NCBI GenBank assembly: GCA_017436575.1
Contig: JAFSCU010000047.1
Coordinates: 1-58,779 of the forward strand
Origin: Oscillospiraceae bacterium
Lineage (GTDB): Bacteria > Bacillota > Clostridia > Oscillospirales > Ruminococcaceae
Length of the DNA stretch: 58,779 bases
Reading direction: 5' to 3'
In this document: piece by piece, positions 1 through 58,779 of the stretch
How the letters are laid out: each line of letters starts with the position of its first letter
Numbering within the stretch: position 1 is the first letter of the stretch
Position numbers and translations under genes: made by a program
Notes under the pieces: model-generated
Databases searched by the model: none
Told to the model about the DNA's origin: nothing
The model's input: the letters and a program-made list of their open reading frames with translations, nothing else

Positions 1-1
1 A

Positions 2-88
2 GTGCAGGATGTAGACATCAGCTACAATCACATCGGCATACTCCCCGCCAATTTACTCTATGACATTATGAACGGAAAAGCGGCATGA
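2..88 (+). CDS. C-terminal end of an unidentified protein (partial)
   Basis: The second forward frame is open from the window edge to a TGA at 86-88 and encodes 28 residues ending in DIMNGKAA. The start lies outside the window. It reads like a real C-terminus because the stop codon sits inside a perfect 10-bp stem that acts as a terminator, an arrangement common in this genome. The family cannot be recognised from so short a tail. It converges on the minus-strand gene at 170-721. Confidence 0.5.
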   Translation: MQDVDISYNHIGILPANLLYDIMNGKAA

Positions 89-102
89 TTACTCATGCCG
101 CT
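79..102. terminator. Bidirectional hairpin terminator
   Basis: AGCGGCATGA (79-88) and TCATGCCGCT (93-102) form a perfect 10-bp stem with a 4-nt loop. Read on the minus strand it is followed by TTTT, so it most likely ends the minus-strand operon whose last gene stops at 170. A weaker forward hairpin (CTCC/GGAG, followed by CTTTTATTTT) lies at about 131-157 and may serve the forward gene. Confidence 0.65.
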
Positions 103-169
103 CACCGAAAACAATATACTGTTTTATTGGACCGCTCCCGAGGAGTGCTTTTATTTTGCAGTTATATAA

Positions 170-721
170 TTATTCACCTATTTTGCTGCCACATTCACTG
201 CAGAACAGGTCTTCATCATCTGCAGGTGCACCGCAGGATGGACAAACTTTCAAAGCAAGTTCGATTTCATCTTTTTCACCGTCGAAGATTTCTTTTACTT
301 CTTCCACCACGTTTTCCACTGCATCTTCCACAGTGTCCAGTGTTTCTTCTACCTTTTCTTCAAAGCTGACATCCGGAGTAACAACGATTTCTTCTTCCAC
401 TGTAAAGTCCATTTCTTCGTTTACTTCTTCAGTTTCCAGCGCTTCCAGTTTGGCTTCGATTGCTGCCACATTATTGAAATACTGTGTCAGCAGTTCTTCG
501 TTCATTTCACCTGTTTTGCGCATAACATAATAAAGTTCGCCCAGCTGTTTCTGTGCTTTGGACATTTCATTTTTCAGTTCCAGTTCGTTTACTTTCTTTT
601 TGCCTTTGTCCATTGCTTCGCCTGCAACAACCTTTGTCTGTTCAAAAGCTTCTGTTGCCACTTTTGTAGCTTTGTCTGCAAATTTTGCAGAGGCTTCCAT
701 AAGATCTTCAAATAATTTCAT
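170..721 (-). CDS. Zinc-ribbon protein with a charged helical region
   Basis: This 183-residue protein has three parts. Residues 1-60 form an amphipathic, Ala/Lys/Glu-rich helix (FADKATKVATEAFEQTK). A predicted coiled coil follows, leading into an acidic linker rich in Glu and Val. The C-terminus is a treble-clef-like zinc ribbon with CPSCGAP and CSECGSK, that is two CxxC pairs about 15 residues apart. Such zinc-ribbon proteins are common in Firmicutes and bind Zn structurally; the biological role is unknown. It is the last gene of a run of minus-strand genes, 31 nt downstream of the nucleoside kinase, and ends at a hairpin terminator. No signal peptide or membrane segment is visible. Confidence 0.75.
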   Translation of the reverse strand: MKLFEDLMEASAKFADKATKVATEAFEQTKVVAGEAMDKGKKKVNELELKNEMSKAQKQLGELYYVMRKTGEMNEELLTQYFNNVAAIEAKLEALETEEVNEEMDFTVEEEIVVTPDVSFEEKVEETLDTVEDAVENVVEEVKEIFDGEKDEIELALKVCPSCGAPADDEDLFCSECGSKIGE

Positions 722-752
722 AATTGTCCTCCTTTATAATAATCAAAATTAT

Positions 753-1676
753 TTACAAAAAGAATTCGCCCAGCATAGAGTTCTGTGGCAGATTGCCCAG
801 TGGCAGATAACCGATATTTTCAAACACTTCCAGAAGTTCTTTCAGTTTTTTACCCTCTGGTGTATCATCAGCGAATTCTTCAAAATCCCTGAGAACCGAA
901 TGCATAACCAATATTTCATAACTGAATGAAGTATCCAGCAGCAGGTCTGCATTTGGTTTGAAAATTTTGATATATCTGTCTTCGCCTTCGCACACTGACC
1001 GCCACATTGAAATAGTTTTCTGTGGTGAATGACCGCGGTATTTGTGGTCGCGTATCATACGGCGCAGCAGTCGTATATCCCTTGTGGGCAGTATGCGCTG
1101 ACCACGGAAAGAATATTCTTCACGCAGCCCGGCATAAATGGCAAAAGTTTCATCTTTTGGCAGCAAATCCAACAGCAGCGGATTGAGCGCGTGTATGCCT
1201 TCCACAATAATAAAGCCGTCATCAATTTCTATTTCTATGGCGTCTTCAATGCGTGTTTCGGTGGTAAAATCAAATTCCGGAAACATTGCCACACCCTTTT
1301 CCAGCAGTTCTTTCAGGCATTTTTCCAGCAGTGGCAGTTCGATGGCTGTCACATTTTCATAGTCTTTTTCGCCGTTTTCCAGTCGTGGATAGTCGTTTTT
1401 GTTTTTAAAGAAATTATCCAGTGAAACAACCCGCGCTTTTTTGCCCATATTTATCAGTTTGTCTTTCAGTTTATGGGCAGTGGTGGTTTTGCCGCTGGCC
1501 GATGGGCCTGTAAGCATAATTATATGGCGGTTTTCTTCAATGATTTCTTTCGCAGCCGCATAGACACGGCTTTCATACTCAAATTCACAGTGACGTATAA
1601 AGCTCTGCTTTGACAGGCCCGCTGTGTTGATAAGGTTTAAATCTACTAATCTTTTCGGAATCCAAATTGCCGGCAT
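753..1676 (-). CDS. Uridine kinase-like nucleoside kinase (PRK/UdK family)
   Basis: The protein (307 residues) has a P-loop GPSASGKTTTAHKL near residue 57, followed by the uridine kinase/phosphoribulokinase fold with VVSLDNFFKN and IIVEGIHALNPLL motifs. It probably phosphorylates a nucleoside or a related hydroxylated substrate in the cytoplasm. Clostridial relatives often carry an N-terminal TGS-like part; this copy has only a short N-terminal extension (about 45 residues). The start at 1676 is supported by GAGGTG eight bases upstream, which means the gene begins inside the 3' end of hemZ (31-bp overlap), suggesting translational coupling. The exact substrate cannot be read from the sequence. 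Confidence 0.8.
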   Translation of the reverse strand: MPAIWIPKRLVDLNLINTAGLSKQSFIRHCEFEYESRVYAAAKEIIEENRHIIMLTGPSASGKTTTAHKLKDKLINMGKKARVVSLDNFFKNKNDYPRLENGEKDYENVTAIELPLLEKCLKELLEKGVAMFPEFDFTTETRIEDAIEIEIDDGFIIVEGIHALNPLLLDLLPKDETFAIYAGLREEYSFRGQRILPTRDIRLLRRMIRDHKYRGHSPQKTISMWRSVCEGEDRYIKIFKPNADLLLDTSFSYEILVMHSVLRDFEEFADDTPEGKKLKELLEVFENIGYLPLGNLPQNSMLGEFFL

Positions 1677-3097
1677 GTATCGAACACCTCGTCTTTTCTG
1701 GCAATAATAGCGGCAAAATCTTTGATGTATTCCTGTGGATATTTATAGTTATAAACTCGCTTCAGTTCTCCATCAGGAGATACAACCTTGCTTACGCCGC
1801 CGGCGCCGCAGGAAATAATAGTTTGTATTTCTTCCATTATATATATATTATACAGGCTTTCGTGTCCATTCTGTGAAAAACCCACATTTTCCAGGTTTTT
1901 AACAGTGGATTTCTGTCTGTACATATAATATGGTTTATAGCCATAATCTGCCAGTATGGCATTTTTGGCAATCATCTTTTCCACATCATCATAGTGATGC
2001 TCTTTATTTTTTATAACCAGGTTTGATGCCCTTTTCAGTGTAAGGGTATGGACCGTGATATTTTCAGCGCCCAATTCTATACAGCCGCGGAGACTTTTTT
2101 CAAAACCTTCCACAGTATCTTCCGGCAAACCTGCAATCAGGTCCATATTTATACTGTCAAAGCCTGCTGTTCTGGCATCGGCAACACAGCGCAGAAAATC
2201 CTGGTGGCTGTGGTTGCGGCCTATTGCTTTCAGCACATTGTCAGAAAAAGTCTGAGGATTGATGGAAACTCGTGTAGCACCGTATTTTTTGATAATCTGC
2301 AGTTTTTCCAGGTCGGTGCAGTCGGGGCGACCTGCCTCCACTGTGTATTCCAGCACCTGTGACAAATCAAAACATTCCTGCACGGTTTTCATCACTTGTT
2401 CCAGCATAGAGGCGGTAATGGCAGTAGGTGTGCCACCACCCATATATATTGTTTTCAGGTTAAGGCCTGCCTGCTGTGCTTTTTTGGCTGTATATCTGAT
2501 TTCCTGGCACAGATTATCCACATAGCCCTGCATCAGATGACCAGCTGTTTTTATTGAAGTGGATACAAATGAACAGTAACTGCAACGGGACGGGCAGAAA
2601 GGAATAGATATGTACAGGCTGTAATCCTGTGGACTGCCGCTTTCAATTACAGGTTTCTGAATATCGAAAACGTTGGTGCAAAGGTCAATCTTTTCCTGGC
2701 TTACCAGATAGTCATTACGGAATTTTTCCCTTACCTTTTCAATGTCACCTTCTGCCTTATAAAGATTGCGCATCAGGCGCACAGGGCGTACACCTGTCAG
2801 CACACCCCATGGCAGACCTGCCCCGGTGGCTGATTCATACAGTTTATATGCGCCAAGGCACAGCTGCATTTCTTCCTTTGGTCCATTTGGGTCAAGGGAT
2901 ACAGTGCTTTTATATTCTGCACCATTTATATTTACAGTATAGTCAAAGCCGGCTTCCGTTTTAACAATCAGGATATAGTCCTGCTGTGGCAGTGATGGAA
3001 TTGCATCACATTTTTCCACTGTCAGCCCTTTGAAAAACATTCTGGACAGCTGTTCTATTTCATAATGTGTGTTGTAATTTACTAAAAATAACTGCAT
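1646..3097 (-). CDS. hemZ: Coproporphyrinogen III dehydrogenase-like radical SAM protein HemZ
   Basis: This 483-residue protein carries the radical-SAM cluster motif CPSRCSYCSF (CxxxCxxC, near residue 168), the downstream MGGGTPT glycine-rich SAM-binding motif and VEAGRPD, as in the HemN/HemZ family. HemZ has a long N-terminal region before the radical-SAM core, as seen here. The family converts coproporphyrinogen III to protoporphyrinogen IX without oxygen, or has related roles. No other haem genes are nearby, so the function in this organism could differ. It sits in the conserved clostridial order relA-dtd-MBL-hemZ. The ribosome site AAAGGTAA precedes the ATG. Confidence 0.85.
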   Translation of the reverse strand: MQLFLVNYNTHYEIEQLSRMFFKGLTVEKCDAIPSLPQQDYILIVKTEAGFDYTVNINGAEYKSTVSLDPNGPKEEMQLCLGAYKLYESATGAGLPWGVLTGVRPVRLMRNLYKAEGDIEKVREKFRNDYLVSQEKIDLCTNVFDIQKPVIESGSPQDYSLYISIPFCPSRCSYCSFVSTSIKTAGHLMQGYVDNLCQEIRYTAKKAQQAGLNLKTIYMGGGTPTAITASMLEQVMKTVQECFDLSQVLEYTVEAGRPDCTDLEKLQIIKKYGATRVSINPQTFSDNVLKAIGRNHSHQDFLRCVADARTAGFDSINMDLIAGLPEDTVEGFEKSLRGCIELGAENITVHTLTLKRASNLVIKNKEHHYDDVEKMIAKNAILADYGYKPYYMYRQKSTVKNLENVGFSQNGHESLYNIYIMEEIQTIISCGAGGVSKVVSPDGELKRVYNYKYPQEYIKDFAAIIARKDEVFDTCRQFGFRKD

Positions 3098-3107
3098 AAC
3101 ATTACCT

Positions 3108-3704
3108 TTATCTTAAATTTTTAAGGTATGGATTCTGTGCTTTTTCCTGGTCAAGAGTTGAAAAATGGTTGTGACCGGGAAGAACCTGGGGATTTTCATC
3201 CACAGTGGTGATGATTTTTTTCAGACTTTCTTTCAGCACATCAAAATCACCGCCACGCATATCAGTGCGGCCCACTGTGCCGGCGAAAAGGGTGTCGCCA
3301 CAAAACAGCATACCCTCTGCCCACAGGCAGTAACCGCCCGGTGTATGACCAGGTGTAGAGAAAACAAAAAGTTTTATTTCCCCGAATTTCATCACTGTAC
3401 CGTCTTCATAGGCTGTAGTGCCTTCAAGGCCGAACAGGGCGGTATCTTCTGCACCAAGGTAAACAGGGCAGCCAAACTCTGCCACTGTTTCATCCAGAGT
3501 TTCACGGTGGTCGGCATGTCCGTGTGTCAGCAGAATTGCCTTTAACTGCACACGGTCATTTTCCAGAATAGTTTTTACCTTTTCCACATCGGCACTGCAA
3601 TCAATCAGCACTGCATTGCCGCTGTTGTCGGTAAGCATATAGCAGTTTGTAAAATAAGGGGCTTTACCCATAAGGTGATATGCTTTCATCAGCTGTTTCT
3701 CCAT
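3108..3704 (-). CDS. MBL-fold metallohydrolase (glyoxalase II-like)
   Basis: The 198-residue protein shows the full metallo-beta-lactamase signature: THGHADHRE (metal ligands), STPGHTPGG, CGDTLFAGTVGRTD and the final LPGHNHFS. This pattern is that of the glyoxalase II/YcbL-type subgroup, which binds two metals and hydrolyses thioesters such as S-lactoylglutathione or related substrates. It is cytoplasmic, with no signal sequence. It overlaps the end of dtd by 16 bp, so the two are probably co-translated; the dtd-MBL-hemZ order is conserved in Clostridia. The natural substrate is unknown. Confidence 0.85.
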   Translation of the reverse strand: MEKQLMKAYHLMGKAPYFTNCYMLTDNSGNAVLIDCSADVEKVKTILENDRVQLKAILLTHGHADHRETLDETVAEFGCPVYLGAEDTALFGLEGTTAYEDGTVMKFGEIKLFVFSTPGHTPGGYCLWAEGMLFCGDTLFAGTVGRTDMRGGDFDVLKESLKKIITTVDENPQVLPGHNHFSTLDQEKAQNPYLKNLR

Positions 3705-4147
3705 TCGTCAGTATCAATGATAATAGTTACAGGTCCGTCATTTGTCAGGTTTATCTGCATATCAGCGCCAAATTCCCCGTGGACAACCTTGTTAAAACCT
3801 GCTGCCTGTATTTCAGACAGGAATTTTTCATATATAGGAATAGCCACATCGGGTTTGGCAGCCTTTACAAAGGAAGGTCTGCGGCCTTTTTTTGTGTCTG
3901 CAAAGAGTGTAAACTGGCTGACAACCATACAGTCCAGCCCCAGTTCCAGTGGGCTTACATTCATTTTGCCGTCAGCATCTTCAAAAATACGCAGCTGGCT
4001 GATTTTGTTTGCCACTGCCAGTGTGTCAGCGGCATCATCACCTTCGCGCACGCCAAACAGCACCACCAGCCCGGCGCCCATTTCCTGTTTTTCACCGCCA
4101 TTTACGGTAATCCAGGCGTTTTTTACTCTCTGAATAACAGCTCTCAT
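3689..4147 (-). CDS. dtd: D-aminoacyl-tRNA deacylase
   Basis: The 152-residue length is typical for DTD. The active-site motif SQFTLFADTKKGRRPSF and the C-terminal TNDGPVT motif (a variant of NxGPVT) are both present. The enzyme hydrolyses the ester bond between tRNA and wrongly attached D-amino acids or glycine, recycling free tRNA in the cytoplasm. AGAGGTAA lies just upstream of the ATG. It lies 15 bp downstream of relA, on the same strand, so the two are probably one transcript. Confidence 0.95.
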   Translation of the reverse strand: MRAVIQRVKNAWITVNGGEKQEMGAGLVVLFGVREGDDAADTLAVANKISQLRIFEDADGKMNVSPLELGLDCMVVSQFTLFADTKKGRRPSFVKAAKPDVAIPIYEKFLSEIQAAGFNKVVHGEFGADMQINLTNDGPVTIIIDTDEWRNS

Positions 4148-4162
4148 AATTTACCTCTGATT

Positions 4163-6334
4163 TTAGTTTCTCTCTACGGAGATAACATTTTTTGTCTTTT
4201 TAAGTTTTGCAATAATGCTGTTGAGATGGTCAGTGTTTGTTACACCCACTGTCACGCTCATAGCCAGACGTTTGTCAGATGTCTGTTTGGCGTTCAGCGC
4301 ATAGATTGGCACACGCATATTGCCCAGGGCAGTGGATACTTCTGCCAGTGCCATACCATTGTCCATTGCAACAATTTCCAGACCTGCCTTAAAGTCTTCG
4401 GCGATATCATCTGCCCAGTAGGCTTTTACCCAGCGTGCCCGGTTTTCTTCGTCAATATTTCGGCTCTGTGCATTTACACAGCTCTTTTTATGAATGGAAA
4501 CGCCGAAACCTCTGGTGATAAAGCCCACAATTTCGTCCCCCGGCAGCGGTGAACAGCATTTGGAAAATTTAACCAGACAGTTGTCCAGGCCTTCAACAAT
4601 AACACCGTTGGAACTTTTTGGCTTTTTGATAGGTGCAGTAACAACTTTATTTTCAAGAGGCTGTTCTGCCATTTCTTTTTCTTTCTGCATTTTTGTCCAG
4701 GCTTCCCTTGCTTTGAAAAGCACTTTGGACAGCTGCAGACCGCCATAACCCAGAGCGGCAAACAGTTCTTCTTTTGTATTGAATTTCTGTCTTCTGGCCA
4801 GTTCTTCCACAAATGGGTCGTAATCTTCGTCAGACAGGTTTATCAGGTTGCGGCGCATTTCTTTATCCAGAGCCGCCTTGCCTTCGATAATATTTTCTTC
4901 TTTTCTTTCTTTTTTGAACCAGGAGCGGATTTTGCTCTTGGCTTCGGAAGTGGTAACAATGTTCAGCCAGTCTCGGGACGGACCTTTATCCTTTGGTCCT
5001 GTTACAACTTCTATAATTTCACCGGTGTTAACCTTGTAATCGATGGAAACCATGCGGCCATTGACTTTTGCACCTACCATTCTGTTGCCAACAGCAGAGT
5101 GAATAGCATAGGCAAAGTCGATAACTGTAGCACCGGCAGGCAGATTGATAACGTCACCTTTTGGTGTAAACACATAGATATCTTCCGGTACAAGGTCACT
5201 TTTGATAGATGCCAGCAGTTCGGTGTTGTCGTCTGTGTCCTGCTGGTTTTCCAGCATCTGGCGAACCCAGGCCAGTTTTTCGTCCATATTGTCCTGTCCC
5301 TGCAGACCGGATTTATATTTCCAGTGGGCAGCAATACCGTATTCAGCGGTGTAATGCATATCCCAGGTTCTTATCTGTATTTCAAACGGAATACCGTCAC
5401 GGCCGATAACAGATGTGTGCAGTGACTGGTACATATTTGATTTTGGTGATGAAATGTAATCCTTGAATCGTGATGGAATAGGGCGGAACATATCGTGCAT
5501 CAGCATAAGCGCATTGTAACATTCAGACATATTGTCCAGAATAATGCGCACAGCATAAATATCATAAATGTCGCCTATGTCACGGCCCTGGATATACAGT
5601 TTTCTGTACAGGCCGTAAACGCTTTTTACCCTGCCGAAAACAGTGGCATTTGTCAGCCCGAATTCATGGAGTTTTTCTTTTACACTGCCCACGATGCCGT
5701 CCACCAGTGCCTGGGCATTGATGTCGCGTTCAATAATATGTTTTACTTCGTCATAGCCAATAGGGTCAAGGATACGCAGTGATATGTCCTGCAGTTCATC
5801 CTTGATTTTGCTCATACCAAGGCGGTGTGCAATGGAAGAATAAATATCCATTGTTTCCAGTGCTTTATCGCGCTGTTTCTGTGGTTTCCAGCCTTCATAG
5901 GTACGCATATTGTGCAGGCGGTCGCAGAGCTTGATAATCATTACGCGGATATCCTTGCTCATGGCCAGCAGCATTTTGCGCAGATTTTCAGCCTGCTGTT
6001 CTTCCTGGGTAGACAGTGGAATCTGACCCAGCTTTGTAACGCCGTCAACCAGCAGTGCAACTTCATCATTGAATTCTTTTTCAATTTCTTCCAGTGTCAC
6101 AGCGGTATCTTCCACCACGTCGTGAAGAATGGCCGCAACAATACTGGTGGAATCCATACCCAGTTCAGCCAGAATGGCCGCAACAGACAGCGGATGCTCG
6201 ATATAAGGTTCACCAGTTTTCCTGAACTGTCCATTGTGATTTTTTTCAGCCAGCAGATATGCTTTTTCAATCATTTCCATATCATAGCCTTTACCGGACT
6301 CTTTCAGCATAACTCTCAGTTCATCATATTTCAT
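4163..6334 (-). CDS. relA: Bifunctional (p)ppGpp synthetase/hydrolase RelA/SpoT
   Basis: The 723-residue length matches long Rel proteins. The N-terminal HD hydrolase domain is intact (HDVVEDT near residue 69). It is followed by the synthetase domain (GRVKSVYGLYRK, YQSLHTSVIG), a TGS domain (DIYVFTPKGDVINLP), a zinc-finger/helical region with CCSPLPGDEIVGFITRG, and a C-terminal ACT domain. It makes and degrades the alarmone (p)ppGpp during amino-acid starvation and associates with ribosomes. It lies between recJ and dtd in the conserved clostridial order. Note that a second, very different SpoT-like HD protein is encoded at 27975-29498. Confidence 0.95.
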   Translation of the reverse strand: MKYDELRVMLKESGKGYDMEMIEKAYLLAEKNHNGQFRKTGEPYIEHPLSVAAILAELGMDSTSIVAAILHDVVEDTAVTLEEIEKEFNDEVALLVDGVTKLGQIPLSTQEEQQAENLRKMLLAMSKDIRVMIIKLCDRLHNMRTYEGWKPQKQRDKALETMDIYSSIAHRLGMSKIKDELQDISLRILDPIGYDEVKHIIERDINAQALVDGIVGSVKEKLHEFGLTNATVFGRVKSVYGLYRKLYIQGRDIGDIYDIYAVRIILDNMSECYNALMLMHDMFRPIPSRFKDYISSPKSNMYQSLHTSVIGRDGIPFEIQIRTWDMHYTAEYGIAAHWKYKSGLQGQDNMDEKLAWVRQMLENQQDTDDNTELLASIKSDLVPEDIYVFTPKGDVINLPAGATVIDFAYAIHSAVGNRMVGAKVNGRMVSIDYKVNTGEIIEVVTGPKDKGPSRDWLNIVTTSEAKSKIRSWFKKERKEENIIEGKAALDKEMRRNLINLSDEDYDPFVEELARRQKFNTKEELFAALGYGGLQLSKVLFKAREAWTKMQKEKEMAEQPLENKVVTAPIKKPKSSNGVIVEGLDNCLVKFSKCCSPLPGDEIVGFITRGFGVSIHKKSCVNAQSRNIDEENRARWVKAYWADDIAEDFKAGLEIVAMDNGMALAEVSTALGNMRVPIYALNAKQTSDKRLAMSVTVGVTNTDHLNSIIAKLKKTKNVISVERN

Positions 6335-6354
6335 ATAAACACCACCAATCAGAT

Positions 6355-8385
6355 TTATTGGAGAGAAAGAAGGATTTCACTGCTCATCAGGTCCTTCTTC
6401 TCTTTGACTGCCACAGGGGCAAAATAATTTATCATATCTGTGCGGACAGGTTCAATCAGCCCCAGGTCCAGCAGAATATCAATAATTATCTGTATTTTGC
6501 CGCTGGACATACCGTTGAAAGCACAGAACAGCGGACGCAGGTCATCACAGTTGATTTTTTCAGCCATGATTTTTCTGTATATCAGTGCCACATCATTTCT
6601 GACAGGGCGCAAAATTTCTTTTTTGTTTTCGGAAAGGGCAAAGTCGTTGAGGAACAGACGATAGATATCCAGATGATCTATCATCACATCCTGCATACCT
6701 ACAGGGCGCACCTCTTTTATTCTCATTGAAACCATATTTCCATTTTCGCTCTGGAATATGGACAGCGAGAAGCACACATCAATGTAGTCACCCGGTTTAT
6801 AGGCAAATTCAGCAGGGGTTACATTGAACATGATACCCTGACTGATATGGCCTCCCTGGCGCATTTTTATGCGCACATGCTTGCCGTCAGACACAGGAAA
6901 CACCGCTGTAATCTGCACTCCCTTTGCCATAAACAGCGGGCTGGGGTTACCGTTGCCAAAAGGTGCCACAAAATCTATCTGTGATACTGTTTCCACATTG
7001 ATTTCAGACAGTGAAACCAGACAGTCGATATCCAGGTCTGCAGTTTTGGACATATTTTCATTGCCCATTGCAAATTCATTTATTGCACGACGAAAGTTTT
7101 CCAGATTTTCTTTTTCCACAGCCAGTCCTGCGGCCAGTTCATGACCACCAAAACGGATAAGATACTCTTTTACATTTTCCAGCGCATTGTGCAGGCTGAA
7201 AGCAGGAACACTGCGGCCACTGCCTTTATATTCATCACCGTCTTTGGTAAACACTATGGCCGGGCGTGAATATTTTTCTACCAGGCGGCTGGCAACAATG
7301 CCCACTACACCCGGATGATAATGGTCGCCCCATACAACAATGACGCGGTCTTTCAGCATATCGCCATTGTCCTGAAGTTCGTTGGTAATATCTTCTGCCA
7401 TTTTGTTCTGTGTGTCCTGGCGTTTGCGGTTTTCGCTGTCCAGGAATGCCGCCAAATTGTCTGCATCTTCTTCATCTTCAGACAGCAGCAGTTCCAGTGC
7501 ACTGGTTGCATCGCTCATTCTGCCGGCGGCATTGATGCGCGGTGCAATGGTATAGGCAATATTCTCGCTGGTTACTTCCTTGCCTTCCAGACCACTGATT
7601 TTCATCAGGCTTTCAAAACCGCAGCGCGGGGAAGAATTGAGTATTTCCAGACCAGCCTTTACAAATGTGCGGTTTTCCCCTTCCAGCAGCATAAGGTCTG
7701 CCACTGTGCCGGTGCACACAAAATCTGCATAATAGTCCAGCATTTCTTCACACGGCACACCTTCCAGCGCACACACCAGTTTAAAAGCCACACCCACACC
7801 TGCCAGTATTTTGCAGGGTGAAGTATCGTCTTTCTGCAATGGGTCCACAACTGCCAGGGCTGCAGGAATTTCCCGTTTTGGCAGATGATGGTCTGTGATA
7901 ACAATATCCAAACCTATACTGTTGGCATAAGCTACCTCGTTAATGGCAGAAATACCGTTGTCAACAGTGATTACAAGGCCAACGCCTTTTTCTTTGAATT
8001 TGGCCAATACGGCACTGTTGAGACCGTAGCCTTCACTTTCTCTGTTTGGCAGTTTGTAAAAAACATTTGCCCCCACGCTTTCCAGATAGGAAAACAGGGT
8101 TGCTGTGGCACATACACCGTCCACATCATAGTCTCCGTAGATAACGATTTTTTCATCATTTTCCACTGCCTGCCAAATGCGCCGAACTGCTTTGTCCATA
8201 TCTTTCATCAGGAAAGGATCAGACAGCGGCGCACTGTCCAGATATTTGGTTGTTGCCTGTTCCTTTGTGTGAACAGACCTGGATAGCAGCACCTTTGACA
8301 GTAAAGTGCCAACACCCAGCTGTTTGCACAGGCTATCTACATCAGCCCGGGCAAACTCGTTGACTTTCCATTTTCGATAAAGCAT
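6355..8385 (-). CDS. recJ: Single-stranded-DNA-specific exonuclease RecJ
   Basis: This 676-residue DHH/DHHA1 phosphoesterase contains IYGDYDVDGVCATATLF, VITVDNGISA and the DHH motif in VITDHHLP, then the DHHA1 element GGHELAAGL. It degrades single-stranded DNA 5' to 3' with a metal cofactor and acts in recombinational and mismatch repair. The C-terminal part contains an OB-like region and an extra helical segment typical of Gram-positive RecJ. It lies upstream of relA on the same strand with a 20-bp gap. Confidence 0.93.
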   Translation of the reverse strand: MLYRKWKVNEFARADVDSLCKQLGVGTLLSKVLLSRSVHTKEQATTKYLDSAPLSDPFLMKDMDKAVRRIWQAVENDEKIVIYGDYDVDGVCATATLFSYLESVGANVFYKLPNRESEGYGLNSAVLAKFKEKGVGLVITVDNGISAINEVAYANSIGLDIVITDHHLPKREIPAALAVVDPLQKDDTSPCKILAGVGVAFKLVCALEGVPCEEMLDYYADFVCTGTVADLMLLEGENRTFVKAGLEILNSSPRCGFESLMKISGLEGKEVTSENIAYTIAPRINAAGRMSDATSALELLLSEDEEDADNLAAFLDSENRKRQDTQNKMAEDITNELQDNGDMLKDRVIVVWGDHYHPGVVGIVASRLVEKYSRPAIVFTKDGDEYKGSGRSVPAFSLHNALENVKEYLIRFGGHELAAGLAVEKENLENFRRAINEFAMGNENMSKTADLDIDCLVSLSEINVETVSQIDFVAPFGNGNPSPLFMAKGVQITAVFPVSDGKHVRIKMRQGGHISQGIMFNVTPAEFAYKPGDYIDVCFSLSIFQSENGNMVSMRIKEVRPVGMQDVMIDHLDIYRLFLNDFALSENKKEILRPVRNDVALIYRKIMAEKINCDDLRPLFCAFNGMSSGKIQIIIDILLDLGLIEPVRTDMINYFAPVAVKEKKDLMSSEILLSLQ

Positions 8386-8462
8386 CTAAACCTCTATATT
8401 TTTATATTAATAAACAAAATCAAAATGACAAACAGCAGTGAAGCTAACTCCACTGCAAAATG

Positions 8463-10046
8463 TCAGTAAACCGGTCTGTATTTTTCACAGATATACTGTG
8501 CCACGCGGACACCGTCTACAGCAGCAGACATAATGCCACCGGCATAGCCTGCACCTTCACCTGTAGGATAAAGACCTTTTATATTGCTCTGATAATCTTC
8601 ACCGCGGTGTATGCGCACCGGTGAAGAAGTGCGGGTTTCCACACCTGTCAGCACGCTGTCTGCCGCTGCAAAACCCGGCAGTTTCCTGTCCAGCACAGGC
8701 AGGGCTGTGCGCAGATTGTCAGTGATGAAAGATGGAAAAAGTTTTGTGAAATCAGCCTCTGTAACACCCAATGGATAGGTAGGCTGTACTCGTTTCATAT
8801 TTATGCCGGCTTTTCCTGCCAGGAATCTGTCCACAGTCTGGGCGGGGGCTTTGTAGCTTCTGCCGCCCAGTTTAAAAGCTGTTTTTTCCAGCTGACGCTG
8901 GAAACCGATGGCTTTTGTAAAGTCATCGTCAAAATCTTTTGGTTCTACCGACACCACCAGGGCACTGTTGGCATTTTTGCCGTCACGGGCATGGCGTGAC
9001 ATACCGTTTACCACCACAGTGTTTTCTTCGCTGGCGGCGGCAACCACCTGGCCGCCCGGGCACATACAGAATGTGTACACGCCCCTGTCACCTTTTGTAT
9101 GGGACAGCTGGTATTCTCCTTTTGGCAGGGCCGGATGACCTGCCAGATCGTGATAAAGACCTTTGTCAATTTCACTTTGCAGATGTTCAATACGCACACC
9201 TACACTGAAAGGTTTTGCGCTCATTTCCACGCCGCGGTCTTTCAGCACAAAAAACAGTTCTCTGGCGCTGTGACCGGTGGCGAGAATAAGGCTGTCAGTG
9301 GCAATTTCGCCGGCAGTGGTTTTAACGCCGATGATATTGCCATTTTTTATAATTATATCTGTAAGGGCGGTATCAAACATAACCTGACCGCCCAGAGAGA
9401 TGATTTCTTTTCTGATATTTTTGATTACATCCACCAGCAGGTCGGTGCCTATATGGGGCTTTGCCATTTTTGCAATTTCTGCCGGTGCGCCGTGAGCGAT
9501 AAATGTATTCATCACAAAGCCACATCGCATATCTGATATGCGTGTAGTCAGCTTGCCGTCTGAAAAAGTGCCTGCGCCCCCTTCTCCAAACTGGATATTG
9601 CTGCTTGTGTTAAGCAGACCTTTTTTTTCAAAGGCTTTTACGGTTTCTATTCTTTTATCAATTTCCTGGCCCATTTCCAGCACCACAGGTTTAAAGCCCA
9701 TTCGTGCCAGGACAAGGGCGGCAAAAATACCTGCAGGGCCAAACCCACATATAACAGGCGGTGAAGACATCTGTTTTTCACCCACTACAAAGGTAATTTC
9801 AGGTTCCTCTTTCACAGAAATATCCCTGTGTTTGTTTTTGAATCTTTCTTCCTTTGCAGGGTCAGCCAGTTTTGCGGCAACGCTGTAAACAAATTTCACA
9901 TCGCCTTTTCTGGCATCTATACTGACTTTGTAAACCCATATATCGGCAATCCGGCTGCGTGGCACATTCAGCAGTTTCAGTGCTTTTTCCACAGCCTGAT
10001 TATGAGAGGAAGTGATATTCAGTTTTATATTGTTTACCAGAAGCAT
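8463..10046 (-). CDS. FAD-dependent dehydrogenase (COG2509-type)
   Basis: The 527-residue protein has an N-terminal domain of about 90 residues, then a dinucleotide-binding loop (VICGFGPAGIFAALVLARMG), and a C-terminal flavoprotein motif with GLYPTGEGAGYAGGI. This pattern fits the uncharacterised FAD-dependent oxidoreductase family found next to cdaA-cdaR and glmM in many Clostridia. The reaction is not known. AAGGAGG precedes the ATG by six bases. It lies 19 bp downstream of cdaR, so it is probably part of the cdaA-cdaR operon. Confidence 0.8.
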   Translation of the reverse strand: MLLVNNIKLNITSSHNQAVEKALKLLNVPRSRIADIWVYKVSIDARKGDVKFVYSVAAKLADPAKEERFKNKHRDISVKEEPEITFVVGEKQMSSPPVICGFGPAGIFAALVLARMGFKPVVLEMGQEIDKRIETVKAFEKKGLLNTSSNIQFGEGGAGTFSDGKLTTRISDMRCGFVMNTFIAHGAPAEIAKMAKPHIGTDLLVDVIKNIRKEIISLGGQVMFDTALTDIIIKNGNIIGVKTTAGEIATDSLILATGHSARELFFVLKDRGVEMSAKPFSVGVRIEHLQSEIDKGLYHDLAGHPALPKGEYQLSHTKGDRGVYTFCMCPGGQVVAAASEENTVVVNGMSRHARDGKNANSALVVSVEPKDFDDDFTKAIGFQRQLEKTAFKLGGRSYKAPAQTVDRFLAGKAGINMKRVQPTYPLGVTEADFTKLFPSFITDNLRTALPVLDRKLPGFAAADSVLTGVETRTSSPVRIHRGEDYQSNIKGLYPTGEGAGYAGGIMSAAVDGVRVAQYICEKYRPVY

Positions 10047-10065
10047 ATCGCTTCCTCCTTTAAAA

Positions 10066-11307
10066 TTATTTTTTGATATTTACTGTGTATGCACCCTTTA
10101 CATAGGCGGCATTTGTGGACGGAATGATAAAGTCAACTTCCACAGACTGCTGCCCCTGGGCCGCTGTAAGTGTGGCGGCATCTATCTGTGCAATTACACC
10201 GCCGGCTGACAGTTTTTCCACTGCAGATTTTTCACCGATAACAGAAACATTGTTGATAACTTTTGTCAGCAGCTGGATATCGCCGTCAGCATCATTGAGT
10301 ATTTTTATTTCAGAAACATTTATTACCTTTTCAGCCAGATTATCACCGGATATAACCGCTGAAATCTGTGTCACTTCGTCCAGACTGCGATAGCCTGTAG
10401 GAAGTTTAAGGTCAAACACATATTTTTCACCCGTTTTGAGAGTGGAAAGGTCAATATATCCCACTACAAAATCTGTAAGTGATGATGCAGCCTGTGATGG
10501 AACCGACAGTCTTATTTCTTTTGCGGAAAGGGACTGGTGCAGTATACCTGTATCAAAACCTGTAGGAACATTCACATATTCCACTTTCACAGGCAAGGTA
10601 ACCTCTTTCATAATAGGTATGGTAATATCTACTTCTGCCACATTCATAGACAGCAGTTTGTCATCTATCAGACCGCCGTTTTCATCATACAGACTGATTT
10701 TACTTGGCAGTACAGCAGTCTGTGAAAGTGTTTCTGTGGTGATGGTTGCAGCCACAACTCTGTCGATGGAATTGATTTTATATTCAGGGCCGGTGATTGT
10801 AACAGTAGACGGATTTGTGGTAGGACGGTCTGCCATATAGTCAGAATCAACCACAATGGAAGAAATATCAACTTCCACCGGAAATTCCTTGCTGGTCAGC
10901 CTGTCAAGTCGCACAACAACATTGTCATGGCTGTAAGAGTTGATGGTGAAGTTGGAAATATTGGAAGTTTTGTCTGATGTAAGCACAAATGTATAGCTGC
11001 CCGGGCCATCAATACCGGTGATTGACGGATAAACAATAATATCGTCGGCAGTCAGGTCACCTGTAACTGAACGCGGACCTGTAACCGAAACATCAACAGA
11101 AGTGATGTTCATTTCAATAACATCCAGACCCATTGACTGATATGCGCTGGCACGGTACTGCATATTGATAGGTACATCGTGGATAGTGGTGGTGTGTTCG
11201 TTGTTTACAAACACCACAACATAACCCCACAGGGTAATTGCCATAAGAATGGAAATAAGCCAGAGAATACGGCTGTCGTCAAGAAGTTTTGATAATCTGT
11301 TATTCAT
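10066..11307 (-). CDS. cdaR: YbbR-domain regulator of c-di-AMP synthase, CdaR
   Basis: The 413-residue protein begins with a single membrane segment (LWLISILMAITLWGYVVVFV, about residues 15-34). Several YbbR beta-rich repeats follow outside the membrane. In Firmicutes this protein binds the membrane-bound diadenylate cyclase CdaA and modulates its activity. The start overlaps the end of cdaA by 8 bp, consistent with coupled expression of partners. The gene order cdaA-cdaR is highly conserved. Confidence 0.88.
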   Translation of the reverse strand: MNNRLSKLLDDSRILWLISILMAITLWGYVVVFVNNEHTTTIHDVPINMQYRASAYQSMGLDVIEMNITSVDVSVTGPRSVTGDLTADDIIVYPSITGIDGPGSYTFVLTSDKTSNISNFTINSYSHDNVVVRLDRLTSKEFPVEVDISSIVVDSDYMADRPTTNPSTVTITGPEYKINSIDRVVAATITTETLSQTAVLPSKISLYDENGGLIDDKLLSMNVAEVDITIPIMKEVTLPVKVEYVNVPTGFDTGILHQSLSAKEIRLSVPSQAASSLTDFVVGYIDLSTLKTGEKYVFDLKLPTGYRSLDEVTQISAVISGDNLAEKVINVSEIKILNDADGDIQLLTKVINNVSVIGEKSAVEKLSAGGVIAQIDAATLTAAQGQQSVEVDFIIPSTNAAYVKGAYTVNIKK

Positions 11308-12172
11308 CAGTTTTCCTCCTTAAAAAGCCGCTGGCGCCGCCCTTTTCCCGGGCATCTATAATAGGCTGTACAAATTCTTTTGTCAGCACTTCGTAAATTG
11401 AATGTCTGTCCTGATTGCGGCGCAGAACACCGTTTTTGGCATAGGAAATAGTGCCTGTTTCTTCGCTGACAACCAGTGCAATAACATCGCTGACTTCACT
11501 GATGCCCAGTGCGGCACGGTGGCGTGTACCCATTTCTTTACTGATTTCCAGATTGTCTGACAGCGGCAGCACACAGCCAGCATGGGTGATGCGTCCCTGA
11601 TGGATAATCACAGCACCGTCATGGAGAGGTGAGCCGTCGTAGAAAATGGTGCCGATAAGTTCTGGGGTGATGTCTGCATTTACCGGTGTACCGGAAATTT
11701 TCACGCTTTCCAGACGGTTGAAATTTTCCATAACAATCAGCGCACCGGTCTGTTTTTCGCTCATTCTTTCCACACCGTCACATATTGCGGCAATGGCTTT
11801 GCGCAACTGGTCAACCTGCCCATCTTCATAGGTACGGCGGCGCATATAGCTGCGTGAAAACATATTCAGGTTACCCACCTGTTCAAGGGCACGGCGTACT
11901 TCCGGCTGGAAAACCACCAGCAAAGCAATAAGACCGACCTGTAACAGAGTATCAATAAGGAAGGTAGTTGCCTTCAGTTTGAATGTAATGGCAACTATAT
12001 ACACAGCAAAAAATGCCACAACCCCCAGCATCAGCTGGAATGCCCTGGTTTTTTTCAGCATATTCAGTACATAGTGGATAACCACAGAAATGATGATGAT
12101 ATCCATAATATCAGAAAAACCCACAGACCGCATAATATTGCCCAGTCGGCTTAAGATATCGGAAAAGCTCAT
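11300..12172 (-). CDS. cdaA: Membrane diadenylate cyclase CdaA
   Basis: The 290-residue protein has three N-terminal hydrophobic segments (about residues 15-85) and then a DAC domain with the two signature motifs LHDGAVII (DGA) and GTRHRAALG (RHR). It condenses two ATP into c-di-AMP at the membrane, a second messenger for potassium, osmotic and cell-wall control in Gram-positives. It is the first gene of the cdaA-cdaR-FAD oxidoreductase unit. A promoter is likely in the AT-rich 190 bp upstream, where an extended -10 like element (TGCTAAAAT) can be read on the minus strand near 12242. Confidence 0.95.
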   Translation of the reverse strand: MSFSDILSRLGNIMRSVGFSDIMDIIIISVVIHYVLNMLKKTRAFQLMLGVVAFFAVYIVAITFKLKATTFLIDTLLQVGLIALLVVFQPEVRRALEQVGNLNMFSRSYMRRRTYEDGQVDQLRKAIAAICDGVERMSEKQTGALIVMENFNRLESVKISGTPVNADITPELIGTIFYDGSPLHDGAVIIHQGRITHAGCVLPLSDNLEISKEMGTRHRAALGISEVSDVIALVVSEETGTISYAKNGVLRRNQDRHSIYEVLTKEFVQPIIDAREKGGASGFLRRKTDE

Positions 12173-12326
12173 GTTTTCACCGCCTTCTATAAATTAACGC
12201 TGTAAATACAGCAGGATATACTTCTTCTATCTTATTATTTTAGCATATAAATAAGAATAATAAAAGTGTTATAAAAAATTTGTAATAAAAGTTTAATAAA
12301 ATCTCTACACAGTAAAGTTGACTGAA

Positions 12327-12353
12327 GGGTTGTTTCAAAACTGACAACAACCC
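12327..12353 (-). terminator. Hairpin downstream of ispDF
   Basis: GGGTTGTT (12327-12334) and AACAACCC (12346-12353) form an 8-bp stem just after the ispDF stop codon on the minus strand. The U-tract is poor, so termination is likely but may be inefficient. Confidence 0.45.
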
Positions 12354-12362
12354 CACCATTTA

Positions 12363-13490
12363 TCAATCTGCTGTTTTCAGCAGGCACACACTGTGAACAG
12401 CAATCCCCAGACCTTCGCCTGTAAAGCCCAGACCTTCCTCTGTGGTGGCTTTTACAGAAACGCGGCTGATGTCACAGTGCAGTGCATTTGCTATATTTTC
12501 TCTCATTTTAGGGATATGCGGTGCCAGTTTTGGACGCTGACAAAGAATTGTAACATCCACATTTTCCACATCTGCACCCCTGTCAAAAATCATATCGGCC
12601 ACATGGCCCAACAAAACCAGACTGTCAGCACCTTTATAACGCGGGTCAGTGTCAGGGAAATGTTTGCCAATATCCCCAAGTGCCAGGGCGCCCAGCAGTG
12701 CATCGCTGACTGCGTGAAGAACCACATCAGCATCAGAGTGGCCCAGCAGACCTTTTTCATAAGGTATTTCCACGCCGCCCATAATCAGTTTTCTGCCTTC
12801 TACCAGTTTGTGCACATCGTAACCGTGACCAATTCTCATTTTTGTCTCCTTTTTTATATCATCAATAGTTGTGATTTTATAGTTTTCATACGCCCCCGGA
12901 GTGATTTTCACCGCCACGCCTGCTTTTTCAAACAGCTGGGCATCGTCTGTAATGGTATCGTCAAAAATTTCTGCCGCCAATTTTTTGTATAAAGATACAC
13001 TGAACGCCTGAGGTGTCTGTGTGATATACAGGCTGTTTCTGTCAGGTGTGGCATCGATAAATCCACCGTCAGACACCTTTATAGTATCCTTTACCTTTAC
13101 ACAAGGTACTGCCGCATTATGAGTGAATGCTCCATCTATGGCGGCATTGATTACCCGCTGGGATACAAATGGTCGTGCGCCGTCATGTATAGCCACTATC
13201 CCATCAGTTTCAATAGCTTCCAAGGCATTCAATACGCTTAAAGCACGGGTTGCACCACCCTTTACCACAGTTTTCACCTTTGGAAAGCGGTCAGCAATCT
13301 GTTGTATTTCTTCGTAATTTTCACCGGCTGCAACAATAATGCAGTCTACATATTCATTTTCCTGAAATTTTGAAATAGAGTGATGGGCCACTTCATACCT
13401 GTCCAGTCTGTACAGCATTTTGTCAAAGCCTATTCTTGTGCCTTTTCCCGCCGCCAGCACCACAGCGTATACTCGCTTATTTTTATACAT
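12363..13490 (-). CDS. ispDF: Fused IspD-IspF of the MEP isoprenoid pathway
   Basis: One protein of 375 residues carries two enzymes. Residues 1 to about 215 are IspD ([12 protein letters not shown] nucleotide-binding loop, IHDGARPFV), which makes CDP-methylerythritol. From about residue 217 it is IspF ([31 protein letters not shown]), which forms the 2,4-cyclodiphosphate. I chose the ATG at 13490 because AAAGGTAA precedes it at good spacing; an in-frame TTG ten codons upstream has no ribosome site. A -10 like TATAAT lies upstream on the minus strand near 13530, and the region is divergent with the nitroreductase gene. Confidence 0.92.
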
Positions 13491-13640
13491 AATATTACCT
13501 TTTGCCTTTTCAAGATACAATTTTCATTATAATATGATTATACAACACGGCCTGAAAAAATACAAAGAAAAGATTGTGAATTTATTGCAATTTTATCCCC
13601 AGGCAATGTATAATTAAATAAAAAGTCCGGAGGTAATGAT

Positions 13641-14171
13641 ATGAAAAAAGAAGCTATGGAAGTATTGCTGAACAGACGCGCAATAAGAAAATTCAAAGCT
13701 GACGCAATTCCTGCCGATGTGCTGGACGCAGTTCTGGAGGCCGGCACTTTTGCACCAACAGGCAGCGGCAAACAGTCACCTGTTATACTGGTAGTACAGG
13801 ATGAAGACAAGGTGAATAAAGTGAAAAAGCTGAATGCCAAAGTAATGGGGACCGACCGCGACCCATATTACGGCGCACCTGTAATACTGCTGATACTGGC
13901 TACAGAAAGGGCTGTAAATGAAGAAATAGCCATTTTGGACTCTGCTTCCGTTACAGTAAACCTGCTGAATGCCGCCTATGCAATGGGATTGGGCAGCTGC
14001 TGGATTCACAGATGCAAAGAAATGTTTGAAATGGAAGAAGGCAAGGCCCTGCTGAAAGAATGGGGCATAGAAGAAAATCTGCGCGGTGTATGTTCTATTG
14101 CGCTGGGTTATGCAGACGGTGACCACCCAACACCAATTCCAAGAAAAGAAAACTACATTATTAAAGTTTAA
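13641..14171 (+). CDS. Nitroreductase family protein
   Basis: The 176-residue protein begins with a classic nitroreductase N-terminus (RRAIRKFKADAIP) and has APTGSGKQS for FMN phosphate binding, plus GLGSCWIHR in the second half. Family members are FMN-dependent, form homodimers and reduce nitro or quinone compounds with NAD(P)H; the physiological substrate here is unknown. CCGGAGGT precedes the ATG. It is a single-gene unit, divergent from ispDF and closed by a strong terminator. Confidence 0.88.
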   Translation: MKKEAMEVLLNRRAIRKFKADAIPADVLDAVLEAGTFAPTGSGKQSPVILVVQDEDKVNKVKKLNAKVMGTDRDPYYGAPVILLILATERAVNEEIAILDSASVTVNLLNAAYAMGLGSCWIHRCKEMFEMEEGKALLKEWGIEENLRGVCSIALGYADGDHPTPIPRKENYIIKV

Positions 14172-14176
14172 TAACA

Positions 14177-14206
14177 AAAAAGACAAGGTGAAAACCTTGT
14201 CTTTTT
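14177..14206 (+). terminator. Strong intrinsic terminator after the nitroreductase
   Basis: AAAAAGACAAGG (14177-14188) pairs with CCTTGTCTTTTT (14195-14206) around a 6-nt loop, with a T-run at the end. It starts 6 bp after the stop codon. Confidence 0.9.
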
Positions 14207-14223
14207 TGCTGATAGTGAGGTGA

Positions 14224-14498
14224 ATTATTGTTTATGTGGATAAATCTCCCCGCCGCCACGGCAAAGGGGTTCGGGGACATTCGCACCCCACTACGCTTCC
14301 CGGGTCTTTGGTACTTTCTTTAAAGAAAGTACCATAAAACATCTTTTGATGTTTTATAAATGCAAAGATTCTCATTATAAAGAACACACGTCGCTTCGCA
14401 CAGATTGTGGATATTATGGTCTGTACTTATACTAGCGGGATGCCGAGGACGCCATCCCCTACGCGTTTAGCATGTAATCAGTGCACATAAACAATAAT
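14224..14498. repeat. MITE-like intergenic element with 15-bp terminal inverted repeats
   Basis: ATTATTGTTTATGTG (14224-14238) and its exact reverse complement CACATAAACAATAAT (14484-14498) bound a 275-bp stretch without a convincing gene. Inside are a perfect 24-bp palindrome (14310-14333, GGTACTTTCTTT and its complement), a 10-bp stem with a TTTT loop (14334-14357) and a GGGATG/CATCCC hairpin near 14429-14457. The sequence is GC-richer than the intergenic DNA around it. This is how non-autonomous transposable or REP-like repeats look. No target duplication is obvious. Confidence 0.6.
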
Positions 14499-14504
14499 AT
14501 ACAA

Positions 14505-14526
14505 AACCCACCCGGCAGGGTGGGTT
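14505..14526 (-). terminator. Terminator of the glycerophosphodiesterase gene
   Basis: AACCCACCC (14505-14513) pairs with GGGTGGGTT (14518-14526). On the minus strand it lies 7 bp after the stop and is followed by TTTG. Confidence 0.75.
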
Positions 14527-14532
14527 GTTATT

Positions 14533-15366
14533 TTATTCAACAGTATTTATATCAAAGCTGTCAAAGATATACATATCAAACTGACCTTTTACCTGTGAAT
14601 AGTCCTGTTCACTGCGCAGTGTCCAGCAAGCAATGTCTGCACCCATAATTTTGCACAGTTTCAGTGAAATATTGTCAGAATCTGTATATTTATATGAAAT
14701 AAAGTCCGGTCTGGTAACCACATTGCTTACCAGAAAGCTGAGCGCTGTATACAAAGGACTGCCTTTGTACTTTTCCACTTTCCAGTATTCCTGTGCCAGC
14801 TGACCGCGGATAACCTGCGGTGCATTCTGTCTGTACCACATAACAGCACGTGGGTCAAAGGATTTCATACACCAGTCACCTGTATAGTCTGCCAGTATTT
14901 CATAAGATTTTTCGCAGACAGCAGTGTCTACCCTGTCCATTTTATGCTCTACAATAACAGGTGTACGGCCACTGATTAATTCCATAGCCTGTGCCAGAGT
15001 CGGAATTGTCCGGTCTGTACCCAGCAGTTTCATTTTTCCCAGTTCCTCTGCTGTGTATTCCCACACTTTACCTGTGTAGCCGGTCATTCTTTCCAGGTCA
15101 GCATCGTGGAAAACCATTGCCACACCATCTGAAGAAAGCTGAACATCCAGTTCGATTCCATAGCCGTTTTCAATGGCTTTTTCAAAGGATTCCAGACTGT
15201 TTTCAGGAATGCTGTTCAAGTTGTCAAAATAACCTCTGTGGGCAAATTTCACCCCTTTGAACGCTGACATATCCGGCTTGGCCGTCATACGTGGTGCGAT
15301 GAGAAACAGGAACAGGCCCGTCAGCACCAGCATAAATATCATTGAAATTTTTACAGTCTTTTTCAT
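14533..15366 (-). CDS. Glycerophosphodiester phosphodiesterase
   Basis: The 277-residue protein has one N-terminal membrane anchor (about residues 7-24), followed by a GDPD TIM barrel. The catalytic elements are visible: FAHRGYFDN with the general-acid histidine, IPENSLESFEKAI, the metal ligands in ELDVQLSSDG and VFHDADLERMTG. The enzyme hydrolyses glycerophosphodiesters from lipids or teichoic acids to glycerol 3-phosphate and an alcohol, probably outside the membrane. It lies 6 bp downstream of the transporter-like gene at 15373-16710, so the two may be co-transcribed. Confidence 0.88.
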   Translation of the reverse strand: MKKTVKISMIFMLVLTGLFLFLIAPRMTAKPDMSAFKGVKFAHRGYFDNLNSIPENSLESFEKAIENGYGIELDVQLSSDGVAMVFHDADLERMTGYTGKVWEYTAEELGKMKLLGTDRTIPTLAQAMELISGRTPVIVEHKMDRVDTAVCEKSYEILADYTGDWCMKSFDPRAVMWYRQNAPQVIRGQLAQEYWKVEKYKGSPLYTALSFLVSNVVTRPDFISYKYTDSDNISLKLCKIMGADIACWTLRSEQDYSQVKGQFDMYIFDSFDINTVE

Positions 15367-15372
15367 AGCAAA

Positions 15373-16710
15373 TTAAAACAGAAAATGTGCAAACACTGCT
15401 ATTACAGGCAGTGTAACCAGTGTTCTTTCAATGTATATAATAAACAGGTCTTTCAGTGAAACAGGAATTTTACTGCCCATAATGATACTGCCGATTTCTG
15501 ACATATAAATCAGCTGTGTCACGCTGGTGGCAGCAACAACGAATTTGGTCATTTCGCTGGCAAAGCCGGAAGCGATAACACTTGGCAGGAACATATCTGC
15601 AAAACCGATAATAACTGTCTGGCTGGCGGCTGCAGCTTCAGGCACACCCAGCAGCTGATACAGCGGAATAAATGGCATACCCAGAATTTTGAACACAGGT
15701 GTGTATTCGGCAATGATCAGTGCGATGGTACCCATAGCCAGAATAACAGGCAGTGTGCCAAACCACATTTCGATTACATTTTCCATACCGGATTTTACAA
15801 ACCGGCCTATACCAGGTGCTTTTTCACCTTTTGCCAGTGCCAGTTCCATACCGTACTGAAAAGATGTTTTGCCCTTTGGAATATCTTCACGGTGAGCCTG
15901 TTCTGTATAATATGTATCAGGCACTTTTGACAGCGGAGGCAGTTTTGGCACAATGATGGCGGCCACAATACCTGCAACGGAAACCACACCATAGAAAGGC
16001 AGGAACATATGTTCCAGGCCCACTTCACTGATAACAACCAGAGCAAATGTGATACTTACCGCTGAAAATGTGGTGGCGATAACTGTGGCTTCACGTTTTG
16101 AATAAAAGCCGTTTTCGTACTGTTTGCTGGTCAGCAAAACACCGATGGAACCATCCCCCAGCCAGCTGGCAACACAGTCCAGGGCACTGCGGCCAGGCAG
16201 GTTGAACACAGGGCGCATAAGTTTAATCAACAGGGCACCGCAAAAGTCCAGCAGACCGTAGTCCAGCAGCAGTGACAGCAGTATGCCTGCCAGAAAGAAA
16301 ACGCAAACCAGAATAGGCATAAGGTCGTTAATAACCATGCCGCCTGTATTGCCACCCACAATAATTTCCGGGCCGAAGCCAAAAAGGAACATAAGTGCAA
16401 AAACAAAACCTGTCATACGAACACAGAACCAGAATGGTGTAAGTGTAAACAGATTGTTCAGCTTCGGATTGTTGCTTATAAATTTAATACCCACAAATTT
16501 GTGGACAAGAGTTGTTATTGCGCTGGCAGAGATAAGTGCACATATAACCACTGTGCTGGCATCTCCCATAAAATTCAGCAGCGCATTTGCGAAAACCGCA
16601 ACAGGAATTGTAAGATTACCACCCTGATTGATAGGTGTAACAAAAAGAAAAGCACCTATCAGTGATGGAATAAAGAATTTTAAAAAGTTCTTGTTTTTTA
16701 TATATTTCAT
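15373..16710 (-). CDS. YjiH-family membrane protein with nucleoside-recognition (Gate) domains
   Basis: The 445-residue protein is almost entirely hydrophobic, with about ten membrane segments. It has the Gate/YjiH features GADWLG-like ASWLGDGSIGVLLTSKQ and GFADMFLPSVIASGFAS. YjiH-type proteins are thought to be transporters, but the substrate is unknown. It lies immediately upstream of the glycerophosphodiesterase gene (6-bp gap). No signal peptide is separate from the first membrane helix. Confidence 0.75.
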   Translation of the reverse strand: MKYIKNKNFLKFFIPSLIGAFLFVTPINQGGNLTIPVAVFANALLNFMGDASTVVICALISASAITTLVHKFVGIKFISNNPKLNNLFTLTPFWFCVRMTGFVFALMFLFGFGPEIIVGGNTGGMVINDLMPILVCVFFLAGILLSLLLDYGLLDFCGALLIKLMRPVFNLPGRSALDCVASWLGDGSIGVLLTSKQYENGFYSKREATVIATTFSAVSITFALVVISEVGLEHMFLPFYGVVSVAGIVAAIIVPKLPPLSKVPDTYYTEQAHREDIPKGKTSFQYGMELALAKGEKAPGIGRFVKSGMENVIEMWFGTLPVILAMGTIALIIAEYTPVFKILGMPFIPLYQLLGVPEAAAASQTVIIGFADMFLPSVIASGFASEMTKFVVAATSVTQLIYMSEIGSIIMGSKIPVSLKDLFIIYIERTLVTLPVIAVFAHFLF

Positions 16711-16754
16711 AATTTCCCTTTATTCTTTTCAGTTTATAAAACAGTATAAATCAA

Positions 16755-16774
16755 CAGCACCTTTTCAGGTGCTG
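16755..16774 (-). terminator. Terminator of the SLC13-like transporter gene
   Basis: CAGCACCT (16755-16762) pairs with AGGTGCTG (16767-16774), just past the stop codon of the minus-strand gene at 16785. Confidence 0.6.
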
Positions 16775-16784
16775 CAATTTATTT

Positions 16785-18230
16785 TTACATTACAAGGCAG
16801 CCGATTGGGTATGCAATACCGCAAGCCAGCAGAACGCCGATAAACATCATCACAAAGCCATATTTTGCCATCTGTGATGTGGTGGTCCAGCCGGAACCAA
16901 TGGCGAAAACGATAGTGGCCATAGCAGGCGGTGTGGCAAAAGCATAGGAAGCCATCATACCGATGATAGAAGCCACTGCAGCCACATTGATACCAGGCAG
17001 TGCCATACATACAGGCAGTGCAATGGCACATACTACTGTAACAGTAACCATATTGGAAGACAGGTTTGTCTGAACTGCTGCCCAGAATGCAAACAGGAAC
17101 ACCAGTGCCATCACACCCATGCCTGCTGTAATTGGAGTGATTTTTTCACCGATCCAGGCTGTCAGTCCAATGTCAGCATTTGTCATAACGCTGCCCAGTG
17201 CCAGTGTGGCAGAAACCATAATAAGGCTGGCCCAAGGTATACCTTTGCCTGTAGCTTCTTTAAAGTCCAGCAGCGGTTTGCCGTCAACAGTTACAATGGC
17301 CATTGCAACTGCACCCAGCAGTGGAGGCATTGCTGTGCCGAAACCGTTGATATAGTTGTAAACTTCAGGCAACCAAGGTCTTACAACGCCAGGCACAACC
17401 CACAGGGCAATTACGCCAAAGAAAATCCACAGGGCATATTTTTCTTTTCTGTCCATTGCAGGCAGACTGTCTTTCAGATGGGAAATATCCAGTGATTTGA
17501 TACCGGACAGGTCTGGTTTCAGAACAAAGCGGAATACAGCCAGCATCAGCAGGGCACACACAATACCTGCAGGCACGCCCATAGCCATATACTGTGCATA
17601 AGTGATGGTAGCACCTGTGGCTGTAGTGTAGTAACCCATAGCCATCAGTGGGAAAACATGGGCGATAGGTGTCATACCTGCACCGATAGATGTGCAGAAA
17701 ACCATGCCCATCATCATCATATCTGCAGCTTTATCACCTTTTTCAAAGCCCAGAACTGTAAAGATTTCTTCTGTAATGGCAATCATAATTACAGCCAGGA
17801 CTGTAGGTGACATAAATGTGCCCAGAAACAGTGTACAGGCAAAGTACAGGGTAATAAATGCCCAAGGGCTTTTCTGTGCAGACTTTGTAGTAAGGAAAGC
17901 TATTGCACAGCGGCGGATAAAAGGTGTCTGGTTCAGGGTGTATGTACACATAAAAGTGAACATAAGGAATGCAAAGGTTGCATTGCCCATACCTGATGAA
18001 AGGATGCTGTTCATTGAAATGCCAGGCACAAAAGCAAGGGCTGCAAGGCACAGCATACTTGGCCAGTCGATTGAAATAGTCATCCACATTATCAGCACAC
18101 CGATAAAAATACCGATTACCTGCATTGCAGCCACTGAAAGGCCGGCAGGTGCCGGAATGAATTTAAAAAACAGTATAAAAATCATAGAAAGAGCAATGAT
18201 AAATGCTCTTTTCTGGGCTGATACTTTCAT
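16785..18230 (-). CDS. SLC13/DASS-type anion transporter
   Basis: This 481-residue protein has about twelve membrane segments and the DASS pattern: N-terminal FIIALSMIFILFFKFIP, a central SIGAGMTPI loop that resembles the first SNT motif region, and a C-terminal NLSSNMVTVTVV element matching the second SNT-type motif. Members carry di- and tricarboxylates or related anions with sodium across the cytoplasmic membrane. It lies directly downstream of the M24 peptidase gene, and the two may form one unit. The specific substrate cannot be told. Confidence 0.8.
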   Translation of the reverse strand: MKVSAQKRAFIIALSMIFILFFKFIPAPAGLSVAAMQVIGIFIGVLIMWMTISIDWPSMLCLAALAFVPGISMNSILSSGMGNATFAFLMFTFMCTYTLNQTPFIRRCAIAFLTTKSAQKSPWAFITLYFACTLFLGTFMSPTVLAVIMIAITEEIFTVLGFEKGDKAADMMMMGMVFCTSIGAGMTPIAHVFPLMAMGYYTTATGATITYAQYMAMGVPAGIVCALLMLAVFRFVLKPDLSGIKSLDISHLKDSLPAMDRKEKYALWIFFGVIALWVVPGVVRPWLPEVYNYINGFGTAMPPLLGAVAMAIVTVDGKPLLDFKEATGKGIPWASLIMVSATLALGSVMTNADIGLTAWIGEKITPITAGMGVMALVFLFAFWAAVQTNLSSNMVTVTVVCAIALPVCMALPGINVAAVASIIGMMASYAFATPPAMATIVFAIGSGWTTTSQMAKYGFVMMFIGVLLACGIAYPIGCLVM

Positions 18231-18254
18231 TTTTTCTCCTTTTCATAAAATGGT

Positions 18255-18285
18255 TATGTCACCCCTGCAAAGCAGGAATGACATA
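18255..18285. repeat. Small intergenic hairpin between peptidase and transporter genes
   Basis: TATGTCA (18255-18261) pairs with TGACATA (18279-18285), and CCTGC with GCAGG inside. No T-run follows, so it looks more like a REP-type or mRNA-processing hairpin than a terminator. It may tune the ratio of peptidase to transporter. Confidence 0.4.
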
Positions 18286-18293
18286 GCTAAAAA

Positions 18294-19382
18294 TTAAAGT
18301 TCGATAAGTTCTCTTGTAGTTCTTGTAAGATTTTCAGTACCCATATTGGAGATGTACAGCAGGTCTTCAATCCTGATGCCGAAACGGCCCGGAATGTAAA
18401 TGCCCGGTTCCATTGTCACCACATGGCCAGCTGTCAGCACATCTTTTGAATCCTGTGAAAGATATGGACCTTCAAACAGACCAATGCCGATACCATGGCC
18501 CAGGGAGTGACGGAAATAGTTTCTGTAACCGTTTTCTTCAATATAGTTTCTGATTTCGGTGTCGGCATCCCTGCCGGAAACACCTTTGCGGATATAGCGC
18601 TGGCCGATTACGCAGGCGTTCTGCACAATCTGGTAAGCCTTTTTGAAATCTTCATTTGCTTTGCCCAGAACAATTGTTCTTGCCATATCTGAACGGTAGC
18701 CGTTGTAAACAGCACCGAATTCCAGCATCAGATTTTCGCCTTTTTCCACACGTTTGTCAGTGGCGTGGCCGTGGACAAGGCTGGAGTTTGTGCCTGACAC
18801 ACAGCAGATATGAAATTTTGCCAGATCAGAACCGTTTTCCAGCATAAGCTGTACCAGTTTTGCCTGAATCTGCTTTTCAGTCATACCCGGTTTAATAAAA
18901 GACAACAGCTCTTCAAAACTTTTTTCATTGATTCTCTGGGCTGTTTTGATGTTTTCCACTTCTTCCAGGTCTTTCACTATACGCAGTTTGTCCAGCTGGG
19001 TTTTCAGTGGCAGTACCTTGGCATAAAGGGCATTTTCCAGTTCCAGATAATCTTCGTGGCTGATTGCATTGCTTTCCAGCAGTGCCACTTTGATTTTATC
19101 TGCCTGAATAATTTCGTTGATAAACATTGCATATTCACTGCGCTGCCCTACTGTGCGCACAGTAAAACCCTGTGGTGACAGCTGACGTGTGGCAACCTCT
19201 TCGTATCTCTGGTCAACCAAAAAATATCTGTTGCCTGCCCTTGTTACCACGACCATACCTTCACTGGTGGAAATACCTGTCAGGTAACGGCGGCTATCTT
19301 CGCTTTTCACAATGCATGCATCAGCCTTGATAAGCTCCAGCACCTTGCGCAAACGGTCAGCCCTTGTTTTAAGTGAAAACAT
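18294..19382 (-). CDS. Xaa-Pro aminopeptidase (M24 family)
   Basis: The 362-residue protein has the creatinase N-terminal domain (residues 1-125) and an M24 pita-bread domain. The metal-site residues are visible in order: GAVYNGYRSDMART (two Asp), SLGHGIGIGL (His), TMEPGIYIPG (Glu) and GIRIEDLL (Glu). It removes N-terminal residues from peptides with proline at position 2. The length and layout are those of clostridial PepQ/PepP-like enzymes. The gene starts a two-gene minus-strand unit with the SLC13-like transporter. Confidence 0.9.
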   Translation of the reverse strand: MFSLKTRADRLRKVLELIKADACIVKSEDSRRYLTGISTSEGMVVVTRAGNRYFLVDQRYEEVATRQLSPQGFTVRTVGQRSEYAMFINEIIQADKIKVALLESNAISHEDYLELENALYAKVLPLKTQLDKLRIVKDLEEVENIKTAQRINEKSFEELLSFIKPGMTEKQIQAKLVQLMLENGSDLAKFHICCVSGTNSSLVHGHATDKRVEKGENLMLEFGAVYNGYRSDMARTIVLGKANEDFKKAYQIVQNACVIGQRYIRKGVSGRDADTEIRNYIEENGYRNYFRHSLGHGIGIGLFEGPYLSQDSKDVLTAGHVVTMEPGIYIPGRFGIRIEDLLYISNMGTENLTRTTRELIEL

Positions 19383-19419
19383 TATGTAAAACCTCTTTCA
19401 TCTTTTCATATATTTTAAC

Positions 19420-19448
19420 TTGATACTAACTGTTGTCGCCTGTATAAT
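19420..19448 (+). promoter_or_regulatory. Sigma-A promoter for the GNAT gene
   Basis: TTGATA (19420-19425) and TATAAT (19443-19448) are separated by exactly 17 bp. The start of transcription would be about 19455, leaving a leader of roughly 115 nt before the acetyltransferase ATG at 19570; the leader is AT-rich and I see no clear riboswitch fold. Confidence 0.7.
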
Positions 19449-19569
19449 AAAGGTATAAACAGGCAGAAACAGCGTGTTTAAGTTTTATTCACAATTAATT
19501 ATTATATAATATTTTTGTTGTTTATACAATACTAATTTTTTGTTATTTATAGCATTTACAGGAGAAAAT

Positions 19570-20142
19570 ATGAACAGATACACCCTGGTTACAGAAAGAC
19601 TGTACCTGCATCTGGCACACCCACGCCTGGCGGCCCGGGTGGCAGATTTCAACCTGCGCAACAAAGAAGATATGATGGATGTGGAGCCACGCCGCCCCAG
19701 CGCCTATTATGAAAAAAAAGGCATAAAAAGATATCTGAAGCTGGACTATGCCGATGCCATGCGCGGCAGCGACTTCCGCTATTATCTGACAGAAAAGGGC
19801 AGCGACAAGATAATAGGCACAGTGTGTATCGGGCAGGTGCTGTTTGGCAGTGTGAAAAGCTGTGTGCTGTCCTATAAAATAGACAAGGATTACCGTGGCA
19901 AAGGCTATTGCAGTGAAGCGGTGGACGAGATGATTTATCTGGCGTTCCACACACTGCGACTGCACAGGATAGAAGCCCAGGTAATGCCAAGGAACAAACC
20001 GAGCCTGGCCATTATGGAAAAATTCGGTTTTGAAAATGAAGGCCTGTCAAAGCAGTGTTTTGAGATAAACGAAAAATGGGAAGACCATTACCGCTTTGCC
20101 TTGCTGAATCACAAGGTCAGCGCAAAACAGAATTATCGCTGA
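19570..20142 (+). CDS. GNAT N-acetyltransferase (RimJ-like)
   Basis: The 190-residue protein starts MNRYTLVTERLYL, the usual opening of the RimJ/RimL-like GNAT group. The acetyl-CoA loop is YRGKGYCSEAVDEMI, followed by LHRIEAQVMPRNKPSLAIMEK, also characteristic. It should transfer an acetyl group from acetyl-CoA to an amine on a protein or small molecule. I placed the start at the ATG with AGGAGA upstream, not the TTG ten codons earlier. The acceptor is unknown. The downstream gene begins 79 bp later on the same strand. Confidence 0.88.
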   Translation: MNRYTLVTERLYLHLAHPRLAARVADFNLRNKEDMMDVEPRRPSAYYEKKGIKRYLKLDYADAMRGSDFRYYLTEKGSDKIIGTVCIGQVLFGSVKSCVLSYKIDKDYRGKGYCSEAVDEMIYLAFHTLRLHRIEAQVMPRNKPSLAIMEKFGFENEGLSKQCFEINEKWEDHYRFALLNHKVSAKQNYR

Positions 20143-20221
20143 TTTTCACAATTTCATAATAATATTGTGTTATTTTTAAAGAAAAGGATAACAATTACTT
20201 TACATAAGAAAGGTGAGGTAT

Positions 20222-20887
20222 ATGGAATATATTAAAATACTGAAAGAGAGATTTTCCCTGTCCAGCGTAGCAACACTGCTGATAGGTCTGCTGCTGGTTA
20301 TTTATCCGGGCTTTACCGGCAAGGTAATCTGCTATCTGATAGCCGCTGCCCTGATAGCAAAAGGGGCCGGCAGCATAATGGCAAGATACCGCAACAAAAG
20401 CCTGCCACCGCCGGTGGTTTTTGAACTGATGGGTGGCATTTCCACAATTTTCATCGGTCTTTTTGTGGCTTTGCGCAGCGAAATGCTGATTTCCATAATT
20501 CCATTTGTAGTGGGAATGTTTTTACTGGTAAGCAGTGTTACAAGCCTGCAGAAAGCATTTGAACTGAAACGTATGAACTATTCCGGATGGAATCACGGCC
20601 TGATTTTCACACTTATAAAACTGGCACTGGCGCTGATTATTGTAATGAATCCATTTGGCACTGCTATGACACTGACAAGATTTATCGGCGGCTGTCTGGT
20701 GTATGACGGTGCAACCGGTCTGGTAACTGTGTTTGAAGGAGTAAAAGCCAAAACAGACTATGAAAAAGCCCAGGAAAACCTGCGCAATATGAACCTGACA
20801 AAAGATGAAGAAACCACAGACCATATTCCTGTGGTGGAAGCAGAATTTGTGGATGTGGTGCAGCAGGTAGTGGAAGAAAAAGAATAA
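20222..20887 (+). CDS. DUF308/HdeD-like membrane protein
   Basis: The 221-residue protein has about six hydrophobic helices arranged in pairs (for example VATLLIGLLLVIYPGFTG), matching DUF308/HdeD-type small membrane proteins, and ends in a charged cytoplasmic tail (FVDVVQQVVEEKE). The function is unknown; HdeD-type proteins have been linked to acid resistance in enterobacteria, which cannot be assumed here. The ATG at 20222 is preceded by AAAGGTGAGG. A bidirectional terminator follows. Confidence 0.75.
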   Translation: MEYIKILKERFSLSSVATLLIGLLLVIYPGFTGKVICYLIAAALIAKGAGSIMARYRNKSLPPPVVFELMGGISTIFIGLFVALRSEMLISIIPFVVGMFLLVSSVTSLQKAFELKRMNYSGWNHGLIFTLIKLALALIIVMNPFGTAMTLTRFIGGCLVYDGATGLVTVFEGVKAKTDYEKAQENLRNMNLTKDEETTDHIPVVEAEFVDVVQQVVEEKE

Positions 20888-20898
20888 ACCGAAAACAA

Positions 20899-20924
20899 AA
20901 AATCCCTGCAGCTGCAGGGATTTT
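20899..20924. terminator. Bidirectional terminator
   Basis: AAAATCCCTGCA and TGCAGGGATTTT pair around a GC loop. It separates the convergent DUF308 and dCMP deaminase genes. Confidence 0.88.
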
Positions 20925-20941
20925 ATTTTGTATGATTTTAT

Positions 20942-21430
20942 TTAGTATGTAAATATGCCTTCCATACTTTCGTCGTTTTCAATCCATTCTTTTTCAACAT
21001 CTATTGTACGGAAGTTTTCTTTGTCGTCACGGATTACCACTGTTTTGATGCCTGCGTTGATAATCATACGCTTGCACATTGAACAGCTGTTGGAATTTTT
21101 GATATAAGAACCATCAGACACTTCTTTGCCGCACAGGTACATAGTGGCGCCAATCATTTCGTGTCTTGGTGCAGAGATAATGGCATTTGCTTCTGCGTGA
21201 ACAGAGCGGCACACTTCGTATCTTTCGCCGCGCGGAATGTTCAGTTCCTGGCGGATACATCTGCCGATGTCACAGCAGTTGGCACGGCCACGTGGTGCCC
21301 CCACATAACCGGTGGAAATGATTTCATCGTTTTTCACGATAATTGCACCGTAGTTTCTGCGCAGACAGGTACCGCGTGCGGAAACTGTTTCGGCAATATC
21401 CAGATAATAGTTGGTTTTATTTCTTCTCAT
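20942..21430 (-). CDS. dCMP deaminase family protein (ComEB-like)
   Basis: The 162-residue protein has the zinc deaminase signature HAEANAI (His and catalytic Glu) and, later, the two cysteines of SCSMCKRMI. The insertion RANCCDIGRCIRQEL is typical of the dCMP/ComEB group, where it binds a second zinc. The enzyme would convert dCMP to dUMP for dTMP supply. It is divergent from the cytidine deaminase gene 130 bp away, so both pyrimidine deaminases sit together. Confidence 0.88.
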   Translation of the reverse strand: MRRNKTNYYLDIAETVSARGTCLRRNYGAIIVKNDEIISTGYVGAPRGRANCCDIGRCIRQELNIPRGERYEVCRSVHAEANAIISAPRHEMIGATMYLCGKEVSDGSYIKNSNSCSMCKRMIINAGIKTVVIRDDKENFRTIDVEKEWIENDESMEGIFTY

Positions 21431-21496
21431 AATAAGTTTCTCCCATATTTCATTAGTTTTATTTTAAGATAATCCCTATAAATAATCAATAAAAAA

Positions 21497-22842
<1,346 letters not shown>

Positions 22843-22850
22843 AAGCAGAA

Positions 22851-22876
22851 AAATCCACTTCAACTGAAGTGGATTT
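22851..22876. terminator. Bidirectional terminator
   Basis: AAATCCACTTCA and TGAAGTGGATTT pair around a 2-nt centre, with T-runs on both sides. It closes the converging ksgA and acyltransferase genes. Confidence 0.88.
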
Positions 22877-22881
22877 TTTAT

Positions 22882-23937
22882 TTATTCTGTTATAAAAAAC
22901 TTTTCAATCTTTCTGAACACAGGCTGATTCATTAAAAATAAGCTGATGTTGTTAAAAAAACACGCATATATCACTGATACAACCATTACAGCCAAAAATA
23001 TACAAGATATTTCCACTGTTGCAATCGGATTGAACTGTGCCACCAATTCAATAATTATAAAATGGTGCACAAGATAAATAGGAAAAGAGAGCTTACTGAT
23101 AAGTGTAACAATTTTGTTTATCAGTCCAGCCTTCATAAAGTATTCACCCAACTGATACAGCGAGAAGAAACCTGATATACACATAATTATCCTCGTATAA
23201 TTGTGGCTGAGCGGCAATGGGAAAAACAGCATAAACACAAAAGTCAACACAGATAAAATTTTCAGTTTTCCTATCTTGTACAACTGATATTTAGAAATCA
23301 GCATACCCAGGCAAAAAACAGAAGCACAATAAATCAAGTTGTATGATATTGTTATAGTGAAAAAATCAGTACGCTCAATCCATATACAGCCCAATATTAT
23401 AACAAATAATACTCCATATCCCAATGTATTTACCACTTTGAGCAGGAGCGGATACAATATATACAGCAATATAATAGCTCCCAGAAACCACTCCCCTACC
23501 AGATAGTAACTTTGCGGAAATCTATGTGCCAGATATCCATCCATACCCAACAAGGTAAGTATCAGATATATAGGTGGTCCACTGTAAAACAATTTACCAT
23601 ATACAACCGCAGTTTTTATGTATCTGTAAAACCAGACAATATAAAATAACGGGAATATTGACTTCCATCTTTTAAAATAAAACTTCTTCAATTCCACGCT
23701 CTCACTATGATTATGGTACAATACTAAACCTGAGACAAGGAAAAAAATATTTACAAATATTCCACCCCAATTTCCATTGGGTGTAGAAAGCAAAAATTTT
23801 GCAGCATGTCCATCTGTATGACAGGATATATGAAACATAATAATACCGATAACACCTATTGCTCTTACAAAATCTACTGAAACAATTTTTTCGTGCTTTT
23901 GTATTGCAACTGTATCCGTCTCTGTTTTCATCTGCAT
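22882..23937 (-). CDS. Acyltransferase 3 family membrane protein
   Basis: The 351-residue protein has about ten membrane helices and the acyltransferase-3 opening VDFVRAIGVIGIIMFHISCH, including the conserved histidine in the first helix. Members acetylate or otherwise acylate surface sugars and peptidoglycan from the cytoplasmic membrane. The gene is more AT-rich than its neighbours, which may point to transfer, and has no polysaccharide genes beside it. The acceptor is unknown. Confidence 0.8.
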   Translation of the reverse strand: MQMKTETDTVAIQKHEKIVSVDFVRAIGVIGIIMFHISCHTDGHAAKFLLSTPNGNWGGIFVNIFFLVSGLVLYHNHSESVELKKFYFKRWKSIFPLFYIVWFYRYIKTAVVYGKLFYSGPPIYLILTLLGMDGYLAHRFPQSYYLVGEWFLGAIILLYILYPLLLKVVNTLGYGVLFVIILGCIWIERTDFFTITISYNLIYCASVFCLGMLISKYQLYKIGKLKILSVLTFVFMLFFPLPLSHNYTRIIMCISGFFSLYQLGEYFMKAGLINKIVTLISKLSFPIYLVHHFIIIELVAQFNPIATVEISCIFLAVMVVSVIYACFFNNISLFLMNQPVFRKIEKFFITE

Positions 23938-23966
23938 CCTCCTTACTCAAATATCACTAAAACAAA

Positions 23967-23992
23967 GCAAAAGGTGAAATTTCACCTTTTGC
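23967..23992 (-). terminator. Terminator of the HerA-like gene
   Basis: A perfect palindrome (GCAAAAGGTGAAA and its complement) lies 9 bp past the stop of the minus-strand HerA-like gene. Confidence 0.75.
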
Positions 23993-24000
23993 ATCATTTG

Positions 24001-25746
24001 TTATTTCAACAGTGTTCCCAGCAGACCGCGCACAAGGCTGTTGGTTGCCTGGCGGCCAACGTTACCGATAGCATTGTTATATGCTGCTGTCAGTGCTTTT
24101 TCAGCAACTGATGCATTTTTGTCGGTTTTGCGTTTCAGAGTGTTGTTTACAACAGATGTTGTCATGCTCTTGGCTGCAGATGTTGCCAGCTGTTCGATTT
24201 TTTTCTTTCTTGCCTTTTCTTCTTTTTCTTCAGCTTTACGTTTTGCTTCTTCTTCCTTCTGGATAGCTTTCAGACGTGCAGCTTCGGCCTTTTCTTCAGC
24301 TTTTAATCTTGCTGCTTCTTCTTTTGCGGCTTCCTTGGCCCGCTTTTCAGCAGCTTTTTCAGCTTCTTTCGCCTGCTTTTCAGCCTCTTTTGCTTCTTCT
24401 GCCAGTCTTGCCTTTTCTTCCTGGGCAAGCCGTGCTTCCTGGGCTACCTGCATCAGAATTTCGTACGCAGATTCTCTGTCAACTTCCACGTCATATTTGC
24501 CGCCCATGCCGCTGTTTGCCATAAAGTTTGCTCTTTCTTCGTCAGTCAGAGTGCTTGTATAGCTCTGTGGTGGCAGAACCTGTGCTTTTTCAACTACGCT
24601 TGGTGCGCCATTTTCATCAAGGAATGAAATAAGTGCCTGACCTGTGGACAGGTTTGTGATTATATCAACTGTATCAAAAGCTGGGTTTGCACGGAATGTT
24701 TCAGCAGCAGCCTTTACTTTTTTCAGTTCTGCAGGTGTGTATGCGCGCAGGGCATGCTGTACACGGTTGCCCAGCTGACCCAGAACAGAGTCAGGAATAT
24801 CTGTTGGGCTCTGTGTAATAAAGTAAACACCTACACCTTTTGAACGGATAAGACGAACAACCTGTTCGATTTTCTGCAGCAGTGCTTTTGGTGCATCGTC
24901 AAACAGCAGGTGGGCTTCATCAAAGAAGAACACAATTTTTGGTTTTTCCAGGTCGCCTACTTCAGGCAGTGTTTCATACAGTTCGCTCAGCAGCCACAGC
25001 ATAAATGTGGAGTAAAGCACAGGTGACTGGAACAGCTGTTCGCAGTGAAGGATATTGATAAAGCCTTTGCCGTCATAGCTTGTCTGCATCCAGTCTTTTA
25101 CATCCATTGCAGGTTCGCCAAAGAACTGGTCGCCGCCTGCATCTTCCAGGCTGAGCAGACTGCGCAGGATAGCGGAAACAGACTGTTTTGTAATGTTGCC
25201 GTAATACTGTGACAGTTCTTTTGCATTTTCGCTTACATACTGCAGCATTGCACGCAGGTCTTTGATATCCAGCAGCAGAAGACCGTTTTCGTCAGCTACA
25301 CGGAAAGTAATGTTGAGAATACCTTCCTGTGTATCATTCAGATTCAGGATTCTGGCCAGCAGCATAGGGCCGATTTCTGTCATTGTTGTTCTTACAGGGT
25401 GGCCTTTTACACCGAAAACATCCCAGAATCTTGTTGGGAACTGCACATAGTCAAAGCCTTCCAGGCCAAGTGACCGGATTGAATTTTCCACCCATTCCTT
25501 GCCGCCGCCTATTTTGGCTGTACCGGCCAGGTCGCCTTTGATATCAGCCATGAAAACAGGCACGCCTGCAGATGCAAAGCTTTCAGCCATAACCTTCAGT
25601 GTTGTGGTTTTACCTGTACCTGTGGCGCCTGCTATAAGACCGTGGCGGTTAGCCATTTTTGGCAGAATACACAGTTCTTTTTCGCCTTTTGCGATTAAGA
25701 GTTTGCCGTCTTTTAACATTGTATAATCCTCCGTTGTAACTTTCAT
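24001..25746 (-). CDS. HerA-like ATPase (DUF853/YjgR family)
   Basis: The 581-residue protein has a DUF853 ATPase with Walker [11 protein letters not shown], Walker [12 protein letters not shown] and an arginine-rich [14 protein letters not shown] region. Residues from about 430 to 535 are a long charged Ala/Glu/Lys helix (many EKAxxKAKEEA-like repeats), which should form a coiled coil or single helix; this extension is typical for the family, whose C-terminus is often a DUF853-specific tail. Its role in DNA handling is inferred from relatives only. The N-terminus, [14 protein letters not shown], is family-typical. Confidence 0.82.
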
Positions 25747-25802
25747 TTATCTCTGTTTTAAGTATATACAATTATATGTAAAGTGTCAAAGTTTTTTATG
25801 TT

Positions 25803-26075
25803 TTATACCAATATTTTTGTATAAAAATAATATATAATCACTGCCTGCAGGGCAAAAGACAACATACCGCAAAACCAGAAATACCATTTGTTGGTTTTAT
25901 GGCGGAAAACTTTCATGCCCAGCAGCTGCCCCACACTGCCGAACATAAGCCCCAGCAGCAACAGTGTTTTTTCCGGTATGCGCCAGCGGTCTTTCACCGC
26001 TTTTCTTTTATCCACACCATAAGCGATGAAGGTGGCAAGATTTGTAATTATAAGAAAAGCAAGAAATACTTTCAT
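25803..26075 (-). CDS. DUF1294 small membrane protein
   Basis: The 90-residue protein has three hydrophobic segments and the DUF1294 pattern YGVDKRKAVKDRWRIPE, GSVGQLLGMKVFRHKT. The function is unknown. It stands alone, between the HerA-like gene and the divergent amidotransferase gene. Confidence 0.8.
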   Translation of the reverse strand: MKVFLAFLIITNLATFIAYGVDKRKAVKDRWRIPEKTLLLLGLMFGSVGQLLGMKVFRHKTNKWYFWFCGMLSFALQAVIIYYFYTKILV

Positions 26076-26225
26076 TTTTACCTCTCATATTGCAGAATTG
26101 TTACCAATATTCTACCATTTTGTAAATATTTTGTATACACGCTTGCAAAATATATGATATAATAGTAAAGTAAATTTGTGACAATTTATTTTAACCCTTA
26201 AATTAAAAGTTCAAGGAGTGACTTT

Positions 26226-27347
26226 ATGAAATATTGTAAAAAATGTACAATGCCTGACACACGCCCTGGCATCACATTCAATGAAGAAGGCGTATGCAGT
26301 GCATGCACTCATTATGAAAACCGCAAAGATATCGACTGGCAGGCACGCTGGAAAGAATTTGAAGAACTGTGCGACAAATACCGTGGTTGCAACGGTCCTG
26401 GCCAGTACGACTGTGCTATCGCTGTTTCCGGCGGTAAAGACAGCCACTTCCAGGTATATATTATGAAGGAAGTTATGAAAATGACTCCTATCCTGTTCAG
26501 CGTGGAAGATAACTTCCCAATGACAGAAGCAGGCAAACACAACCTGAAAAACATCAGCGAAGAATTCGGCTGTCCTATCATCAGCTGTAAGCCTGACATC
26601 AAGACACAGAAAATCCTGATGAGATATATGTTTGAAAACTACGGCAAACCAACCTGGTACCTGGACAGACATATCTACACATTCCCACTGCATATGGCGC
26701 TGAAATTCAACACAATGCTGCTGGTTTACGGCGAAAATGTAAGCTATGAATACGGCGGCAATGCTGACGAAGAAACATATTCTGCACGCGGCCAGATTGA
26801 AAACGGCGTGGCATCCGGCATGGACGAAGAAGAACTGCTGGCACTGGGCATTGACCCTGCTGCACTGGCTATGACAAAAGCCCCTGCACCGGAAGATCTG
26901 GCAAGACTGGACCCAATGTATATGTCTTACTTCCTGCCATGGAACAGCTATAAAAACTATATGCTGGCAAAAAGCCGCGGTTTCCACGACCTGACACATG
27001 AATGGGACAGAAGCCACCACGCAGAAAACTTTGACCAGATTGACAGCCGTGCATACCTGGTACACAGCTGGCTGAAATACCCAAAATTCGGCCATGCTGC
27101 TGCAACAGACTATACAGCACGCTACATCCGTTACGGCATGATGACAAGAGAAGAAGCTATTCCAATCATCAAAGAACGTGACGGCAACCTGGATGTGCTG
27201 TCTGTAAGAGATTTCTGCCAGTTCTGCGGTTACACAGAAACAGAATTCTGGAAAATTATTGACAAATTCTACAACAGAGACCTGTTCTATCAGGATTACA
27301 CCGGCCGCTGGCTGCTGAAAGAACCTATCTGGGAAGAAAACAAATAA
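26226..27347 (+). CDS. N-acetyl sugar amidotransferase (PseA/WbpG-like)
   Basis: The 373-residue protein starts CKKCTMPDTRPGITF with CSACTHYE, forming a small metal site, and has the PP-loop motif AVSGGKDSHFQVY for ATP. This is the N-acetyl sugar amidotransferase family, which moves an amide group to pseudaminic acid- or acetamidino-type sugars. There are no glycosylation or flagellar genes nearby, so the true substrate is open. AAGGAGTG precedes the ATG, and an extended -10 (TGATATAAT, near 26154-26162) lies upstream. The codon choice is that of a highly expressed gene, which is odd for a sugar-modifying enzyme. Confidence 0.78.
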   Translation: MKYCKKCTMPDTRPGITFNEEGVCSACTHYENRKDIDWQARWKEFEELCDKYRGCNGPGQYDCAIAVSGGKDSHFQVYIMKEVMKMTPILFSVEDNFPMTEAGKHNLKNISEEFGCPIISCKPDIKTQKILMRYMFENYGKPTWYLDRHIYTFPLHMALKFNTMLLVYGENVSYEYGGNADEETYSARGQIENGVASGMDEEELLALGIDPAALAMTKAPAPEDLARLDPMYMSYFLPWNSYKNYMLAKSRGFHDLTHEWDRSHHAENFDQIDSRAYLVHSWLKYPKFGHAAATDYTARYIRYGMMTREEAIPIIKERDGNLDVLSVRDFCQFCGYTETEFWKIIDKFYNRDLFYQDYTGRWLLKEPIWEENK

Positions 27348-27358
27348 AGACAAAAACG

Positions 27359-27383
27359 AAGGCATCGGACAATTCGATGCCTT
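27359..27383 (+). terminator. Terminator after the amidotransferase
   Basis: AAGGCATCG and CGATGCCTT pair around a 7-nt loop, then TTTTG follows. Confidence 0.85.
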
Positions 27384-27397
27384 TTGATTTACATTTT

Positions 27398-27559
27398 TTA
27401 TTTTTCCGTAACAGGTGTATGAGGTCTGGCTTTTGACAGTGCAAATGCCGCTGCCAGCACTGTGGACTGGCTGTTGAATATAAAACCGCCCAGCCCCATA
27501 TAATAAAGGCAAGCCCCCAACAAAACCAGTTTCTGGTCTTTATTGTAATGTTTGAACAT
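27398..27559 (-). CDS. Small hydrophobic protein, 53 residues
   Basis: The frame from the ATG at 27559 encodes a 53-residue protein with a hydrophobic stretch (LVLLGACLYYMGLGG) and a polar tail. A GGAAG site lies about ten bases upstream. No family is recognised. It lies between two terminators and downstream of the TSCPD gene. It could be a small membrane protein, or a chance open frame. Confidence 0.4.
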   Translation of the reverse strand: MFKHYNKDQKLVLLGACLYYMGLGGFIFNSQSTVLAAAFALSKARPHTPVTEK

Positions 27560-27614
27560 AATAAATCTACTTCCAAAACAAATTGAAGACTCTCCCATAA
27601 GGGAGAGCCGTTTT

Positions 27615-27863
27615 TCATTTGCCGATTGCCTGTGCCACAGCTTTTGCCAGCTGGTCAGGACAGGAAGTTGTTTTTTTGCCACAAGGAATGCCGGACAGCA
27701 GTCTGATTACATCTTCCGCTGTTCTGCCTTCTGCAAGGGCAGCCATACCCTGATTGTTGCCGTCGCAACCACCGATAATTTTTACATTTTTCACAATGTT
27801 GTCTTCCAGGTCAAATTCGATACTTTTTGAATGAACGCCTGATGGTGTATATGTGTAGTGCAT
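27615..27863 (-). CDS. TSCPD-domain protein
   Basis: The protein of 82 residues runs from MHYTYTPSGVHSKSIEF to a LAKAVAQAIGK end; CDGNNQGMAAL and GIPCGKKTTSCPDQLA match the small TSCPD family (Thr-Ser-Cys-Pro-Asp motif, here TSCPD itself). The domain is known from the end of ribonucleotide reductases, where it may bind metal; free-standing copies have unknown function. The start follows an AAAAGGAG site; an in-frame start 20 codons upstream has none. Confidence 0.82.
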   Translation of the reverse strand: MHYTYTPSGVHSKSIEFDLEDNIVKNVKIIGGCDGNNQGMAALAEGRTAEDVIRLLSGIPCGKKTTSCPDQLAKAVAQAIGK

Positions 27864-27974
27864 ATTCTGTCTCCTTTTACAGTCTTTTACAATAATTTTA
27901 GCAGATATGAAAAATCCATGCAACCGAATTCCGCTGAACAGTGATAAACTTTAACCATATATTTCAACAATTAT

Positions 27975-29498
27975 TCAACAGTATTGTACATTTATCATTT
28001 CGCAGAACTTCACCAGCAAATCCAAGCCGTTTTCTGTGCCGAAATACTTTGCCAGCAGTGTTTCCATACCGGTTTCAACACCTGCGAACAGTCTGAACTG
28101 CACAAGGAATCGGTGGGTGTTTTCTTCATCCAGCACAAACAGGCAATTCCTGTTGTCTTCTGTCTGCAAGCAGTATGAAAGACTGTTGTTTTTTATGGCA
28201 ACAATACAGTCAGTGGTTCCGTTTGAATACAGTGTGTATTCGCCGTCCTGCATATCCCGGCTGTGTATTGTCCAGAAGCTTTCGTTCCATTTATCCTCTG
28301 TCATTTCAGCAGTTTTGCGGTCGGTTTCAGTTACATTGTCAGGCAGTGGCTGTTTCAGAGGTTTCCATTGCGGAATACCTTTTGCCAGCCGGTAGCTTTC
28401 GCCGCTTTCTGCAATTTGATAAAGCATACCATTGTCTTCATCAATATAATATTTTACAAACAAATCTTTATAAATACCTGCCAGTTCCCAGTAGGCACCG
28501 GCTGTTTGCGGAATATGTTGCAGTTCTGACAGACCGTCAACTATGCCGCTGTAATACCATGCCTGCATGTGTTTTGGTGCATTGAAACGCCGCCACAGTT
28601 CATCACCAACCTGTCTGTAATCGCGGTACATACTGCGGATGTTGGACAGTTTATCCCCCAGTGTCAGCAGTTTTGAACGCATATCTTCGTCTGGCAGGTC
28701 ACGGATTGTTTTCAGTTTGCGTGCATACCAGGTTTTGCTTTTGTTTTCTGAATGTCCCGCCACAAGACAGGCTACATCTGCGCCATATTTTTCCCTGATT
28801 GTTTCCACAGGCACACCTGCATCTTCCACCGCATCGTGCAGCAGCCCTGCAATCAGCAGATTGTTATCTGCATTTACAGAAGACAGAATCTCCATAACTT
28901 CCATAGGATGGGTAATATATGGAATATCTGTTCCCTTTCTGAATGTATCTTTATGACACTGAGCGGCAAAATTCTTGGCTTCCTCCACTGCATCGTTGTC
29001 ATTGAGTATTATTTCCGCTGTTTCGGTTGTTTCACCATCTTTAGTATTCAGATAATCAAATTCAAATACCGCCTTTATCATATCCTTTGGAAGAAAACAC
29101 AGGTTTCCAAAAGGATTGAAATAAATGCCGTCCACCTGTGTATTCATCAGAATCATTTCCAGATAGTCATCAATTTCTGTTGTCAGTGTAACAATTGAAC
29201 TGTCTTTCCCCGCTTCCTCATAGCTGGTAAAACAGCAGTAAGCCCTCATATTATCGCCAACTCGCATTGTTGGCACTGTCAGGTTGAAGTCTTCCGTAAC
29301 AGTCTGTAGTTCTTGTGGTGTAAGGTTGTTTTTACCAAACCTTTCTGTAACAGATTCCGGCAGAATAACAGGAATGATAAACGGTGTGCCTACCTCCATA
29401 GCCCTGAATATTTCATACACCAACTTGCGTGCAAATATATGTGACTGGTCATCAGGACAGTTTCTGAACTCGTTAATGGCATTTTCAATCAGTTTCAT
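27975..29498 (-). CDS. SseB-like domain fused to SpoT-like HD hydrolase
   Basis: This 507-residue protein has an SseB-like N-terminal domain (about residues 1-135: IPVILPESVTERFG, VDGIYFNPFG). It is followed by an HD domain of the (p)ppGpp-hydrolase type (about 150-300: IPYITHPMEVMEIL, LLHDAVEDAG, LGDKLSNIRSM) and a C-terminal region of about 200 residues without a known fold. The HD motif is intact, so it could hydrolyse (p)ppGpp or a related nucleotide. The stop is 4 bp from the start of the neighbouring phosphatase gene (ATGA-type overlap region), so the pair is likely co-expressed. Confidence 0.7.
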   Translation of the reverse strand: MKLIENAINEFRNCPDDQSHIFARKLVYEIFRAMEVGTPFIIPVILPESVTERFGKNNLTPQELQTVTEDFNLTVPTMRVGDNMRAYCCFTSYEEAGKDSSIVTLTTEIDDYLEMILMNTQVDGIYFNPFGNLCFLPKDMIKAVFEFDYLNTKDGETTETAEIILNDNDAVEEAKNFAAQCHKDTFRKGTDIPYITHPMEVMEILSSVNADNNLLIAGLLHDAVEDAGVPVETIREKYGADVACLVAGHSENKSKTWYARKLKTIRDLPDEDMRSKLLTLGDKLSNIRSMYRDYRQVGDELWRRFNAPKHMQAWYYSGIVDGLSELQHIPQTAGAYWELAGIYKDLFVKYYIDEDNGMLYQIAESGESYRLAKGIPQWKPLKQPLPDNVTETDRKTAEMTEDKWNESFWTIHSRDMQDGEYTLYSNGTTDCIVAIKNNSLSYCLQTEDNRNCLFVLDEENTHRFLVQFRLFAGVETGMETLLAKYFGTENGLDLLVKFCEMINVQYC

Positions 29499-30232
29499 AC
29501 TGTATCTCCTTTAACAAAATATACCTGCGCATTTTTCCAACAGATTTTATCTGCATATTGCTTACTGCAGTTATCGTAAATATATTTCAGCCCTTCAGCA
29601 ACATCCGGCGGGCGGTGGTCAGAACGATGGGCATCAGAACCGATAAACGAAACTTTTTCTTCTTTCAGCATCTTTCTTGCATACGCTTTGACAGCTTCAT
29701 CATTTTCTTTCACGATGCTGTAAACATTTATCTGGAACAGACAGCCCAAATCTTCCAGCTGTTTTATAATATTCTCATCATTGTGGAATTCAAAATATCT
29801 TTCAATATGTGCAATAATGATTTTTGCCATATTGCCGCTTGCCATTATTCTTGCCTTCTGCAGCTCTTTTACTGCATACAACACCTCTTCAGTTGCAACC
29901 CAGGGCAGAAATTCAATCAGTATATAATCTGTGCCGGCCATAGTGTGCAGTTTGCCATTTTCCAGCCTTTCTGTCAGGTTTGCAGTCCTGTCTGCTGCAC
30001 AGGCCAGTTCACAGCCTTTGTAAAGGTTGACAGAAATATTGTTTTCAACGGCAGCTTTTTTCAACGCAGAAAAATTTTCTTCGTAATCCTCCAGTTTCCC
30101 CCAGCTGTGTGAAGTGCAAATAACATCAGTTATCCCTTGGCTTTGCATCATCTTCAGCATTGTCAGGGACATTTCCAAAGACATGGAACCATCGTCCATC
30201 CAAAAAAGACAGTGACAGTGTATATCAAACAT
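29495..30232 (-). CDS. CpsB/YwqE-type PHP phosphatase
   Basis: The 245-residue protein has the PHP-domain metal ligands in order: FDIHCHCLFWMDDGS, TSHSWGK, IIAHIERY and IGSDAHRSDHRP. This is the CpsB/CapC/YwqE tyrosine-protein phosphatase group, which dephosphorylates bacterial tyrosine kinases in capsule control. No kinase or capsule operon is adjacent; instead the gene precedes the SseB-HD fusion with a 4-bp overlap, which suggests a different partner here. Confidence 0.82.
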   Translation of the reverse strand: MFDIHCHCLFWMDDGSMSLEMSLTMLKMMQSQGITDVICTSHSWGKLEDYEENFSALKKAAVENNISVNLYKGCELACAADRTANLTERLENGKLHTMAGTDYILIEFLPWVATEEVLYAVKELQKARIMASGNMAKIIIAHIERYFEFHNDENIIKQLEDLGCLFQINVYSIVKENDEAVKAYARKMLKEEKVSFIGSDAHRSDHRPPDVAEGLKYIYDNCSKQYADKICWKNAQVYFVKGDTV

Positions 30233-30296
30233 ATAATCAACTCCTTTATCAGTTCAAGTATATTATATATTTATTCCCAATGCAAATGGTCGCATA

Positions 30297-30452
30297 AAAG
30301 GCGACATATTACAGAAAATTGATATCTACTATCGCTGCATTGGATTTGTGGCTTCTAAAGAAGAAAATAAAAAAGTAATAGAGAATAAAAAGCGGTACGT
30401 GGAGATGGAACCACGCCAGGGCGTAGTAATCGCCAATAAAAAGAGAGAATAA
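30297..30452 (+). pseudogene. Decayed 3' end of a large serine recombinase gene
   Basis: The frame reads KGDILQKIDIYYRCIGFVAS, then a charged stretch, then VEMEPRQGVVIANKKRE and a TAA at 30450. The order of motifs matches the last ~50 residues of TnpX-type recombinases, including the one encoded at 56238-57956 ([28 protein letters not shown]). There is no start codon and no catalytic domain upstream, so this is a scar. It lies exactly where the AT-rich island starts. A short hairpin terminator follows (30460-30486). Confidence 0.6.
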
Positions 30453-30789
30453 AGGAAAAGGCATCGGATGATAAACATCTGATGCCTGTTTTAATTAATA
30501 TTTTTATATAAAAAACAAACGGTTGTTCCCATAAGAACAACCGTCGTGCGCTAATTACTAATTAACAAAAATTCAACTCAGAATTATTAACAGTACCCGT
30601 ATACATACGGGTACCCATAACAACACAAATAAAATAACTAAATTTAATACCGACAGAGGATGGAAAAAGACCGCAAATTTGCGGTCTTTTTTATCTAAAT
30701 ATTAAAAATCAATTAGTGTCATGAGATATGATTTGTCTATTGAACAGTTTTTACTTAAAACATATCCTCAAACCTTACAAATATATGTG
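30453..30789. other. Gene-free region with four stacked hairpins
   Basis: No gene is supported here. Four hairpins occur: 30460-30486 (GGCATCGGATG/CATCTGATGCC), 30519-30544 (CGGTTGTTC/GAACAACCG, T-run on the minus strand), 30593-30614 (GTACCCGTA/TACGGGTAC) and 30664-30691 (AAAAAGACCGCAAA and its complement). The last is a strong bidirectional terminator of the helicase gene. The cluster marks the junction between backbone and island. Confidence 0.6.
30664..30691. terminator. Strong bidirectional terminator
   Basis: AAAAAGACCGCAAA (30664-30677) pairs with TTTGCGGTCTTTTT (30678-30691) in a perfect palindrome. It serves the minus-strand helicase gene. Confidence 0.85.
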
Positions 30790-33186
30790 TTAAATATAGA
30801 TATATTTTTCTATTTGATATTTATAAAAATCGTCTTGATCATCATAATAATGTTTGAACTCATTTTTACAATGAACAATATTATTATCATCAAAATATAA
30901 GTGTTCAAGTTGGTTGTCTTTAATCAGTTTTGACACTAAATGAATAGGTAACCCTTGTTTGACCAGTTTAATTTCAAACTCATTTTGAGTGCTATAAATA
31001 TTGAAATTATAATCGTCTTCAGAAATCAAATTATATTCATATAGTAATTCTACAAATTTATTAAATTTATATGATAAAAAATCATCTTCGATTTTTAATT
31101 TTATTATTGCTATATTGATTAATTCACTATCTGTTTTATTTCTCAGATTTATATACAAATTACTATTGCTTTCTGAGAAAGGGCTGTTACATTCTCCGTA
31201 AGATGATCCTATAAAAATATAAGGGTCAATTGATGTTTGTCTTTTTTTGAAGTATTGGAATTCATAATGAATATTTTCCTGCAAAGAATTCTTTCGCATA
31301 ACAGTTAAATAATGATTATAATAATTAATAGCTTTAGTGTTATTTAATCGTTTGATTTCATAATCCGTTACTTCCATATCTTTCAAAAAAATATCAACAA
31401 CCTTATCAACGATAGATTTATCTTTAAATTGAATATCTTCTGCCGCGTAAGTAATACGTGAGAGTATTTTTGACACAGATTCTGGGTTCAGTTCTATATG
31501 GTCATTTAGTGATAATGAAATTAGATTTCTATATAGAATATTTTCTTGAGAGTCTGGTATAGAAAAATATATATTTTCATATTCGGTTAGTTGATCATAA
31601 AGTACCTGTTCATCCTCTTTTAAATTACTATTGTCAAAAGCATCTAAAAATGGATTTTCTATTTTATCAACAATTTCGTTTGACCTTAAACGCTTTATAT
31701 ATGTTTCCATATTACCTGAAAAATCATCATTAGAGACAAAATGAATAGCAGGGAAAAGCTTTCTTATATCACTATTTTCATTGAATATAGAGTTAAGCCT
31801 ATTCACACGCCCACATAAGTTTATTAGTTTATTGCTTTTTAGTGCATATGCATCGAATATAAACAAGGAGGAAATCGGCAAGTTTATCCCTTCTAACAAA
31901 ACGCTGTTGGCAGTAATATACTTGATTTCCGGAATAGTGCTAACTTTATACTCTACATAGTCTTTAATGTAATCAGGGAGCTTTCCGTGTATATAAACTA
32001 TCCCCTTTTTTATATAAGATATCATTTTGAAGTCTTTATGGACATGTTTTTTTAACGAATTAATCATTAAAGATAGTTCTGGAGAAGCTAAGTCCGGCAA
32101 TGTATTTGCAATCTTGCTGGTTATTTTTTCCATTCGTTTAGGAGAAGTTACATATATTAAAGTTTTGTCTGTTGCATTTTTTATTAAGTAATCATATGCG
32201 TTGTGATACAGTTCATCATACATATAAAACACATTAAAATAACGATTGTAAATATATTTTTTGCTTTGATCAAACAAGTAATATATCGGTATTTTTATGT
32301 TGTGATTTATTTTGTATTCACTTATATTCAAATCCTTTAATACTCTAAGATTATTGCTATTATTTATTAAAGGAGAAAAATATAAAATATCACAATTTGG
32401 ATTTTTGATTATAGCTAATCTAATCAATCGTGATAAAAGTCTATTTCTGGAATCTTTTTCAAATAAATTATGTGCTTCGTCTATATATAAATAGTCAAAA
32501 CAGAGGTCATTTTTTTCTAATAAACGAAGAGCTCTTTCTTGCGTTAAAACAGCAATAAAAGTTTTATCATTATCATACATTTGGTCATGTAACAAAATTT
32601 TAATGTTTTCAAATTGCTGCTTGATATATTTATATGTTTGCATTAAAAGAGATTTTGTAGGGACTATAATAGCGACTTTTAATTCATCGCACATTTGTTT
32701 TTTAATATGTGAGATAATCAGTTGGCTCTTTCCAAATGATGTAGGTGCAACAAAACTAATGTTGTTTGAAGTGTCGTTCATTACACCTTCAAAAGCATTA
32801 AATTGTTGTATCGTTGGCATAAATTTATCGGATCTATATTTTTCAATTCGATAGTGATTTATAATATCTGTAATACTATTTTCTGAGTCTGTTTTTTCAA
32901 TTATATAATCAGTTATAGGAAACAAACCATAATTAATTGACAAATCATATAACGGCAAGAAATCATTATAAAAAATAGAATATCTTGTAATAATTTCATA
33001 TGCAATATCAAAAAACATAGTGTTGCTTATATTTTTTCTATACTCGTCAAGAAACAGAAGAGCTGATGATAACAAAAGTGATTTTTCATCATAAGTTAAA
33101 TCATCTTGTCGAATGAGCTTTTCATAAGCTATACTCAAGTTTTCTATTTTACCGATATTAGTCATAGTAAGTTTTTCGTTAGCCAT
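30790..33186 (-). CDS. SF2 DEAH helicase, HamB-like (Hachiman-type defence)
   Basis: The 798-residue protein has helicase motif I APTSFGKS (147-154), the DEAH box IDEAH (about 235-239), a motif IV segment VTSPKRMEKI, motif V ANSVLLEGIN and motif VI NLCGRVNRL. The fold is superfamily 2. It lies 8 bp downstream of a PD-(D/E)xK nuclease gene, matching Hachiman (HamA nuclease-HamB helicase) architecture. Hachiman protects from phage by degrading DNA after the helicase senses damage. The gene is strongly AT-rich, unlike the backbone. The C-terminal ~300 residues have no recognised domain. Confidence 0.72.
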   Translation of the reverse strand: MANEKLTMTNIGKIENLSIAYEKLIRQDDLTYDEKSLLLSSALLFLDEYRKNISNTMFFDIAYEIITRYSIFYNDFLPLYDLSINYGLFPITDYIIEKTDSENSITDIINHYRIEKYRSDKFMPTIQQFNAFEGVMNDTSNNISFVAPTSFGKSQLIISHIKKQMCDELKVAIIVPTKSLLMQTYKYIKQQFENIKILLHDQMYDNDKTFIAVLTQERALRLLEKNDLCFDYLYIDEAHNLFEKDSRNRLLSRLIRLAIIKNPNCDILYFSPLINNSNNLRVLKDLNISEYKINHNIKIPIYYLFDQSKKYIYNRYFNVFYMYDELYHNAYDYLIKNATDKTLIYVTSPKRMEKITSKIANTLPDLASPELSLMINSLKKHVHKDFKMISYIKKGIVYIHGKLPDYIKDYVEYKVSTIPEIKYITANSVLLEGINLPISSLFIFDAYALKSNKLINLCGRVNRLNSIFNENSDIRKLFPAIHFVSNDDFSGNMETYIKRLRSNEIVDKIENPFLDAFDNSNLKEDEQVLYDQLTEYENIYFSIPDSQENILYRNLISLSLNDHIELNPESVSKILSRITYAAEDIQFKDKSIVDKVVDIFLKDMEVTDYEIKRLNNTKAINYYNHYLTVMRKNSLQENIHYEFQYFKKRQTSIDPYIFIGSSYGECNSPFSESNSNLYINLRNKTDSELINIAIIKLKIEDDFLSYKFNKFVELLYEYNLISEDDYNFNIYSTQNEFEIKLVKQGLPIHLVSKLIKDNQLEHLYFDDNNIVHCKNEFKHYYDDQDDFYKYQIEKYIYI

Positions 33187-33194
33187 AGGCGCTC

Positions 33195-33932
33195 CTATTC
33201 TATACCAATATATTCTAAGAATTTAATATAAGCTCTATTAGAAATTGCCAGGATCATTAACTTACCTGCAGGCATACTGGTGTGTAAATCTTTTATTGAT
33301 TTATAAATTGTATCCTTTATTACATCATCGGTAGCATCATGATTAAATACAGTCCCACAAGGAACAAGATTATATTCCGTTATAGGCAAACGGATGCCCT
33401 TTATGTAATTATTTGATAATTGCTTTAATTTTTTAATCAAAGATTTATCTGTTTTGACAGCTCCATGTGAAGCATGATTGTATGCATTTTCCCATGGATT
33501 ATTTTTTACTTTTGTTGTAAGTTTCTCCTTTAAATCAGAATAGGCTGCTGTTATTTTGCTTGAGTGAGAAGTGTCATCACCAGATTTGCTTTCTATAATC
33601 CATTCCTCGTTGTTATAAGTATAATAACCGTCAAATCCTTTTTTTATTGAGTTTTCTTCAAGATTTAAGTATAAAAATTCTTGCTTATATCCAAGCTGCC
33701 TAAAGAAAAGATGGATATAAAACTCTGCAACTGCACCTTTTCGTTGGTTGTAAGTTTTGGACAATAAATAATCCGACAAACGTATTTTTATTGTATCAAT
33801 ATCGGTATCAGAGTCACCCTCACATATAGAAATGATGTTTGCTGTTATGTATTCATCTATTCCATGCTCTGAAATATCAAGAACCATAGCTGTTGTAGTA
33901 GTGCTGATTTTATAGATTTTATAAGTAAGCAA
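33195..33932 (-). CDS. PD-(D/E)xK nuclease, HamA-like (DUF1837-type)
   Basis: The 245-residue protein shows the PD-(D/E)xK pattern: E70 in a helix (RKGAVAEFY), D101 in KGFDGYY and E114-S-K116 in EEWIIESKSG. The arrangement resembles HamA of Hachiman. It precedes the helicase with an 8-bp gap and should be the first gene of the pair. The start is a TTG (33932) with GAGG eight bases upstream. A rare start could keep nuclease levels low. The alternative is another two-gene nuclease-helicase family such as AbpAB-like; the assignment rests on motif order, not on a profile search. Confidence 0.65.
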   Translation of the reverse strand: MLTYKIYKISTTTTAMVLDISEHGIDEYITANIISICEGDSDTDIDTIKIRLSDYLLSKTYNQRKGAVAEFYIHLFFRQLGYKQEFLYLNLEENSIKKGFDGYYTYNNEEWIIESKSGDDTSHSSKITAAYSDLKEKLTTKVKNNPWENAYNHASHGAVKTDKSLIKKLKQLSNNYIKGIRLPITEYNLVPCGTVFNHDATDDVIKDTIYKSIKDLHTSMPAGKLMILAISNRAYIKFLEYIGIE

Positions 33933-34083
33933 GATAAAAACCTCTTTTATCCATAAAAATATTATATTATATATTATAATACAATATTTCTTAAAATTGA
34001 AGGCTACACACGTAGTTTTTAATACTTTAATTCCAGTGTGAGATTTTGTATTGAATTATAACTATAGTTCAAACTGAAGTGGG

Positions 34084-34105
34084 TTCAAGTCCCTTCATCC
34101 GCACC
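34084..34105 (+). repeat. tRNA 3'-end-like fragment; left copy of an 18-bp direct repeat
   Basis: TTCAAGTCCCTTCATCCG followed by CACCA is the T-loop, acceptor and CCA end of a class II tRNA (tRNA-Leu-like). The 5' half of a tRNA (an acceptor GCGGATG within ~90 nt upstream) is absent. The 18-mer recurs at 42885-42902. This is how integrative elements leave att sites at tRNA 3' ends. Confidence 0.6.
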
Positions 34106-34370
34106 ACAAAAGTTAGGTGCTGTTGAAAAAAGTGCAGTAATAACATTTATCATAGTTTTACATTTTCATAAAAATTATATGAAGATATATCGTTATATTA
34201 AACATTTCAACGATATGTTTATATAGTATCTAGGATTAAATTAACCAACTTTAGCTGAAGTCAAAGTATAGCCCTCAGTTATATTCATATATTGTGATAA
34301 CTATTATAAAGAACAATATTCAAAGATATTACGGTGTTACTCATGGCCAAATAGAATATAATATTATACA

Positions 34371-34404
34371 AACAGGCAAGGAGAACAAACTCTCCTTGCC
34401 TGTT
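34371..34404 (-). terminator. Terminator of the AAA-nuclease gene
   Basis: AACAGGCAAGGAG (34371-34383) pairs with CTCCTTGCCTGTT (34392-34404) in a 13-bp stem, 5 bp past the stop on the minus strand. The rest of 33933-34370 holds the att-like fragment and AT-rich DNA without an open gene. Confidence 0.88.
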
Positions 34405-34408
34405 TAAT

Positions 34409-36184
34409 TCATACTAATCCTTTTAAATACTCTTCTACATTCAAATAATGCACATCTGTTACATCACAGGTTTCACCACGATAAATCACATATTTACCTG
34501 AAATTGATCCATATCTAAATTCTGTTGCTGCGCATTTTTCTTCATCTATAAGATGTCTGTACTGCGACTCAACAATTTCTGTGCTATATTTTATTTCATA
34601 AATAGCACACGTTGCTTCTTCAGGATTAAAAACTACCATATCGAATTCGCCTCGTGCAAATTCAAGTTTAAACACTTCATATTTTGGAAAAGCTATCTTT
34701 GTTTCTAAAAGAACAATATCTTCCAACATTCGTCCTTTGATTTCACTGAGAATTCGTGCTGTAATATTATTTCGCTCAACCAATGATAATGTGCGGAATA
34801 TATCATCCTGCATCAATGTTTTTATTAGAGATTCTGCCTGTGCGTAACGCATACCCGGTTGAGTAATAACAGTATGCTTTTCTTTTTTATTAAGATCGGT
34901 AAGAGAAACTAAATCAATGTCTACTGTGATGTCCAACAAATCCAAATATTCTTTTATTTCAGCACGATGTGCATCACTAATATCAATGGTCTGCTCTGAT
35001 TTGTTTCTGATTTCAAGAAGCTGACGCAGCTGGTTTGTCACGGTCTCAGTATCTATCTGGTAAAGGATATCGTTTGAATTGTTTCTATCTCGAAGCATAT
35101 TTTTCGCCGATATAGACAAGTCATTAGATTTGAAATCCTTTGTTAAAACATCCAACGTGAAGCGATGAGTAATATCTTCTACAATTCGATTAATAGCACT
35201 TGTAAGTTCATTAGCTTCATACAGTTCAGCAAGATTGCGAAAATGCGTGCCGTCCTGATAATTTTTTAAAGAATGCTGAATATTTTTGGCAATAGCACTG
35301 TCGACATATTCTGTAGTGCTTTCTTTTGTAGCAAAAGTCATACCGGATTGATTGTAGGCTACACCACCAAGACTCATAGTTCCACCATAACGTATATACT
35401 CATCTATCCCTTTGATTCCAAGCACATTTTCAAATTCACGATATGGAACAAAAGTTGTATGCAGCATAAAACAACGGTCATACAATTCTTGGTCTTCAGA
35501 AAATACAAATCCAAGAGAGTCTGTACCAGACAAAATCACTTTCATACCACTTGAAGCAAATATATCAGAAAAAAGAGCTGCACCTTCAATGAAATCATTC
35601 ATAAGAGTAACTTCATCAATGAACACATAGCGGTATCCCTGCTTCTTCAGTTGACGCATATCTAAATTGATTTTAGCTAGATCAATTTGCGGTGTAATCT
35701 GAACAAATGCTGTTTTCTTAAAGGTATCTTCCGGCATATCTGCAATAACTTGACGTATCAATGTAGTTTTACCTGTTCTGCGCAAACCATAAAGAATAAA
35801 AACACGGTCCGTACTGTTACCATATACATAATCACGCAATGTTGAAAATAATTCTCGCTTTTTTAAGCTGCGTATAGGTTTAACAAAGTCCGAAAGTTCA
35901 TGTCCAGTCTTAACCTCTGAAAAATAGAATTTATCCTGCATAACTTCTGGCATAAGTTTTGATTCCTTTGACTCGTTAAGCTTCTTTTCAAGAGATTTTC
36001 TCTGTTCTATTTTTTCAATTATATCTTGTAGCTCACTGTCTTTAATCAATTTATTTTTTTGTTTGCCATTTTCCGTCCACTGCAGATAAGGATATCTTTT
36101 ACCACGTATATTTTTATACGTAATATTTCCTTTTGGCAACTGGGAAATCCATTCCTTTATATAACGAATTCTTACTGGATCCAT
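34409..36184 (-). CDS. AAA ATPase with C-terminal nuclease-like domain
   Basis: The 591-residue protein has Walker A GLRRTGKT (133-140), Walker B YRYVFIDE and a C-terminal RGEFDMVVF, EIKYS pair that resembles a PD-(D/E)xK nuclease. The N-terminal 100 residues are a charged helical segment starting with a SQLPKGNITYKNIRGKRYPY motif. This is an AAA_14-type ATP-binding protein; related proteins are frequent in accessory DNA with no assigned role. A strong promoter with a 20-bp palindromic operator lies upstream, and AGGGGGGTG precedes the ATG. It lies next to a Lamassu-like pair but has its own promoter and terminator. Confidence 0.6.
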   Translation of the reverse strand: MDPVRIRYIKEWISQLPKGNITYKNIRGKRYPYLQWTENGKQKNKLIKDSELQDIIEKIEQRKSLEKKLNESKESKLMPEVMQDKFYFSEVKTGHELSDFVKPIRSLKKRELFSTLRDYVYGNSTDRVFILYGLRRTGKTTLIRQVIADMPEDTFKKTAFVQITPQIDLAKINLDMRQLKKQGYRYVFIDEVTLMNDFIEGAALFSDIFASSGMKVILSGTDSLGFVFSEDQELYDRCFMLHTTFVPYREFENVLGIKGIDEYIRYGGTMSLGGVAYNQSGMTFATKESTTEYVDSAIAKNIQHSLKNYQDGTHFRNLAELYEANELTSAINRIVEDITHRFTLDVLTKDFKSNDLSISAKNMLRDRNNSNDILYQIDTETVTNQLRQLLEIRNKSEQTIDISDAHRAEIKEYLDLLDITVDIDLVSLTDLNKKEKHTVITQPGMRYAQAESLIKTLMQDDIFRTLSLVERNNITARILSEIKGRMLEDIVLLETKIAFPKYEVFKLEFARGEFDMVVFNPEEATCAIYEIKYSTEIVESQYRHLIDEEKCAATEFRYGSISGKYVIYRGETCDVTDVHYLNVEEYLKGLV

Positions 36185-36206
36185 ATGTTCACCCCCCTAT
36201 TTTAAC

Positions 36207-36262
36207 TAAATTGTAACTTATGTAACTTATATTGTCAACACAATAAGTTACATAAGTTACAA
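36207..36262 (-). promoter_or_regulatory. Promoter overlapped by a 20-bp perfect inverted repeat operator
   Basis: On the minus strand TTGACA (-35) and TACAAT (-10) are 17 bp apart. The arms 36211-36230 and 36243-36262 are exact reverse complements (20 bp each) and each is built of a GTAACTTAT direct repeat. The left arm covers the -10 and spacer; the -35 lies in the 12-bp gap. A dimeric or tetrameric repressor could shut this promoter tightly. Confidence 0.8.
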
Positions 36263-36346
36263 GGTAATTTAGGAACAACTATTTAAAAATTATACATTGT
36301 TGCCTCTTTAAAGAATTTTTATACTAAAAGTCCAGTGTTTATAAAC

Positions 36347-36404
36347 AAAAAGAGATTTTCAGTTCGTATTTTATATGCATACGAATATCTAGAAAATCCC
36401 TTTT
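36347..36404. repeat. 58-bp hairpin element, copy 1
   Basis: An outer stem (AAAGAGATTTTC and GAAAATCCCTTT, one mismatch) encloses an inner TTCGTAT/ATACGAA stem (36363-36369, 36379-36385). A nearly identical element lies inverted at 42561-42618. The 36185-36505 interval has no gene other than this and the operator. Confidence 0.6.
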
Positions 36405-36505
36405 ATGACTATTTTGTAGTAGAATCTAACTTGCTCCCAGTCTGTTTTAATTAATTTTAATAAGCTTTAAAATAGCTTTGTACATTATATAGTTATTGTT
36501 CATAA

Positions 36506-38188
36506 TTATTTAGAGCACAACTCTATAAGAATTGAAGAATAATCATCATAATCTTCAACACACAACAAATGATATTTATCGTTACTCAAATTAATTACAT
36601 GATTAAAAGCAACGCCAAACGTTTGTTCGTTTTCGTAACCTATTCCCGAAATAATTACTTGGTTATCTTTAGGGGTATTTTCAACAATATATTTATAGAG
36701 TAATCCTTTCTTTTCCTGGTCTGTTTCGGCATTATTTGGGCTGTCAAACACCACAGGGAAATTAATTGCTGATGGATTAAATTCTTTTCTCAATTTTAAA
36801 AGTGTAAGATACCAAATAATAGTTGCTATTGGCTTATTGCTACCTCCGCCTTTGAAAGTGCCTGTAATTTTTTCAAAAGATTTATCTTTAATCTCTTCCA
36901 GATTAAATTGATTTTTCGCCATCTTCATCAGCTCATAATATCGCGTATTTATTTTTCTCTTTGCTTCAATATATCCTCTTTCTTCTTTCTTTAATTCACG
37001 TTCTTGCTTAGACAATTGATCGATTTTTTCTCGAAGTGTATATAATTCCTGAATTATCTCATCTTTTATTTCTATATAACCTCTATGCGCCAATACATCG
37101 TCAATTTCTCCATGCTTCTTTACAAGTGCGTCTTCATACCTTTTTAACTCTGCAAGCCATTTTTTATATTCATTTTCTTGCTTTTCTATTTTTCTTTCTA
37201 ATTCACTAATTGTAATCTGCATATTATTGCTTAACAAAATAATATCTTCAGATATACTATATTTAGAGATTCGCAATGACAAAGCATCCTCAATTGTAGA
37301 ATTGCAAAAAGGACAAACATGCTTATTGAGCGTTTTAATCTGTTTTTCGTTGTCACGTTCAAATATTTTAAGAGAATTTATAGAGGCCATAATTTCTGCC
37401 TTCTCATTTCTCAATTTTATGAGATTAGTTCTTATTTCACTCAAGGCATTAGATATAGATATATATTTTTCTTTTGTTCTCTCGACATCTCTTTTCAGCA
37501 ATTCAAAATTTTTAGTATACGAAACATCACGAATATTAGAATTTATTTTTTCATATATTCCTTCCGATATTACTCTTTTCTTTTCGACAACTTTTATTTC
37601 TTCATGTATTTTTTCTAATTGTCGTTCTATCTCATAATATCTTTCATCAAATGCCCCAAAATGATAATACAGTACATTTTCTTTAAAATCAGGATACTGT
37701 CCCAATCCATCAAAAGAAGCAAATTGTGTACCCAAAATTCTATCCTGATCCAAATAATACAGCAAATAATTATATACTGGTGGTGTTATTTCCAGTTTTT
37801 CTTCTTCTCTTTTAGGCAATTGAACCGCAAAATTAAAAATATTTTTGAGTTTTTCTCCCAACTCATTTCGATTTATAGTTTTAAAAATAACATTTTTATT
37901 CGCATCAAACAGTTTAAAAAGACTACCGCTTCGATACATATAATATTCAATTCCGTCAATATCAAAAAATAAGATATATGTCTTATCTTTATTATCCCAT
38001 ATAGGTTCAAAAAAGCAATCCGCTCCCATTGTATGATATAAACACTTGGCAATTAATGATTTGCCTCGTTTAGTCCCATCAACAGCGCTAGAAGTTATAA
38101 TATTTGTTCCTTCTAAAAAATTAACCACTTTAGCTTTTTTCTCAACGCTAGAGAAAATGTATAGTGTCTTAAAAATCAGTTTACTCAT
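36506..38188 (-). CDS. SMC-like ATPase with zinc hook (LmuB-like)
   Basis: The protein of 560 residues has an ABC/SMC ATPase split by a long coiled coil (about residues 170-430), in the middle of which CPFC forms a Rad50-like zinc hook. The Walker A region is unusual (DGTKRGKS, one residue short of the usual GxxxxGKS spacing from its Gly). The signature is GGGSNKP, and Walker B is VVFDSPNNAETD, with Ser-Pro-Asn after Asp. It overlaps the nuclease gene upstream by 8 bp. SMC + Cap4-type nuclease is the Lamassu layout. I placed the start at the ATG with GGAAGGTGG upstream. Confidence 0.6.
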   Translation of the reverse strand: MSKLIFKTLYIFSSVEKKAKVVNFLEGTNIITSSAVDGTKRGKSLIAKCLYHTMGADCFFEPIWDNKDKTYILFFDIDGIEYYMYRSGSLFKLFDANKNVIFKTINRNELGEKLKNIFNFAVQLPKREEEKLEITPPVYNYLLYYLDQDRILGTQFASFDGLGQYPDFKENVLYYHFGAFDERYYEIERQLEKIHEEIKVVEKKRVISEGIYEKINSNIRDVSYTKNFELLKRDVERTKEKYISISNALSEIRTNLIKLRNEKAEIMASINSLKIFERDNEKQIKTLNKHVCPFCNSTIEDALSLRISKYSISEDIILLSNNMQITISELERKIEKQENEYKKWLAELKRYEDALVKKHGEIDDVLAHRGYIEIKDEIIQELYTLREKIDQLSKQERELKKEERGYIEAKRKINTRYYELMKMAKNQFNLEEIKDKSFEKITGTFKGGGSNKPIATIIWYLTLLKLRKEFNPSAINFPVVFDSPNNAETDQEKKGLLYKYIVENTPKDNQVIISGIGYENEQTFGVAFNHVINLSNDKYHLLCVEDYDDYSSILIELCSK

Positions 38189-39227
38189 ATTTTCCACCTT
38201 CCCATTTAAATAGAATAAGCAGTATGAAAACCCTTATATCAATTTCTGAAAACTCAACTGAAAAATTTGATGAAAATACGCTATACAACATATTTACCGT
38301 ATCTAAACGATTATCTGGTAATAATTCATCATTTTCATTCAAATAACTTACAATAAGTTTTTCATTTGATTTCAACTCTGCAGAAATAGGACCATATTTG
38401 ACTATCGAGACCAATGATGACTTATATTTTTTAAGCATACTTGGCGCATTAATATTATCTTCTATAAATTTTTCTACATTAGATATAGAATTATCTGCTA
38501 TAGTAGCATGCCTACAAAGCATATCGTATAGCTCTTGTTTTGTAATACCTTTATTTTTTACCAACTCTTCATAACTATTCGATACCATTTCATAACAAGC
38601 TTTTATTTCAACCGAATCTTTAACCAAACGATACAACGCATTTGGCTTATCTGGTTCACACCCCATAATTTTTTCGAAACTACCAACAATTTTTCCTCTC
38701 AAATCATTGTCTGGATCGAGTAAATTCATTGAAGTATATATAAATCCAATATTATTTAAATCAATATCAGGCCCCAACTCATTATTAAGCGCCTTACGTA
38801 CCGCTTGCTGTGTTTTTACATTCAAACAACTAAAGTCCAAATATTCAACATCTGAATACACTTTTTTCTCTATTTTCAAGTATGCATTTGATACGATTGC
38901 AACTTTAAATTTAGCCGTTGGATCAAGAGTGTTTTTTAACAGAAAAAGTTTCCCTATTATAGACTTTCCCGTTTTGTCCTGTTTTGACAATGTAGCAAAA
39001 GTATAAGGAGATTGAACTTTATGAGTTTTTATCTGATAAAATTCCAAAGAATCATTCAAGTGAACCTCTATATCACATTTATAGTCGAACACAACGCAAA
39101 AATCATCTTCGTCAAATAAATCAAACATTTTACTAGCGCCCCATAACATTTCCAAACGAAAACGATTTTTACTTGATGCCCCAGCCAAATCAAAAGGAAG
39201 TTTACTATAGTTATCGCTTACACTCAT
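38181..39227 (-). CDS. DUF4297/Cap4-like nuclease (LmuA-like)
   Basis: The protein (348 residues) has an N-terminal DUF4297-type domain: LDLAGASSK-like FDLAGASSKNRFRLEML, then D52-I-E54 and Q65-I-K67 in EFYQIKTHK, a nuclease of the PD-(D/E)xK superfamily as in Cap4 and Lamassu LmuA. The rest is helical with no known domain. It overlaps the SMC-like gene by 8 bp and should be translated first. The likely role is dsDNA cleavage upon phage infection, triggered by the SMC partner. The ATG at 39227 with AGGTGA upstream is the best start; an in-frame start ten codons upstream lacks a site. Confidence 0.65.
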   Translation of the reverse strand: MSVSDNYSKLPFDLAGASSKNRFRLEMLWGASKMFDLFDEDDFCVVFDYKCDIEVHLNDSLEFYQIKTHKVQSPYTFATLSKQDKTGKSIIGKLFLLKNTLDPTAKFKVAIVSNAYLKIEKKVYSDVEYLDFSCLNVKTQQAVRKALNNELGPDIDLNNIGFIYTSMNLLDPDNDLRGKIVGSFEKIMGCEPDKPNALYRLVKDSVEIKACYEMVSNSYEELVKNKGITKQELYDMLCRHATIADNSISNVEKFIEDNINAPSMLKKYKSSLVSIVKYGPISAELKSNEKLIVSYLNENDELLPDNRLDTVNMLYSVFSSNFSVEFSEIDIRVFILLILFKWEGGKYE

Positions 39228-39257
39228 CCTATATTCACCTCGCACTACATTTTTCAA

Positions 39258-39632
39258 TATATTAAAACGTTTACTATATTTCAGTAAAATTAGCTTCTAT
39301 ATTTTTATTATATCTTACACATACCTTGAATTCAAATACTAATATGAACTTTTACCTCATCGTTTAACGAACTAAAAACCTTTTCCTTTTAAACCAAAAA
39401 TCTATTTTTTGCGGCGATTTTTGATAAAAATTTCGGGAAAACCTTCACCTTAAACCCATTTTTCGACTTTTTATGAATACATAGGTTCTCATAAAACACT
39501 CTATTTTCGTCCAAAGTTCGTATTTGATTACCTTTTAAGAACTATTTTTTCATTCATTGACATTCATTTTCAGCTATATTATCATTTTAATAAAGGCATT
39601 TAAAATACACATCACTATAAGGAGTCTTCTTA
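39258..39632. other. AT-rich divergent intergenic region
   Basis: No gene is supported in this 375-bp divergent region. It contains one of the four GTTCGTATTT motifs (39516-39525, in a 12-bp match to 42871-42882) and promoters for both flanking genes are expected. It is the only site where this repeated motif falls between genes inside the segment. Confidence 0.4.
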
Positions 39633-40253
39633 ATGTTTGAACAGATAGAATGGAAAACTGTTTATGAAACTTGGAAAAGCGGTTGTTATGATTTTCCTAA
39701 TATCCTTTCACAGCCTATCAAAGCTGAAACCATCTTCGTTGATTATAAACAGGACGGTTATTTTTACGGATATGATTGGCTCAGCAACGAAAATATCTCT
39801 GCGCGAAAAGATATGATTAAAAACAGACTTATAGAATTTCTGTATTTTGTCAGACCATCAAATAAAGGCACTATACAAACCGCAGAAATGCTGACAGACG
39901 CAAAAGATGCTGAGGAGCTTGCCGCTATATGGATTGCTGCCACCGCTAAAGAATTATCCGACTCTCCCACAGATATCAGTGTACGACGCCATGCTGATAT
40001 GCTTTATCGAGCTGCCCGAGATTTTCTTAAGGATCGATTCTATTTATGGCATCCATCCATGCGAAGGCTTGTTCCCGATATAATGATTCCACTGTCCGTT
40101 CTCCAAAATATGACTTGCCAGGATATAAAATCTCTTATAGCTATAATTCAATTAAATACCATTTTACTTAAAAATCATTGGGGCATTTTAATATATTCTT
40201 CTTTGAAAGACGAAGCTGCTCCTAAAAGCCGTTATCGTATACTGAATAATTGA
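39633..40253 (+). CDS. Unassigned 206-residue protein
   Basis: No family is recognised. The N-terminal half has mixed aromatic and charged residues (WKTVYETWKSGCYDFPN, YGYDWLSNENISARKDM). The second half looks helical (AAIWIAATAKELSDS, HADMLYRAARDFLKDRFY). There is no signal peptide or membrane segment. TAAGGAG precedes the ATG. It stands as a monocistronic unit, divergent from the nuclease gene, and ends at a terminator. Its location inside a defence segment makes a role in defence or regulation of the segment possible, but nothing in the sequence shows it. Confidence 0.55.
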   Translation: MFEQIEWKTVYETWKSGCYDFPNILSQPIKAETIFVDYKQDGYFYGYDWLSNENISARKDMIKNRLIEFLYFVRPSNKGTIQTAEMLTDAKDAEELAAIWIAATAKELSDSPTDISVRRHADMLYRAARDFLKDRFYLWHPSMRRLVPDIMIPLSVLQNMTCQDIKSLIAIIQLNTILLKNHWGILIYSSLKDEAAPKSRYRILNN

Positions 40254-40273
40254 TAATATTTACAACATATAAA

Positions 40274-40307
40274 AACAGCCATTCAGATAATTTTCTCAAT
40301 GGCTGTT
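40274..40307 (+). terminator. Terminator of the 206-residue protein gene
   Basis: AACAGCCATT (40274-40283) pairs with AATGGCTGTT (40298-40307), followed by ATTATATT. Confidence 0.75.
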
Positions 40308-40542
40308 ATTATATTAATACCGAGCTACTTCTAAGAACTGTTCATAATTGTATATATTTTAGAAACCACTTTTTTGATCAATTTATTCTTATTGAAACAA
40401 AAATCGGAACACTTAGATTTACCACAATAATTTATAACCTAATAACACCTCAACCAAACAATTAATAATCCAAAAAACAAAGTTCTCTATATTGAAACAA
40501 ATTAGATTTTAGTATATATTAAAACAGAGGGAGGCAGTTATT

Positions 40543-41328
40543 ATGAAAAAAAGGACTCTTATAATTTTTATGATTATTTGTTTATTGACACCATGTATTA
40601 TATTTAATTTATACAAACTCGGTTCATATTTAAAACTGCCACCTAATACTTGTTTCGATGAACAAGATATATTAAGTTATTCTGGAGCTGTTTTTTCACT
40701 ATTCGGAACCCTGTATTTAGGTTTTGTTACTCTAAAACAAAACGAAAATCTTAATCACATAAATGAAAAATTGATACGTCTTCAAGAAGATGACCTACAC
40801 CAAAAAAATCGACCTTTTATAATGATGCTAGATTTTGGTAAACTTGTGAAGCCCACTAATTGTGCAGTATATGATTATTTTACTAATAATACTTTGCAGA
40901 CAGGGCCTTTAACTCAATTAGCTTCATTATCATTTCTGCTTACCAATTTAACATCGAATAAATTTTTTGTTCACATCGAACGCTGTGTATTAACCGTAAA
41001 AAAATCATCAGGAGAATTTATACGAGAGTATGGTCCCCCTAATTATAAAAAACAATATTTTATCGAGCCAGAGGAATTAGCTTTTATAGAATTAACTACA
41101 TCATCAGATTTATTTAACAGCTGTACAGAAGGCGATAAAATAGAGTTAATAATAGTTCTAAAAAATGGATTTGGTAAAGAATATGAAGAGCACATAGAAC
41201 TATTAATACACACTCTCGATCTGCCATTAGAAGATCGTCCAACTATTAATGTATCTCCACCATCATACGCTATATACAGTGTTTCTTATATCGATGAAAA
41301 AAGAATCTTAAGTAAGGAATCAATATAA
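40543..41328 (+). CDS. Two-TM protein with a large cytoplasmic or extracellular domain
   Basis: The 261-residue protein has two N-terminal membrane helices (LIIFMIICLLTPCIIFNLY near residues 5-23, and SGAVFSLFGTLYLGFVTL near 46-63), a short coiled coil (NENLNHINEKLIRLQ) and a C-terminal beta-rich part of about 170 residues. GGGAGG precedes the ATG. No family can be named. Two-TM proteins with this plan are common in bacterial defence and stress loci, where membrane insertion kills infected cells; that role is inference. It ends at a strong hairpin terminator. Confidence 0.55.
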   Translation: MKKRTLIIFMIICLLTPCIIFNLYKLGSYLKLPPNTCFDEQDILSYSGAVFSLFGTLYLGFVTLKQNENLNHINEKLIRLQEDDLHQKNRPFIMMLDFGKLVKPTNCAVYDYFTNNTLQTGPLTQLASLSFLLTNLTSNKFFVHIERCVLTVKKSSGEFIREYGPPNYKKQYFIEPEELAFIELTTSSDLFNSCTEGDKIELIIVLKNGFGKEYEEHIELLIHTLDLPLEDRPTINVSPPSYAIYSVSYIDEKRILSKESI

Positions 41329-41401
41329 CGCAACACAATTGTAAAATAATACTTTTAGTTATATAACATAACAATCTTTGTATATCATTATATTAAATAT
41401 T

Positions 41402-41438
41402 AAAACCGAACATATATTATACATATATGTTCGGTTTT
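41402..41438 (+). terminator. Terminator after the two-TM protein gene
   Basis: A 16-bp stem (AAAACCGAACATATAT and its complement) closes a 5-nt loop and ends in a T-run. Confidence 0.85.
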
Positions 41439-41539
41439 TCCTTGATTTCTATGTTTTTATACTGACTTGGATTATCAAATACTAAAGATTAAAAATGATC
41501 ATGAGATGGGTAAAGAATCTTTGGCTTTAGATATTTAAT

Positions 41540-42256
41540 TTAGTCATCTTTAGATTTGTCATCTGATTTTATAGGGAAAGCAATCAAATTTAACGCCTCT
41601 TGAGCAGTCAAAATAATTGAAATATCAGAGATGTCACCGATTTCTAATTCATAATAATCATTTTCTGTAACAGGAGGTTCAATTAAAAAGCGATATTCTT
41701 GTTGATATTCATATTTTTGTCTTTTCCAAAAAGCCACATCTTTGATTCCATTTTTAATAAGTGATGCCCAATACTCAACATTATCTGATGTTTCGTCATA
41801 GTATTTTATATGTCCATGATACCCTGTTATACCATCACGTTTAAGTGCAATGGCTACACGTTGAAGAAAAGCATATCGGTCTGTTATAACCAAGGCAGAA
41901 TCACCAAAATCTAAAAGTTTTCGCTTTTGATCTTCTGAAAATTGAAACTTTTGTGATATGATTTTAGGACTGAACATGCAAAAAACAAAGCAATTGCTAA
42001 AACTTGTCTCAATGAGAGTATCGGTTAGTTCTTGACATACACCTAACTCTGGGACCACGAGATATCCTTCATTAGTATGAACCATTGCATCAAATAAATC
42101 ACCTACTGTATCATCATTAGTATCTTTCTCGCGCTTTCTGAAATAAGCCAATGATTTCAAGTAGATTTTCCCTTTTTGAAAGTAATCTATTCTAGCTTTG
42201 TTTTGAAATTTTATTAGAGGAACTCCATTGGTTTGAATTGACTTTTTAATACACAT
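41540..42256 (-). CDS. Unassigned 238-residue protein (DUF2971-like pattern)
   Basis: The frame is open further upstream, but the extra N-terminal 80 residues are a hydrophobic low-complexity stretch with no ribosome site, so I start at the ATG at 42256 (AAGGGGG upstream). The protein has FQKGKIYLKSLAYFRKRE near residue 25, and QQEYRFLI near residue 200, as in the DUF2971-type proteins, whose function is unknown. No signal peptide is evident. It is the last gene before the second repeated hairpin and the right att-like copy. Confidence 0.5.
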   Translation of the reverse strand: MCIKKSIQTNGVPLIKFQNKARIDYFQKGKIYLKSLAYFRKREKDTNDDTVGDLFDAMVHTNEGYLVVPELGVCQELTDTLIETSFSNCFVFCMFSPKIISQKFQFSEDQKRKLLDFGDSALVITDRYAFLQRVAIALKRDGITGYHGHIKYYDETSDNVEYWASLIKNGIKDVAFWKRQKYEYQQEYRFLIEPPVTENDYYELEIGDISDISIILTAQEALNLIAFPIKSDDKSKDD

Positions 42257-42560
42257 TCGATAATGCCCCCTTAGATGCTGTAGTATAAGTTCAATGGAAA
42301 TATTAATTATTACTATAGTATTAATGAGATTTATTGTGTTTATATTATACAATAAATCATAAAAATATAGAAGAATTATATGTGATGAGTATAAAGTGTT
42401 AAATTTTAGAAAAAATAATATTTTATAACTGTGTTGAAGTTTAATTAGTATTATTAATAGTAGGAGTTTGTCTGCTACATTGACCTTGTAGTGATGGTGC
42501 ATGCCATACGTTCAACACGTGTTTTTGATTTATGAAATATTTAATATAAAGTAAACAGAT

Positions 42561-42618
42561 GAAGGGATTTTCAGCGTATTCGTATACTATTAAAATACGA
42601 ACTGAAAATCCCTTTTTT
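42561..42618. repeat. 58-bp hairpin element, copy 2 (inverted)
   Basis: AAGGGATTTTC (42562-42572) and GAAAATCCCTT (42604-42614) enclose TTCGTAT (42579-42585) and ATACGAA (42595-42601). In reverse complement it matches copy 1 (36347-36404) at nearly all positions outside the loop. The surrounding region 42257-43018 has no gene, several further TTCGTA/TACGA motifs and the att-like repeat. Confidence 0.6.
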
Positions 42619-42884
42619 GCTTTATATTGCTGGACTTTTGATGTAAAATCGGTTGGCGGATGACGGGATGGCCACAAACGAACTTTGCGGATGAAAAATT
42701 CAGAATGTGACTTTGAATCTGGCTGTTTTCGTAGATTTTACTGTTCGTTTTTTGTGTACGAAATCAAGAGTATACGATTTCGTTTTATTTGAGTACGATT
42801 TTAATACGAAACTACATTTAGTGTGGAAGAGTGCTCTTAACCTCCGTATATTGTGTTAAAATTGAAAATAGTTCGTATTTGACC

Positions 42885-42902
42885 TTCAAGTCCCTTCATC
42901 CG
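42885..42902 (+). repeat. Right copy of the 18-bp tRNA-like direct repeat
   Basis: TTCAAGTCCCTTCATCCG is identical to 34084-34101, but here it is followed by AAAATGATATG and not by the CCA end. It directly follows GTTCGTATTTGA, a repeated motif of the segment, as in an att site with arm sites. Confidence 0.6.
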
Positions 42903-43018
42903 AAAATGATATGAATATTTCATTAAATCATGGTGGCCCACCTTATGTCATATTAATTAAGGGATGATCAATATCTTAAAAGCGAATAGAAATATTTTAT
43001 CTACTACATACTGAAATA

Positions 43019-43044
43019 AAAAAGACCGCAGGAGCGGTCTTTTT
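43019..43044 (-). terminator. Terminator of the five-gene cluster
   Basis: AAAAAGACCGC and GCGGTCTTTTTT pair around AGGA, 11 bp past the stop of the HhH nuclease gene. Confidence 0.85.
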
Positions 43045-43055
43045 TATTCATTAAC

Positions 43056-44135
43056 TTAAAAACTTTCTGGTACGAGTGCAAGTTTGTTAATTGATTCATG
43101 CACTCTAACCAGTGCGTCGTATACAGATAAGACATCTTCAGAATCCCATGTTCGCAAAGAGTTTTCGTCAATAACGCCTTTGCTTTCGCGAATAATTTTT
43201 GCAAGCTGTTCTTCGTCAGCAACTGCAACAACAGCCTGAACAGCGGCATTGCTTTGTGCTTTTTTTAGATTAAGAATAAGGCTATCAATAGAGCCTTTTG
43301 ATTGTACTTCGAATACGTAAATGGCTTTTCCCATATTACCAATTTTGGCTTCCCAAACGGCATCAACTACTGCACCTGTCATGATTTTAACTTCAGAACG
43401 GCTATCAAAGCCTAAAAGTTCACCTATAGCTACCAGTTTTTCTTTAATTTCATCGTGAAGGGATTTTGAATCTTTTGCAGTAACTGGTTTCTCTTCTTCG
43501 ATAATCGCAGGTATTTTTGACGTATTCTTTTCGGCTAGTGGTAAAATTTCATCCCACATAAAATAATCTACGGCCAAAAGATCGTAATCCTCAGCACCAG
43601 ATTTTTTAAGTTGCAGAGCAATTTCTTTTGCAATAGCACAAACCTCAGCATATTTTTTGCCAGTATATTGATAATTGTATTTAGGCATATCTGGAATATC
43701 AAGATAGCCGTAGCAAAGAATGGTTGTTTTATTAAAGATCACATATTCCTGCGGGTTTGCGTATGTAAGTAACTCGCTGATAGTGGCAGGCCCCATACCT
43801 TTGATTGATTTAAGGAACAAATCCCATCTGTTTTCAATAGAATTTGTGCCGTAAAGCAAATCAGCTAGCTGCTTTTTAAGAGTAGCAAAACCATTGTCTG
43901 CAATCAATTTATCAACAACATATTTTTTGTTGCCCCAAATAAGCATAGACCAGAGTTTGCTTATATACTCCAAGAATTCATCTTCAGTCATGTTCAAAAG
44001 TTTATCTTTTGTAAAAGACTGGTAATAATCTTTTCGCTCTTTACGTTCTAACCAATTTTCTTTGTAATAGGCAGCATTAGCTTTTTTCTTTTTTGAAAAT
44101 TCTGTAATCGCATAGTTTAATTTTTGAGTATCCAT
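43056..44135 (-). CDS. HhH-containing PD-(D/E)xK-like nuclease
   Basis: The protein of 359 residues has a helix-hairpin-helix DNA-binding motif (KSIKGMGPATISELLTYA, about 109-126) and a C-terminal domain with D258, and E276-V-Q278-S-K280 in VFEVQSKG, a PD-(D/E)xK-like core with an ExQxK variant. It resembles restriction endonuclease-like proteins, though no specific one. It is the last gene of a minus-strand cluster, 164 nt downstream of the PUA-like gene. I start at the ATG at 44135 (AGAGGTT upstream). Function as a DNA cutter is inferred from the motifs. Confidence 0.6.
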   Translation of the reverse strand: MDTQKLNYAITEFSKKKKANAAYYKENWLERKERKDYYQSFTKDKLLNMTEDEFLEYISKLWSMLIWGNKKYVVDKLIADNGFATLKKQLADLLYGTNSIENRWDLFLKSIKGMGPATISELLTYANPQEYVIFNKTTILCYGYLDIPDMPKYNYQYTGKKYAEVCAIAKEIALQLKKSGAEDYDLLAVDYFMWDEILPLAEKNTSKIPAIIEEEKPVTAKDSKSLHDEIKEKLVAIGELLGFDSRSEVKIMTGAVVDAVWEAKIGNMGKAIYVFEVQSKGSIDSLILNLKKAQSNAAVQAVVAVADEEQLAKIIRESKGVIDENSLRTWDSEDVLSVYDALVRVHESINKLALVPESF

Positions 44136-44299
44136 AGTGAACCTCTTATATCGTATAATTATTGAGTATATTATCACATATAGTTTTGCGGTTAGCAAGT
44201 TTTGATATATTAATTGCAGTTAAATTCAATATTTTTAATTGTTTTTCTGTTCTAAAAAGGGTAAATGTTTATTATAGTTAATAATAAATTCGTATTTTA

Positions 44300-45052
44300 T
44301 CATTTCAAAATTTTCTCGATAATATATACATTTTTAATATTCGGTAACACAAACGCATCTCCCTTTGTTTTACCGATTATTACTTTTTGCTGAGGGAATT
44401 TTTCTAAGTTGATAGAAAATTTTGTTGGTTTCCCTGTTTGTTGGATGGTTGCATAGACCACGCAGCCATCTTCAACACGGTCTATTTCTACAGGTCTCTT
44501 TTGCTCAGTTGGTATCGAAGGCTTTGCTTCGGCTGGTTTTATAACAGGTGATGGGGTGTAGATATCGCTAAGGAAATGTGATAATCTTTCTGCGTCTATC
44601 TTGCCTAATGATTTATAAATCAGAGGCAGAATATATTCAACCATTTCTTTTGAAACATCACAAAGATACTGCTGTTTACCCCTGTAAGCAGAAGTGTATG
44701 GGCCATTTGCAGGCTGAATACTATAAAGATGTGGAATATGTGGGGAGACAAGAAAAGGTCTGCTAAGGATAAAATATTCAGTATCAATTCGCCAACCATT
44801 AATATCCCACTCTGAGAAAGACGAACTTGGTCTAGTGGAGCTATAACAGCCATCTTTTGCAATACTAATAGCTACAATATTGCCTTGGTAACTATGAAAA
44901 ATAACGTCTCCCTTTGATACGTCTTTCATAGTTTCATAGCCGGCGTTTTTTCTGTTCCCACTTGCATATTTAGGAGACCACAAAAAGTTTCCAGAACGTT
45001 CCTCATGATATGTTTTGTTTTGGTAAACATAAAAATAATTTTTCCTTGCCAT
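44300..45052 (-). CDS. PUA/EVE-like domain protein, possible modified-base reader
   Basis: The protein has 250 residues. Its N-terminal half shows a PUA-superfamily plan (YHEERSGNFLWSPK, VSKGDVIFHSYQGNIVAIS, FFSEWDINGW-like SFSEWDINGWRI), as in EVE/YTH-like domains that bind modified bases by flipping. The C-terminal part, beyond about residue 165, has a short linker rich in Pro and Glu, and a beta-rich tail. It lies 1 bp downstream of the NUDIX gene. The start at 45052 has AAGGTG upstream; a GTG three codons earlier is possible. Reading of modified bases is inference. Confidence 0.55.
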   Translation of the reverse strand: MARKNYFYVYQNKTYHEERSGNFLWSPKYASGNRKNAGYETMKDVSKGDVIFHSYQGNIVAISIAKDGCYSSTRPSSSFSEWDINGWRIDTEYFILSRPFLVSPHIPHLYSIQPANGPYTSAYRGKQQYLCDVSKEMVEYILPLIYKSLGKIDAERLSHFLSDIYTPSPVIKPAEAKPSIPTEQKRPVEIDRVEDGCVVYATIQQTGKPTKFSINLEKFPQQKVIIGKTKGDAFVLPNIKNVYIIEKILK

Positions 45053-45053
45053 G

Positions 45054-45449
45054 TTATACACCTTTTAAAAACTTAGAAATAAATTCATTATCCGATGGAC
45101 AAAAGTCATAATTATTTGTTTTAGACTTATCTATCCATGCAAAATCGTTATGTTCCAGTTTTTCAGGAACACCTTCAACTATTTCACAGTTAAAGAAAGT
45201 TAAATGAACTGTGAACTCATGATATGTGTGTTCTGCTTCACCTATTGTGTCTTTTACAGAAATAACAGTATTTAACTCTTCTTTGATTTCGCGCCTTAAA
45301 GCCTCTTCTTTGGTTTCTCCTGGCTCAACTTTTCCGCCAGGGAATTCCCACTGGAGAGGATTTTGTTTTTTATTAGCTGGCCTTTGGCATATTAAAAACT
45401 TATCATCTTGCCAAATTACAGCAGCTACAACTTCAACAATTCGGCTCAT
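45054..45449 (-). CDS. NUDIX hydrolase (MutT/CTP pyrophosphohydrolase-like)
   Basis: The 131-residue protein has a complete Nudix box (GGKVEPGETKEEALRREI followed by KEEL), matching GX5EX7REUXEEXGU except for the last position. It would hydrolyse nucleoside diphosphates linked to another group, most likely a modified or oxidised dNTP. It is packed between the PUA-like and the DUF2075-like genes with 1-bp gaps on both sides, so it is co-translated with defence-type proteins rather than standing alone as a housekeeping enzyme. Confidence 0.85.
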   Translation of the reverse strand: MSRIVEVVAAVIWQDDKFLICQRPANKKQNPLQWEFPGGKVEPGETKEEALRREIKEELNTVISVKDTIGEAEHTYHEFTVHLTFFNCEIVEGVPEKLEHNDFAWIDKSKTNNYDFCPSDNEFISKFLKGV

Positions 45450-45450
45450 G

Positions 45451-47427
45451 TTATATCTCCTCTACACCAATTTCTTTTAAGTAGTCATAAATACCGTCAT
45501 ACCATTCTGGATTACGTGTAGCGTCCATACGACTACCTTTTGGAACAAATATTGCCATACCTTGTCTTGCGCGGGTAAGCAATACTCGGTAAGTGTTTTT
45601 AAGATATAATTTGCGTTCGTCAGAGCCGATATTATTCCAACGATTACCTACAAAACTGTTGTAAGTCCACTCGCCATTTACAAAACGGAAATCAGCATCC
45701 CATGCAACAATAGAATAATCCAATTCAAGGCCCTGAATATCAAATTCTGTAACCACATCTTCGAGAGCGTAACTTGAACGAACATCATCTTTGCCGTTTA
45801 AAAACCAATTAGCTACAGATATTTCATTCTTAACAAATATTCCTTCGGGTTTTAATCGCAAAGCGCCACTGCTGCTAAGCAATCCATAACGAGTAGTACC
45901 CTGGCAGTGGTTGCGTACCCATTCTTTTGCTTTGTTTAAATCGCGAGTGATAACAAGTGGATATTTATCTTTTATACGCTGATATAATTCTTGTGCATCA
46001 TCAGTATTAACATCCAAAACAGCTTTAACAAAAGCAGCCAAATCAGGTGTTCTGAAAGATCGAATTGATGTTGCAAGGTGAAGTTTGTCTCGTTCATAGG
46101 TTTGTAACCCATCAATCATACCGTCCCAGCTTCTACCGCGACGATATTCATCATCATTAAGTTGTGGAGTGATATATATATCCCAATGTGGAAATGCACG
46201 TTTTAATGAATCGAACCATTCTGGAAGACCTGCTTCGCCAGTGTTGATTTCTTGACCACCACCTACTAAACAGATGATAACAGCCCAATCCTGATGTCGG
46301 TCCATAGTGCTAATCAAAAATTCCGGTTCGCTATATGGAAAATCTACCACACCTTTTTTAGTTGCCATAAATTTCTGAATCATATCATGTGTCCATGCAC
46401 GCTGAGCTTCATCAAAAATGGCTACTCTTTCAGGTGGAACATTATTGTTGCCTACAAATGAGTCACGATATTTATGAATGATTTGAATAAAAGCAGAAGT
46501 ACTTCTGAGAGCGTCTTTTTTGTTAATTCTCTCACTATTCTGCTTTGCTTGTTCTACCTTGTCCCTGGCTAAAGCTTCTTGTAAAACAGTTACAAGAGGG
46601 AAATTACCTGACAAGAAAACGGCATGTTCTCCTTTTTGTGAATCAGAACGCTGAATTGCAATATTTAAGCCAACCAAAGTTTTACCGGCACCAGGCACAC
46701 CTGTAACAAAGCAGATAGATTTACGTCCATTTGCTTTGCTATGCTCGATAATTCTGTTTATTTCATCTGTTGTAACAGTTAAATTTTCTGCACCTGCATC
46801 ACTTCTTGTAATATCGTGAACATTATGTCCGCTGTATAAAGCCTGGGCAGCTTCTATGATAGTAGGCGTCGGTAAATATTCGGAATTTTCCCAAACGTCG
46901 TATTCAAAGTAATTCTCTGAATAAATAGAAGTTATAGCAGAAATAGCATTCCGTATATTATTTGCGTTACATTTCAATGGTTCAATAATACGTTCTCTCT
47001 CCACAATTTTGTTTTCTACGGAAGGAGCTTTTGTTGAGACCATTATAGGAACTAATAATTTGTTATGACTTTCTTTCTGGAAGTTTCTCAAGTCAAGAGC
47101 GTAATCGTATACCTGGTCATAAGTAGATGGCCTATATTCGGTATCACCACATTTGAACTCCAGTAAAAATACAATATGTTTATAGAGTAAAACAACGTCA
47201 ACACGCTTTCCCATTCTTGGGATTGTGTATTCAAATATAATTTTACCTTCGTTGAGGGATTGTAATTGGGATTTGAGGATTTCTATCTCGGTTTCCCATG
47301 TGTTGTTCTGCTGAATTGTTGTTTCCGCAGACCCATTATTTGTATGAATAATCCCTAAGATTTCATTGCTTGACTGACTCAAAAAATCAGAAATAGATGC
47401 AGAATAATATGATCTTAAATTTCTCAT
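45451..47427 (-). CDS. Nuclease-helicase fusion (DUF2075-type)
   Basis: The 658-residue protein has an N-terminal PD-(D/E)xK-like segment with D77 in RVDVVLLY and E90-F-K92 in LLEFKCG. It is followed by an SF1-like DUF2075 ATPase: Walker A VPGAGKT (244-250), DEAQ box in AIFDEAQRAW, and the terminal LTRARQGMAIFVP motif VI. DUF2075 ATPases are found in many defence loci and are similar to Schlafen-type helicases. It is the second gene of the cluster, 9 bp after XRE, and seems to be the motor of the system. Confidence 0.7.
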   Translation of the reverse strand: MRNLRSYYSASISDFLSQSSNEILGIIHTNNGSAETTIQQNNTWETEIEILKSQLQSLNEGKIIFEYTIPRMGKRVDVVLLYKHIVFLLEFKCGDTEYRPSTYDQVYDYALDLRNFQKESHNKLLVPIMVSTKAPSVENKIVERERIIEPLKCNANNIRNAISAITSIYSENYFEYDVWENSEYLPTPTIIEAAQALYSGHNVHDITRSDAGAENLTVTTDEINRIIEHSKANGRKSICFVTGVPGAGKTLVGLNIAIQRSDSQKGEHAVFLSGNFPLVTVLQEALARDKVEQAKQNSERINKKDALRSTSAFIQIIHKYRDSFVGNNNVPPERVAIFDEAQRAWTHDMIQKFMATKKGVVDFPYSEPEFLISTMDRHQDWAVIICLVGGGQEINTGEAGLPEWFDSLKRAFPHWDIYITPQLNDDEYRRGRSWDGMIDGLQTYERDKLHLATSIRSFRTPDLAAFVKAVLDVNTDDAQELYQRIKDKYPLVITRDLNKAKEWVRNHCQGTTRYGLLSSSGALRLKPEGIFVKNEISVANWFLNGKDDVRSSYALEDVVTEFDIQGLELDYSIVAWDADFRFVNGEWTYNSFVGNRWNNIGSDERKLYLKNTYRVLLTRARQGMAIFVPKGSRMDATRNPEWYDGIYDYLKEIGVEEI

Positions 47428-47436
47428 AATATCCCC

Positions 47437-47679
47437 CTATTTGATTTCTTGTTCAAGGTCGTCAAATAAGTCACTATCAAAGAATTCTCTTACAGAAATA
47501 TTCAGACCATCACAAATTTTCTTAATAGAAACAATACCAGGATTTTGACTTTTCTCATTTAAGATGCTGTAAACAGTGGATGGGGATACACCAGAGATAT
47601 TTGCTAAAGCATTTATAGCAATCCCACGTTCATCACACAGCTCAATAATTCGTTTTTCAACCGCTTCTTTAATCAACAT
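47437..47679 (-). CDS. XRE-family regulator
   Basis: The 80-residue protein is an HTH_3 domain alone: LCDERGIAINALANISGVSPSTVYSILNEKS is the usual helix-turn-helix. It is the first gene of the cluster. The start at 47679 has GAGGAC upstream; a longer frame to 47757 runs through the operator region and is not translated. Three operator-like repeats overlap the promoter region, so it probably represses its own operon and may also touch the divergent DUF262 promoter. Confidence 0.8.
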   Translation of the reverse strand: MLIKEAVEKRIIELCDERGIAINALANISGVSPSTVYSILNEKSQNPGIVSIKKICDGLNISVREFFDSDLFDDLEQEIK

Positions 47680-47696
47680 AATATAGTCCTCATTTG

Positions 47697-47754
47697 CGAT
47701 ATATCGTTGATTATATTGTATAAAAATATGCGACATATCGTGTGGGATATATCG
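47697..47754. promoter_or_regulatory. Three GATATATCG operator repeats
   Basis: CGATATATCG (47697-47706), CGACATATCG (47731-47740) and GGATATATCG (47745-47754) lie between the XRE start and the DUF262 promoter. The first is a perfect palindrome. They are likely binding sites of the XRE protein. Confidence 0.65.
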
Positions 47755-47789
47755 CATATTGCGTATTGTTAATTAATAAAATAGTTCCA

Positions 47790-47818
47790 TTGAAACAAAA
47801 TTGGAATTAATGTATAAT
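47790..47818 (+). promoter_or_regulatory. Promoter of the DUF262 gene
   Basis: TTGAAA (47790-47795) and TATAAT (47813-47818) are 17 bp apart, 31 bp upstream of the start codon. The operator repeats end 35 bp upstream of the -35. Confidence 0.8.
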
Positions 47819-47849
47819 TTAAATATATGATTATTATGAGGGCACGGCT

Positions 47850-49673
47850 ATGTTAGTAGAAAAATACAATCCAAATTCTTTAAGTGTAAGTGCCATATTG
47901 GGATTAATCTCATCAGGTAATATTGCTATTCCAGAGATTCAGCGCCCATTTGTATGGAAGAAAACACAGGTAAGGGATTTACTGGATTCATTATACAAAG
48001 GTTATCCGACTGGGTATTTGATTATTTGGAAAAATCCAAATGTCAAATTGAAGGATGGTTCTGTTTCATCTGGCAAAAAAATTCTTATCGATGGTCAACA
48101 GCGTGTAACTGCACTTATGACTGCCATTGCAGGTATTCCTGTTATTAATAGCGAATATAAAAAAGAACGTATAAAAATTGCGTTCAATCCGTTTGAAGCG
48201 CTTTCAGAAGATAAAGATGCTGAAATCTTCGCTGTACAGGATCAGAGTCATTTGAAAGGTAAAAAATGGATACCTGACGTAGCGGAAATCTTTAAAAACG
48301 ATTTCTCTGTTTTCAGTTTTATCAATAAATATTGTTCAGATAATCCGGAAATGCAGCCTGAAACTTTGGATAAAATTCTCATCAATTTACGTTCAATTGG
48401 TAACAGGCTTATTGGTGTTATAGAACTGTCCGATAGCTTGGATATAGATATTGTAACTGATATTTTTATCCGCATTAACTCCAAGGGGACAGCATTAAGT
48501 CAAGGTGACTTTGTTATGTCTAAGATTGCTTCCGATGAAAATTTTGGCGGCAATATGTTAAGAAAAGCTATAGATTATTTTGCACACCTGTGCGTAGAAC
48601 CTTCCTTTTATAATTACATAAAAGAAAATGATCATGATTTTGCCGAATCTGAATATATGCAGAAATTGGCGTGGCTTAAGGATGACAAAGAAACAGTATA
48701 CGATCCTGAATGCGATGATATACTTAGAGTTGCATTTATGCATATGTACCCTAGAGCAAAACTTGCTGATTTAGTAAGCTTGCTTTCTGGCAGAAACTTT
48801 GAAACAAGAGAATACAACATAGAAATCACAGAAGATACCTATGCAAAATTGAAGCAAGGCGTACTTAATGTAATTAACAAAAATAACTTTAATCAGTTCA
48901 TGTTGGCTATTAGAGGCGCCGGTTTTATTTCAAGCAAAATGGTTAATTCTTATATGGCTTTGGATTTTGCATATGCATTGTATCTTCGTCTTGCTATTAG
49001 TAAAGAAGTTTCCGTAAGCGAAATTAAAAGAGTTGTACAAAAATGGTATGTATTGTCTGTCTTAACAGGCAGATATAGTTCATCACCAGAGACAGCTTTT
49101 TACAGAGATATTAGAAAAATAAACGAAGTTGGTGTTGTTAAGACTTTAGAGGATATTGAAGCCGCCACGTTATCAGATAATTTCTGGGATGTAAAAGTTG
49201 TACAGGATTTATCGTATACCTCTACTATTAATCCGACTTACCTCGTATATCTTGCAGCACAGGTTGCTGGTAATGATATATCATTGCTTTCCAATAATAT
49301 AACTGTAAAGGACCTGATTGAAATCGCAGGCGATGTTCATCATATATTTCCTAAAGCTTATCTCAAAGTAAATGGTTATAGTAAAAATACGTATAATCAG
49401 GAAGCAAACTATGCTTACCTTGACACACAGGTAAATAAGTCGATAGGCAAAAAAGCTCCGTGTGAATATTTTGCAGAAGCTCTTAAGCAGTGTGAAACCA
49501 AAATAATTACTTGTGGTTCAATTACCGATATAAAAGCACTGAAAGACAACCTCGCTGTTAACTGTGTACCGTTTGAAGCATGCTATATGACACATAACGA
49601 TTATAACATTTTCCTTGAAAAACGCCGTGAACTTATGGCAAAGAAGATAAAAGAATACTATTACAATTTATAA
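47850..49673 (+). CDS. DUF262-HNH protein (GmrSD-like)
   Basis: The 607-residue protein has a DUF262 ParB/Srx-fold NTPase-like N-terminus (IPEIQRPFVW 27-36 and DGQQR 81-85) and an HNH-like DUF1524 motif near the C-terminus (VHHIFPKAYL, followed by conserved Asn/Lys). GmrSD, with these two domains in one or two chains, is a type IV restriction enzyme that cuts sugar-modified hydroxymethylcytosine DNA, using NTP. Here both are in one chain. The gene is divergent from the XRE-headed cluster and shares a 170-bp control region with it. Confidence 0.75.
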   Translation: MLVEKYNPNSLSVSAILGLISSGNIAIPEIQRPFVWKKTQVRDLLDSLYKGYPTGYLIIWKNPNVKLKDGSVSSGKKILIDGQQRVTALMTAIAGIPVINSEYKKERIKIAFNPFEALSEDKDAEIFAVQDQSHLKGKKWIPDVAEIFKNDFSVFSFINKYCSDNPEMQPETLDKILINLRSIGNRLIGVIELSDSLDIDIVTDIFIRINSKGTALSQGDFVMSKIASDENFGGNMLRKAIDYFAHLCVEPSFYNYIKENDHDFAESEYMQKLAWLKDDKETVYDPECDDILRVAFMHMYPRAKLADLVSLLSGRNFETREYNIEITEDTYAKLKQGVLNVINKNNFNQFMLAIRGAGFISSKMVNSYMALDFAYALYLRLAISKEVSVSEIKRVVQKWYVLSVLTGRYSSSPETAFYRDIRKINEVGVVKTLEDIEAATLSDNFWDVKVVQDLSYTSTINPTYLVYLAAQVAGNDISLLSNNITVKDLIEIAGDVHHIFPKAYLKVNGYSKNTYNQEANYAYLDTQVNKSIGKKAPCEYFAEALKQCETKIITCGSITDIKALKDNLAVNCVPFEACYMTHNDYNIFLEKRRELMAKKIKEYYYNL

Positions 49674-49678
49674 AAGTA

Positions 49679-49708
49679 AAAAGACAGGAGCTAATTCTCC
49701 TGTCTTTT
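49679..49708 (+). terminator. Terminator of the DUF262 gene
   Basis: AAAAGACAGGAG pairs with CTCCTGTCTTTT around a 6-nt loop, followed by TA. Confidence 0.88.
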
Positions 49709-49802
49709 TACTTTTTATAAAATGGAACACATAATGACTGTGGTAATTAGAATATGGATTGGTTATTGTAAATAAAGACTATTTAAGTTGCACATGATAT
49801 AC

Positions 49803-49830
49803 TTGATTTTAAATAAAAAAATGATATAAT
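49803..49830 (+). promoter_or_regulatory. Promoter of the Fic gene
   Basis: TTGATT (49803-49808) and TATAAT (49825-49830) lie 16 bp apart, and TG extends the -10. The 126-nt leader is AT-rich with no gene. Confidence 0.6.
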
Positions 49831-49955
49831 ATTTTTAGTTAAAATATCGAAAAGGGTTCTAAATTAAATCGTTTTTATTTAGAGTTTTCTAATAGAAAAA
49901 TAACTAAAGAAATAAGCTATAATTTTAAATTAACAGTTTGTAGACAGGAGAAACA

Positions 49956-51125
49956 ATGAAACTTGAATCAAATAGAGCGGGAACAATAATTAACACAACA
50001 ACAGGCTATAGAGCTTTTGTTCCAGCGAAACTGCCACCATCTCCAGAAATTAATATAGATAGTGAAATGCAAAAATTACTTTCGCTAGCTGATAGAAAAT
50101 TAGGGAGATTAGATGGAATAACCCAGATATTACCAAATCCTGAACTGTTTGTAGCGATGTATGTGAAGAAAGAGGCGGTATTGAGTGCACAGATTGAAGG
50201 TACACAAGCTTCTCTTGTAGATGTATTGAACATTCCAACAGAAGATATGGCTGAAGATTATTCTCAAAACGATGTTAAAGAAGTAGTAAATTATGTAAAA
50301 GCTATGTATTGGGGGATGGAAAAACTAAATACATTACCTCTCAGTTTAAGATTAATCCGTGAAATACACAAAGTATTACTAAAAGATGTACGTGGTGCTA
50401 ATAAGAATCCTGGTGAATTCAGGAAAACGCAAAACTGGATAGGCCCTCAAGGATGTACATTAAATACTGCTACATTCGTCCCTCCGACAGTGGATGAGAT
50501 GGAAAAGGCAATGGGCGATCTTGAGCAATTCATTTATGAGGAAGATAGTATTCCAGCATTAATTAAAATCGCATTAATCCATGCACAATTTGAGACTATT
50601 CACCCATTTTTAGATGGTAATGGCCGAATGGGACGATTATTAATAACATTTTGGTTATGCCAACAAGAAATTCTTAGTGAACCTTTACTGTATTTGAGTT
50701 ATTATTTCAAGCAAAATCGAACAGAATATTATGATAGATTGATGTCTGTTAGAATTAAGGGTGACTGGGAAGGTTGGATTAAATTTTTTCTTAAAGGAGT
50801 TGCGGATGTTTCTGATGAAGCCACTGAATCTGCAAAAAACATTATAGCTCTTAGAACACACTACTCAGCGTTGCTTTTTGAAAAAGACAAAGGCAATGGC
50901 AATTATGCTGCATTATTGAATCATTTATTTGAAAATCCAATAGTTACTAAAAAAAGTATTTCAGAAAGCCTGGAGATATCTCTTCCTACTGCTGGAACAA
51001 TTGTAGATTTATTCTGTGATATGGGAATTTTAAAAGATGTCACACCAGATAAAAAAAGATATAAAGTATATGAATTCAAAGAATATATTAATATTTTGGA
51101 AAAGGGCACAGAAATCATACATTAA
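49956..51125 (+). CDS. Fic family adenylyltransferase-like protein
   Basis: The 389-residue protein has a class II inhibitory helix motif, SAQIEG (77-82), then the Fic core HPFLDGNGRMGRLL with catalytic His216, and a C-terminal winged-helix region (GISESLEISLPTAGT-like KKSISESLEISLPTAGT). Fic enzymes transfer AMP from ATP to target protein hydroxyls. The N-terminal autoinhibitory helix means that no separate antitoxin is needed. The gene has its own promoter and terminator, so it is not part of the XRE cluster. Confidence 0.87.
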   Translation: MKLESNRAGTIINTTTGYRAFVPAKLPPSPEINIDSEMQKLLSLADRKLGRLDGITQILPNPELFVAMYVKKEAVLSAQIEGTQASLVDVLNIPTEDMAEDYSQNDVKEVVNYVKAMYWGMEKLNTLPLSLRLIREIHKVLLKDVRGANKNPGEFRKTQNWIGPQGCTLNTATFVPPTVDEMEKAMGDLEQFIYEEDSIPALIKIALIHAQFETIHPFLDGNGRMGRLLITFWLCQQEILSEPLLYLSYYFKQNRTEYYDRLMSVRIKGDWEGWIKFFLKGVADVSDEATESAKNIIALRTHYSALLFEKDKGNGNYAALLNHLFENPIVTKKSISESLEISLPTAGTIVDLFCDMGILKDVTPDKKRYKVYEFKEYINILEKGTEIIH

Positions 51126-51133
51126 TACTTTAG

Positions 51134-51165
51134 ATAAAGCAGATACGTTTTAGTATCTGCTTTAT
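51134..51165 (+). terminator. Terminator of the Fic gene
   Basis: ATAAAGCAGATAC (51134-51146) pairs with GTATCTGCTTTAT (51153-51165), with a T-run after it. Confidence 0.88.
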
Positions 51166-51214
51166 TTTTTATTTTATATTAAAGTATACGGATAAATTGA
51201 AAGATAGCAAATTT

Positions 51215-51241
51215 GCTCTCCTGTTTACAGGAGAGCTTTTT
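51215..51241 (+). terminator. Second hairpin terminator
   Basis: GCTCTCCTG (51215-51223) pairs with CAGGAGAGC (51228-51236), followed by TTTTTG. Two terminators in a row isolate the array that follows. Confidence 0.75.
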
Positions 51242-51373
51242 GTTTGCTGTAAATTAAGTTTCATATAAGGATTTTACAACATTTATCCATTAATTTCTAA
51301 AAGGTTTAAGTATTTAGGAATTAAATATAAAAATCGCAAAAATCATTAAAAATATGCTGAAAAACAGTCTAAA

Positions 51374-52070
51374 TGTGAAATTTTTGCGGAAAAGGGCTGT
51401 TTTGTTAACATTTTTGCTTTTCCCGCTGTCTACATGTGAGGGGGTAAATTTTTTGAAGTTAAAAACCGAGTCCACCATAGTGTATAAGAAAGCTGTTAAG
51501 AGAAAATTTTACATAATTCATAAGAGCAGAAATTGTAGTTCTTGTGATTTGAGCAAAGTTTTCAACCGAGAACTTTCTTAAAGTTGAAAATATTATCAAT
51601 TGTGAAATTTTAGCGTTAAAAGCCGGATTTTTTAACATTTTGGCAATTCGCGCCCTCTACATGTGAGGGGTATTAAAAATCAGCCCTTTTATAGAAGTTT
51701 TGTGAAAGTTTTGCAAGAAATTTCCGATGTGGCCTTTTTTCAGCCTCTACATATGAAGGGGTAAATTTTTAGACAAAGTTAACAGCTGGAAATGGTCGGT
51801 TTTATATAAAAGTGAGAACTTTCAATTTCTTTACCAATTTTGGCCTCTGCCAAAATCTATATATTGAAGGGCATTAAAAATTTAGACCATTGTGAAATGT
51901 ATGTGATATTTTGGCTGAAATTTTAACACTTATTATTTTTCTGACCTCCAATTTATGAAGCCGAATATACCAAAAAACAGTCAGTTTGAGAAACTTTGGT
52001 GAAAGTTTTGAAAAAGTGTTTACAAAAGGGCCTGTTTTTTAGGCTTCACTTGAGGGGCAAAATTTTTACC
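51374..52070. repeat. Degenerate array of about six ~100-bp repeat units
   Basis: Two anchors recur in order: a GTGAAANTTTT box (about 51374, 51601, 51701, 51811, 51891, 51999) and a CTCTACATGTGAGGGG box (about 51428, 51654, 51744, 51855, 51945, 52043), usually followed by TAAATTTTT or TATTAAAAAT. Spacing is 80-110 bp after a first gap of 227. The second box is a near palindrome around ACATGT. The units drift, most strongly in the fifth. No gene is convincing across this region. It might be a replication, centromere or recombination locus of the element downstream. Confidence 0.55.
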
Positions 52071-52204
52071 TTCACAAAACAATTGAATAGCGTCCTGAAT
52101 GATATGATACTGTGCATTGCGGCATGGGCAGCGAAAGCTGTGCAAACAATACGTCGGGCAAGGTGCTGCCGGGCAGGAACTTTTCAGGATAAGAACGCAA
52201 AAAT

Positions 52205-52405
52205 GTGCCAAAATCGGCTTGTTTTGGCACAAAAAGATGGTTGACAGGTAAGCTGGTGCCAAAAACATAGGTTTTTGGCTCACGCTCTAAAATCGGTTTG
52301 AAATGAACCAGTTTTCCACTAAAAAAGAGAAAAGTGCCATTGTGGCACTTTTTTGCTGAATTCAAGATGAAAATACTGTGAAAAAGTGCCTTTATGGCAC
52401 TTTTT
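52205..52405. repeat. Cluster of four hairpins, three with GTGCC/GGCAC stems
   Basis: Stems lie at 52205-52230 (GTGCCAAAA/TTTTGGCAC), 52258-52279 (GCCAAAAA/TTTTTGGC), 52330-52352 (AAAAGTGCCA/TGGCACTTTT) and 52381-52405 (AAAAAGTGCC/GGCACTTTTT). The last two are strong terminators in both directions. The interval 52071-52480 has no gene other than these. Confidence 0.7.
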
Positions 52406-52480
52406 TGGCAAATGTACAATTCAGAAATTTGTACCTTCGCAAAATAATTCTGTTTTCGATATATTAATAGCAAAGAAAGG

Positions 52481-52570
52481 ATGATGAAGATGAAACTGCT
52501 TAGGAAAATAGGATTTTTGATGTTGATATCCTGGTACATAGGGAAATATTACAGTGGAGGTGTATTATGA
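52481..52570 (+). CDS. Small hydrophobic peptide coupled to tnpV
   Basis: The frame from ATG (52481) encodes 29 residues (start could also be the ATG at 52490: MKLLRKIGFLMLISWYIGKY). AAAGGATG gives a ribosome site. The stop overlaps the tnpV start (ATGA at 52567-52570), so translation is coupled. It is basic and then hydrophobic, like a small membrane peptide or a leader peptide. No known family. Confidence 0.45.
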   Translation: MMKMKLLRKIGFLMLISWYIGKYYSGGVL

Positions 52571-52911
52571 AACTTGAATACAGAAAATATGGGGATTATC
52601 TGATTCCAAATTTTGAACTGCCGCCAAAACCAGCTATCGGCAAATACGGAAAGTTAAGGCACAGCTATCTGCGAAAGCACAAGGAGCCATTGTTAACCGC
52701 TTTGATGATGCAGGACAAACTGAACAGCCATCTTGAAGAAATTGATAAGTCAGCACAGGAAATGTATGACTGTTTGGTAAGTAGGTTGAAAGAACAGTAT
52801 GGCATAACCGAAAAGCTGAAAGCAGAAAACCAGCTGGTATGGGTTCATATGATGAACGAAATACATCAGATAGCTGAAGATATTGTACTTACCGAACTGA
52901 TTTATAATTAA
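52567..52911 (+). CDS. tnpV: TnpV-family transposon protein
   Basis: The 114-residue protein matches TnpV of Tn4451-type elements: an N-terminal YGDYLIPNFELPP, a central KLRHSYLRKHKEPLLTALM and a C-terminal QDKLNSHLEEID with the ENQLVWVHMMNEIH helix. The molecular function is unknown; TnpV genes travel with TnpX recombinases and MOB genes, as here. GGAGGT upstream lies inside the small peptide gene. Confidence 0.8.
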   Translation: MKLEYRKYGDYLIPNFELPPKPAIGKYGKLRHSYLRKHKEPLLTALMMQDKLNSHLEEIDKSAQEMYDCLVSRLKEQYGITEKLKAENQLVWVHMMNEIHQIAEDIVLTELIYN

Positions 52912-52914
52912 AAA

Positions 52915-53029
52915 AGCCGGGATCTTAAAGTAAACAGGATGTAAAAACATCGTGCGTACTCTCCCCCGGCTGAATAACCTGAGTTCTCAGCGCAGACTTC
53001 CATAAATGGCGAGAACAACGCTCCCTCAG
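52915..53029 (+). ncRNA. Structured RNA candidate downstream of tnpV
   Basis: Four nested pairings can be drawn: AGCCGGG (52915-52921) with CCCGGCT (52965-52971), GATGT with ACATC inside it, CTGAG (52979-52983) with CTCAG (53025-53029), and GTTCTC (52983-52988) with GAGAAC (53011-53016) around CCAT-AAA-TGG. The unpaired stretches are GC-rich and include CTCCC twice. It has the look of a cis-acting or mobile-element RNA. No known class is assigned. Confidence 0.5.
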
Positions 53030-53053
53030 TTCAATTTAAACTTAACAAAACAA

Positions 53054-53098
53054 TGCAGAAAAGTCAACATACGAGATAAGTATTGTTGAAAATCTGCA
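53054..53098. other. oriT-like long hairpin upstream of mobC
   Basis: TGCAGA (53054-53059) pairs with TCTGCA (53093-53098), TCAACA (53064-53069) with TGTTGA (53084-53089), and TAC with GTA inside. It lies about 140 bp upstream of mobC and the relaxase, where MOB-type origins of transfer lie. A nick site cannot be named. Confidence 0.45.
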
Positions 53099-53115
53099 AA
53101 ATAAAAAGATTACAG

Positions 53116-53141
53116 GCACCTCTATGAGGTGCTTTTTCTTT
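53116..53141 (+). terminator. Terminator upstream of mobC
   Basis: GCACCTC (53116-53122) pairs with GAGGTGC (53126-53132), followed by TTTTTCTTTT. Confidence 0.8.
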
Positions 53142-53238
53142 TACCCGAAATAAGAATATGACATTGCTGTGGCAAGCAACGAATTGTGTCCCCAATTCAG
53201 CTTGTCAGGGCACCTGAAACCGTATGAAAGGAGAAAAT

Positions 53239-53559
53239 ATGGATAGAAAACACGAAATAAAAATCCGACTGTCCAAAGAAGAACTGGACAGTCTTAACCT
53301 GAAGGTTGCCAAAACCAATTTATCACGAGAGGAGTTTTGCCGACTGTGCTTTAAAGAAGTTGCAATCAAGGCAAAACCCAGTGATGATACTCACCGACTG
53401 ATTTATGAAATAAGAAAAATTGGAGGCAATCTGAATGCCCTTGTTGCCAAGGCACATACCTACAAAAATGTAGATGCTGATGCTTTGCGCTATGAACTGT
53501 ACAATCTCCACAAGCTGGAGAAAGAAATAGCACGGCATTATGCCCACGGAAAAGAGTAG
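53239..53559 (+). CDS. mobC: MobC-like relaxosome accessory protein
   Basis: The protein (106 residues) begins with a ribbon-helix-helix-like region (IKIRLSKEELDSLNLKVAKTNLSRE) and has the MobC hallmark IRKIGGNLNAL. It should bind oriT and help the relaxase. The start at 53239 has AAAGGAG upstream. It lies 3 bp before the relaxase gene, so both are one unit. Confidence 0.85.
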   Translation: MDRKHEIKIRLSKEELDSLNLKVAKTNLSREEFCRLCFKEVAIKAKPSDDTHRLIYEIRKIGGNLNALVAKAHTYKNVDADALRYELYNLHKLEKEIARHYAHGKE

Positions 53560-53562
53560 CCT

Positions 53563-54963
53563 ATGGCAGTTACCTCAATATGGCCAATCAAAGGCAGGAT
53601 TGACGGGGTGATAAACTATGCCCGCAATCCCGAAAAAACTACAGAAAAAGCAATGGCGGAAGTAATGGCAATGCACGCAGTTAAAAATGTAATGGAATAT
53701 ACTGCCAATGATATTAAAACAGAACAGCGAAAATATGTGACCGGCATTAACTGCAGTGAAGAAACGGCTGCATCTGAATTTATGAACACAAAAATTCTGT
53801 GGAACAAAACCAGTGGCAGACAGTGTTATCACGGGTATCAGAGTTTTGCCCAGGATGAAGTAACCGCTGAAATTGCCCACGAGATAGGAGTAAAGCTGGC
53901 AGAAAGACTGTGGGGAGACAGATTCGAAGTACTGGTAGCAACCCATCTGAACACAGGTCACTATCACTCACATTTTGTAATCAATTCTGTTTCCTTTGCA
54001 GACGGGTATAAGTTCTACAACTCTCCCGAGGATTACAAAAAGATGAAACAGATTTCTGATGAATTGTGCAGAGAATATGGTTTGTCAGTAATCACAGACC
54101 CCAGCGGTAAATCAAAAAGCTATGCTGAGCGAAAAGCAGAAAAGGCTGGCCAGCCGACCATAAGAGATACTGTCCGCAGGGATATTGATGCGGCAATAAA
54201 AGCATCGGTTACCCAGCAACAGTTTATCAGGGCAATGGAAATGATGGGGTATCAGTTCAAACTGTATGACACTAACGGGGAAAGACTGAAATATCCAGCC
54301 ATAAAACCACCAGGAGCGAAAGGGTATTTCCGCTTTCATAAACTGGGTGCTGATTATGAACTGCCGATGATTGTGCAGCGAATCAAACGCAACTGGACAC
54401 GAGAAGAGCCTTTCCCGGATATGTATGTGCAGAAGAAATATTCCAAAGGAAAACTAAACGGCAGTTTTGAAGCTGTGTTAAAGAAAAACAGCCTGTACGG
54501 CCTGTATATGCGATACAAATATGAACTGATAAAAATCAAAAAGCACCCCACATCTGTCCGCAGTATACCCATGTCTATGAGAGAAGATATTGTGAAGATG
54601 GACAGCTTTATGAAACAGTCGGAAACATTGGGTAAATACAGGATAAAAACTATAGGTCAGCTTACCGATACAAAGGCATTGCTTACAGAGAAAATCAGCC
54701 AGCTGACGGCAGACAGAAATGATTTAAGGAACGCTTTAAGGCGTACACAAAGGGCAGGAAATGAGCCTGAAACAGCAAAACTCAAAGAACAGATAACTGA
54801 TATATCCAATCAGATAAAGGCATTACGAAAGGAAATAGACTGCCTTGAAAAGGTGGAACAGCGCTCTGCACAGGTGGCAGAAAATATCAAAGTCATAACT
54901 GCCGACAGGGCAGAATTCAACGGAAGAAATGCAAAAACAAGAGACGAAAGGAGATATAGATAA
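53563..54963 (+). CDS. MOB relaxase (MobA/VirD2-like)
   Basis: The 466-residue protein has an N-terminal relaxase domain: Tyr19 in INYARNPEKT is the likely nicking residue, and the metal motif is HLNTGHYHSH (H128, H133, H135). The rest (from about residue 230) carries a region with basic segments and a coiled coil (about 375-450). It nicks oriT and stays covalently bound to lead DNA into a recipient, using a conjugation channel supplied by another element because none is encoded here. Confidence 0.87.
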   Translation: MAVTSIWPIKGRIDGVINYARNPEKTTEKAMAEVMAMHAVKNVMEYTANDIKTEQRKYVTGINCSEETAASEFMNTKILWNKTSGRQCYHGYQSFAQDEVTAEIAHEIGVKLAERLWGDRFEVLVATHLNTGHYHSHFVINSVSFADGYKFYNSPEDYKKMKQISDELCREYGLSVITDPSGKSKSYAERKAEKAGQPTIRDTVRRDIDAAIKASVTQQQFIRAMEMMGYQFKLYDTNGERLKYPAIKPPGAKGYFRFHKLGADYELPMIVQRIKRNWTREEPFPDMYVQKKYSKGKLNGSFEAVLKKNSLYGLYMRYKYELIKIKKHPTSVRSIPMSMREDIVKMDSFMKQSETLGKYRIKTIGQLTDTKALLTEKISQLTADRNDLRNALRRTQRAGNEPETAKLKEQITDISNQIKALRKEIDCLEKVEQRSAQVAENIKVITADRAEFNGRNAKTRDERRYR

Positions 54964-55105
54964 TGACACAACCCCAAGAGAAAACAAAGAACTGATACAT
55001 ATTTCCCAAGTGAAAATCCCAATAGGTGGGGTGTATATGACACTTGAACAGATACAGGAAAAAGCCAGAAAGGAGAAAGAAAATGAAAAAATTCGAAAAG
55101 ATTGA
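54929..55105 (+). CDS. Possible small ORF between relaxase and parB
   Basis: A 58-codon frame overlaps the end of the relaxase gene by 35 bp and the start of the parB-like gene by 23 bp. It has a charged C-terminus (QIQEKARKEKENEKIRKD). An internal ATG with GGTGGGG upstream (55037) gives a shorter version. It may be a real small protein of the mob unit, or a chance frame. Confidence 0.3.
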   Translation: MQKQETKGDIDNDTTPRENKELIHISQVKIPIGGVYMTLEQIQEKARKEKENEKIRKD

Positions 55106-56000
55106 TTTAGGCTTGAAAGAAGCCTATGAAGAACTGTTTATGAACGATGAAGAAAGAATAATAAACCGTTCACCAAGGGTGCTGGATATTGAGATATCAC
55201 AGATTGATGATTTTGAAGACCATCCGTTTAAAGTAAAGGACGATGAAGATATGGAAAAGCTGATGGAAAGCATAGCTACATACGGAGTGCTGACACCAGC
55301 AATAGTGCGAGAAAAGGAAGATGGCAGATATGAGATGGTATCCGGTCACAGAAGAAAACACGCCTGTGAAAGGCTGGGTATGGAAACAATACCTGCAGTG
55401 GTAAAAGAACTGACACGAGAAGAAGCCATAATAGCAATGACAGACAGCAATATTCAAAGAGAAAACATACTGCCAAGCGAAAAAGCCTGGGCGTATAAAA
55501 TGAAGATGGAAGCTATAAAACATCAGGGAAAAACTTTGGGCCCACTGGGCCCAAAGTGGTCGGCAACTAAAATATCAACTGAAAACAATGAGAGTGAAAC
55601 TCAAGTTAAACGCTATATCCGCCTTACAAACCTAATCCCACAGCTTTTGCAGATGGTTGATGAAGGCAAGATTGCCTTCAGACCTGCGGTTGAGATTTCT
55701 TATCTGACTGAAGAACAGCAGGTTGACCTGCTGGAAACAATGGAATCTGCAGACTGCACACCTTCACTGGCACAGGCAATTAAATTCAAAGAACTTAGCC
55801 GTGACAACAAGCTGGATAAAGAAACAATATCTGCAATGCTGGCTCAGCCAAAGGCAAATCAAAGGGAGAAAATCACTTTCAGACGAGAAGAACTGGACAA
55901 ATACTTCCCTAAAAATATTACTGAAAACGATATCCGCAACAAAATCTTAAACCTGCTGGAACAGGACAGAAAACGCAGACTTAACCGAGATGCAAGATAG
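55083..56000 (+). CDS. ParB/RepB/Spo0J-like partition protein
   Basis: The 305-residue protein has a ParB N-terminal domain with VREKEDGRYEMVSGHRR (the GxxR/CTPase-type motif region), ALVKELTREEAIIAM-like VKELTREEAIIAMTDSNIQRENILPSE, then an HTH-like region (AFRPAVEISYLTEEQQ). ParB proteins bind parS and CTP. No ParA is encoded next to it. The repeat array at 51.4-52.1 kb is an obvious candidate for its binding site. AAAGGAG precedes the ATG. Confidence 0.82.
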   Translation: MKKFEKIDLGLKEAYEELFMNDEERIINRSPRVLDIEISQIDDFEDHPFKVKDDEDMEKLMESIATYGVLTPAIVREKEDGRYEMVSGHRRKHACERLGMETIPAVVKELTREEAIIAMTDSNIQRENILPSEKAWAYKMKMEAIKHQGKTLGPLGPKWSATKISTENNESETQVKRYIRLTNLIPQLLQMVDEGKIAFRPAVEISYLTEEQQVDLLETMESADCTPSLAQAIKFKELSRDNKLDKETISAMLAQPKANQREKITFRREELDKYFPKNITENDIRNKILNLLEQDRKRRLNRDAR

Positions 56001-56008
56001 GAGGGTAT

Positions 56009-57956
<1,948 letters not shown>

Positions 57957-58275
57957 ATATAAATTGATTGAATTCCCGGAAAACTGAATAAACACTTTAT
58001 TGCGACAGCATATAATGCCACTGTGCTGTTGGCGTATTATAAACAGTTACAGATAATATGTTCTGCACTATGGGTTTTATGATTATATATTGATTTCAAT
58101 TATGATGAGTTTTCATCAGTCTGCCTTATTTTGAAGTAATACATATCATAAACACTCTCCAGAGTACCTATGAACATCCGTTCTATCTGATTGTTTATGT
58201 ACCCGGTTTTGCATTAAAGTGAATTTTCAGCAAATACGGGACAGTAAATCAAGCGAACTTTGATAAAATAATAAA
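57957..58275. other. Gene-free region past the recombinase
   Basis: I see no gene or clear structure in this 319-bp AT-rich stretch. The right end of the TnpX-type element is expected shortly after the recombinase stop, but no terminal repeat could be matched to the left side. Confidence 0.4.
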
Positions 58276-58364
58276 AACGGGTGTTTACAACACCCGTTAT
58301 AAAAAATCCCTTGGGCACATAAAAATAAAATCGAGTGCTCACTTTTGTTATCAGCACCCGATTT
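58276..58364. terminator. Two adjacent hairpins
   Basis: AACGGGTGTT/AACACCCGTT (58276-58298) is a perfect stem; AAATCGAGTGCT/AGCACCCGATTT (58328-58364) has one mismatch. The first one has A/T tracts on both sides. Confidence 0.6.
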
Positions 58365-58404
58365 GAGCATAATTTCCAAGGAACATCATGAAAGATTTGA
58401 GAAT

Positions 58405-58515
58405 ATGATGGGCTTAATATACGATATGAACCACGAACAGAACTATAGCTACTATAGAGCCGGTATTAAACTAGCTGCAGAAATATTCCTGGAAGCCTTT
58501 AAAGATGAAGAGTGA
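58405..58515 (+). pseudogene. Fragment of an accessory gene (36 codons)
   Basis: The frame MMGLIYDMNHEQNYSYYRAG to EIFLEAFKDEE and TGA is the 3' part of a small protein of a type seen in phages and mobile DNA (DUF6809-like: a helical end with GIKLAAEIF). Upstream the frame is open without a start back to the hairpins. It may be a truncated remnant. Confidence 0.4.
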
Positions 58516-58564
58516 TGACATTTTATGATATTTACTTTAAATAACGAAAAATACAGACAAATAG

Positions 58565-58587
58565 AAAGCCCGAATGAATCGGGCTTT
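58565..58587 (+). terminator. Terminator after the fragment
   Basis: AAAGCCCGA (58565-58573) pairs with TCGGGCTTT (58579-58587), with TATTCT after it. Confidence 0.8.
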
Positions 58588-58658
58588 TATTCTATAGAAA
58601 TTTATACAGCAGTTTGGTACAATAGTGTTATAAAAATTTGAATTTGTAGGTGCGTGCA

Positions 58659-58779
58659 ATGAACCTAATAGAATTAACTCACAAGAACGATATTTTACAA
58701 ACATATGAGATTTACAAACACTGTATGTTTATGCCTACCGAAGAAAAGTTTAATAAGAAAGTAGAACAATTTCTGAATA
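58659..58779 (+). CDS. N-terminus of a GNAT-like acetyltransferase (partial)
   Basis: The frame from ATG (58659, AGGTG upstream) encodes MNLIELTHKNDILQTYEIYK and goes on to the window edge. The short beta-strand followed by the helix of a receptor region (ILQTYEIYKHCMFMPTEEKF) is that of GNAT proteins. The acetyl-CoA loop lies outside the window, so the assignment rests on a short stretch. Confidence 0.45.
   Translation, partial: MNLIELTHKNDILQTYEIYKHCMFMPTEEKFNKKVEQFLN

Follow-up and report, generated by a model that had tools for sequence, protein, structure and literature searches.

A compact minus-strand operon of four genes, encoding an XRE regulator, a nuclease-helicase (HEL), a Nudix hydrolase and an EVE-domain protein, lies at positions 44300-47679 of the 58,779-nucleotide stretch of DNA analysed here (the window). 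Our tentative interpretation, which we regard as close to evenly balanced, is that these genes form a type-IV-like modification-dependent restriction module in which the Nudix enzyme would hydrolyze 5-modified dCTP and keep host DNA unmodified. The logic of the operon, rather than its exact gene order, recurs in other architectures.

Extent of the operon

All five minus-strand genes between 43056 and 47679 are real, and the earlier note on this DNA treated them as one five-gene system. Only the XRE-HEL-Nudix-EVE unit stands. Its genes are separated by 9 bp (XRE-HEL), 1 bp (HEL-Nudix) and 1 bp (Nudix-EVE), the last two being the tight spacing previously described. The fifth gene, encoding a protein with an HhH motif, was rejected as a part of the operon because of its 164-bp separation and the absence of HEL, EVE and Nudix genes from the homologue loci fetched; it probably is not a member and looks like a separate defence-island gene. 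Homologues occur in seven other genomes among 391, and HEL, EVE and Nudix genes were not found in the wider flanks of six of these seven genomes or in three of four plasmid matches; genome G128 is covered by the short locus L085 only. At one locus (L095) the homologue lies between HsdS and HamA. The HhH protein has no Pfam match over the cut-off. D258 and E276 of its proposed PD-(D/E)xK motif (D258, E276-K280) are present, but the second element reads E276-V-Q278 (E-I-H in L090) and does not conform to the D...(D/E)-x-K signature. An ExQ variant of the motif is possible in this protein.

Palindromic repeats are indeed present upstream of XRE, at 47690-47706 and 47724-47760. The latter region contains an inverted repeat (47725-47739/47746-47760, 93%), of which the former is a further copy, and their role as operators is putative. 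The regulator is 74% identical to the XRE protein heading an XRE-HEL-Nudix set at another locus (L104). A GmrSD_N gene, absent from the earlier note, lies on the opposite strand, with its start 170 bp upstream of XRE. We consider it a divergent neighbour and a possible companion of the operon. Selenomonas pSRC2 encodes a 55% identical protein next to its Nudix-EVE pair; a GmrSD_N gene adjoins a Nudix-EVE pair elsewhere only at L092 and its near copy L182. Relatives are found on 20 plasmid records, most of them outside the neighbourhood comparison. The window also carries relaxase, ParB-like and serine recombinase genes.

Table 1. Features of the operon and its immediate neighbours in the window.
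Feature	Position	Strand	Basis or remark
HhH-motif protein, C-terminal D...E-x-Q stretch	43056..44135	-	neighbour; 164-bp gap to EVE gene
EVE (PUA superfamily) candidate reader, 250 aa, extra C-terminal stretch of ~90 aa	44300..45052	-	phmmer match to VcaM4I
NudG-like Nudix hydrolase, 131 aa	45054..45449	-	PF14815/PF00293, PDC-S07, Nudix core
HEL, 658 aa, N-terminal PD-(D/E)xK signature fused to SLFN-g3/DUF2075 helicase	45451..47427	-	PF09848, PDC-S41
XRE (Cro/C1-type) regulator, 80 aa, first operon gene	47437..47679	-	PF13443, E 2.7e-10
Putative XRE operators, GCGATATATCG-like palindromic repeats	47690..47760	none	inverted repeat and further copy
GmrSD_N (DUF262) protein, HHIFPK motif at residue 497	47850..49673	+	PF03235, E 1.3e-32

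Predicted activities of the operon proteins

The Pfam, PADLOC and phmmer matches of the operon proteins are far beyond chance. Profile searches place HEL and the Nudix protein in described families and leave the HhH and EVE proteins without a Pfam assignment. HEL matches PF09848 (SLFN-g3 helicase, E 5.3e-80), for which we take DUF2075, the name also used in the record annotation, to be an older label, and it aligns with positions 3-653 of the 657 in the PADLOC model PDC-S41 (E 1.2e-281). In an alignment of the window protein with those from 60 of the 69 HEL loci, namely those matched over >600 residues, D77, E90, K92, Q105 and the Walker residues are invariant in all 61 sequences. The PD-(D/E)xK-like motif reported earlier for the helicase (D77, E90-K92) is thus borne out as motif evidence, and on this basis HEL would supply the nuclease domain expected of a type IV system.

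The EVE protein (P0002) matched no Pfam family at E values up to 1 and did not reach the gathering score of PF01878. Its placement in the VcaM4I-type EVE group is based on a phmmer match to the EVE-HNH enzyme VcaM4I (PDB 6yex, E 8.5e-18). All seven pocket positions checked carry the same residues in the two proteins: T14, E18, W25, P27, W82, Q127 and Y129 correspond to T11, E15, W22, P24, W82, Q128 and Y130 of VcaM4I. The pocket fits a modified cytosine (5mC/5hmC), and the gene product probably recognizes such cytosines in viral DNA; by sequence, the match and the pocket residues point to a modified-base reader, as expected of a type IV system. The EVE proteins of two other HEL loci (L019 and L047) lack T14 and W25. 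No relatives of P0001, P0002 or P0004 were found among viral contigs in a search covering close relatives only, nor was P0002 matched in the phage set. In the PDB, profile A2 hit a zeta toxin and part of some potassium-channel entries, profile A3 hit the single entry 'HC34 WT apo', and the single sequence P0001 hit 'HC34 WT apo' and two Dokki_15 entries; these matches were left uninterpreted.

In PADLOC the Nudix protein matches PDC-S07, covering positions 3-129 of the 135 in the model (E 1.9e-46). The Nudix consensus closes with a G-U pair. The earlier description of a complete Nudix box holds for the core GX5EX7REUXEE (residues 39-58) and not for the closing positions, which are occupied by N60-T61. 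Similarity to NudG/CTP pyrophosphohydrolase is evident from matches to 2rrk (E 8.7e-19) and to the NudG (pyrimidine dNTP diphosphatase) model PRK10546 (E 1.1e-28), although the protein scores 99.8 bits against an equivalog cut-off of 156 for the latter. By sequence it is a NudG relative and only a possible orthologue. The best NCBIfam match is a general Nudix model. 2RRK is given as a 5-methyl-dCTP pyrophosphatase (PMC5389931). The operon enzyme probably degrades modified DNA precursors.

A type IV system also lacks a cognate methyltransferase, and its host DNA should be free of the target mark. Pfam detected no methyltransferase among the operon genes and no C5-cytosine methyltransferase (PF00145) in the host assembly, a result that concerns the C5-cytosine mark only. 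PF00145 was matched in 10 of 14 control genomes and in 6 of the 26 tested genomes that have a Nudix-type IV pair.

Recurrence of the gene combination

The earlier note took reader, Nudix and nuclease-helicase to be a set, which is plausible in view of the recurrence of the combination in other architectures, the pairing of PDC-S07 genes with modification-dependent nucleases and the pocket of the EVE protein. The exact XRE-HEL-Nudix-EVE order did not recur in any genome searched. A Nudix gene lies within 100 bp of HEL at 10 of the 69 HEL loci and an EVE gene at four, with all three together elsewhere only at L024. The similarity of the L024 EVE frame to the window protein begins only at residue 58; the frame is missing the N-terminal pocket residues and may therefore be a remnant. 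At nine other loci (L025, L061-L064, L067-L069 and L104) HEL and Nudix overlap by 4 bp. Related arrangements include EVE-Nudix-NERD/helicase (L102), Nudix-SRA-like HNH-DUF2075 (L205), Nudix-MrcB_N-MazG-DUF2075 (L128) and a Nudix-EVE pair in Selenomonas. The Nudix tree forces several separate partner changes; as the four Bacteroidota HEL-Nudix genes placed on the tree form a single Nudix clade, the number of independent HEL-Nudix events is small. Adjacent Nudix genes are absent from 59 of the 69 HEL loci and adjacent EVE genes from 65, some loci being cut by contig ends, which indicates that HEL can function by itself or with different partners.

A broader sample centred on PDC-S07 (398 genomes, 115 Nudix places) revealed that in 35 places a modification-dependent restriction gene is adjacent to the Nudix gene or fused with it: 21 SauUSI-like, eight SRA-like HNH, five fused and one EVE. 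These genes are concentrated immediately beside Nudix, with 32 of 225 neighbours at offset ±1 compared to 3 of 219 at ±2 (Fisher p 1.7e-7). The five SRA-like-HNH-Nudix fusions were recognized by phmmer, and Pfam shows HNH and NUDIX together in two of the three scanned. In six of the 21 Nudix-SauUSI-like pairs the two genes have opposite orientations. In the reverse direction the link is loose: a Nudix relative is present on 4 of the 25 listed plasmid records carrying an SRA-like HNH gene and on 4 of the 16 listed with an EVE match. The PDC-S07 family is partly housekeeping, since the remaining 80 places have no recognized restriction neighbour and five of the 14 control genomes, including E. 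coli, also have a match. Other common neighbours (GGDEF, HD domain, rhodanese, nitroreductase, EF-G and glycosyl hydrolase-like genes) were set aside as they look like ordinary synteny or housekeeping.

Two pieces of the Nudix-type IV link are already in print. A figure legend shows MutT beside SauUSI homologues in Streptococcus (PMC7641849), and a study of S. suis places PDC-S07 within 20 genes of a type IV R-M system in 23 of 23 occurrences (PMC12813430). A rumen survey counts PDC-S07 as its own defence candidate, with 1672 occurrences (PMC13356809). A general statement of the link was not found in those parts of the literature that the search covered.

Proposed mechanism and relation to known systems

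In the module that we propose, XRE would act as the operon repressor by way of the upstream palindromes. EVE would flip out and bind a 5-substituted cytosine, either 5mC or 5hmC, in DNA entering the cell and recruit or license HEL, whose motor would move along the DNA while the PD-(D/E)xK domain cuts. The Nudix enzyme would hydrolyze 5-substituted dCTP to the monophosphate and would mainly protect the cell, keeping 5-modified cytosine out of host DNA during infection or the salvage of modified DNA; with host DNA free of this base, the reader would not turn the nuclease on self. We infer the EVE binding specificity, the Nudix substrate, the EVE-HEL interaction and the role in self-protection.

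The VcaM4I and 2rrk matches and the Nudix pairing would equally accommodate an offensive role of the kind put forward in the earlier note, in which Nudix destroys the phage 5hm-dCTP pool, synthesis stalls or yields unmodified DNA for ordinary restriction, and EVE-HEL attacks DNA that is still modified. Other nucleotide enzymes near Nudix, a MazG-like protein in L128 (and by annotation in L126) and a nucleoside 2-deoxyribosyltransferase in Selenomonas, lend themselves to this explanation. However, less modification would also deprive the partner nuclease of its target, and the two activities would conflict unless ordinary R-M is present. We think offence rather unlikely. Self-sanitation fits the pairing with a nuclease at least as well, because removing the modification removes the reader's target, and host-DNA hygiene is more likely than phage starvation. 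A different substrate, such as 8-oxo-dGTP, CTP, a signal nucleotide or an RNA cap, in general sanitation or signalling, is suggested by the top PDB match, 'Mutator mutT protein' (5x1x, E 1.2e-24), and by the 80 relatives lacking a restriction neighbour; it leaves the repeated pairing and fusion with modified-DNA readers unexplained, and we judge it quite unlikely.

The genes could also have accumulated in an island as independent defence and housekeeping genes, with HEL a stand-alone defence gene and Nudix and EVE mechanistically uncoupled from it. Hitch-hiking of HEL in islands is possible, since its many and varied neighbours elsewhere include KwaB, McrC, JetD and ordinary genes. The predominance of HEL loci without EVE and Nudix, the truncated EVE frame of L024, and the relaxase, ParB-like and serine recombinase genes of the window agree with such stacking. 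Against it stand the 1-bp spacing, the nine 4-bp HEL-Nudix overlaps, the SRA-like-HNH-Nudix fusions, the sharp enrichment at offset ±1 and the partner changes in the Nudix tree, and we hold it to be unlikely.

Generalizing the self-protection reading, this Nudix class might act as a nucleotide-pool immunity factor alongside modification-dependent nucleases; its removal of 5-modified dCTP would leave host DNA unmodified and let self be distinguished from non-self through the DNA precursors, with relatives recruited repeatedly by unrelated nucleases (SauUSI-like, SRA-like HNH, EVE-HNH, MrcB_N-DUF2075 and EVE-HEL) and fused to some. This is a possibility about which we have more doubt than confidence. 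If true, modification-dependent systems would have a second, metabolic component in a recurring, fusing Nudix partner, and a testable self/non-self mechanism would be located in the nucleotide pool. PDC-S07, now counted as a defence candidate alone, would gain a role, and type IV nucleases would be predicted to become toxic once modified nucleotides enter the pool.

In agreement with the earlier note, the searches made gave no name for the system as a whole, but HEL and Nudix are listed singly in PADLOC, as two separate candidates (PDC-S41 and PDC-S07) with no description; the S presumably denotes a single-gene candidate. PDC-S41 was not named in the literature searched. The GmrSD family is represented next to the operon by the divergent GmrSD_N-domain protein, but this gene stands outside it. 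The SauUSI-like type IV enzyme (PLDc-helicase-DUF3427) is likewise a helicase-nuclease that can have an adjacent Nudix gene, but it has a different nuclease and presumed reader domain and is a single polypeptide, whereas the operon is split over several proteins. VcaM4I shares the checked pocket residues with the operon EVE protein and carries its HNH domain within the same chain; the operon EVE protein has no HNH, and cutting would fall to the separate nuclease-helicase. Three EVE-HNH genes of Priestia have a PDC-S07-type Nudix gene next door.

Composition of the operon

The minus-strand genes that the earlier note had taken for a five-gene defence system are listed below with their surroundings.

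Genes of the cluster and flanking features in the window
Feature	Position	Strand	Remarks
Protein beside HhH gene	41540-42271	-	243 residues
HhH gene	44135-43056	-	164 bp beyond EVE gene
EVE protein	45052-44300	-	residues 5-146 match VcaM4I EVE domain
Nudix	45449-45054	-	MutT/NudG-type; PADLOC PDC-S07
HEL	47427-45451	-	658 residues; PF09848 E 5.3e-80; PADLOC PDC-S41
XRE	47679-47437	-	first of order XRE, HEL, Nudix, EVE, HhH
GmrSD_N (DUF262) protein	47850-49673	+	HHIFPK motif; divergent from XRE, start 170 bp upstream of it
Fic protein	49956-51125	+	Fic_N domain; next to GmrSD-like gene
Relaxase, ParB-like, serine recombinase genes	53563-57956	+

Palindromic repeats precede XRE, where operators had been claimed, and are putative operators. 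The proposed profile search with PADLOC returned models for both HEL and the Nudix protein. HEL carries an N-terminal PD-(D/E)xK nuclease signature besides its SLFN-g3 (DUF2075) helicase domain. When the window protein was aligned with the 60 of 69 homologous loci whose match exceeds 600 residues, D77, E90, K92 and Q105 were invariant in 61/61 sequences, as were the Walker residues G246, G248, K249, T250, D339 and E340, which bears out the nuclease motif (D77, E90-K92) that the earlier note had seen in the helicase.

A Pfam search with the EVE protein returned no match. Its EVE domain is nevertheless like that of VcaM4I, an EVE-HNH modification-dependent endonuclease (PDB 6yex). According to an excerpt of PMC7897488, VcaM4I holds the flipped 5mC or 5hmC by T11, E15, W22, P24, W82 and Y130, among others, with Q128 filling the stack; the corresponding residues of the window protein are T14, E18, W25, P27, W82, Y129 and Q127. 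This correspondence supports the suggested PUA/EVE-like protein as a predicted reader.

A scan of GTDB genomes for HEL gave 69 loci, some of which end at contig ends so that partners may be missed; a Nudix gene lies within 100 bp of HEL in 10 of the 69 and an EVE gene in 4, and the Nudix gene is more distant in two further loci (L023, L066). The HEL and Nudix genes share 4 bp at L025, L061-L064 and L067-L069, and also at L104, a locus from the class search in which XRE, HEL and Nudix are ordered as in the window (74, 55 and 50% identity, respectively). EVE, HEL and Nudix are all present at L024, where the EVE frame aligns to the window protein from residue 58 onward only and may be a remnant. 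HEL, EVE and HhH genes occur in 5, 4 and 8 genomes, respectively, of a class sample of 391 (the window's own included), and are therefore rare and patchy. Elsewhere HEL stands behind KwaB, McrC, JetD, DUF4420 and ASCH proteins as well as ordinary genes, and is thus promiscuous in its neighbours. Genes immediately ahead of it include KwaB-like (L003), JetD (L064; L065 by cluster) and McrC (L008) genes; HEL seems to join other defence operons at their ends.

The view of all five genes as one system did not hold in the loci examined. The 69 HEL loci yielded no HhH homologue, and HEL, EVE and Nudix were all absent from the fetched HhH homologue loci; we therefore rejected the HhH gene as an operon member and left it out of the unit. 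At one of its loci (L095) it sits between HsdS and HamA. Plasmids carry the HhH-motif family as well: a member with 80.5% identity is on a Monoglobus plasmid, and others are on archaeal plasmids, two of which were inspected and have DNA methyltransferase genes close by. The protein beside the HhH gene had no Pfam match over the cut-off and none in PADLOC or NCBIfam at E up to 0.1. Relaxase, ParB-like and serine recombinase genes give the right side of the window the look of an integrated mobilisable element.

Genes beside the Nudix gene

PDC-S07 was sought in 398 genomes of the phylum and was present in 112. We analyzed the surroundings of 115 listed places, the window's own left out, on 114 stretches, some ending at contig ends. 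Clustering of neighbours without any marker gave SauUSI-like proteins as the largest cluster (21 loci), followed by a cluster of 12 loci, represented in the domain scan by a GGDEF protein, and by an SRA-like HNH protein (8 loci). The label SRA-like is provisional, resting on a SAD_SRA match below cut-off (E 0.0075) in one protein only (L205) and on a relative whose HNH part matches EcoKMcrA and ScoMcrA entries.

When gene calling was made to include the Nudix gene, a modification-dependent gene was adjacent or fused at 35 of the 115 places, in 27 family groups (SauUSI-like 21, SRA-like HNH 8, fused 5, EVE 1). The other 80 had no such neighbour by the markers used; since these comprised few queries, the count of 35 may be too low. 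Six of the 21 SauUSI-like pairs lie on opposite strands, and one SauUSI-like place (L211) also has McrC. Using gene offset around Nudix as the control, and leaving out one HEL at -2 and two GmrSD at ±3, modification-dependent genes made up 32/225 at ±1, 3/219 at ±2, 2/195 at ±3 and 1/142 at ±4 (±1 versus ±2, Fisher p 1.7e-7).

Among 30 plasmid records with the Nudix (E up to 1e-12), 16 were inspected; in 12 of them the Nudix adjoins or is fused to a modification-dependent gene, and in 4 neither is the case. On an S. aureus record the frame next to Nudix combines PLDc and helicase domains but lacks DUF3427, and at L126 the PLDc-helicase-DUF3427 architecture is split over two frames. In the reverse direction, the Nudix was listed on 4 of the best 25 (of 87) plasmid records with an SRA-like HNH relative and on 4/16 with an EVE match; this loose association suggests that the Nudix is optional.

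Proteins of the SauUSI, MrcB_N and NERD families recognise modified DNA, act on it or have cutting activity. EVE and Nudix are followed about 160 bp on by a same-strand NERD-domain helicase at L102, and L205 has tightly packed Nudix, SRA-like HNH and DUF2075 genes. On seven Priestia plasmids, a PDC-S07-type Nudix adjoins an EVE-HNH enzyme in three and an SRA-like HNH enzyme in three, and heads the series Nudix, MrcB_N, MazG-like, DUF2075 in one. The Selenomonas plasmid pSRC2 (L092; nearly duplicated in L182, 97% over 5.2 kb) has a Nudix-EVE pair and, on the opposite strand beside it, a GmrSD_N protein with 55% identity to that of the window. The pair is followed by a nucleoside 2-deoxyribosyltransferase (5622-6092; PF05014, E 4e-15), which could remove the modified monophosphate left by the Nudix.

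SRA-like HNH nuclease and Nudix are joined in single proteins at L255, L257, L262, L270 and L271 (phmmer, E 2e-10 to 2e-25); Pfam, run on three of the five, detected HNH and NUDIX in L255 and L257 and NUDIX only in L270. The HNH motif is apparently altered in L270 and L271, and a Paenibacillus plasmid protein (L125, 2921-4384) resembles these fusions. In a tree of 131 Nudix domains, built on few columns, the fused domains form one group, and the starred branches require a minimum of 11 changes (gains or losses) for SauUSI-like, 7 for SRA-like HNH, 4 for HEL and 2 for EVE partners. One starred group of three includes the Nudix of L025 (a HEL locus) and L233 (a SauUSI-like locus); another unites Priestia Nudix from EVE-HNH, SRA-like HNH and MrcB_N loci.

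Predicted role and relation to known systems

E. coli NudG (2RRK), to which the Nudix is related, is listed as a 5-methyl-dCTP pyrophosphatase in an excerpt of PMC5389931. Judged by sequence, a protein that reads 5-substituted cytosine would fit one theme with a nuclease-helicase and the NudG-related enzyme. We tentatively favour a safeguard role, in which the Nudix would keep modified dCTP out of host DNA, because this fits its pairing with modification-dependent nucleases. We place below it a role as a weapon that strips the phage of modified dCTP, as this would erase the mark that the partner nuclease requires. The host assembly has one PDC-S07 match (E up to 1e-35) and seven PF00293 matches, and searches of it for DUF3427 and for a C5-cytosine methyltransferase returned none. 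Such a methyltransferase is present in 6 of 26 genomes tested (E up to 1e-20) out of 34 carrying a Nudix-type IV pair; its absence is common in these genomes, but not a rule, and does not discriminate between safeguard and weapon.

Parts of this association have been recorded. A figure legend in PMC7641849 notes that SauUSI homologues of Streptococcus have MutT homologues as neighbours, and PMC12813430 has PDC-S07 within 20 genes of type IV R-M in 23/23 occurrences in S. suis, with no Nudix mention in the main text. Our literature search, which reached subscription papers in part, returned no general statement on Nudix and type IV systems, no fusion and no EVE-Nudix-DUF2075 set. The XRE-HEL-Nudix-EVE operon is best called a variant form of type IV restriction, as its predicted function.
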